Of a stretch of 34,193 bases of DNA, positions 1 through 34,193 are shown piece after piece; positions within the stretch are counted from its first letter, which is position 1; every line of letters starts with the position of its first letter. A program made the translations under genes and the position numbers. Under the pieces are notes generated by a model that saw only the letters and a program-made list of their open reading frames with translations, was not told the DNA's origin and made no database searches. The DNA is from Candidatus Zipacnadia bacterium (GTDB taxonomy: Bacteria > Armatimonadota > Zipacnadia > Zipacnadales > UBA5352), in NCBI GenBank assembly GCA_029820295.1, contig JALGVA010000042.1:1-34193 (forward strand), read 5' to 3'.

Positions 1-16
1 GCGGCATGACTGCCGC
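1..16. other. Small hairpin at window edge
   Basis: GCGGCA (1-6) and TGCCGC (11-16) form a perfect 6-bp stem with a TGAC loop, five bases before the Shine-Dalgarno of the first gene. It could be the end of an upstream terminator or a 5' UTR hairpin. The upstream gene is not in the window, so this cannot be decided. Confidence 0.35.
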
Positions 17-35
17 GTTTGAGGAGGCGGACACG

Positions 36-1589
36 ATGACCTCAGTGCGCGCGAGCAGATTCGCGGTCGGGCCGATGGTGGTGCTGGCGCTCGCCTTCGT
101 GGCGACGGTGGCGGTCGCGCAGCCGCAGGGCTTCGATGGCACGGTGGTCGTGGAGGCGGACGAGGCGCTGACCGTGGCCGAGCAGGACACCATCCGCGGC
201 TCGCTGGTCATCATGGGCGGCAAGGCCCACGTGCTCGGGCGCGTCGAGGGCGACCTGGTGGTGGTCGATGGCCAGGTGACCCTCGGGCCGACGGCGCGCA
301 TCGATGGCGACGCGCTGACCGTGCGCGGGAGCATCGAGCGCCACGACCTGGCGCAGATCGCGGGCGAGCAGAACAAGCTCTCGGCCGAGGACTTCGCGCG
401 CTTGATGGCCGGGCTGAGCGAGGCGTTGGAGACCGAAGAGGCGGCCGATGGGGCCGAGACTGAGGCGGAGCCGGAAGTGCCTGCCGAAGAGCCCGTGGCG
501 GACGAGCAGGCGGAGGCTGAGTCCGTGGAGGGCGCCCAGACCGAGGAGCCCGAGATTGCCGAGCCGGAGCAGCACGAGGTGCGCGGGGATCTGAGCGGCT
601 TCGGGCAGCCGATCACGGTGCCCGCGGACGAGATCCGCGTCGGCGATGTCGCCTCCTTCGGCGGGCCGATCAACATCATCGGGAGGGTGCGCGGCGACGT
701 GGCCAGCTTCGGCGGCGCAGTGACCGTCCAGGGCGAGGTCGATGGCGACATTGCGAGCTTCGGCGGACCGGTGCGCATGGACCCGAACAGCCGGGTGACC
801 GGTGACATCGTGACCCTCGGGGCCTCAGTGCACAAGGAGCCGAGCGCAATCCACGAGGGTCGCGAGAGCGAGTTCGGCAGTGCGCTCTCCGGCCTCGCGC
901 GCGGCCGCAGCCTGCCGGCGGAGAAAGCCGAGGGCGAGGCGAGCGGCGTGTGGGTTGCGGGCACGGTCTTCGCCGCTCTGCTGGCGCTGCTGGTGGCCGG
1001 GCTCTTCCCCAACGCGACGCGGAACGTCGCCGATAACATCGCCCGGCGGCCCGGTGCGGCCTTCGCGCACGGCGGGCTGACGCTGCTGCTGCTCGCGCCG
1101 GTGTGCTTCATCCTGGCGATCACGTGCGTGGGACTTGTGCTGGTGCCCTTTGTGGGCCTTGGAGTCCTCGGCGCGTTCCTGCTCGGGCTGGTGGGCTTGA
1201 ACCTGCTGGTCGGCCGGCGCCTGGTCGTGAGCACCGGCTGGCGGATCGCGTCCGTGCTCGGCCTGGCGATGCTGGGAGTGGCGGTCTTCCGCGTGGCGGC
1301 GCTGCTGGGCTTCGCGCTGCAGTGGGTCGGGTCGCCCCACCTGGCGCCGGTGCTGAGCTTCGTCGCGGGCAGCGCGTGGCTGGCGCTGATGGCGTTCGCC
1401 ATCGGCGGCGCGCTGATGACCGGCTTCGGCACACGCGCCGATGGCACGTGGATCACCCGGCGCTTCGCCGGCAGGGGCGGCGCGGATGAGCCGACCGCCA
1501 ACTACGACGACGTCCCGGGCGACCTGCCACCGGCCGAAGAGCCACCGCCGGGCGCTCCTACGGAGGATGACGCTGCGGACGAATCGTAG
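36..1589 (+). CDS. Bactofilin-like repeat protein with C-terminal membrane domain
   Basis: The start is the ATG at 36, preceded by GAGGAGG at 21-27 (8-nt spacing); an in-frame ATG at 6 has no such site. The 517-aa product has a signal peptide (residues 1-28, cleavage after VAVA). Two stretches resemble the polymer-forming (bactofilin) beta-solenoid, about residues 35-105 and 195-260. The second carries three near-identical turns built on VASFGG/IASFGG. A Glu/Ala/Pro-rich acidic linker (about 130-185) separates them. At least four hydrophobic segments follow (about 304-325, 346-388, 401-430, 440-465), then a short acidic tail. Inference: an envelope protein whose solenoid faces the outside and is anchored by the C-terminal helices, unlike cytoplasmic bactofilins. 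No enzymatic motif is seen. A hairpin follows the stop codon directly. Confidence 0.75.
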   Translation: MTSVRASRFAVGPMVVLALAFVATVAVAQPQGFDGTVVVEADEALTVAEQDTIRGSLVIMGGKAHVLGRVEGDLVVVDGQVTLGPTARIDGDALTVRGSIERHDLAQIAGEQNKLSAEDFARLMAGLSEALETEEAADGAETEAEPEVPAEEPVADEQAEAESVEGAQTEEPEIAEPEQHEVRGDLSGFGQPITVPADEIRVGDVASFGGPINIIGRVRGDVASFGGAVTVQGEVDGDIASFGGPVRMDPNSRVTGDIVTLGASVHKEPSAIHEGRESEFGSALSGLARGRSLPAEKAEGEASGVWVAGTVFAALLALLVAGLFPNATRNVADNIARRPGAAFAHGGLTLLLLAPVCFILAITCVGLVLVPFVGLGVLGAFLLGLVGLNLLVGRRLVVSTGWRIASVLGLAMLGVAVFRVAALLGFALQWVGSPHLAPVLSFVAGSAWLALMAFAIGGALMTGFGTRADGTWITRRFAGRGGADEPTANYDDVPGDLPPAEEPPPGAPTEDDAADES

Positions 1590-1592
1590 CGA

Positions 1593-1623
1593 GTGAGGGG
1601 CGGCGTGACACGCCGCCCCTCAC
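1593..1623 (+). terminator. Strong GC-rich hairpin after the first gene
   Basis: GTGAGGGGCGGCGT (1593-1606) pairs perfectly with ACGCCGCCCCTCAC (1610-1623) across a GAC loop, three bases after the TAG at 1587-1589. No T-tract follows, so it is not a canonical intrinsic terminator. It could act as a high-GC terminator or as a 3'-end stabiliser. Confidence 0.6.
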
Positions 1624-1675
1624 CACACGCGCCTGCGCGGAAGCGAACGGCGGACAAGCTGGGGGAGCCTGTCTT

Positions 1676-1739
1676 GCGAACGGCAATGACGAGGGCAACG
1701 GTGCCCGTGCGAGGACGCCCGGCCCACGGGACGGCAACG
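1676..1739. repeat. Dispersed intergenic repeat, copy 1
   Basis: Bases 1694-1739, read on the minus strand, match 31796-31841 at 39 of 46 positions by eye. The adjoining 1676-1698 matches 10136-10158 on the same strand at 20 of 23 positions. All three sites are intergenic. The copies are degenerate and I see no terminal repeats or ORF, so this looks like an old non-coding repeat family. The rest of the gap 1590-1874 holds nothing else I recognise. Confidence 0.5.
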
Positions 1740-1874
1740 GCAGCGGCGTCACGGGCCGTCTGCCGCGAGGCCCGCAGAGGAATCCCCGCCCCCCACCCCG
1801 AAACCCGCCCCAACGCGCCATCGTGACCCGGCCGCCCGGTGCCCCGCGGTGTTCGCCGGCAAGGAAGATGCCCG

Positions 1875-4800
1875 ATGCGCCTCAAGGCCCCGCTGCTCCC
1901 GGCCGCGCTGCTCGCGGTCGCCGTGCTCGCGCCTGTGGCGAATGCCGCGGTGGTGAACGCGCCGCAGTTCGATCCCGAGACCATGATGCGCGTCTCCGAG
2001 ATCGAGCGAGGCATGACCGGCTACGGCCTGACCGTCTTCCAGGGCGTCGACCCTACGCGCTTCGACGTCGAGGTCCTGGGGGTGCTCTCCAAGGCCAACC
2101 TGGGCGAGGACCTGATCCTCATCGAGGTCACCTCCGGCCCGGTGATCGAGCGGGAGTCGGGCATCATCGGCGGGATGAGCGGCAGCCCCATCTTCATCGA
2201 CGGGCGGCTCATCGGCGCCATCGCCTACGGCTGGAGCTTCCTGCGCGAGCCCATCGCGGGCGTGACCTGCATAGAGTCGATGCTCGACTCGTGGATGGGC
2301 GGTCGGCAGCCGCAGGCGGCGCTTCCGCCCGACCATGAGCTGCGCGGGGCGCGCCTCGCCGGGCGCTGGGTCGAGCACGCGCGCATCGACGCGAGCGGTC
2401 CGGCCTTCCACGACGAGCACACCATCAACCTGCGGCCGGTGAGCCCCATCGTCAGCGTCGCGGGGATGGGCGAGAACGGCATGTCGCGGCTGAACGAGCT
2501 GCTCGGCCCCCACGGGCTCGAGACCATGCCCGGACCCGGACGGCTGGCCGACGACGTGCCGGTGGAGCTGCAGCCGGGGGCGGCGGTGGGCGTGACGCTC
2601 ATGGAGGGCGACTTCGACGTCAGCGCCATCGGCACCCTCACCTGGCGCGACGGCGACCGCATTCTCGCCTTCGGGCACCCGCTCATGCAGATGGGCGCGG
2701 TGGAGCTGCCCCTGACCACCGCGTGGGTGCACGGCTTTCTGCCCAGCATCTCGCGCTCCAACAAGCTGTCCTCGCCGATCGCGACCGTGGGCGCGCTGAC
2801 CGAGGATGGCGCGTGGTCAATCGCCGGAACGATCGGCGGCGACGCGCCCATGGTGCCCGGGCACTTCACCGTCACCGACCAGGATCGGGGCATGACCCGC
2901 CGCTTCGATGTGCGCGTCGCGCAGCAGGAGATGCTCACGCCCGGGCTGATGATGTCGGGCCTGTCCAGCGCGTTGGAGGCGACCTTCTACCCCGGCAGCG
3001 ACGGCATCGGCACCATCGACTTCGAGCTGCGCGGCGACGGCGGCGCGGTCATCCGCCGCCGCGACGTCATCTGGCATCCAGGCTTCCTCGGCCCCGTCAC
3101 GAGCTGGGTCGATGAGGCCATGTACTATCTCACTGAGAACCGCTTCCAGCAGCAGCAGGTGGCCGCGCTCGACGCCACGGTGACGCTGCGCAGCAGCGAG
3201 GAGATCGCGGCCATCGAGCGGGTGTACACCGACGAGCACGTGGCGCGCGCGGGCGAGCAGCTTACGGTGCACGTGGTCATACGCCCCGAAAACGGCGAGG
3301 CCTTCGAGAAGGTGGTGCGCTTCGACCTGCCCGAGGACCTGCCCAAGGGCTCGATGCGCGTGGGCGCGGCGGCGGGCGACGAGGAGTTCAGCCTCAAGTC
3401 CTACCTGCGCCTGCTGATGCCGCAGATCGACAGCCTGGAGGACCTGTCCGAGCTGATCGAGACCATGAAGCGCGCCGACCAGCTCTACGTGGCCGTGGCG
3501 CTGCCCCAGGCCACCGTCGGCATGGAGGGCACGGAGCTGCCGCGCCTGCCGCTGAGCGCGGTGACGGCGCTGTCGGCGGACGAGGCCAGCGACCTGACCG
3601 CGGGCTACGCGGAGATGAGCGAGACCTTCGCGAGCGAGCACTACCTCATCGGCTACGAGGTCGCGCGGCTGCCCACTGAGAACCGCATGGGCGAGCGCGG
3701 CAAGGTGAAGCCGAGCGAGTCGGAACGCGAGGAGTACACGGCCGGCTACGCGGCACTGGCGACGCAACTGCCGCACACCTGGTGGGCGGCGTCGGCGCTG
3801 GCCGCCGGCGCGCGGCGACTGCAGGACGGCGATCTGCCCACGCAGGAGCTGGCGCCAGGGGATGAGCCGGGGCTGGTCAACGAGGTAACCGACACGGTCG
3901 ACGAGGAGGCCGCGGACGAGGAAGGGGAGGAGCCCGAGGAGGACGGCGGCGAACACCCCGAACCCGACGGCGAGGCGCTCAGCCGCGGCCTGAGCAGCTT
4001 CACGCACACCACCGCCGACGACTTCGAGGCCGGACGCACCGAAGGCACGATGGTGCGTTCCGACGGGGCGGTGATGCTCGCGCCGCACTCGGAGATGATC
4101 GCCACCGCCCGGGAGCCGGTCATCTGGTCGCTGGTGGCCGATGGCGACGGCGTCTGGTTCGGCACCGCCAACCCCGGGCGCGTCTACCGCTGGCGGCCCG
4201 ACGGCGAGGCCGAAGTGGTGTGCGACACCGGCAGCCTGCTGGTGCTCAGCCTGCTGCCCACCGGCGACGGCGGCGTGCTGGCCGGCACCGGCCCCGACGG
4301 CCGCGTGCTGCGCATCGGCGCGGACGGCGCGCTGGCGGTCGCGCACGAGCTGCCTGTGAGCTACGTGTGGGCGCTGGCGCGTGATGCCTCCGGCGCGGTG
4401 GTCGCCGGCACCGGGCCCGACGGGCGCATCTACCGCCTCGGCGACGAAGCGGAGCTGGCCGCCACCATCAGCCAGCCGCACGCGCTGGACTTCGCCCTCG
4501 ATGGCGAGCGCCTCTACGTGGCCGGCGGCGACGAGCAGGCGACGGTCTTCGAGGTGCTGTCCGGGGGACGCGTGCGCGAGGTGTTCGGCACCGACGACCG
4601 GGGCTGCACCGGCGTCGCGGCGCTGAACGGTCGCCTGGTGGTCACCACGGCCAGGTCGGGCAAGATCTACCTGGTCGATCCGGACGGCCACGGGCGCGAG
4701 GTGTACTCGTCCGACGAGGACGTCATGCACCACGTCGCGTGCGCCGAAGGCTGGGCATGGGCGGGGACGGCCGATGACGGCAAGCTCATCGCCTTCGACG

Positions 4801-5888
4801 GCGCCGAGGACACGGCGGTGGCGCTGCAGGACGAGGTATCTGAGCAGATCGTGCGCCTGGCCGCCGGCGATGGGGTGGTCTACGCCGCCGGCGCCGGACC
4901 TGCGCGCGTGTGGCGCATCGACCTGCGCACGGCGACCGAGGGCACCTACCGCTCGGCGGCGCTCGACGCGGAGCGCCTGAGCCGGTGGGCGCGCATGCTC
5001 TGGGACGCCACGGTGCCCGATGGCGCCACGCTCACCGTGGACGCGCGCTCGGGTAACAACCAGGTGCCCGACGACGGAAGCTGGAGCGCCTGGACGGCGC
5101 CGCTGGGCGCTTCGGGCGAGGTGGTGCCGGCGCCGCCGGGCCGCTACGCGCAGTACCGCCTGCGCCTGGCCGGGAGCTGGGCGGGCGGGCTTGAGGTGCG
5201 GCGCATGGAGCTGCTCTACCTGCCGCGCAACCGGCGTCCGGAGCTGAAGGTCTCCGAGCCTGAGGCCGGCGACGCCCTGCGCGGCGACGAGTTCAAGCTC
5301 TCGTGGGAGGCCGATGACGACGACAAGGACACACTCGTCACGACGATCTTCTCGCGCGGCGAGGGTGCCGAGGAGTGGACGCTGGTGACCACCGTCGAGG
5401 ACGAAACCTCGTACACGTGGGACACCACCGACGTGGCCGACGGGCACTACACGCTCAAGTTCGTGCTGAGCGACGAGCCCAGCAACCCCATCGGCGCCGA
5501 GCGCGACGAGGTCGTCATCGAGAACATCACCATCGACAACACCTACCCCACGCTGACGCTGCTGAGCACGCCGCGGCGGGATGAGGAGCCGCGCACGGTG
5601 CACGGACTGGCCACCGACGAGCTGTGCCGCATCACCTCGGTCGACTGGACCTTCGCGGGCGATGAGCGCTGGCGCGCGGCGCCGCCCGATGACGGCATGC
5701 TCGACTCGATGCGCGAGCTGTTCACCATCAGCCTGCCCGAGATCCCCGAGGGCGAGACCGGGATCAAGATCCGCCTGCGCGACGCGGCGGGCAACGTGAC
5801 CGTCGAGGACGTGGCCCTGCTCGACCAGCGCCCGCCCGGCGGCGAGGCCCCGCCGCCCGAGGTCGAGGGCGCGCAGGAAGCGGGCTGA
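1875..5888 (+). CDS. Exported SpoIVB-type (S55) peptidase fused to beta-propeller and Ig-like modules
   Basis: The start is the ATG at 1875, with GGAAG at 1863-1867; it gives a clean signal peptide (residues 1-24, cleavage after VANA). Residues about 35-430 match the S55 peptidase family seen in non-sporulating bacteria: ERGMTGYGLTVFQG, then the serine motif GMSGSP (100-105), then ILAFGHP with His268. An alpha/beta region without a recognised family follows, then a very acidic linker (about 675-705). Residues about 748-1020 hold repeated blades of the type VxAGTGPDGRxYR, a likely six- or seven-bladed propeller. Fibronectin/Ig-like sandwiches occupy about 1120-1225 and 1222-1315. Known: S55 enzymes are serine peptidases using a Ser/His pair. 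Inference: an envelope or secreted protease whose C-terminal half binds partners or substrate. Endonuclease III overlaps its stop codon. Confidence 0.85.
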   Translation: MRLKAPLLPAALLAVAVLAPVANAAVVNAPQFDPETMMRVSEIERGMTGYGLTVFQGVDPTRFDVEVLGVLSKANLGEDLILIEVTSGPVIERESGIIGGMSGSPIFIDGRLIGAIAYGWSFLREPIAGVTCIESMLDSWMGGRQPQAALPPDHELRGARLAGRWVEHARIDASGPAFHDEHTINLRPVSPIVSVAGMGENGMSRLNELLGPHGLETMPGPGRLADDVPVELQPGAAVGVTLMEGDFDVSAIGTLTWRDGDRILAFGHPLMQMGAVELPLTTAWVHGFLPSISRSNKLSSPIATVGALTEDGAWSIAGTIGGDAPMVPGHFTVTDQDRGMTRRFDVRVAQQEMLTPGLMMSGLSSALEATFYPGSDGIGTIDFELRGDGGAVIRRRDVIWHPGFLGPVTSWVDEAMYYLTENRFQQQQVAALDATVTLRSSEEIAAIERVYTDEHVARAGEQLTVHVVIRPENGEAFEKVVRFDLPEDLPKGSMRVGAAAGDEEFSLKSYLRLLMPQIDSLEDLSELIETMKRADQLYVAVALPQATVGMEGTELPRLPLSAVTALSADEASDLTAGYAEMSETFASEHYLIGYEVARLPTENRMGERGKVKPSESEREEYTAGYAALATQLPHTWWAASALAAGARRLQDGDLPTQELAPGDEPGLVNEVTDTVDEEAADEEGEEPEEDGGEHPEPDGEALSRGLSSFTHTTADDFEAGRTEGTMVRSDGAVMLAPHSEMIATAREPVIWSLVADGDGVWFGTANPGRVYRWRPDGEAEVVCDTGSLLVLSLLPTGDGGVLAGTGPDGRVLRIGADGALAVAHELPVSYVWALARDASGAVVAGTGPDGRIYRLGDEAELAATISQPHALDFALDGERLYVAGGDEQATVFEVLSGGRVREVFGTDDRGCTGVAALNGRLVVTTARSGKIYLVDPDGHGREVYSSDEDVMHHVACAEGWAWAGTADDGKLIAFDGAEDTAVALQDEVSEQIVRLAAGDGVVYAAGAGPARVWRIDLRTATEGTYRSAALDAERLSRWARMLWDATVPDGATLTVDARSGNNQVPDDGSWSAWTAPLGASGEVVPAPPGRYAQYRLRLAGSWAGGLEVRRMELLYLPRNRRPELKVSEPEAGDALRGDEFKLSWEADDDDKDTLVTTIFSRGEGAEEWTLVTTVEDETSYTWDTTDVADGHYTLKFVLSDEPSNPIGAERDEVVIENITIDNTYPTLTLLSTPRRDEEPRTVHGLATDELCRITSVDWTFAGDERWRAAPPDDGMLDSMRELFTISLPEIPEGETGIKIRLRDAAGNVTVEDVALLDQRPPGGEAPPPEVEGAQEAG

Positions 5889-6592
5889 TGACGGGAGGAG
5901 CGGCGGTGGCGAAGAACCTGCGCCCGCGGACCTTCCGGCGCGTCGATGAGCTGCTGGCCGAGCGCTACGGCGAGAAGCGGCGCGAGCCGCGGGAGCCACT
6001 GGACACGCTCATCCGCACGATCCTGTCGCAGAACACCACCGACCGCAACTCCATCCCGGCCTTCGAACGCCTGAAGGAAACCTTCCCCGACTGGCGCGAG
6101 GCGCTGCAGGCCGGCCCACAGGCCATCGAGGGCCCCATCGAGCAGGCGGGCCTCGCGCCCACCAAGAGCAGGCGTATCCACGAGCTGCTCGGACAGCTTG
6201 ACGAGGAGCGCGGCGAGCTGTCGATGGCGCACGTCTGCGCGATGGAGCCGGACCAGGCCTGGGATTACCTGGCGGGCTTCAAGGGCGTGGGGCCGAAGAC
6301 GGTGGCGATCGTGCTGCTGTTCGACTGCGGCATGCCCTTCTTCCCGGTGGACACGCACGTCTTCCGCGTGGCCTCGCGGCTGGGCTGGCTGCCCGAGGAC
6401 TCGACGCCGGAGAAGGCCCACGACACGCTGCGCGACGCGATCCCCGAGGAGCTGTACTTCCAGCTCCACCTCAACATGGTGCAGCACGGCCGCGAGTGCT
6501 GCCACCCCTCGCGCCCCGACTGCCACCACTGCCCGATCGCGCGCTTCTGCGACGCCTGCAAGCACGATGAGGTGCAGCCGCGGGAGACGTGA
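5888..6592 (+). CDS. nth: Endonuclease III-like DNA glycosylase/AP lyase
   Basis: A 234-aa base-excision-repair enzyme. The helix-hairpin-helix and catalytic region reads GFKGVGPKTVA (residues 130-140) with Lys137, then PVDTHVFR with Asp155. These match the catalytic Lys and Asp of E. coli Nth. The C-terminus has the [4Fe-4S] ligand pattern C-x6-C-x2-C-x5-C (Cys205, 212, 215, 221). The ATG at 5888 overlaps the TGA of the peptidase gene (TGATG) and has AGGAAG 7 nt upstream, suggesting translational coupling. A GTG at 5906 with GGGAGGAG 5 nt upstream is an alternative start that would remove six residues. It is slightly longer than E. coli Nth. No functional link to the upstream peptidase is apparent beyond co-transcription. 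Confidence 0.9.
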   Translation: MTGGAAVAKNLRPRTFRRVDELLAERYGEKRREPREPLDTLIRTILSQNTTDRNSIPAFERLKETFPDWREALQAGPQAIEGPIEQAGLAPTKSRRIHELLGQLDEERGELSMAHVCAMEPDQAWDYLAGFKGVGPKTVAIVLLFDCGMPFFPVDTHVFRVASRLGWLPEDSTPEKAHDTLRDAIPEELYFQLHLNMVQHGRECCHPSRPDCHHCPIARFCDACKHDEVQPRET

Positions 6593-6696
6593 CGGCCGCG
6601 CTCAGGCGGCACCGCGCCGTCTCCGCAGGCGCAGCACCGCGATGCCCGGCGCCAGCGTGCCCGGCGGGGGGAGGACATTCCTATCGTGCACCAACC

Positions 6697-6713
6697 GCAC
6701 ACTACCACTGTGC
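6697..6713. promoter_or_regulatory. Short inverted repeat upstream of promoter
   Basis: GCACA (6697-6701) and TGTGC (6709-6713) flank a 7-nt spacer, ending 23 nt before the -35 box of the promoter below. The position would suit an operator or activator site. The dyad is short and may be chance. Confidence 0.3.
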
Positions 6714-6736
6714 TCCTGCGCGCAATCCTCCGAGTC

Positions 6737-6766
6737 TTGACCCGCGCGCCTGCCAGCACGTACAAT
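6737..6766 (+). promoter_or_regulatory. Sigma-70-type promoter
   Basis: TTGACC (6737-6742) and TACAAT (6761-6766) are separated by 18 bp. Each differs from consensus at one position. Predicted transcription would start near 6773, leaving a 5' UTR of about 34 nt before the ATG at 6807. It is the best-looking promoter in the window and stands out in this GC-rich DNA. Confidence 0.65.
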
Positions 6767-6806
6767 GCCCTCTCGGGCGCCCGTCTGCGCCCCCTGGAGG
6801 ATCGCC

Positions 6807-7961
6807 ATGACCTCGCGAGAGCGCGTGCTGACCGCTCTGAGCCATTCTGAGCCCGACCGGGTGCCCTTCGACCTGGGCACCACCTTCGTGACCGGCATCC
6901 ACCGCATCGCCTACGACCGGCTGGTGCAGGCGCTGGGGCTGGCGGACCTCGAACCGCTGCCACTGTACGACCCGGTCCAGCAGCTCGCCATGCCTCACGA
7001 GGAGGTGCTGCGCGAGCTGGGCGTAGATACGCGCAGCGTCTCCCTGAAGCTCCCCGGACGCGCCGCGAGCGACTCCGAAGAGGACGAGGAGTACCTCTAC
7101 GCGACCGACGAGTGGGGCCTCAAGCGGCGCATGCCGAAGGATGGCGGCCTCTACTATGACATGTACGCCCACCCGCTGGCCGGCGTCGAGACCGTGACCG
7201 GCGTGGATGCCTACGCCTGGCCCGACCCGCTGGCATCGCTGGACCTCGACGCCATCGAGGACGCCTGCCGGGCGATCAAGTCCTCGGGCGACTACCCGGT
7301 GATCGTGGGCGGCTTCGGCTCGGGGATGCTCGAGATGGTGCTGTGGTTGCAGGGCTACGACCAGGGCTACATGAACCTGCTGGTCAACCGGCCGGTGACC
7401 GAGGCGATCCTCGACCACGTGACGCGGCTGAAGGTGGTCTACGCCGACGCCCTGCTTCAGCGCGTGGGCCCGTATGTCGATATCTTCTACAACGGGGACG
7501 ACCTGGGCCTGCAGGACGGGCCGATGATCCGCCGCGAGTGGTTCATCGAGCTGCTGGCGCCGCGCTACGTGCAGTATCACGAGGCAATCAGGCGCGGGGC
7601 GCCGCAGGCGAAGCTGTTCTTCCACACCTGCGGCTCGGTGGTGGATCTGCTGCCCGACGTTATCGAAACCGGCATCGACATCCTGAACCCGGTGCAGGTC
7701 AACGCCGCGGGGATGGGCGACACCGCCGCGCTCAAGCGCGACTTCGGCGACGCCATCAGCTTCTGGGGCGCCATCGACACCCAGCGGGTGCTGCCGCGGG
7801 GCACGCCGGCGGAGGTGCGCGACGAAGTGCGTCGGCGCATCGACGACCTGGCGCCCGGCGGCGGCTACGTGCTCAACCCATCGCACAACATCCAGGCGGA
7901 TGTGCCGGCCGAGAACGTCCTGGCGATGGTTGAGGCGCTCGACGAGTTCGGGTGGTACTGA
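6807..7961 (+). CDS. URO-D family protein, methyltransferase-like
   Basis: A 384-aa member of the uroporphyrinogen decarboxylase superfamily. It opens with the typical MTSRERVLTALSHSEPDRVP. The start ATG at 6807 has GGAGG 6 nt upstream; the in-frame ATG at 6765 lies inside the predicted -10 box and is rejected. It carries HTC (His273, Cys275), the H-x-C zinc motif of corrinoid/coenzyme M methyltransferases such as MtbA. At the position where I expect their last cysteine, the sequence reads NPSHNIQ (His360). Known: this branch includes cobalamin-dependent methyltransferases and many uncharacterised proteins, distinct from haem-pathway HemE. Inference: a zinc-dependent methyl-transfer role of unknown substrate. 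It has its own promoter. A second, more divergent member lies at 22600. Confidence 0.8.
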   Translation: MTSRERVLTALSHSEPDRVPFDLGTTFVTGIHRIAYDRLVQALGLADLEPLPLYDPVQQLAMPHEEVLRELGVDTRSVSLKLPGRAASDSEEDEEYLYATDEWGLKRRMPKDGGLYYDMYAHPLAGVETVTGVDAYAWPDPLASLDLDAIEDACRAIKSSGDYPVIVGGFGSGMLEMVLWLQGYDQGYMNLLVNRPVTEAILDHVTRLKVVYADALLQRVGPYVDIFYNGDDLGLQDGPMIRREWFIELLAPRYVQYHEAIRRGAPQAKLFFHTCGSVVDLLPDVIETGIDILNPVQVNAAGMGDTAALKRDFGDAISFWGAIDTQRVLPRGTPAEVRDEVRRRIDDLAPGGGYVLNPSHNIQADVPAENVLAMVEALDEFGWY

Positions 7962-8268
7962 GGGCCGGCGGACGTTGCTGCCGCGTGGTGCGGGCCTCCC
8001 CCGTCCCGAGCTGCGCTCGGGACCGCCCCTTCCGTTCGGGAGGCGGCACGCACGGGAGCGTCCCGCAGACACGGGTCACGGCACGGTGCCGTTTGCTCCT
8101 TCGGGACGGAGAGGGGGCCGGGGGGAGAGGCAGTCATGTCGATGCGCGACGATGGCCACCCATCCGCCGACCCGTCGTTCACATCCATACGCATGATCTC
8201 ATCCCGACGGGCCGCCACCCGCGCGCAGCGGGGCGGCGGAGCCGAGTTCAACCTGACAGGAGGCAACT
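7962..8268. other. 307-bp gap with hairpins, no convincing gene
   Basis: Two perfect dyads occur. GTCCCGAG/CTCGGGAC with a CTGCG loop spans 8003-8023. ACGGCAC-G-GTGCCGT spans 8078-8092. The first lies 41 nt after the URO-D stop codon and is a candidate transcription end. Neither has a T-tract. The gap ends with AGGAGG at 8258-8263, the ribosome-binding site of the phosphorylase. I see no promoter with good -35 and -10 boxes. Confidence 0.5.
8003..8023 (+). terminator. Possible terminator hairpin after URO-D gene
   Basis: An 8-bp perfect GC-rich stem (GTCCCGAG, 8003-8010; CTCGGGAC, 8016-8023) with a 5-nt loop. No U-tract follows, so termination is only a suggestion from its position. Confidence 0.4.
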
Positions 8269-10032
8269 GTGAGCACCGTACCGTTTGTCCTGAGCAGCAG
8301 CGAGAACCGGGCGCCGGGGGACCGTGAGGAGGCCATCGCGTACTTCTCCATGGAGATCGGCATCAAGGCCGCCATCCCGACCTACTCGGGCGGCCTGGGG
8401 GTGCTGGCGGGCGACACCCTGCGCGCCGCCGCCGATCTGGGCATGCCCATCATCGGCGTGACTCTGCTGTACCGCAACGGCTACTTCACGCAGCACCTGG
8501 ACGCGCACGGCAACCAGACTGAGTCACCGACGCAGTGGGTGCCGGAAGACCACCTGCAGCCGCTGACCCGGCGGGTGAGCATCGAGATCGAGGGACGCAC
8601 CGTGCAGGTGCGCGCGTGGCGCTATCTGATCGAGGGCATCTTTGGCGGCCACGTCAACGTGCTGTTCCTCGACACCGACCTGCCCGAAAACTCCGACTGG
8701 GACCGCGCCCTGACCAACGACCTCTACGGCGGCGATCGCCACTACCGGCTGTGCCAGGAGGCCCTGCTGGGGCTGGCCGGGGTGGAGATGCTTCATGCCC
8801 TGGGTATTGACGGCCGGCTGATCTATCACATGAACGAGGGCCACTCGGCCCTGCTCGCCCTGGGGCTGCTCGAACGCCACACCGGGGCGCGCGCGCCCGA
8901 TACCGTCAGCGACGACGACATCCGCGCGGTGCGCAGCCACTGCGTGTTCACCACGCACACCCCGGTGCCGGCGGGGCACGACAAGTTCGACTGGAGCCTG
9001 GTCACGCGCGTGCTGGGCCCGCGCCGCGCCCGGCTGCTCGAGGACGTGGGCTGCCGCCACGACGGCCAGTTGAACATGACCTATCTGGCACTGCGCTTCT
9101 CGCGCCACATCAACGGCGTGGCGCTGCGCCACGGTGAGATCTCGGCCGACATGTTCCCGGACTATCCGGTGCACTCGATCACCAACGGCGCCGACACGGC
9201 GATGTGGACCTCGCAGCCGTTCGCGCGCCTGTTCGACGATCAGATCCCGGTCTGGCGACAGGACAATCAGTACCTGCGCTACGCGCTGGGCATCCCGCTC
9301 GAGGACATTCAGTCGGCGCACCGTGAGGCCAAGCAGGACCTGCTCAACGAGGTTGCGCGGCGCACCGGCCAGCGGCTGTCGCCGACTGCGTTGACCATGG
9401 GCTTCGCCCGCCGCGCCACCGAGTACAAACGAGCCGACCTGTTGTTCGCGGACATCGAGCGGCTCAAGCGCATGGCGCGCAGGATGGGGCCGCTGCAGAT
9501 CCTGTTCGCGGGCAAGGCGCATCCGCGCGACGAGGGCGGCAAGCAGATGATCCGCGAGGTGTTCGAGGCCGCCGAGGAGCTGCGCGGCCACGTGCCGGTG
9601 GTCTACCTCGAGGACTACGACATGGAGCTGGCCAAGTTCCTGGTGTCGGGCGTGGACGTGTGGCTGAACACGCCGCTCAAGCCGCACGAGGCCTCGGGCA
9701 CGAGCGGCATGAAGGCGGCCTTCAACGGCGTGCCGAGCCTGAGCGTGCTCGATGGCTGGTGGCTCGAGGGGCATATTGAGGGAATCACGGGCTGGGCGAT
9801 CGGCGACCGTGACGCCACTTCTGAGCCCGGCCAGGAGATCGCGGACCTCTACGACAAGCTGCACCACACCGTCATGCCGATCTACTACGACAGCCCGCTG
9901 GAGTTCGCGCGCATCCGGCGCTACTGCATCGCCTACAACGGCTCGTTCTTCAACACCCAGCGTATGGTGAGGCAGTACTGGAAGAGCGCGTACCATCGCG
10001 TGATCGCGGAGAGCCCGGCGGAGGTGGACTGA
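8269..10032 (+). CDS. Short-type alpha-glucan phosphorylase
   Basis: A 587-aa GT35 glycogen/maltodextrin phosphorylase of the short branch. It starts at GTG 8269 with AGGAGG 5 nt upstream. The N-terminus has YFSMEIGI and YSGGLGVLAGD, hallmarks of the branch that lacks the N-terminal regulatory region of classical enzymes. Near the C-terminus, EASGTSGMKAAFNG contains Lys482, the expected pyridoxal-phosphate lysine. HMNEGHSALL and HTPVPAGHDKFD are further family blocks. The reaction is phosphorolysis of alpha-1,4-glucan ends to glucose 1-phosphate in the cytoplasm. At 587 residues it is clearly shorter than E. coli GlgP/MalP (about 800). No other glycogen gene is nearby. I leave the symbol empty because short-branch members are named inconsistently. 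Confidence 0.9.
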   Translation: MSTVPFVLSSSENRAPGDREEAIAYFSMEIGIKAAIPTYSGGLGVLAGDTLRAAADLGMPIIGVTLLYRNGYFTQHLDAHGNQTESPTQWVPEDHLQPLTRRVSIEIEGRTVQVRAWRYLIEGIFGGHVNVLFLDTDLPENSDWDRALTNDLYGGDRHYRLCQEALLGLAGVEMLHALGIDGRLIYHMNEGHSALLALGLLERHTGARAPDTVSDDDIRAVRSHCVFTTHTPVPAGHDKFDWSLVTRVLGPRRARLLEDVGCRHDGQLNMTYLALRFSRHINGVALRHGEISADMFPDYPVHSITNGADTAMWTSQPFARLFDDQIPVWRQDNQYLRYALGIPLEDIQSAHREAKQDLLNEVARRTGQRLSPTALTMGFARRATEYKRADLLFADIERLKRMARRMGPLQILFAGKAHPRDEGGKQMIREVFEAAEELRGHVPVVYLEDYDMELAKFLVSGVDVWLNTPLKPHEASGTSGMKAAFNGVPSLSVLDGWWLEGHIEGITGWAIGDRDATSEPGQEIADLYDKLHHTVMPIYYDSPLEFARIRRYCIAYNGSFFNTQRMVRQYWKSAYHRVIAESPAEVD

Positions 10033-10101
10033 GGGTCATCAAAGGACGGCGGCCCCGTCGAGCGGCCCCTCCAACGGCGGACGACGGCGGCAAAGGCAAA
10101 G

Positions 10102-10158
10102 GGCGGGCCGGTGAGGCGAGCGGGCCGCTCTGACGGCGAACGGCGACGGCGAGGGCAA
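10102..10158. repeat. Dispersed intergenic repeat, copy 2
   Basis: Two pieces match other gaps: 10102-10119 with 31859-31876 (17 of 18, same strand) and 10136-10158 with 1676-1698 (20 of 23, same strand). The mosaic pattern suggests decayed copies of one larger element. Confidence 0.45.
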
Positions 10159-10275
10159 ACGACGGATAGGTCGGGTGACCTGTCCCACGAACGGTGCGAC
10201 GACATGTGCTCGACGGGCCCGGCAGCCTTCCGCCGCTGGTGCGTCTTGAGTGAGATTGTGGATGACGTTCGGAGG

Positions 10276-10293
10276 GCGGCTGTTCACAGCCGC
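10276..10293 (-). terminator. Hairpin downstream of minus-strand operon
   Basis: GCGGCTG (10276-10282) and CAGCCGC (10287-10293) form a 7-bp stem with a TTCA loop. It lies beyond the heptad tract that follows the last gene of the minus-strand operon and could serve either convergent transcript. No U-tract is seen. Confidence 0.35.
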
Positions 10294-10300
10294 GGCGCTT

Positions 10301-10370
10301 GCTTCCCGCTTCCCGCTTCCCGCTTCCCGCTTCCCGATTGCCGCTTGCCGCTTGCCGCTTGCCGATTGCC
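10301..10370. repeat. Ten-unit heptanucleotide tandem repeat
   Basis: On the plus strand there are five exact GCTTCCC units (10301-10335), then GATTGCC, three GCTTGCC and GATTGCC (10336-10370), all in perfect 7-bp phase. On the minus strand the unit reads GGCAAKC or GGGAAGC. It begins 7 nt past the TGA of the membrane-protein gene (10377-10379). Comparable heptamer tandem repeats are known from cyanobacterial intergenic DNA; any function here is unknown. Confidence 0.95.
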
Positions 10371-10376
10371 GGTCGT

Positions 10377-12302
10377 TCAGAACCACACCGGCAGCTTGTT
10401 GAAGCCCTCGCCGCCGAAGCTGGCAATGAGCGCCCAGACGGTGCCCGACCAGAAGTAGTGGCCCACCACCACGCCGATGAAGAAGGGCAGCAGGCGGTTG
10501 TACAGGCGCATGCCGCCCAGGCGCAGCACGATGGTCTTGATGATGAGCGAGAGCAGGAGCATGGCCCAGCCGATGCTGCCGCCGCCGGTGAGCGCCATCA
10601 CGAAGCCGCTGGGGTGCAGGGGGAACTGCAGGAAGAGGCGGCGCAGGACGGCCAGCAGGATGACCACGGCGGCGCCTACCGCGAAGGCGATTGAGGGGTT
10701 GCGCTGCGGGTCGGCAGGGCCGCGCATCCACGAGGCGAGCTGGTCGTAGGCCTGAGTCATCAGCGCGACGCGGGTGCCGCCCTGGGTGGTGCCGCCCTCG
10801 AGCACGTTCGAGCCCAGCTCGTAGGCGGTGCTGATGTGCATCCACCAGCTTACCGCAGAGCCCAGGATCACCGCCCAGATCATCAGGGAGGCGATCTGCT
10901 TGCGATCGACCTTGATCTCACCACCGATGCGCAGCGCCTCGGCCTGGTAGGCGACCAGTTGGGCGAAGTAGCCGCGGTACATCCAGTTCTGCACCTCGAG
11001 CCCCGCCAGGCTGCTGAAGTTGCCGCCCGCCGCCAGGCGCTCGGTGCCGAAAAAGTTGATGACCATGTCCCGCTCCTGGTTGAGGGGCTTGATCCACCAG
11101 GTGGGGAAGCCGGTCTCGGCGCGGATGCGCATGTAGCCGATGCTGTGGCTGAGCAGGAGGATGAGGTAGACCAGCAGGATCCACAGCTTCATGCCGAAGA
11201 TCAGCCAGAAGCCCAGGACCACGGCGGTGCTGACGATGAAGCCGATGGCCAGCCAGGGCGTCTCGCCGCCCCTGCCGCCCAGCGCGGCGAAGACCTGGAC
11301 GATGCGGTGGCGCGCGCCGTAGATGAGTACCAGCGCAAGCGCCACGAAGCCGCCCATGGCCTGCGGGTAGTCGAAGGGGTATCCGGGGATGTCTACGCCC
11401 ATCATGGCCCCACCCAGGGCGAGGCCCTTGAAGTAGCCGAAGTAGAGAATCAACGTGGAGGCGACGATGTCACTGGGCATCATGTAGGCGATGCCGAAGA
11501 TCTCCGGGCGGTACTCGATGGTCAGCGGCTGCAGCGCCGTCAGGGGGTGCTCGACGAACAACGGCGACAGCGGGGTACTCAGGCCCAGGGCGGGAATGGC
11601 GGGGTTGAAGGCGTTGAAGATGTTGAACAGGTGGTAGAGGCCGACGATGAGCACGCCCGACCAGAAGATGGGATTGGTCCATACGCCGTGGAGGGTCTTC
11701 TGGCGGAAGCCGGCGAGCATGAGCGGGAACTCGGCCATGGGGTAGGCGAGGTGCTCGCCCTCCTCCCAGATGGGGCGGAAGACCATGGCGATGCACAGCA
11801 GCAGGCCGTAGAAGCCGACGAAGAATGCCAGCCAGATGGCCAGCGGCTGGAGCCACGCGCCCCAGGGGACGGCCGTGAACCAGGCACTGATGCCGCCGGT
11901 GGGCAGGTCGGTGCCCTCGAAGTACTGGCGGATCACCTCATCACCGTGCGGCACCGCCCAATCGGGGATGAACTTGTGGAACTGCGCCCAGCGGTTCTCG
12001 GCCGAGGCGAAGTAGTAGGGGGTGACCAGGGCGGGCAGGAAGAAGCGCATGGCGGCACCGGAGGTGAGGGCGACGGCGAGGGTCAGGAAGGCGTAGACGC
12101 CCAGGATTTCCCTGCGGCCGAAGCCGACCCGGCGCAGCACGCGCAGGCCCGCGAGGAGCACGAGGAGGGTCACCAGGGCGGGCACCGGCGGCACCGCCAT
12201 GGCCACCTGGGCGGCGAGGGTCAGCAGCGCGCCCTGGCGCACCCACAGGTTCGCCAGCACGAGGAAGATCAGCCCGACCAGCAGCACGCGTCCTGTCCGC
12301 AC
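10377..12302 (-). CDS. Polytopic membrane protein, DUF6785/DUF6784-like (paralogue A)
   Basis: A 641-aa integral membrane protein with a dozen or more hydrophobic segments. I recognise it, from memory of the family, as DUF6785 (N-terminal) plus DUF6784 (C-terminal). The start is the GTG at 12302, because VRTGRVLLVG aligns with the start of paralogue B and GGAAGGGA lies 9 nt upstream; an in-frame GTG at 12338 is less likely. Conserved blocks shared with paralogue B include LVLANLWVRQGAL, AMRFFLPAL, RAETG with WIKPL, GTERLA, LEGGTT, LRxGGMRLYNRLLPFF and GGEGFNK. No ATPase or protease motif is seen. Inference: a transporter-like protein in an operon of glycan-related enzymes. It is the last gene of the operon, 199 nt after B, and is followed by a heptad repeat tract. 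Confidence 0.75.
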   Translation of the reverse strand: MRTGRVLLVGLIFLVLANLWVRQGALLTLAAQVAMAVPPVPALVTLLVLLAGLRVLRRVGFGRREILGVYAFLTLAVALTSGAAMRFFLPALVTPYYFASAENRWAQFHKFIPDWAVPHGDEVIRQYFEGTDLPTGGISAWFTAVPWGAWLQPLAIWLAFFVGFYGLLLCIAMVFRPIWEEGEHLAYPMAEFPLMLAGFRQKTLHGVWTNPIFWSGVLIVGLYHLFNIFNAFNPAIPALGLSTPLSPLFVEHPLTALQPLTIEYRPEIFGIAYMMPSDIVASTLILYFGYFKGLALGGAMMGVDIPGYPFDYPQAMGGFVALALVLIYGARHRIVQVFAALGGRGGETPWLAIGFIVSTAVVLGFWLIFGMKLWILLVYLILLLSHSIGYMRIRAETGFPTWWIKPLNQERDMVINFFGTERLAAGGNFSSLAGLEVQNWMYRGYFAQLVAYQAEALRIGGEIKVDRKQIASLMIWAVILGSAVSWWMHISTAYELGSNVLEGGTTQGGTRVALMTQAYDQLASWMRGPADPQRNPSIAFAVGAAVVILLAVLRRLFLQFPLHPSGFVMALTGGGSIGWAMLLLSLIIKTIVLRLGGMRLYNRLLPFFIGVVVGHYFWSGTVWALIASFGGEGFNKLPVWF

Positions 12303-12458
12303 AGTGTCTGGTCCCTTCCACGTCGGGTTGTCACACACGCGCCCCCGTCACGCCGGCAGGCCGGCGGCCTGCCCCACGGTCCGCCCCCAGCCCCCGCGGT
12401 TGCCGCCCCCGCTGCCCCATCCCGGGGCCGTCCCCGCAGTTGCCGTTCCCGCCGTCGC

Positions 12459-12493
12459 CGTTCCCGATGCCCCATCCCCCATGCCCACTGCCC
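12459..12493. repeat. Five-unit degenerate heptad tract after paralogue B
   Basis: Read on the minus strand, 12493 to 12459 is GGGCAGT, GGGCATG, GGGGATG, GGGCATC, GGGAACG: five units in 7-bp phase with consensus GGGNANN. It lies 8 nt past the TGA at 12502-12504. It resembles the tract after paralogue A in unit length, strand, composition and position. The rest of 12303-12458 is GC-rich with more out-of-phase GGGNA-type pieces. Confidence 0.75.
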
Positions 12494-12501
12494 TGCCGTT
12501 C

Positions 12502-14400
12502 TCAGAACCATACCGGGTACTTGTTGAACCCCTCGCCGCCGTAGCTGGCGATGAGGCTCCATACCGTTCCGGCCGCGAAGAAGTGCCCGACGATCGCACC
12601 CAGGAAGAACGGCAGCAGCCGATTATACAGTCTCATGCCGCCGATGCGAAGGGCGATCTGCTTTATGATGGTGCACACCAACAGCGCGGCCCAGCCGTTC
12701 TCACCCGCGCCGGTGAGGGCGAAGACGTAGCCCATCGGGTGCAGCGGGAAGGAGATGAACAGCCGGCGCAGGGCTGCGAGCACGATGACCAGCCCCGCAC
12801 CCGCGGAAGCCGCGATGGCCTGCGGGCGGTTGGGGGCGGCCGGCCCGCGCATCCAGCCGGCGAGGGCCTCGTAGGCGTTGACGGTGAGCGCGACGCGCTG
12901 GCCGCCGCTGGTGGTGCCGCCCTCGAGGATGTTCGCGCCGTAGACGTAGGCGGTGTCGATGTGCATCCACCAGCTCACCAGCGAGCCGAGGACCACCGCC
13001 ACCACCATGAGCACGATCATGCGGCGCAGGTCCACTGTGATCTCGCGCGCCATCCTGAACGCTTCGAGCGGGAAGGCGGCGAGTTGGGGGAGGTAGCCGC
13101 GCGACAGGAAGTGCTGCACGGTCAGCAGTGTGAGCGAGCGGAAGTTGCCGCCCGGCGCGAGGCGCTCGGTGCCCAGGAGGGAGATCAGGATCTGGCGCTC
13201 CTGGTCGAGCGGCTTGATCCAGTGGTGCGGGTAGCCGGTCTCGGCGCGGGCGCGCAGGTAGGTGATCGCCGAAGACAGGATCAGGCCGTAGTACGCGAGG
13301 ATGACCCACCAGCTCATCCCGGCGAGTGCCCAGAAACCGTAGACCACGAGGGCGCTGGCGATGAGCAGGAGGGGCAGCCACCGCGAGCCATCGCCGCGGC
13401 CGGCCAGGCGCGCGAAGACCGCGCGGATGCGGTGCCGCGCGCCATAGATGACCACCGCGGTCATGCCCACCATCGAGCCCATGCTCTGCTGGCGGTAGTA
13501 GGGGAACTGCGGGAGCTGCAGGCCGCGCACCGCGCCGAACAGCGCCAGGCCCTTGAGGTAGACGAAGTAGAACAGGAGCGTCGAGATGACGATGTCGCCG
13601 GGCATCATGTAGGCCATGCCGAAGATGAGCGGGCGGTAGCGGAAGACCAGCGGGCGCAGGGCGGTGAGGGGGTGTTCGTTGAGCAGGTTGTTCAGGTTGG
13701 TCTCCAGCCCGAGCGCGGTGACCGCCGGGTTGAAGGCGTTGAGGATGTTGAACAGGTTGTGCAGGCAGATGAGGGCGAAGCCGGTCCAGAACAGGCCGTT
13801 GGTCCACAGCCCGTGCAGCGTGTCGCGCCTGTAGCCGGCGAGCATGACCGGCAGTTCGGCCATGGGGTAGGCGAGGTGCTCGCTCTGCTCCCAGACCGGA
13901 CGGAAGACCAGGGCGATGCACATGAGCAGGCCGTAGAGCGCGACGAAGAAGGCGAGCCAGGCGGCCAGCGGCCCGGCCCAGGCGTCCCAGGGCACGGGCG
14001 CGCCGTCGGAGCCCTCGAAGTACCGGCGGATGACCTCGTCGCCCTGCGGCACCATCCAGGTGGGGATGTACCGGAAGAACTCCGCCCAGCGGTTCTCGGT
14101 TGAGGCGAAGTAGTACGGTGTGGACAGGGCGGGCAGGAAGAAGCGCATGGCGGCGCCGGAGGTGAGCGCGACCGCGAGGGTGAGGAAGGCGTAGACGCCG
14201 ATGACGTCCTCGCGGCTGATGCCGATGCGGCGCAGCAGGCCCAGCGCACCGAGCAGAACGAGCAGCGCCGCCAGCGCGGGTACCGGCGGCACCGCCATGG
14301 CGACCTGGGCGGCCAGAGTGATGAGCGCGCCCTGGCGAACCCACAGGTTCGCCAGGACAAGCAGCACGAAGCCGATCAGCAGGATTCTGCCGAGGCGCAA
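12502..14400 (-). CDS. Polytopic membrane protein, DUF6785/DUF6784-like (paralogue B)
   Basis: A 632-aa paralogue of the downstream gene, alignable by eye end to end. It starts at TTG 14400, supported by GAGGAGG 7 nt upstream and by alignment with A. The first 40 residues form a membrane segment and LANLWVRQGALITLAAQVAM, nearly identical in A. The central YRPLIFGMAYMMPGDIV, ARAETGYPHHWIKPLDQER and GTERLAPGGNF blocks are retained, as is the C-terminal FPLHPMGY to GGEGFNKYPVWF region. Conservation of charged and aromatic residues inside an otherwise hydrophobic protein suggests a transport or catalytic site rather than simple anchoring. Substrate unknown. It lies 106 nt after the lipoprotein gene in the same direction. 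Confidence 0.75.
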   Translation of the reverse strand: MRLGRILLIGFVLLVLANLWVRQGALITLAAQVAMAVPPVPALAALLVLLGALGLLRRIGISREDVIGVYAFLTLAVALTSGAAMRFFLPALSTPYYFASTENRWAEFFRYIPTWMVPQGDEVIRRYFEGSDGAPVPWDAWAGPLAAWLAFFVALYGLLMCIALVFRPVWEQSEHLAYPMAELPVMLAGYRRDTLHGLWTNGLFWTGFALICLHNLFNILNAFNPAVTALGLETNLNNLLNEHPLTALRPLVFRYRPLIFGMAYMMPGDIVISTLLFYFVYLKGLALFGAVRGLQLPQFPYYRQQSMGSMVGMTAVVIYGARHRIRAVFARLAGRGDGSRWLPLLLIASALVVYGFWALAGMSWWVILAYYGLILSSAITYLRARAETGYPHHWIKPLDQERQILISLLGTERLAPGGNFRSLTLLTVQHFLSRGYLPQLAAFPLEAFRMAREITVDLRRMIVLMVVAVVLGSLVSWWMHIDTAYVYGANILEGGTTSGGQRVALTVNAYEALAGWMRGPAAPNRPQAIAASAGAGLVIVLAALRRLFISFPLHPMGYVFALTGAGENGWAALLVCTIIKQIALRIGGMRLYNRLLPFFLGAIVGHFFAAGTVWSLIASYGGEGFNKYPVWF

Positions 14401-14506
14401 CCACCGGCCTCCTCAGCGCCGGCGCACGTGGCGCCGACCGGGGGCATGCCCAACAGCCGATGGGTTCGCCCCGGTGCGGCGCGGGGCCTCCTGCGGGCGG
14501 CGCAAG

Positions 14507-15736
14507 CTACGCGCCGGGCGTGGCGTCGTCACCGCCGGGCGGCGTGGGTGGCTCGGGACCATTGCCGGGAGGCAGCGGCACCGGCGGCGGCCCCGACCCC
14601 GGCAGTCCGTCGCCCCACGGCTCCAGCGTGAAGCTCTTCGTCACCGTCTCGCCCGGCAGGATGGTGATCTCCTCCCACGCGGGCTCCCAGCCCTCGATCC
14701 ACACCTCGATCGTGGACCATCCCGACGGCGCGTTGAGCCGGTAGGCGCCCTGCGCGTCGGTGAGCGTGCTTACCGACGCGATGCAGGGCGGGCAGATCAT
14801 GTCCGGGTCGGGAGGGATGCGCCCCGGCTCGCCGTCCACGCCCTCACCATCGCCCTCGCTGCCGCCCGCCTCATCGGCGGCGCGCACGGGCATGTCCTCG
14901 CATATCTCCGGCGGCCCGATCGGCTCCCAGGGCGCCTCGCCCATGATGGTCACACGCGCGCCCACGAGCGGCACGCGTTCACCCTCGCCCGCCCCCAGCA
15001 CGCGGCCGCGGACCGTGCCCACCCCCGGCTCAATCTCCGGGCGCAGCTCGAAATCGGCGACCGCCGTGCGGCCCGCGGCCACCCACACCCACTGCCAGGC
15101 GCCGCGCATCTCGGGCTGGGCCACGGTGACCACGTACTCGCCCTCGGGCACCGCGCGCAGGATGAACGAGCCGTTCTCATCGGTGAAGGTGCTGAAGGCC
15201 GGCAGGTCATCGGGCGGAGGCCGGAGGTCCGGGTTCCGGATGGGAGCCGTGCCCGGTTCGGTCTCATCGCCGGTGCCGTCCTCCACCATCGCGATGACGT
15301 AGGCGGGCTGTGCCGCGACCTCGACGCCCACGAGCGCGCGCACTCCGTCCTCGGCGCGCACGGTCACGATGCCGACGATCTGCCCGCCCAGCTCGGGCAC
15401 GATCTCCGGCGCCCGCGCGCGGCGGCCCGCGACCACCTCGACGGAGGCGTGGCCGCCGGTCATTCCGTCGGGCCCGACCACCGTGATGCTGTGCCGGCCC
15501 GGCGCGACGCCCTCGATGCGGTAGCTGCCGTCAGACTGCAGGCCGCCCGGGACCGGCCGCCCGTCGAGCAGCAGCTCGTAGTCGCCGGGGGCGCCGGCGA
15601 CATCAACCTGGCCCTCGATGGCGGCGGGGTCCGGGTCCGGGGGGACGGGCGTGGTGTCGCCGCCGCAGCCGATCAGGACGACGGCCCCCACAACGACCAG
15701 TGAGATGAGCAACGCCACACGACCGCGCCGGCACAT
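14507..15736 (-). CDS. Lipoprotein with carboxypeptidase-regulatory-like repeats
   Basis: A 409-aa predicted lipoprotein. The N-terminus has two arginines, a hydrophobic stretch and a lipobox LIGC (Cys24). Three beta-sandwich modules of the carboxypeptidase-regulatory/CNA-B type can be seen at about residues 40-90, 115-215 and 242-355. Their signature strands are SDGSYRIEGVAPG, DENGSFILRAVPEGEY and DAQGAYRLNAPSG. An acidic insert (about 285-320) interrupts the third, and the last 40 residues are Pro/Gly-rich. The ATG at 15736 has GAGGAGG 9 nt upstream. Known: such modules are binding or spacer domains of surface proteins and give no enzyme activity. It lies 14 nt after the EF-Tu-like gene, so it probably shares its mRNA. 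Inference: surface glycan or protein binding. Confidence 0.8.
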   Translation of the reverse strand: MCRRGRVALLISLVVVGAVVLIGCGGDTTPVPPDPDPAAIEGQVDVAGAPGDYELLLDGRPVPGGLQSDGSYRIEGVAPGRHSITVVGPDGMTGGHASVEVVAGRRARAPEIVPELGGQIVGIVTVRAEDGVRALVGVEVAAQPAYVIAMVEDGTGDETEPGTAPIRNPDLRPPPDDLPAFSTFTDENGSFILRAVPEGEYVVTVAQPEMRGAWQWVWVAAGRTAVADFELRPEIEPGVGTVRGRVLGAGEGERVPLVGARVTIMGEAPWEPIGPPEICEDMPVRAADEAGGSEGDGEGVDGEPGRIPPDPDMICPPCIASVSTLTDAQGAYRLNAPSGWSTIEVWIEGWEPAWEEITILPGETVTKSFTLEPWGDGLPGSGPPPVPLPPGNGPEPPTPPGGDDATPGA

Positions 15737-15750
15737 CCTCTTCAGCCTCC

Positions 15751-16080
15751 TCAGCAGTCCGTATCACGCGGATTGGGGACGATCGGCGGCAGCGGCGGAG
15801 CCTCGTCCACCCGCCCCGGCGGCAGCTTCACCACCGCGTCGCCCGGCCGCACCCGGTTGATCACCGGCACCCAGACCTTCTGGGCTGACTTCCCCCGCTT
15901 GACCTTCTCTCGCGCGAGCTTGATCTCGCGCACGATCTGTCTGAAATCGGTGTCCGGGCCGACGATCTGCACGCGGTCGCCCACGCGCAGCGACAACTCC
16001 AGCTCGATCAGGGCGCGCATGAAGCGCCAGTCGAACTCGGCCACGTTCCCGATCTTGATACCGGTGACCTGGAAACCCAT
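15751..16080 (-). CDS. EF-Tu domain-2-like beta-barrel protein
   Basis: A 109-aa protein that I recognise as a stand-alone relative of translation-factor domain 2. LRVGDRVQIVGPDTDFRQIV (31-50) and RVRPGDAVVKL (76-86) match the pattern LKVGDxIxIxGxTTDFxQxV ... VRxGDxVYKV. That pattern occurs in small EF-Tu-like proteins of archaea and bacteria and at the C-terminus of U32 peptidases. The ATG at 16080 lies 4 nt after the TGA of the deacetylase gene, so translation is probably coupled; longer upstream extensions overlap that gene and are rejected. The tail (87-109) is Pro-rich and ends in cysteine. There is no GTPase domain. Its role in a glycan-enzyme operon is unknown; RNA or protein binding is possible. 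Confidence 0.7.
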   Translation of the reverse strand: MGFQVTGIKIGNVAEFDWRFMRALIELELSLRVGDRVQIVGPDTDFRQIVREIKLAREKVKRGKSAQKVWVPVINRVRPGDAVVKLPPGRVDEAPPLPPIVPNPRDTDC

Positions 16081-16084
16081 GGCC

Positions 16085-16912
16085 TCAGACCTCACCCTCC
16101 GCGGCCCCGCGCTCTTCGCAGTACTCCCGGTAGAGCCCGACCCGCACGCCCAGCTCGCGCGCACGCTCGATGAGCCGGCGCACCACAACCATCTCCGGGT
16201 CCCAGCGCATCGTGGTGGTGTCATGTTGATTATACACGAATGCCCAGTCATTCGCCGCGATTACGTCAAGCTGTCCGGCCACATATTGCGCGTAGTCGGC
16301 CACGTTGTCGAAGGCGCGCGGCTCGAAGCCCAGGCGATTGCCCCAGTCGCAGTCGTGTCGGCCGGTGAGCGGGAACTCCATGATGTCCCCGAAGCCCTGC
16401 GCCACGTAGCGAAATGGCTGGCGGCTCAGCGGCACCGGCACCCAGTCCTGCTCGTTGCGCATCCAACTGCGCACGAAGCGGATGCCGTTGCCGTGCAGGA
16501 TCGCCAGCAGCTCGGGCCGGTCGCCCAGGCCGCGGTAGTAGCCCCAGGGCGTGGTCAGGCCGATGACCTCCATGCCCAGCAGCTCGCGGATGATCGTCTG
16601 CGCGCGATCGACCTCACGCGCGATCTCCTCGACCGAGCCGCCGGGGATGATGCGCTCGCCCTCGTCGTTGACCTGCCAGAGCGTCTTGAAGAGCACGTGC
16701 GACCAGGTGTGCTGGCCGTAGTCGAAGAGACCATCGGCCATGGTGGCGCGGATGGCCTCGACATTATGCTCGAGCGTCTGGCCGCACAGGAACAGCGTCC
16801 CCGGCGCGTCATGCTCACCATGCGCGCGCCGCAGGGCGTCGATGAACTGACGGGTCACGGGGGAATCGGGTTCCCCGGACTCGACATCGTATCCGAGCAG
16901 CAGCCAGGACAT
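16085..16912 (-). CDS. NodB-like polysaccharide deacetylase family protein
   Basis: A 275-aa cytoplasmic-looking protein (no signal peptide) of carbohydrate esterase family 4 type. The first motif is YDVES (Asp9, normally the general base or metal ligand). The second is QHTWSH (His68, His72), the H-x3-H metal-binding pair. The third is TTPWGYYRG (120-128), a variant of the usual R-x-P-x-G. A late His230 in YNQHDT may be the fourth conserved position. Start ATG at 16912, GGAGG 8 nt upstream. Known: members remove N- or O-acetyl groups from sugars with a divalent metal. Because motif 3 lacks the leading Arg and the enzyme is apparently intracellular, its substrate is uncertain. It lies 54 nt after the amidohydrolase gene. 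Confidence 0.75.
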   Translation of the reverse strand: MSWLLLGYDVESGEPDSPVTRQFIDALRRAHGEHDAPGTLFLCGQTLEHNVEAIRATMADGLFDYGQHTWSHVLFKTLWQVNDEGERIIPGGSVEEIAREVDRAQTIIRELLGMEVIGLTTPWGYYRGLGDRPELLAILHGNGIRFVRSWMRNEQDWVPVPLSRQPFRYVAQGFGDIMEFPLTGRHDCDWGNRLGFEPRAFDNVADYAQYVAGQLDVIAANDWAFVYNQHDTTTMRWDPEMVVVRRLIERARELGVRVGLYREYCEERGAAEGEV

Positions 16913-16966
16913 GCCAGCGACCTCCGTTTGCGGCTGCGCCCTTCGCCGGCCGCCTTGCGCCGCCGC

Positions 16967-17740
16967 CTACTCCGTCGCCATCAGTCGCTGCGCCGCGCCG
17001 TGCCAGACGCTGGCGCGCAGGTCGTCATCGGCGTCCATAGCGTTGAGCATTTCCTCGTAGGCGTCGGCCATCATCACCGGGTCCGAGGTGTCCGAGCAGA
17101 AGCACAGCCGCCGCGAGACACGCTGCCAGACCTCCTCGCCCCAGCCCAGGAACAGCTCGCGCAGGAACGCGGTCGAGCGCTTGAGGATCACGCTGGACAG
17201 ATCCCAGTAGAGGTTGTCCCAGTAGGCGAGCATCATCCACGCCTCCTCGTACCAGGGCTGGCCGAGGTGGGGCATGAGGATCTTCAGGCTCGGGCAGTAG
17301 CGCAGCGGCAGGTCGAGCATCACCGGCCTCATGCGGCCCATGAGCACATCGTGCCCGGCCTCGCCGCGCAGTCGCCCGAGGATGCCGCAGTGGATGTTGC
17401 AGGGCATGCCGAGCGCTTCGGCGCGTCGGTAGATTGGCAGCAGCGAGGGGTCGTCGTAGGGCACCCGGGGGATGATCATCTTCAACGCCTCGAAGCCCAG
17501 GGCGTGCAGGTGATCGACCTTCTCGGGGCCGTCGATGCCGAGCTTCACGTAGCCGAAGCCGATGATGCGCTCGGGATAGAGAGCCCGCGCACGGATGACG
17601 CCCTCGTTGTCGAACTGGCCGAAGAGCGGCCCGCAGGTGGACATGCCGACCTTCTCGATGCCGACGGACGCGGCGCGGTCCATGTACTGCTCGAGATCGC
17701 CCTCGTCGCGGCTGTAATGGCGGTGGATGTCGATGAGCAT
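16967..17740 (-). CDS. TIM-barrel amidohydrolase (amidohydrolase-2 type)
   Basis: A 257-aa metal-dependent hydrolase. The first strand carries D-I-H-R-H (His6, His8), the paired metal ligands. Further candidate ligands are NIHCG (His117), MPHLG (His158) and FCSDTSD (Asp217), in the order expected for the family. Known relatives include decarboxylases and lactonases acting on small carboxylated or cyclic substrates. The ATG at 17740 has GAGGTGA 8 nt upstream. It is the first gene of the minus-strand operon and diverges from the large secreted protein gene across a 139-bp region with a perfect inverted repeat. Inference: it may open a lactone or decarboxylate a sugar-derived acid. The exact reaction cannot be read from the sequence. 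Confidence 0.75.
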   Translation of the reverse strand: MLIDIHRHYSRDEGDLEQYMDRAASVGIEKVGMSTCGPLFGQFDNEGVIRARALYPERIIGFGYVKLGIDGPEKVDHLHALGFEALKMIIPRVPYDDPSLLPIYRRAEALGMPCNIHCGILGRLRGEAGHDVLMGRMRPVMLDLPLRYCPSLKILMPHLGQPWYEEAWMMLAYWDNLYWDLSSVILKRSTAFLRELFLGWGEEVWQRVSRRLCFCSDTSDPVMMADAYEEMLNAMDADDDLRASVWHGAAQRLMATE

Positions 17741-17791
17741 GGTCGAATCACCTCAACCCCTTCCGTGGTGCAGAGCACCTTCGTCCGCACC

Positions 17792-17825
17792 GACCCGTGC
17801 ACCTGCCGTGGCAGGTGCACGGGTC
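17792..17825. promoter_or_regulatory. Perfect 16-bp inverted repeat in divergent promoter region
   Basis: GACCCGTGCACCTGCC (17792-17807) and GGCAGGTGCACGGGTC (17810-17825) are exact reverse complements with only GT between them. The element sits in the middle of the 139-bp region between divergent start codons at 17740 and 17880. It may be an operator for a dimeric regulator controlling both units, or a hairpin in both leaders. It is too close to both genes to end an incoming transcript. Confidence 0.65.
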
Positions 17826-17879
17826 AGGCGAATCGAAGGGGGACGCGCACTCGTCCCAGTCATGTCGGAGGTGGTCCGG

Positions 17880-20800
17880 ATGTCCTGCCCGTGGAAGCTG
17901 CTTGCGCCGATTGCCGTCGCGTCGCTGCTTGCGCTGGGCGCGTTGAGCCAGCCTGCGTCCGCACAGGAGAACCTGCTCAGCAACCCCGGCTTCGAGGAGG
18001 TCGGCGACGACGGGCTCCCCGTCGGCTGGGCCCGTTACGGCGGCGGGGTGCCCGAGAGCGTGCTGGAGATGACCGAGGACGCGCACTCGGGCGAGCGCGC
18101 GGTACGGCTGCTCGACACCGGCCCTGAGGAGCGCGACCAGCGCTATGCCATCGGGGTTACGCAGAACGTGCCCATCGAGGGCGGGAAGGCCTACATCCTC
18201 TCGGTGTGGGCGAAGGCCATCGCGCGCAACCATGACCAGGCCATGAACCTGCAACTGCGCTTCATGCCCGGCAACCGGCTGACCAACGTGACGGTCACGC
18301 CGCCCATCGGCGGGGACTGGGAGCGCGCCGTGGTGGCGGGACAGGCGCCCGAGGACGCCACCAGCGCCACCATCTACATCTACACCCAGCATTACTGGAC
18401 CACCGAGACGCTGATCGACGATGCCTCGCTGATCGTGGTGGACCGCGAGACCTTCGGACCGCGTTTCCCGCTGGCCGCGCACGGCTCCATGGGCATCGAG
18501 ACGGTGCGGCCGCTGAACCTGCGCACGCCCATCGTCGAGGGCGGGCAGCCGGCTGCGATCATCGCCGTGCCCATCGATGTTACCGGCGCCCTGGATGAGC
18601 AGTACGCCGCGCTTGCCGAGCGGCTGGCGGCGGGCGTCGAGGCCCGGACCGGCGTGCGCCTGGAGACCACGACCGACGCCAGGTCGCTGGTCGGCGGCGA
18701 CCGGACCATCATCGCCCTGGGCAACCTGAACAACAACTTCGTGGTCGAGCGGCTCTATATGAACAAGTACCTGGAGATCGACGCCCTCAAGCCCGGCGCG
18801 GGGCGCTACGTGCTGCAGACGGTGCATGAGCCCTACAACTGGCCGACCGGCGTCAACATTGTGGTCGTGGGGGCCTCGGACCTCGATGGCCTGAGCGCGG
18901 GCGTCGATGCGCTGCTCGAGCGCGTGCCGCAGGGCAATGAGTGGGTGCTGGCCGAGCCGCTGCTGGAGGTCTCCGGCGCCGAGCCCATGAGCGACGAGCG
19001 CGCGCAGGAACTGCTGGACTCGCCGGTGAGCCAGGACGTGACGCGCGACTTCTGGATGGCGGCGCAGCGGTATCGCGACACGGGCGACCTGGCGTGGGCC
19101 CGGCGCGCCAAGCGCATTCTGCTGGTCGAGGCCGCGGAACGCTTCGACACCGACCCGCACTTCCACATCACCTGGCCGGAGGAGACCACCTCCAACATGA
19201 TCGGCGCCATGTGGGATGTGCTGGAGGAGGCGCCGGTGTGGACCGATGAGGAGCGGCTGGCGGCGACCAACGTAATCCTGAATGCGCTCTACGTGCTGCC
19301 CGCGCGCACCTCGGGCTACGGAGGGCTGGAGAGCAACGACGGCATCATCTGGAACCACACCACCTTCCCGCTGCTGGGGATCTACTGGATGGCGCGTTAC
19401 TTCGAGCGCTTCTATGGCAACGTGGACGGCCAGATGGCGCTGATGCTGCGCAAGTGCGCTGCGTGCTTCCTCAACCAGGTCAAGTGCTGGAAGCCGCAGG
19501 AGGACTCGGCGGGCTACGAGGCCATCGTGCCGCGCCACACCATCGAATACACGCTGGCTGAGAACAACTACAGCTTCTTCGAGAACGGGAATGTGCTGCG
19601 CATCGCCGAGTACGAGGTGGCGATCTGCGACAACACCGGCGACGTGGCGGGCTTCGGCGACTCGGGCTACGGGCACGGGGTCTACACCGCCAACCAGCAC
19701 TGGCCGCTGTTCTACTACCGCGACGGCCGCTTCCTGTGGTGGCTGCAGCGCGTGCGCGAAGGGGGCTACGCCAGCCCCTACGACCCATCGATCGAGCCGG
19801 TCGAGTGGCGGGGCCTGGTGGGCGCCAACGTCTTCCGCCTGCACCCGGAGGTCTACCGCTATACCACCGAGCACGCCGACTACGGCGGTGAGCCCACCCC
19901 GCCCAACATCCCGCTGGAGCAGTGTTTCGACAAGATCGCCTTCCGCGAGAGCCTGGACATGGACGCCGAGTACTTCCTGCTCGACGGCTTCTCGCGCGGC
20001 AAGCACCTGCAGTACGACGGCAACTGCATCATCAAGTTCTTCGCCGACGGCCAGGACTGGCTGATCGACGGCGACTACCTGGTGCGCAACACCACCGACC
20101 ACAACGGCGTGAGCGTCATCCGCGGCGGGCGCGTCGCCGAGCTGATCCCGTCGTGCGTGTCGCTCGAATCGCTGGCGGACCTGCCGGGCATGACCATGTG
20201 CGAGACCGCGGTGTATGACTTCAACGGCGTGGACTGGCTGCGCAACATCATCTGGCTGCAGGGCGAGTTCGTGCTGGTGATCGACCGCCTGCGCGCCAAC
20301 GAGGCCGACGACTACACCTTCGTGGGCAACTGGAAGATGCTGGCCGAGGGCGAGCAGACGCTGGAAGATGGCCGGATCATGAGCACCGTGCGGCAGACCA
20401 TCGGCGGCGCGGGGAACCGCGAGCTGACGGTGATGCCCAACCCGGCCGAGGGCGTCGAGCGCGCGGTCAAGTTCGTCTCGCAGGTCTCGCAGCTCGACAC
20501 CGCGCTGGAGCTGCCCGCGGGCAACCTGGAGCTGACGCTGTTCGCTCAGGGCGTCAGCTCGGGCGCCGACAGCTTCTACGTCTCGGTCGACGCGGGCGAG
20601 CGAATCCCGTTCCACATCCCGGTGGGCAACTTCGGCCCATCGTCGGCGACCTGGGAGAAGGACACGCCCACGCCCAACATCGAGATCCCCGAGGCGGGCG
20701 TGCACCGCATCACCATCACACTACGCGAGGGCCCCGGTCCGCTGCTGGACCGCATGGTGTTCCGCGACGCCGAGGGCAACACGGTCGCGCAGATCGAGGC

Positions 20801-22562
20801 CGAGGACGCGCCGGCACTGCCCGAGGGCATGATCGAGCGCGCGCCCGATCAGCGCTTCCGCATCATCGCCGACGGTCAGGCGCAAAGCAAGCTCACCGGG
20901 CGCATCAACCACGTCGGTCGGGCGATCGCCTACATGCGCCAGCGCCTGGGCGGGAACCTGGAGACGGGGGAGCAGCGCGCCTTCCAGACGCTGTTCTACA
21001 ACGACACCGAGGTGGAGGCCAAGGAGTATGACCTGCGCCGGGTGAGCGACGAGGCCGTGGTTGTCATGCGCAACGGCGAGCCGTGGATGGTCGTCGCCGT
21101 CGGCGATGAGGCGCGGCTGGGCGGGCAGGGGCGCATGAAGATGGTGGCGTTCACGCGCGACAGCATCTGGGCCGCGGACGTGACCGACTTCCGTGGCGAG
21201 ATCTACGCGGAGCAGCCGTTCAGCGGCTCGCTCACCGGCGACCCGCCCTACATGACCATCGTGGGACCCGAGGACCTGACCACGGTGATCCTGGGTGGGA
21301 TGCCGCTGATGCTGCAGGGCGGGCGGCTGGAGATGGACCTGGCGGGCTTCGGTGAAGTGACCGCGGGCACTGTCGAGTTGCAGCGGATGTTCGATGCCTT
21401 CGTGGCGCGCGCCGCGGCCGCCGGTGGGCCCGCTGCCGCCGCCGCGACCGGCCCCGAGGCCCCGGCGATCGGCGCCGAGCGCTCGATCCCGGTCCCGGTC
21501 GCCGAGGACACGGCGCACCAGCCGATCGAGAAGCTCGAAGCCATCGACCTCGATGGCGACGGGACACAGGAGCTGATCGTGCTGCGCGGGCGCGAGGCCC
21601 ACGCCATGACCGCGGCGGGCGAGGTCCGCTGGAGCTACGAGGTCGGCGGCACCACGCGCTGCGCGGTCGCCGGTGACATCGACGGCGACGGGGCGCTGGA
21701 GGTGCTCATCGGCTCCGATGACGAGCACATCCACGTGCTGGATGCCGCGACCGGCGCGGTCGAGCGTACTCATCACTGCGACCTGCCGCTACGCGTCGGT
21801 ACCTCGAGTGTGCGCCAGCCGCGGGTGGGCGCGCTGGCGGTGGCCGACCTCGACGGTGACGGTCGCCTCGACATCGTCGCCGGGCTGATGAACGGCAACA
21901 TCGCGCGCTACGACACCGACTTCAACCTGATCTGGCGCTACAACCGCCAGGAGCACGGGACGCTGGAGTTCGACGTACGCGACCTGGACGGTGATGGGCG
22001 GCTGGAGATCTCGGCGGCGAACCGCTACGGCGCGGTGAAGATCTTCGACGCCGACGGCCGCGCCGTCGGGCGCACCTACTCGGAGCTGGGCGACGTGCAG
22101 ATGGCGGTGGGCGATCTCGATGCCGACGGCGTCTATGAGGTCGCCAACGGCTCGTCCACCGGCGCGTTCTCGTGCGACGTCTGGAGCGGGGGGAACCGCT
22201 TCACCTTCCCCAACTACGGCTTCGCCTTCACCGAGGTGCTCATGGGCGACCTGCTCGCCGACCGCCCGGGCGACGAGCTGCTCGCGGCCTCCGAGACCGG
22301 CTACGTCTACGTCCTGGGCGCGGAGGGCGAGGTGCTGGCGCAGCGCGACTTCGGTGACGCGGTCAATGATATCGTGCTGCTGCCCCGTGAGGGCGCGCCG
22401 CTGATTGGCGTAGCCTGCGACAACGGGCGTGTCTACCTGATGGATGCGCAGATGGAGCTGCCGGGCGCGCTCGACGCCGGCGCTCGCCCGCTGCTGGTGC
22501 AGGCGCTGGGCGAGCGGCTGGTGGCGGCCACCGCCGACACCGTGCATGTCATTGTGCCCTAG
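17880..22562 (+). CDS. Giant secreted heparinase-like polysaccharide-degrading protein with FG-GAP repeats
   Basis: A 1560-aa exported protein. The ATG at 17880 has GGAGG 8 nt upstream and opens a signal peptide ending near QPASAQ; longer in-frame starts (17727, 17862) lack this fit. About 30-190 is a CBM4/9-type module (LLSNPGFEE...GWARYG). About 220-370 resembles the alpha/beta domain preceding catalytic parts of some glycosidases. About 375-650 is likely an alpha/alpha toroid, and about 715-840 a heparinase II/III-type beta-sandwich (DHNGVSVIRGGRVAEL). A second carbohydrate-binding-like sandwich lies near 890-960. An Ala/Pro linker (about 1174-1200) leads to a C-terminal propeller with five D-x-D-x-D-G calcium motifs, four of them DLDGDG or DIDGDG. 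Catalytic residues cannot be assigned with confidence. Inference: a polysaccharide lyase or hydrolase. Confidence 0.75.
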   Translation: MSCPWKLLAPIAVASLLALGALSQPASAQENLLSNPGFEEVGDDGLPVGWARYGGGVPESVLEMTEDAHSGERAVRLLDTGPEERDQRYAIGVTQNVPIEGGKAYILSVWAKAIARNHDQAMNLQLRFMPGNRLTNVTVTPPIGGDWERAVVAGQAPEDATSATIYIYTQHYWTTETLIDDASLIVVDRETFGPRFPLAAHGSMGIETVRPLNLRTPIVEGGQPAAIIAVPIDVTGALDEQYAALAERLAAGVEARTGVRLETTTDARSLVGGDRTIIALGNLNNNFVVERLYMNKYLEIDALKPGAGRYVLQTVHEPYNWPTGVNIVVVGASDLDGLSAGVDALLERVPQGNEWVLAEPLLEVSGAEPMSDERAQELLDSPVSQDVTRDFWMAAQRYRDTGDLAWARRAKRILLVEAAERFDTDPHFHITWPEETTSNMIGAMWDVLEEAPVWTDEERLAATNVILNALYVLPARTSGYGGLESNDGIIWNHTTFPLLGIYWMARYFERFYGNVDGQMALMLRKCAACFLNQVKCWKPQEDSAGYEAIVPRHTIEYTLAENNYSFFENGNVLRIAEYEVAICDNTGDVAGFGDSGYGHGVYTANQHWPLFYYRDGRFLWWLQRVREGGYASPYDPSIEPVEWRGLVGANVFRLHPEVYRYTTEHADYGGEPTPPNIPLEQCFDKIAFRESLDMDAEYFLLDGFSRGKHLQYDGNCIIKFFADGQDWLIDGDYLVRNTTDHNGVSVIRGGRVAELIPSCVSLESLADLPGMTMCETAVYDFNGVDWLRNIIWLQGEFVLVIDRLRANEADDYTFVGNWKMLAEGEQTLEDGRIMSTVRQTIGGAGNRELTVMPNPAEGVERAVKFVSQVSQLDTALELPAGNLELTLFAQGVSSGADSFYVSVDAGERIPFHIPVGNFGPSSATWEKDTPTPNIEIPEAGVHRITITLREGPGPLLDRMVFRDAEGNTVAQIEAEDAPALPEGMIERAPDQRFRIIADGQAQSKLTGRINHVGRAIAYMRQRLGGNLETGEQRAFQTLFYNDTEVEAKEYDLRRVSDEAVVVMRNGEPWMVVAVGDEARLGGQGRMKMVAFTRDSIWAADVTDFRGEIYAEQPFSGSLTGDPPYMTIVGPEDLTTVILGGMPLMLQGGRLEMDLAGFGEVTAGTVELQRMFDAFVARAAAAGGPAAAAATGPEAPAIGAERSIPVPVAEDTAHQPIEKLEAIDLDGDGTQELIVLRGREAHAMTAAGEVRWSYEVGGTTRCAVAGDIDGDGALEVLIGSDDEHIHVLDAATGAVERTHHCDLPLRVGTSSVRQPRVGALAVADLDGDGRLDIVAGLMNGNIARYDTDFNLIWRYNRQEHGTLEFDVRDLDGDGRLEISAANRYGAVKIFDADGRAVGRTYSELGDVQMAVGDLDADGVYEVANGSSTGAFSCDVWSGGNRFTFPNYGFAFTEVLMGDLLADRPGDELLAASETGYVYVLGAEGEVLAQRDFGDAVNDIVLLPREGAPLIGVACDNGRVYLMDAQMELPGALDAGARPLLVQALGERLVAATADTVHVIVP

Positions 22563-22599
22563 CCGCGAGTCGGCCCCCGGGCCGCCGGAGTGATCGAGC

Positions 22600-23676
22600 A
22601 TGACCAACCAGGAACGCGTCATGGCTGCCCTGAACTTCGAGCAGCCGGACTACATCCCGATGTACATGAGCTTCTGGCCCGAGTTCACCGCCATCTGGGA
22701 GCAGGCTCATCCCGAGGCGCAGGTCTCGATCGACGACTATTATGATGTAGCGGTGAAGGTCATCGTCGGCGATGAGACGCCCTACATGACCAAGGCGGGC
22801 ACGCTGCGCGAGGAGAGCGGCTACGAGATCCGGCGCGACGGCTGGGGACGCACCATACGCGTGAGGCCCGACGCGTACTTCATGCACCAGATCGACAGCG
22901 CGTACGATGCCCACGGCCGGCTGAAGTATGGCGAGTTCGACCCGCCCGACCTCCCGGAGCGCTACGCGCGGTACGACCGCATGATGGACCGGCTCAAGGA
23001 GCAGTACTGCGTCTTCGCCAAGACCGGCGGACCGTTCATCCGCACCTACTTCATGACCGGCGAGGCCGAGCTGCTCACGAACATGGCCGGCGATCCGAAG
23101 CTGGCTGCCGAGCAGGTCATGCGCACCGCACATCACCTGACCGCCATCGGGCTGGAGGAGCTGCATCGCTGGAAGCTCTATGACACCGGCATGTGGATCT
23201 CCGACGACATGGCCGGCACTGTGGGGCCGATGTTCAGCCCCGGCACCGCCGAGAAGATCATGGCGCCGGCGTGGGCCTTCATGGTCGAGAGCTTCAAGGC
23301 CGCGGGCGCATCCAGGGTCATCATCGACAGCGACGGCAATGTCGGCCCGCTGCTGGAGCTGTTCATCGACCTGGGCTTCGATGCCATCTACCCGGTCGAA
23401 TACAAATCCGGGCTCGACTGCGTGGAGCTGCGCGAGCGCTTCGGAGACAGGCTGGCCTTCTTCGGCGGGCTCTCAAACGGACTGATCCTGCCCCGGGGCG
23501 ATCCGGAGGAGATTGTCGATCACACGCTGCGCATCATGTCGGCGGGGCGGGACGGCGGGCTTGTGCTGGGCACGCACTCCGTCGGCCACGACATCTCCCT
23601 CGATGCGTGGGACCTGTGCTTCGAGACGTGCATGAAGTACCGCACCTACCCGCTCAACCTGCCGGAGGGCTACTGA
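22600..23676 (+). CDS. URO-D-like protein lacking the zinc motif
   Basis: A 358-aa uroporphyrinogen-decarboxylase-superfamily protein. It opens with MTNQERVMAALNFEQPDYIP, and its ending THSVGHDIS aligns with the corresponding region of the protein at 6807. At the H-x-C zinc site it reads DSDGN (Asp243, Ser244, Asp245), so the thiol and imidazole ligands are replaced by aspartates. The FFGGLSNGLILPRG block, equivalent to FWGAIDTQRVLPRG in the other protein, is kept. The ATG at 22600 has GGAG 9 nt upstream. It starts 37 nt after the giant secreted protein and probably shares its transcript. Inference: it does not perform zinc-thiolate methyl transfer. A lyase/decarboxylase-type or binding role is possible. 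It is not HemE: the residue context differs and there are no haem neighbours. Confidence 0.75.
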   Translation: MTNQERVMAALNFEQPDYIPMYMSFWPEFTAIWEQAHPEAQVSIDDYYDVAVKVIVGDETPYMTKAGTLREESGYEIRRDGWGRTIRVRPDAYFMHQIDSAYDAHGRLKYGEFDPPDLPERYARYDRMMDRLKEQYCVFAKTGGPFIRTYFMTGEAELLTNMAGDPKLAAEQVMRTAHHLTAIGLEELHRWKLYDTGMWISDDMAGTVGPMFSPGTAEKIMAPAWAFMVESFKAAGASRVIIDSDGNVGPLLELFIDLGFDAIYPVEYKSGLDCVELRERFGDRLAFFGGLSNGLILPRGDPEEIVDHTLRIMSAGRDGGLVLGTHSVGHDISLDAWDLCFETCMKYRTYPLNLPEGY

Positions 23677-23754
23677 GCCGCGCCCGCACCCCGCTATCGA
23701 GTACCGCGAGCTTCCCGATGAGCAGCTCCGACGCCACGCCACATGATCCGCCGC

Positions 23755-24759
23755 TTACACGTAGACGAACGGGTGCTTCGCAGCCCCCTGCCGGGCCGAC
23801 ATCATCGCGTGCGTCGCCTGACTGAGCAGCTCCTCGGGCTCCAGCGTCTCCATGGCCACTCCGCTCACACCGATGTCCAGGCTCCAGCCCTCCAGGTGCT
23901 CGGCGCTGCGCAGCGCCTCGCCCAGGCGGCTGGCCGCGATCAGGGCGCTGCGCGGCCCGGTCGCGGGCAGCAGCGCCGCCATGCGGTGCGAGTCCAGCCG
24001 CGCCACGATGTCGGCGCTGCGCAGTTGCCGGCGCATGGTCATCGCCGTCAGCGCCAGCATCCGCGGCGAGGGCCGCTGGTCCGCCAGCATCTGCGCCGAG
24101 CGCCGGAGCTGCAGCAGGATCACGCTCAACTCCGCCGGATGGCGCTCGGTGCGCATCAGCTCGTTGCGCAGCGTCTCGTCGAAGAACTCGCGCGTGTAGG
24201 CACCGCTGAGCGGGTCGATCACCCCCGCTGGTGCCCGCTCCTTCTCGCAGAACGAGCCCAGCATCCAACTGATGACCTCGAGTGGCTCCTCCACCTCACG
24301 CCAGCGGGCGAGTGTGAGGCCGTTGCTGGAGGTGGCCAGCGCGCGCGTGACCGCCACGAGGCGATCGCCGCGCTGGGTGACCACGTCGCGGCAGGCGTCG
24401 GACAGCCCGGTCAGCACCACGTCGCTGAGCCGGGCGAATGAGAAGCGGGCGCTGTCGGCCGCGATCTGCGGCGGCTCATCCGCCCCCGACCAGTCCGCCA
24501 CCTGCTCGCCCATCGACTCGGCCAGCGCCAGCGCCAGTGTGGGCGACAGCGGCGCCGGGCAGTGCACGTACAGCTCGGGCCGCGGCTCGCGCAGCACCAG
24601 GGCGCACCACAGGTCGATCTCCGGCGGGGTGATCTGGTCGGCGCGGCGTAGCAGGTCGAGCACGTCGGTAGCTCGAGCCAGGCGCTCGATCACGTCATCC
24701 GTCTTGCCCGGCAGCGGCCACTGCTCCGCTCCCGGGTGTCCCAGTGAGTAGCTCATCAT
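23755..24759 (-). CDS. Degenerate GGDEF-domain protein
   Basis: A 334-aa soluble protein. The C-terminal 150 residues have the diguanylate-cyclase fold pattern: DPLSGAYTREFFDETL (182-197), a central LRSADIVARLDSHRMAALLP, then SLDIGVSGVAM and an A-x-x-AMMSARQ helix. The signature GGDEF loop is replaced by LDSHR (255-259), so c-di-GMP synthesis is very unlikely. No RxxD inhibitory site is visible just before it. The N-terminal half (about 45-170) looks like a GAF-type sensor but is weakly conserved. The ATG at 24759 has GAGG 5 nt upstream; a GTG at 24765 is the alternative. Inference: a non-catalytic GTP- or ligand-binding regulator. It is convergent with the URO-D-like gene and divergent from the sugar-isomerase operon. 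Confidence 0.75.
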   Translation of the reverse strand: MMSYSLGHPGAEQWPLPGKTDDVIERLARATDVLDLLRRADQITPPEIDLWCALVLREPRPELYVHCPAPLSPTLALALAESMGEQVADWSGADEPPQIAADSARFSFARLSDVVLTGLSDACRDVVTQRGDRLVAVTRALATSSNGLTLARWREVEEPLEVISWMLGSFCEKERAPAGVIDPLSGAYTREFFDETLRNELMRTERHPAELSVILLQLRRSAQMLADQRPSPRMLALTAMTMRRQLRSADIVARLDSHRMAALLPATGPRSALIAASRLGEALRSAEHLEGWSLDIGVSGVAMETLEPEELLSQATHAMMSARQGAAKHPFVYV

Positions 24760-24968
24760 ACGCACCTCGATGATTGGCGTCGGAGCCCCCCGCGCCTCCG
24801 GCGTGACCCCATCTGACTGCTTTCATCATCGGGCACCACGCCGGTCGGCTTGACGGCTTTGCAGCTTCGTTACCGGACTATTGCCCCCGCGCGGCGGCAG
24901 GTATCGGCGGGGCCGGGGGCGAAGCAGCCCGCGCAGCGAACCAACCGGAGCGAGGCGGAGGGAGACTC

Positions 24969-25793
24969 ATGATCAAGTCCATCAGCTTCTGGTCGTTCCC
25001 GGACGGGATGACCATTCGCGAGCGCATGACGATGGCGAAGCAGTACGGCTTCGAGGCGATCGAGCTGACCCTGGAGGCCGAGGGCGAGATCACCGAGGCC
25101 AGCAGCGCGGCCGACATGGCGCAGTTCGTGGACATGGCGGGCGAGATCGGGCTCAAGCTGCCCACCTTCGCCACCGGCCTGGCGTGGCAGTGGCCCGCGT
25201 GCGGCCCCGACCCGGAGGTCACCGCGCGGGGCATCGACATCGTGAAGAAGTCGCTCGAGCTGGCCGCCGCTGTGGGGGCGAAGACCGCGCTGTGCGTGCC
25301 CTGCACGGTCACCGCCGACTACCCCTACGACCGGGCCTACGCCGACTGCGTCGAGACCTTCACCGCGCTGGCGGATGATGCGGCCGCCGCGCAGGTCCAC
25401 ATCGGCCTGGAGTACGTGTGGAACAAGTTCCTGCTCAGCCCGCTGGAGTTCGCCCGGATCATCGACGAGATCGGCAGCGAGTGGGTGCAGGCCTACTTCG
25501 ACGTGGGCAACGTAGTCCCCAACGGCTTCCCCGACCAGTGGATCCGCATCCTGGGCGACCGCATCAAGGCCGTGCACTTCAAGGACTTCCGCGAGAGCAT
25601 CGGCACCGGGACGTTCGACGGCTTCGTGGACCTGCTCGAGGGCGACGTGCCCTGGGGGCCGGTCATGGACGCGCTCGGCGAGATCGGCTATGACGGCGCG
25701 GTGACCGCCGAGATGATGCCGCCCTACCCCTACCATCCCGAGCGCCTGATCGAGGCGACCAGCCGGTCGATGGACGCCATCCTCGGTCGCTGA
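24969..25793 (+). CDS. Sugar phosphate isomerase/epimerase family (AP-endonuclease-2 TIM barrel)
   Basis: A 274-aa TIM-barrel protein of the xylose-isomerase-like superfamily. The expected metal-binding residues are all present: Glu148 (GLEYVWN), Asp178 (YFDVGN), His203 (VHFKD) and Glu248 (TAEMMPP). The start ATG at 24969 has GGAGGGA immediately upstream. Known: the family includes tagatose/psicose epimerases, hydroxypyruvate isomerase and inosose dehydratase, so sequence alone does not fix the substrate. It is the first gene of a three-gene operon with a DUF4177-like protein and a Gfo/Idh/MocA oxidoreductase, a pairing common in inositol and unusual-sugar catabolism. Inference: it isomerises or epimerises a ketose or keto-inositol that the oxidoreductase makes or uses. 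Confidence 0.85.
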   Translation: MIKSISFWSFPDGMTIRERMTMAKQYGFEAIELTLEAEGEITEASSAADMAQFVDMAGEIGLKLPTFATGLAWQWPACGPDPEVTARGIDIVKKSLELAAAVGAKTALCVPCTVTADYPYDRAYADCVETFTALADDAAAAQVHIGLEYVWNKFLLSPLEFARIIDEIGSEWVQAYFDVGNVVPNGFPDQWIRILGDRIKAVHFKDFRESIGTGTFDGFVDLLEGDVPWGPVMDALGEIGYDGAVTAEMMPPYPYHPERLIEATSRSMDAILGR

Positions 25794-25817
25794 GCCGCCC
25801 GGAGGGAGGAGACGCAC

Positions 25818-25997
25818 ATGCACAGGTGGGAGTACCGCATCCTGCACATGCCCACCACGAGCCTCTCGGTCCTCAACGAGCGCGTCAACAACGACGCGCG
25901 CGAGGGCTGGGAGCCGTTCATGATGTCGGGCAACGACTTCGTCAACATCATCATGCGCCGGCCGATCGAGCAGGGAGAGGTCAAGGAGCAGAACTGA
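25818..25997 (+). CDS. Small DUF4177-like protein
   Basis: A 59-aa ORF starting at ATG 25818 with GGAGGGAGGA ending 7 nt upstream and stopping at TGA 25995-25997. The product starts MHRWEYRIL, continues LNERVNNDAREGWEPF and then reads FVNIIMRRP. This is the WEYKV ... LNxxGxxGWE ... hxxKRP pattern of DUF4177 proteins. No signal peptide or membrane segment. It lies 24 nt after the isomerase and 104 nt before the oxidoreductase, all in the same direction. Function is unknown for the family. The strong ribosome-binding site and family match make it a real gene despite its size. Confidence 0.8.
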   Translation: MHRWEYRILHMPTTSLSVLNERVNNDAREGWEPFMMSGNDFVNIIMRRPIEQGEVKEQN

Positions 25998-26101
25998 CCG
26001 GCGCGACCGCCTCACAACCACGGGCGCCGCCTTCGAGCGGGTGGCGCCCGACCGCCATTTGCGCGGCCCCCGCGGCGGCGCCCGGCCACTGGAGGATCGA
26101 C

Positions 26102-27118
26102 ATGGACAGGCTGCTGATCGGACTCATTGGCGCAGGGAACATGGGCAAGGCGCTCGCGCGCGGCGTGGCTGCATGTGACGGGGGGCGCATCGTGGCGGTC
26201 GCCGATCCGGCCGGGGACGCCGCGCAGGCGGCGGCGGAGGAGATCGCAGGTGAGGGCGGGAGCATCGACGCCTACACCAACGTGGCCGAGATGCTGGCGC
26301 GCGAGGACATCGCGGCGGCCATCGTGGCCGCGCCCAACTACCTGCACCCGACGCTCACCCGCCAGGCCGCCGAGGCGGGCAAGCACGTGTTCTGCGAGAA
26401 GCCCATGGCGCTGAACGTGGCCGACGCGCGCGCGATGATCGCGGCGTGCGAGGCGGCGGGCGTGAAGCTGATGATCGGCCAGGTGCTGCGCTACAACGCG
26501 CCCTACGTGTGGATGATCGACCAGATCCGCGGCGGCGACTACGGCGAGCCCTTCGGCATGCAGGTCACGCGTATCGCCGGGCCGTGGGGCGGGGTCTACG
26601 GGCAGACCTGGCGGATGAAGAAGGAGCTGTCGGGCGGGCCGCTGTTCGAGGTCAACGCGCACGAGATCGACTTCATGCGCCAGGTGCTGGGCGAGGCGCA
26701 GACGGTCTACGCGTCGATGGACAACTACGTCAACCCGGACGCCGATTACGAGGACTTCGTGCACGTGGTCATCAACTTCGCGGGCGGCGGGCGCGGCGCG
26801 CTGCTGGCCGGCCACGCCTCGCACCTGGGCAGCTACGACGGCAAGATCTTCTGCACCAACGGCACCTTGCTGTTCGACAACAAGACCGGCAACGTGACCT
26901 GCAAGGTCGGCGACGATGAGCCGCAGACCATCCCGTACGGCGACACCGGTCGGGGCTACGAGCGCGGCGTGGACCGTGAGGTGCGCGAGTTCATCGAGGC
27001 GGTGCTCGATGACGCCGAGGTGACCATCCCGGGCATCGAGGGCCTGCGCAACACGGAGATTGCGCAGGCGGCGCAGATCTCGGCGGCCTCGAACCGCGTG
27101 GTGGAGCTGCCGTTGTAG
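26102..27118 (+). CDS. Gfo/Idh/MocA family oxidoreductase
   Basis: A 338-aa NAD(P)-dependent dehydrogenase. The Rossmann motif is GLIGAGNMG (7-15) and the family's catalytic EKP is in CEKPMAL (Glu99, Lys100, Pro101). GGPLFEVNAHEIDFMRQ supplies the conserved His of the C-terminal sheet domain. Start ATG at 26102 with GGAGG upstream; an open frame continues to 25826 but overlaps the small DUF4177-like gene and lacks a better start. Known: members oxidise or reduce sugars, inositols and their acids. It is the last gene of the isomerase operon. Its stop codon is followed by a short heptad tract and a large nested hairpin. Substrate undetermined. Confidence 0.9.
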   Translation: MDRLLIGLIGAGNMGKALARGVAACDGGRIVAVADPAGDAAQAAAEEIAGEGGSIDAYTNVAEMLAREDIAAAIVAAPNYLHPTLTRQAAEAGKHVFCEKPMALNVADARAMIAACEAAGVKLMIGQVLRYNAPYVWMIDQIRGGDYGEPFGMQVTRIAGPWGGVYGQTWRMKKELSGGPLFEVNAHEIDFMRQVLGEAQTVYASMDNYVNPDADYEDFVHVVINFAGGGRGALLAGHASHLGSYDGKIFCTNGTLLFDNKTGNVTCKVGDDEPQTIPYGDTGRGYERGVDREVREFIEAVLDDAEVTIPGIEGLRNTEIAQAAQISAASNRVVELPL

Positions 27119-27122
27119 CGGC

Positions 27123-27143
27123 CAGCTATCAGCTACCAGCAGA
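27123..27143. repeat. Three-unit heptad tract after oxidoreductase stop
   Basis: CAGCTAT, CAGCTAC, CAGCAGA run in 7-bp phase starting 4 nt after the stop codon at 27116-27118. Short and degenerate, but of the same unit length and placement as the tracts at 10301-10370 and 12459-12493. Confidence 0.5.
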
Positions 27144-27214
27144 CGGCGACGGCCTCCTACCCCCCGGCGTCCTCGCCGGGGGGTGGCCCGAAGGGCCCCA
27201 CAGTCGTCGCCGTC
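27142..27214. terminator. Nested hairpin between convergent genes
   Basis: The outer stem GACGGCGAC (27142-27150) pairs with GTCGCCGTC (27206-27214). Inside are a 10-bp perfect stem CCCCCCGGCG/CGCCGGGGGG (27160-27169 and 27174-27183, TCCT loop) and a 5-bp stem GGCCC-GAA-GGGCC (27185-27197). A further small stem GGAGG/CCTCC lies at 27215-27228, just before the convergent histidine kinase ends at 27230. Likely a bidirectional transcription end, although no U-tract is present. Confidence 0.65.
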
Positions 27215-27229
27215 GGAGGGCCGCCTCCC

Positions 27230-29374
27230 CTACCACCCACCGCCCGGCAGCGACAGACGCACGCGCGTGTACTCGCCGGCGGCACAGTCGATCTCCCATG
27301 CCCCGCCGATCACCGCCATCATCGTGCTGTGCAGCGCGATGCCGTGGCCCGCGTCCGCCGCCTGCACGTCGCCGCACCCCACGCCATCGTCGGTCACGGT
27401 CAACGCCAGGGCCTCGCCGTCGCTCAGCTCGATGGTCAGCATCAGCGGGCGCTCGGGATCGTCGCCGCGCCCGTGTCTGGCCGCGTTGCGCACCGCCTCG
27501 CGCGCGGCGTAGAGCACCACTTCGGCGCTCACCTCCGGCAGCGCCCGCGCCCGCTCCTCGGCCTCGGGGTCGATCACCCACTCGATACCGTCGAAGCTAT
27601 CGGCGAACTCGTCCTCGATCACCCGGCGCAGTGTGCCCATCAGCCCGAGCCGACTTAGCTCCGCGGTGTCTGAGAGCGGGATCTCGCGGAGCAGGTCGGA
27701 AACCCGGGCGTGCACGTCCGCGAGCTGAGTGACGATCTCCTCGTCGGCCGCGCCCTCGGAGAGGCTGAGCGACAGCATAGCCGCGTGCAGGCGCGGCAGC
27801 ACCTCATCGTGCAGCACCCGGCGGGTGCGGCGATCGACCACCTGGTCCTCGGCGAGGCGCCGGCGTTGCAGGGCCATCAGACGCTGGGACATGCGCGCCA
27901 CACCGAGGGTGTCGATGAGCCGCTCGCCCACCGCCCGCGCGATCTCCATCTCCTCCTGCGTGTACAACCCGCCGCCGGCCTTCTCGCCCAGCAGCAGCAG
28001 GCCGATGAGCCCGCGCTCGCTCCACAGCGGCAGCGCAACGATTGCGCCGCCATGCTGCTGAGGCTCGACCGGCAGCGAGATCTGCGCCGGCGAGTCCGCA
28101 CGCGCGATGGTGTCGGAAAGATCATCCGGTGGCTGGGCGCCCGCGGGCCAGGCGAGTGGCGGATCGACGAGCTGGGCCAGCGGCCCGGCCGCCACCAGGT
28201 AGGCGACGCGCGCGCCCAGCACCTCGCCGCACAGGGCCTCGAAGGGCGCGGCGGCGTCGGCCTGCGCCTCGCCGTCGTGCACCAGGGCATCATATACGCG
28301 CGCGCTCGCGACGAAGGGACGCAGGCGGCCGATGTAGCGGTCGCGCTCGAGGTAGCTCGACCAGTTGAGCAGCGCCAGGAAGACGGTGATCAGCAGCGTG
28401 GCCAGCATCAGGCCGTAGAAGGGCGTGTTCCACACCGCGGCACTCCAGCCCGTGACCAGCGAGTACGCCGCCGCCAGCAGGATCGCGGCGTACCACTGAC
28501 GCTTGAGCCCGCCGCGCGGCAGGCTCTTGCCGGTGAAGATCTCGTAGGAGACCACCGCTTGGCCCAGGAAGACGATGGCGAGCATGATAAGCGCGGTGAT
28601 GGCCACGTCGGCCCAGACGATGGGCGGCGCGGCATCCAGCAGCGGCACGCCCAGCGCCTCGGCCCAGTGCAGCGAGGTGGTCAGCACGCCCATGGGCGCG
28701 TCCAGCGCCACCGCCAACATCACGCCGCCGACCATGATGCCCACGACCAGCCACGCGACCGAGGTGGCCGCCAGCCAGCCGCGGGCGCGCCGCCGCGCCA
28801 GCCCGACCATGGGCCGCGCCGACGGCGCCGGGTGCCACAGAGCGTCGAGCGAGAGGGCGAAGCACAACACCACCAGCAGCGGATAGCCGACCGCGAGCAA
28901 GGGCACGCCACCGATCGCCGGCTCGGCGAAGGGACGATTCGCGCTCGCGGCCTCGGTCTCCCACGGATAGCGCATGGCGAGACTCGACAGCCACAACACC
29001 GCGAGGCCCAAGGCGAGCACGATGGCCAGCCACGAGACGTGCCGTCGGCGCAGCGTCCGCGGGTCCTCGTCCCAGAAGCCCGCGTGCCAGAGCATCCCCG
29101 CATACCACGCCACCGGCACCAGCGTGCCCAGGAACCACCCCAAAGGCCACTGCAGTTGCAGCGCCACCATGACCTGGCCCAGGCCGCGCCACGCCACGAT
29201 CGCCTGGAGCATGAAGAAGACGCTGCCCCCCAGCAGCACCAGGCCGGCGATGAGCGCGCCGCCGGTGCGCCGCTCGGAGTTGATCAGGATGGTCAGCCCG
29301 AGCCACAGCATCAGGATGACGTTGACCAGTGAGATGGTGAGCAGGCCCGCCTCAACGTAGCCCGGCTCGGTCAT
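27230..29374 (-). CDS. NarL-type sensor histidine kinase with membrane region and GAF domain
   Basis: A 714-aa sensor kinase. The N-terminal ~380 residues contain about eight hydrophobic helices, followed by a GAF-like segment (about 385-510). The HisKA_3-type box RRVLHDEVLPRLHAAM holds phospho-acceptor His522. The ATPase domain follows, with N-box EAVRNAARHG (Asn630), TDDGVGCG and GHGIALHS. The ATG at 29374 overlaps the TGA of the regulator gene (ATGA) and has AGGAGGGGGA just upstream, giving translational coupling; the 52-residue longer frame upstream lies inside the regulator gene and is rejected. It phosphorylates the regulator encoded immediately upstream. The stimulus is unknown. The many-helix sensor suggests a membrane or small-molecule signal rather than a large periplasmic ligand domain. 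Confidence 0.9.
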   Translation of the reverse strand: MTEPGYVEAGLLTISLVNVILMLWLGLTILINSERRTGGALIAGLVLLGGSVFFMLQAIVAWRGLGQVMVALQLQWPLGWFLGTLVPVAWYAGMLWHAGFWDEDPRTLRRRHVSWLAIVLALGLAVLWLSSLAMRYPWETEAASANRPFAEPAIGGVPLLAVGYPLLVVLCFALSLDALWHPAPSARPMVGLARRRARGWLAATSVAWLVVGIMVGGVMLAVALDAPMGVLTTSLHWAEALGVPLLDAAPPIVWADVAITALIMLAIVFLGQAVVSYEIFTGKSLPRGGLKRQWYAAILLAAAYSLVTGWSAAVWNTPFYGLMLATLLITVFLALLNWSSYLERDRYIGRLRPFVASARVYDALVHDGEAQADAAAPFEALCGEVLGARVAYLVAAGPLAQLVDPPLAWPAGAQPPDDLSDTIARADSPAQISLPVEPQQHGGAIVALPLWSERGLIGLLLLGEKAGGGLYTQEEMEIARAVGERLIDTLGVARMSQRLMALQRRRLAEDQVVDRRTRRVLHDEVLPRLHAAMLSLSLSEGAADEEIVTQLADVHARVSDLLREIPLSDTAELSRLGLMGTLRRVIEDEFADSFDGIEWVIDPEAEERARALPEVSAEVVLYAAREAVRNAARHGRGDDPERPLMLTIELSDGEALALTVTDDGVGCGDVQAADAGHGIALHSTMMAVIGGAWEIDCAAGEYTRVRLSLPGGGW

Positions 29375-30117
29375 GGCTCCCCCTCCTGCCACGGCACCCA
29401 GTCGCCGCGCTCGTCCATCGCGTGGCACGCGCCGTCGTCGTCCCAGGCGAGGATGCGTCCGGCCTGCGCGATCAGCGCCGCGCGCGTGCGTGCGACCTTC
29501 TCGTCGGTCGCGGTCTCCGACAGCCCCCACGCGGCGTAGATGCGCCCGTTGGTGCGGCTGATGGTGCGCTTGTCGCGGAAACCCATCCTGGCGGCAATCT
29601 GCTCGTTGGTCATGCCGCGCGCGAGCATGCGCACCACCGCCTGCTCGTTGGGCTCGAGCAGCGCCATGGGCGACTGATCGTCCTTGGTGCGCACCTCCTG
29701 CACCCGCCGCTCGATCTCCGGCTCGATGAAGCTCCTGCCCTCGACCGCGTCGCGCAGCAGGGGCACGATCAGCTCGGGCAGCAGGTAGCTGGACTTGCGC
29801 ACGTAGGCGTAGTGGCTGAGGATGCCCGAGCGGCGGAAGGCGCGGTAGTAAGCGTCATCGTCCTGGATGGAGTAGAAGACTACGGGCTGGCGGGGGAACT
29901 CGCGGCGGATCGCCACCGCGGCCTCGATGCCGTTCATCTCGCCCGCGAGCTGCACGTCCATGAGCACCGCGTCGGGCTCGTGCGCCAGGCACAGCTCCAG
30001 CGCCTCCTCGCCCGAGTCGCAGCCCCCGACCACCTGCACCTCGCCGGTGGCCGCCAGCCCGCTCTCCAGCGCCGGGCGCAGCTTCGCGTTGTCCTCGACG
30101 ACCAGCACCTTCAGCAT
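29371..30117 (-). CDS. NarL/FixJ-type response regulator
   Basis: A 248-aa regulator. The receiver domain (3-125) has the acidic residue in VVEDN (Asp9), phospho-acceptor Asp54 (VLMDVQL), Ser83 in place of Thr, and Lys108 (VRKSS). A LuxR-type helix-turn-helix spans about 153-200 (LLEPNEQAVVRMLARGMTNE...RTISRTNGRIY). The C-terminal 45 residues extend past the usual NarL end. The ATG at 30117 has GGAGGTG 7 nt upstream; earlier in-frame starts lack a ribosome-binding site. It overlaps its kinase gene by 4 bp. Upstream lies a 12-bp direct repeat (30185-30239) shared with the divergent radical SAM gene, a candidate binding site. Confidence 0.9.
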   Translation of the reverse strand: MLKVLVVEDNAKLRPALESGLAATGEVQVVGGCDSGEEALELCLAHEPDAVLMDVQLAGEMNGIEAAVAIRREFPRQPVVFYSIQDDDAYYRAFRRSGILSHYAYVRKSSYLLPELIVPLLRDAVEGRSFIEPEIERRVQEVRTKDDQSPMALLEPNEQAVVRMLARGMTNEQIAARMGFRDKRTISRTNGRIYAAWGLSETATDEKVARTRAALIAQAGRILAWDDDGACHAMDERGDWVPWQEGEP

Positions 30118-30184
30118 CGTCGCACCTCCGGGCGCGCGCCGGCACACGCGCCAAGGATGCCCCTGAAGGGCCGATGCGGTCAAG

Positions 30185-30239
30185 CACCCGAGTGCGTACA
30201 CCTGCGCACGCGCGCCTCTTTGTGCGCCACCCGAGTGCG
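30185..30239. promoter_or_regulatory. 12-bp direct repeat in divergent regulatory region
   Basis: CACCCGAGTGCG occurs exactly at 30185-30196 and 30228-30239, 43 bp apart (about four helical turns, same DNA face). Each copy is close to further GTGCG/CGCAC pieces. It lies between the response regulator (start 30117, minus) and radical SAM gene (start 30330, plus). Inference: an operator, perhaps for the adjacent regulator. Confidence 0.55.
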
Positions 30240-30329
30240 CAACAGGGCGGACTCAGGCCGTCGCCTCAGGATGCCTCCGGCGAGACAATGAGGGCGTACG
30301 ATGCGAGTTGGCGTGAGGAGGCGACGGCC

Positions 30330-31736
30330 ATGAAGGTCAAGATGATCCTGCCCGCGCTGACCGAGGCGAAGAGCCCGTTCTTCCGCCCGGTCAAGTACTC
30401 CATGTTCCCGCCGCTGGGCCTGGCGACGCTGGCGGCGTACCTGCCTCCCGATGACGAGGTGACCATCCAGGACGAACACGTGGAGACGCTGGACCTGAGC
30501 GATGAGCCCGACGTGGTGGTGATCCAGGTGTACATCACCTCGGCGTACCGCGCGTACGCGATCGCGGACCACTACCGCGCGCGCGGCGCCCATGTGTGCC
30601 TGGGCGGGGTGCATGTGACCTCGCTGCCGGACGAGGCCGCCGCGCACGCCGACACCATTTTCCTGGGACCGGGCGAGGACACCTGGCCGGCCTTCCTGCG
30701 CGACTTCCGCGCCGGGCGGCCGGGGCGCGTGTACCGGTCGCGCGAGCGCACGCTCATCGGCGCGCCGACGCCGCGCCGCGAGCTGCTCAAGCGCAACCTC
30801 TATCTGGTGCCCAACTCGATCGTGGTCTCGCGCGGCTGCCCGCACGCCTGCGACTTCTGCTACAAGACCTCGTTCTTCGCCGGCGGACGGTCATTCTACA
30901 CGCGCGCGGTGGACGAGGCGCTCGCCGAGATCGAGAGCCTGCCCGGGCGGCACCTCTACTTCCTGGACGACAACCTGTTCGGCGACCCGCGCTTCGCCGG
31001 CGCGCTCATGGACGGGATGCGCGGCATGGGCCGCGTGTGGTCGGCAGGCGGGACGGTGCAGGCGGCGCTCGATCCCCGCCTGATGGACAGGGCCGCGGCG
31101 GCGGGGATGCGCAGCCTCTTCATCGGCTTCGAGACGCTGAGCGAGGACAACCTGCGGGCGCAGAACAAGCATCACAACCTGCACCGCAGCTACGCTGAGG
31201 CGATCGCGCGCCTGCACGACCTCGGCGCGATGGTCAACGCCAGTTTCGTCTTCGGCATGGACGGCGACGACGAGGGAGTGTTCGGGCGCACGGTCAGTTG
31301 GGCGATCGAGCAGGGCGTCGAGACCGCGACCTTCCACATCCTCACGCCCTACCCGGGCACGCCGCTGCACGCGCGCATGGCCGCGCAGGGGCGCATCACA
31401 ACGAGCGACTGGGACCTCTACGATACCCGGCACGCGGTCTTCGAACCCGCGGGCATGAGCACCGAGACGCTCGAGGCGGGCTACTGGGGCGCGTATCGCG
31501 ACTTCTACCGCTGGGGGTCGATCCTGCGCTCGGCGGCGGCCAAGCCGGAGCTGTCGGCGCAACTGCGGCACGTGGCCTATACGGGCGCGTGGAAGAAGGC
31601 GGAGCCGCTGTGGGACGCCATCATCCGCGCGCGCCTGCTCGGTGTGGTCGTGCCGCTGATGGAGCGGGTGATGGGTGCGGGGCGGCGGGCGGTGCGGACG
31701 CTGGAGGCGCCGGCGGCGGAGATGAGTCGGGCGTAA
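30330..31736 (+). CDS. B12-binding-type radical SAM protein
   Basis: A 468-aa radical SAM enzyme of the cobalamin-binding class. The N-terminal ~135 residues form a Rossmann-like B12-binding domain (MKVKMILPAL...FPPLGLATLAAYLP...CLGGVHVTSLPDEA), without an obvious D-x-H-x-x-G motif, as is usual for this class. The cluster motif is C-x3-C-x2-C (Cys170, 174, 177) in SRGCPHACDFCYKT. Later blocks are FLDDNLFGD, FIGFETLSEDNL and FHILTPYPGTPL, similar to hopanoid/BchE-like subgroups. The ATG at 30330 has GAGGAGG about 8 nt upstream; the frame to 30174 has no better start. Known: the class does methylations, cyclisations and other radical reactions. Substrate not determinable here. It is divergent from the two-component system. 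Confidence 0.85.
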   Translation: MKVKMILPALTEAKSPFFRPVKYSMFPPLGLATLAAYLPPDDEVTIQDEHVETLDLSDEPDVVVIQVYITSAYRAYAIADHYRARGAHVCLGGVHVTSLPDEAAAHADTIFLGPGEDTWPAFLRDFRAGRPGRVYRSRERTLIGAPTPRRELLKRNLYLVPNSIVVSRGCPHACDFCYKTSFFAGGRSFYTRAVDEALAEIESLPGRHLYFLDDNLFGDPRFAGALMDGMRGMGRVWSAGGTVQAALDPRLMDRAAAAGMRSLFIGFETLSEDNLRAQNKHHNLHRSYAEAIARLHDLGAMVNASFVFGMDGDDEGVFGRTVSWAIEQGVETATFHILTPYPGTPLHARMAAQGRITTSDWDLYDTRHAVFEPAGMSTETLEAGYWGAYRDFYRWGSILRSAAAKPELSAQLRHVAYTGAWKKAEPLWDAIIRARLLGVVVPLMERVMGAGRRAVRTLEAPAAEMSRA

Positions 31737-31795
31737 GGGCGCCGCAAGACGCCGTTGCCGTTCCTGGAGAGACGGGAGCCCGTTCCCGCCCGTGT

Positions 31796-31876
31796 CGTTG
31801 TCGTTCCGTGGCCCCGGCGTCCTCGCCCGGACACCGTTGGCGTCACGCGCGCGAGAACGGCGGGCCGGTCAGGCGA
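31796..31876. repeat. Dispersed intergenic repeat, copy 3
   Basis: 31796-31841 matches 1694-1739 in inverted orientation (39 of 46), and 31859-31876 matches 10102-10119 directly (17 of 18). The enclosing gap 31737-32001 also has an 8-bp hairpin GCGACTGC-TGT-GCAGTCGC at 31905-31923. It contains no gene I can support. Confidence 0.5.
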
Positions 31877-32001
31877 CTGCGCGCCGCACCGCGCACTCCT
31901 CGCCGCGACTGCTGTGCAGTCGCCGCTCGGAGCGAGGGGACGCTGCCACTGCGCCATCGCCTGCAGGGCAACTCGGCCCGCATCGCGAACCTTCGGACGC
32001 G

Positions 32002-32766
32002 ATGGATCGCGATCAGCTCCGCCAACTCATGGAGGCCGTGCGCTCGGGCGAGCTGCACCCGGAGGAGGCGGTCGAGCGCCTGCGCGCGCTGCCCTTCGAG
32101 GACCTGGGCTTCGCCAAGGTCGATCACCACCGCGCCCTGCGCCGTGGCTTCCCCGAGACCGTGCTCGCCGAGGGCAAGACCCCGGAGCAGGTCGCGCGCA
32201 TCCTGCGGTCGCTGTCGGAGCGCTCGGAGCTGGTGATCGCGACGCGCGCCGCGCAGGAGCACTTCGCGGCGGCGCGCGCGGAGATCCCCACCGCGGAGTA
32301 CCACGAGCAGGCGCGCATCATCCGCATCGGGCCGATCCCCGAGCCGCCGTCGGATCGCTCCCCCGTGGCGGTCGTCACCGCCGGCACCTCCGACATCCCC
32401 GTCGCCGAGGAGGCCGCGGTGGTCGCCGAGCTGGCGGCCTGCCCGGTCGAGCGCATCTGGGACGTGGGCGTGGCGGGCATCCACCGGCTGCTCGAGCACC
32501 GCGAGCAGCTCACGCGCGCGGGGGCCATCGTGGTGGTCGCGGGGATGGAGGGCGCGCTGGCGAGCGTCGTGGGCGGGCTGGTGGACGTGCCGGTGATCGC
32601 GGTGCCGACCAGCGTGGGCTACGGCGCGGCCTTCGAGGGCCTGGCGGCGCTGCTGGGGATGCTCAACTCGTGCGCCTCGGGTGTGGTGGTCGTCAACATC
32701 GACAACGGCTTCGGGGCAGGGCGCTTCGCGGCCATGATCTGCCGTCGCACATCAGCGGCGGAGTAG
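32002..32766 (+). CDS. larB: LarB, nickel-pincer cofactor biosynthesis (P2CMN synthase)
   Basis: A 254-aa PurE-like protein. The N-terminus MDRDQLRQLMEAVRSGEL leads to FEDLGFAKVDHHRALRRGFPE, a strong LarB block. AGTSDIPVAEEAAV (127-140), PTSVGYGAAFEG and MLNSCASG (Cys224) are further family motifs; the last holds the cysteine position implicated in Lactobacillus LarB. Reaction: carboxylation of nicotinate adenine dinucleotide with phosphoanhydride hydrolysis, giving the dicarboxylate precursor of the nickel-pincer nucleotide. The ATG at 32002 was chosen from family length and start; no strong ribosome-binding site is visible, and an open frame back to 31792 runs through intergenic repeat sequence. 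LarC, LarE and the racemase LarA are not in the window. Confidence 0.9.
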   Translation: MDRDQLRQLMEAVRSGELHPEEAVERLRALPFEDLGFAKVDHHRALRRGFPETVLAEGKTPEQVARILRSLSERSELVIATRAAQEHFAAARAEIPTAEYHEQARIIRIGPIPEPPSDRSPVAVVTAGTSDIPVAEEAAVVAELAACPVERIWDVGVAGIHRLLEHREQLTRAGAIVVVAGMEGALASVVGGLVDVPVIAVPTSVGYGAAFEGLAALLGMLNSCASGVVVVNIDNGFGAGRFAAMICRRTSAAE

Positions 32767-32861
32767 CGGCGAAGGCGACGCGTCACACGGAAGACGATGG
32801 ATCCCGCGCGCCGTGCACGAGGGGCCGGTGCTGCGAACGGCGTCCGGCACCCGCCGCACCA

Positions 32862-34193
32862 TCACCAGTCCCAGCGCACGATGAACGGGCACTCGGGGAA
32901 GAGGCCCTCGAGCAGCGTCATCACCGGCGCGTTCACCTGCGGTGAGACCTCGCTGCGGCGCTGGAGAACGCCCTCCAGCGGCGTCTCGCAGCCGGCCACG
33001 AAGCGCGTGATGGTCGCGTCATCGGCGCGCAGCTCGATGTCGGTCGGCCGGGCCGCCGCGTCGATGACCGCCACCTCGCCCCGGTCTACCTCCAGCCCCG
33101 CATGCAGGCGCTCGCCGGTGATGATGACGCGCCCGCGCCAGTCGGTGAGCTTCGCGTCGGCCAGTCGCCGCTCGTAGAGCGGCCGGATCTCCTCGAAGAG
33201 CCGGCGCAGGTCGCGGATGCCGAACATGCTCACGCCGCCCGAGAGGCGCCGCGAGTAGCCCGCCCGCGCGATGATGTCCCCGATGGGGTCGGTGTCCGAC
33301 TCGGGGTAGACGGCCGCGGTCTTCGCGCCGTCGGCGGCGAGCAGCATGTGCAGCCGCGCCAGCAACGCCACGCCCAGCTCGGGCCGCTGCTCAGCCGCGT
33401 GATCGACGGCGACGTCGATGATCTCCGCGTTGTCCTCGCCGCGCATACGCCCCACCGCGGCGCCGATGAGCTTCCCGCCCTTCTCGGCCAGCGTCACGCG
33501 CGTGCCTTCGGGCAGCACCGGCACCGGCAGCAGCCAGGTCGAGAACGAGCGCTCGTGGTGACTGAGCAGGAAGCGGCGCACGCTCTCGCGGTCATCGTCG
33601 GCCATCGGCCGGATGGTCACGCCGTCGGGCGGCGCGCACGGCGTCCCCAGCGCCAGCGGCTTGTGTGCGTGCACCGAGCGGCCCACATCGACGAAGCCGA
33701 AGTCCGCGTACATCGAGTGCGCGTTGTTGCGCGTGCCGGTGTTGAGCGCGAAGCACGAGCAGCGCTGCGCCTCCTCGTGCTCCATGGCGGCCGCGAAGGC
33801 CAGGCGCGAGAGACCCGCACGGCGCCACTGCGGCGCGGTGTGCACCCAGTAGACGTAGAACTGGGTGGCGTGGTTGCCGTGCGGGAAGCTCGCCAGCAGC
33901 GCCTCGGAGATGACGTTGGCGACCTTGTAGCCCTCGATCTCGGCGTGAATGTCGAGGCCCCCGCGCAGCTCCACGCTCAGCTCGCCGATGCGCCGGCCGT
34001 CCTCGGTCAGCCCGTGCAGCGACAGCTCGGGCAGGTCGCGGCCGAGGCGCCGCAGCGCGTGCCCGGCCATCAGCCGGAAGCGCGGCTCCTGCGCCGGCGC
34101 CAGCTCCGCGAGGCGGTCGGCGGCGTCGGCATGGCCGGAGGCCACGAGCTGCAGGGCCGCAACGGCCGCCTCGGGCCCCTCGCCCGCAGCCAG
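32862..34193 (-). CDS. Eis-like tandem GNAT acetyltransferase with SCP2-like C-terminus (partial)
   Basis: The frame is open to the window edge, so the N-terminus is missing; at least 443 codons are present. A GTG at 34145 exists but the upstream frame stays open and coding-like. The first GNAT domain contains VHTAPQWRRAGLSRLAFAAA, a variant of the Q/R-x-x-G-x-G/A acetyl-CoA loop, and NNAHSMYADFGFVDVG. A second, degenerate GNAT domain follows (CAPPDGVTIRPMADDD...). The last ~100 residues resemble the sterol-carrier-like domain of Eis proteins and end in LFPECPFIVRWDW. Known: Eis-type enzymes acetylate amines, including aminoglycosides and proteins. Substrate here is unknown. It is convergent with larB across 95 bp. 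Confidence 0.75.
   Translation of the reverse strand: MAAGEGPEAAVAALQLVASGHADAADRLAELAPAQEPRFRLMAGHALRRLGRDLPELSLHGLTEDGRRIGELSVELRGGLDIHAEIEGYKVANVISEALLASFPHGNHATQFYVYWVHTAPQWRRAGLSRLAFAAAMEHEEAQRCSCFALNTGTRNNAHSMYADFGFVDVGRSVHAHKPLALGTPCAPPDGVTIRPMADDDRESVRRFLLSHHERSFSTWLLPVPVLPEGTRVTLAEKGGKLIGAAVGRMRGEDNAEIIDVAVDHAAEQRPELGVALLARLHMLLAADGAKTAAVYPESDTDPIGDIIARAGYSRRLSGGVSMFGIRDLRRLFEEIRPLYERRLADAKLTDWRGRVIITGERLHAGLEVDRGEVAVIDAAARPTDIELRADDATITRFVAGCETPLEGVLQRRSEVSPQVNAPVMTLLEGLFPECPFIVRWDW

Follow-up and report, generated by a model that had tools for sequence, protein, structure and literature searches.

The question raised by this locus is how polysaccharide fragments could be imported at a site that encodes a secreted, heparinase-like protein and, as a preliminary description had observed, no SusC/SusD, ABC or MFS importer among the genes called in the window. 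The window is a stretch of 34,193 nucleotides (contig JALGVA010000042.1, positions 1 to 34,193) from a metagenome-assembled Armatimonadota genome (Candidatus Zipacnadia/WS1 relatives) that is 5.63 Mb in size and 98.6% complete. Two ways of finding genes, a list of ORFs and a dicodon caller that had been trained on 769 kb of host-genome sequence, confirmed the proposed arrangement of two divergent units around a 139 bp control region (bp 17741 to bp 17879).

The unit on the complementary strand begins with a gene for an Amidohydro_2 hydrolase with the HxH motif present (bp 16967 to bp 17740; Pfam 7.8e-12), followed by genes for a polysaccharide-deacetylase-fold protein without a signal peptide (bp 16085 to bp 16912; Pfam Polysacc_deac_1 1.2e-9), a 109-aa small beta-barrel protein resembling EF-Tu domain 2 (bp 15751 to bp 16080), a lipoprotein with lipobox LIGC and CarboxypepD_reg repeats (bp 14507 to bp 15736), and two membrane proteins of the DUF6785+DUF6784 type. 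These two, paralogue B (bp 12502 to bp 14400) and paralogue A (bp 10377 to approximately bp 12302), are 65% identical to each other. The reading frame of paralogue A is open from a GTG at bp 12338, and the GTG at bp 12302 is the start that aligns with paralogue B. On the forward strand, the gene for the 1560-aa heparinase II/III-like protein (bp 17880 to bp 22562) is followed after 37 bp by that for a URO-D-like protein (bp 22600 to bp 23676), which lacks the HxC motif found in its paralogue at bp 6807 to bp 7961. Farther downstream on the same strand are genes for a sugar isomerase/epimerase-like TIM barrel (bp 24969 to bp 25793) and a Gfo/Idh/MocA oxidoreductase (bp 26102 to bp 27118). Pfam analysis agreed with the amidohydrolase, deacetylase, CarboxypepD_reg lipoprotein, URO-D and two DUF6785/DUF6784 assignments. 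The EF-Tu-like label of the 109-aa protein was borne out weakly: it has a weak beta-barrel similarity but no Pfam match, and a PDB match was NusG KOW-like (E=0.01).

Both membrane proteins pass the Pfam cut-offs for DUF6785 (312 bits for paralogue A and 323 bits for paralogue B; cut-off 25) and DUF6784 (77 bits each; cut-off 26.4). The Pfam OPT model (PF03169) gave no match at E<=0.001 in either protein, and no relative of DUF6785 turned up when PDB sequences were searched. Paralogue B was modelled with AlphaFold2 from a 72-sequence alignment (pLDDT 93.8, pTM 0.92), and a Foldseek search of 350,542 PDB chains with this model returned significant matches only to 7wst and 7wsr, both barley Yellow Stripe 1 (YS1; E 9e-8, with TM-scores of 0.66 for the query and 0.69 for the target). 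The remaining PDB matches, every other transporter fold included, had TM-scores of approximately 0.1, as did all matches in a viral fold library that served as a negative control, none being comparable.

Sequence comparisons pointed the same way. The Pfam OPT model matched 25 stretches in 201 Armatimonadota genomes, and of the ORFs around these stretches, 12 matched a DUF6785 profile at E 1e-60 or below (5e-60 for one of them). One such protein, at L180, matched DUF6785 with 532 bits, DUF6784 with 107 bits and OPT with 35.6 bits (cut-off 25.8), the OPT match spanning the DUF6785/DUF6784 junction; in the protein at L186 the OPT match was collinear and nearly full length, at a score below the cut-off. 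Alignment of a 102-member DUF6785 alignment with seven OPT sequences using hhalign gave E 6.8e-5 (local) and 5.9e-6 (global), in register and covering nearly the whole chain, as compared with E 0.5 for a reversed OPT alignment. A single OPT sequence did not match the DUF6785 alignment significantly, scoring no better than an unrelated membrane protein. Because of the Foldseek match to YS1, the OPT-model matches in DUF6785 proteins and the hhalign E-values, the DUF6785+DUF6784 proteins are classified here, from model and sequence comparison, as divergent members of the OPT superfamily, in which the two DUFs together would form one transporter domain.

The window proteins share with the OPT/YS1 branch the whole-chain fold, an in-register remote sequence similarity, a length of approximately 630 aa and many transmembrane helices. 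They differ from it in that Pfam splits the chain into DUF6785 and DUF6784, in falling below the OPT cut-off and in occurring in tens of copies per genome; identity is approximately 14%, and the link at this locus is with polysaccharide enzymes rather than chelates. OPT relatives transport oligopeptides and metal chelates, and no OPT protein is known to transport sugars. YS1 is a proton-coupled elevator homodimer and, as an OPT-family proton symporter, an importer (PMC9691689); by analogy we infer an elevator, proton-coupled mechanism for the window proteins as well. The earlier proposal of the membrane pair as the import candidate therefore gains a transporter fold of the OPT superfamily and loses the pair as a functional unit, as relatives carry a single copy. 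An obligate heteromer formed by the tandem pair was dropped for the same reason. In a tree the DUF6785 duplication predates the split of the genera that share the locus, at a deep node that is poorly supported.

The 1560-aa protein carries a signal peptide, a CBM_4_9-like N-terminus (residues 31-170, just below cut-off) and a C-terminal propeller of the FG-GAP/lambda-carrageenase type. Pfam PF07940 and PF16889 did not match it, and one of 11 family members gave a weak match (E 0.002). Using the canonical L097 protein, which has both Hepar_II_III_N and _C, as the seed, an iterative profile reached residues 380-834 (bp 19017 to bp 20381) in its third round, at E 2.2e-6 prior to inclusion; four homologues of the 1560-aa protein were reached independently by this profile. 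The AlphaFold2 model of the core was poor (pLDDT 41.8, homologues being too few), therefore homology was established by profile iteration, which indicates that the core is homologous to heparinase II/III-like lyases. With these lyases (PF16889/PF07940) it also shares the WL-D-Y and HN motifs, whereas its two terminal regions, its scores below the Pfam cut-offs and an HxQxD motif set it apart. The last of these corresponds to HxHxD in the family and reads HLQYD in the window (bp 20004 to bp 20018), the second His being replaced by Gln in the window, L094 and L170 orthologues; HxHxD is kept in six of the other aligned family members. Since the second His is gone, catalysis may differ, and the lyase activity of the locus orthologues may be altered or lost.

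A survey of related genomes found the divergent arrangement of a heparinase-like gene with genes for amidohydrolase, EF-Tu-like protein and DUF6785 in three genera, that of the window and two others, at 57-80% identity. In L094/L174 the heparinase-like gene (67%) is divergent from amidohydrolase, deacetylase, EF-Tu-like and DUF6785 genes. In L170 it (57%) is divergent from amidohydrolase, EF-Tu-like, lipoprotein and DUF6785 genes and then two more amidohydrolase genes; the deacetylase-like gene is absent, and the TIM-barrel and Gfo/Idh/MocA genes are kept beside the heparinase-like gene. L091 carries the amidohydrolase, deacetylase, EF-Tu-like, lipoprotein and DUF6785 genes with the heparinase-like gene absent, and L093 and L173 hold subsets of the locus genes. 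Thus the amidohydrolase and 109-aa protein genes are conserved in L091, L094 and L170, and the deacetylase-like gene in L091, L094 and L173, while the lipoprotein gene lies just upstream of DUF6785 at four further loci. In these relatives a single DUF6785 gene takes the place of the window's pair. The URO-D gene, which had been counted with the forward unit, is missing from both syntenic loci that contain the heparinase-like gene, L094 and L170, and was dropped from the unit.

The 139 bp gap is alignable in three genomes. It contains a perfect 34 bp palindrome (bp 17792 to bp 17825) with 16 bp arms and a 2 bp centre, the core of which, ACCTGCC-GT-GGCAGGT, is kept in L094/L174. As similar palindromes occur elsewhere in the host genome, it is a candidate operator only. 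Scans for sigma-70 promoters and terminators gave results at chance level, and Rfam found no family.

Close orthologues of the membrane proteins were then considered (at least 50% identity, on informative contigs). A heparinase-family gene was located five or fewer genes away in 6 of approximately 10 cases (the window, L094, L170, L093, L095 and L097), as compared with an estimated chance expectation of approximately 12% of random genes, based on a background of 3/230. The heparinase genes of L093, L095 and L097 gave no BLAST match to the window protein and so appear to be independent. Beta-helix proteins are encoded beside the orthologues at L092, L098 and, weakly, L172, and L095/L171 also has a GH123 gene. 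Homologues of the membrane proteins do therefore occur beside carbohydrate enzymes elsewhere.

This association does not extend to a general rule. Among immediate DUF6785 neighbours in the host genome, heparinases numbered 4/59 against 3/230 in the background (p=0.03), a modest association. Very large proteins, of at least 900 aa, were by contrast enriched among these neighbours (11/57 against 12/230, p 0.0015). By coordinates, four PF07940 genes were found within 5 kb of DUF6785 in the host genome where an estimated 2.3 or so were expected, two in G254 where approximately 1.5 were expected, and none within 5 kb in G192. The 1560-aa family has approximately 20 members in the host genome, most of them not near DUF6785. 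A general heparinase-DUF6785 rule was rejected because co-location by coordinates is near chance, and a broader rule linking DUF6785 with carbohydrates was not supported either: across the genome its association with heparinases is modest, and other orthogroups have peptidase genes as partners. In these, an M28 peptidase/FtsX-MacB fusion lies directly downstream of DUF6785 in 17 loci, and TldD/TldE pairs lie upstream in nine. Because peptidase partners are fixed in other orthogroups, the whole family looks like an OPT expansion in which cargo is set by context.

The host genome contains 34 DUF6785 proteins, the tandem pair of the window among them. First-look candidates were present in 206/291 Armatimonadota genomes, in up to approximately 48 copies each, and in 0/14 control genomes. 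The host has six BPD_transp_1 permeases, equivalent to about three ABC importers, and the TonB plug domain PF07715, detected in E. coli, Caulobacter and Bacteroides controls, is absent from it. Sister genomes resemble the host in this make-up, and two genomes of the same family have nine (G265) and two (G270) ABC permeases. Across 21 chosen genomes, DUF6785 and ABC permeases per Mb were anticorrelated (Spearman -0.49, p 0.02, phylogeny uncorrected, with first-look candidate counts of DUF6785 for many genomes); a split into two groups was weaker (p 0.09). From model and sequence, the DUF6785 family can be recognised as a divergent and massively expanded branch of the OPT superfamily. We further propose, tentatively and at somewhat short of an even chance, that this previously unrecognised branch is the main route of organic-nutrient uptake in the whole lineage in place of ABC and SusCD systems, with the adjoining secreted enzyme setting whether a paralogue serves oligosaccharides or peptides; as the importer classes counted were ABC permeases and TonB plug domains, the role of main importer is a hypothesis. 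DUF6785 and DUF6784 were named in no paper of the collection searched, and other databases may already hold the link to OPT.

For the window itself, we put at about even the chance that the locus is a cluster for depolymerisation, import and processing. In this reading an acidic polysaccharide containing amino sugars would be bound and cleaved by the secreted 1560-aa protein on the outer side of the inner membrane; the OPT-fold proteins would bring in the resulting fragments by an elevator mechanism coupled to protons, like that used by YS1 for its chelate, and the deacetylase-fold and amidohydrolase proteins would act on them in the cytoplasm. Accessory roles may fall to the lipoprotein and the small barrel protein, and the palindrome would be the likely common regulatory site. 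Direction of transport and cargo, glycan fragments here and peptides elsewhere, are inferred; glycan fragments are the best guess at this locus, with peptides as the main rival. As several DUF6785 orthogroups adjoin peptidases, the cargo could be a peptide or glycopeptide, and the OPT-fold pair might import small peptides, glycopeptides or peptide-like metal chelates while the lyase-like neighbour does no more than open up the matrix around them. This is in keeping with the substrates of OPT relatives and with the M28/FtsX and TldD/TldE neighbours, but there is no peptidase in the window operon, and close orthologues of the pair adjoin heparinase, beta-helix and GH123 genes, so that we regard it as distinctly less likely than glycan import.

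Deacetylase and lyase-like enzymes also work in envelope remodelling, and a PGA_cap gene lies near a relative at L098, which would suit a role of the DUF6785 proteins as exporters or precursor flippases for envelope or capsule, the heparinase-like and deacetylase genes then remodelling the cell's own polysaccharide. Such a role is improbable given that the structurally matched YS1 is an importer, that the neighbours of the 34 copies include catabolic genes of various kinds, Gfo/Idh and sugar isomerases among them, and that the searches for other importer classes (TonB plug, ABC permeases) found very little. Slightly more improbable still is that the two divergent units are neighbours with no functional connection. 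The near-chance co-location of heparinase or 1560-aa family genes with DUF6785 by coordinates and the operon of L091, kept without a heparinase-like gene, would fit this, but the divergent arrangement retained in three genera, the recurrence of non-orthologous heparinases beside close DUF6785 orthologues and the conserved palindrome core in the shared gap argue for a link.

A Pfam family of unknown function gains a testable molecular role here. If glycan import at this locus is correct, OPT-type transport would take in glycan fragments as well as peptides and metal chelates. The word oligopeptide is nowhere mentioned in the Zipacnadia paper. Uncultured Zipacnadia are abundant in anoxic sediments (PMC10290634), and since they have almost none of the usual importers, their carbon uptake calls for an explanation, for which DUF6785 is a candidate. 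Like the SusC/SusD loci (PULs) of Bacteroidota, the window locus encodes enzyme, surface lipoprotein and transporter together, but it has no SusC, SusD or TonB, its genome is without a TonB plug, and its transporter has a secondary-carrier fold. Chthonomonas calidirosea, an Armatimonadota isolate, is described as rich in carbohydrate ABC transporters (PMC4959169), whereas the host lineage, which belongs to the same phylum and has a similar carbohydrate-scavenging lifestyle, is poor in ABC permeases and abounds in DUF6785 genes.

A repeatedly observed operon, found in about nine of the Armatimonadota loci compared, places the DUF6785 gene, which encodes a membrane protein with the OPT-superfamily fold, in the order TldD-TldE-DUF6785-nucleoside/MTA phosphorylase-like (for example at L039:121-5776), a peptide-type setting for an OPT-fold protein. 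At L043:4708-11596 and 18 other loci, members of one DUF6785 orthogroup were followed directly downstream by a fusion of an M28 peptidase with an FtsX/MacB-type permease. This fusion, approximately 1600 aa in length, occupied position +1 on the same strand as DUF6785 in 17 loci. The heparinase-like/propeller family of the 1560-aa protein has likewise undergone expansion, with approximately 20 members in its own genome, the majority of which are located away from DUF6785 genes.

Additional OPT-related proteins of the phylum were observed at loci L185, L188 and L197; none of the three matched DUF6785, and those of L188 and L197 matched no Pfam family at E<=0.01 (hmmscan). It is possible that these proteins form an extra OPT-like branch.

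The second URO-D protein of the window (6807-7961) carries the HxC motif (FHTCG), and its gene adjoins that of an alpha-glucan phosphorylase (8269-10032), a neighbourhood kept in locus L091. Directly past the bactofilin gene lies a perfect palindrome with 15-bp arms (1593-1623), the placement of which is terminator-like.
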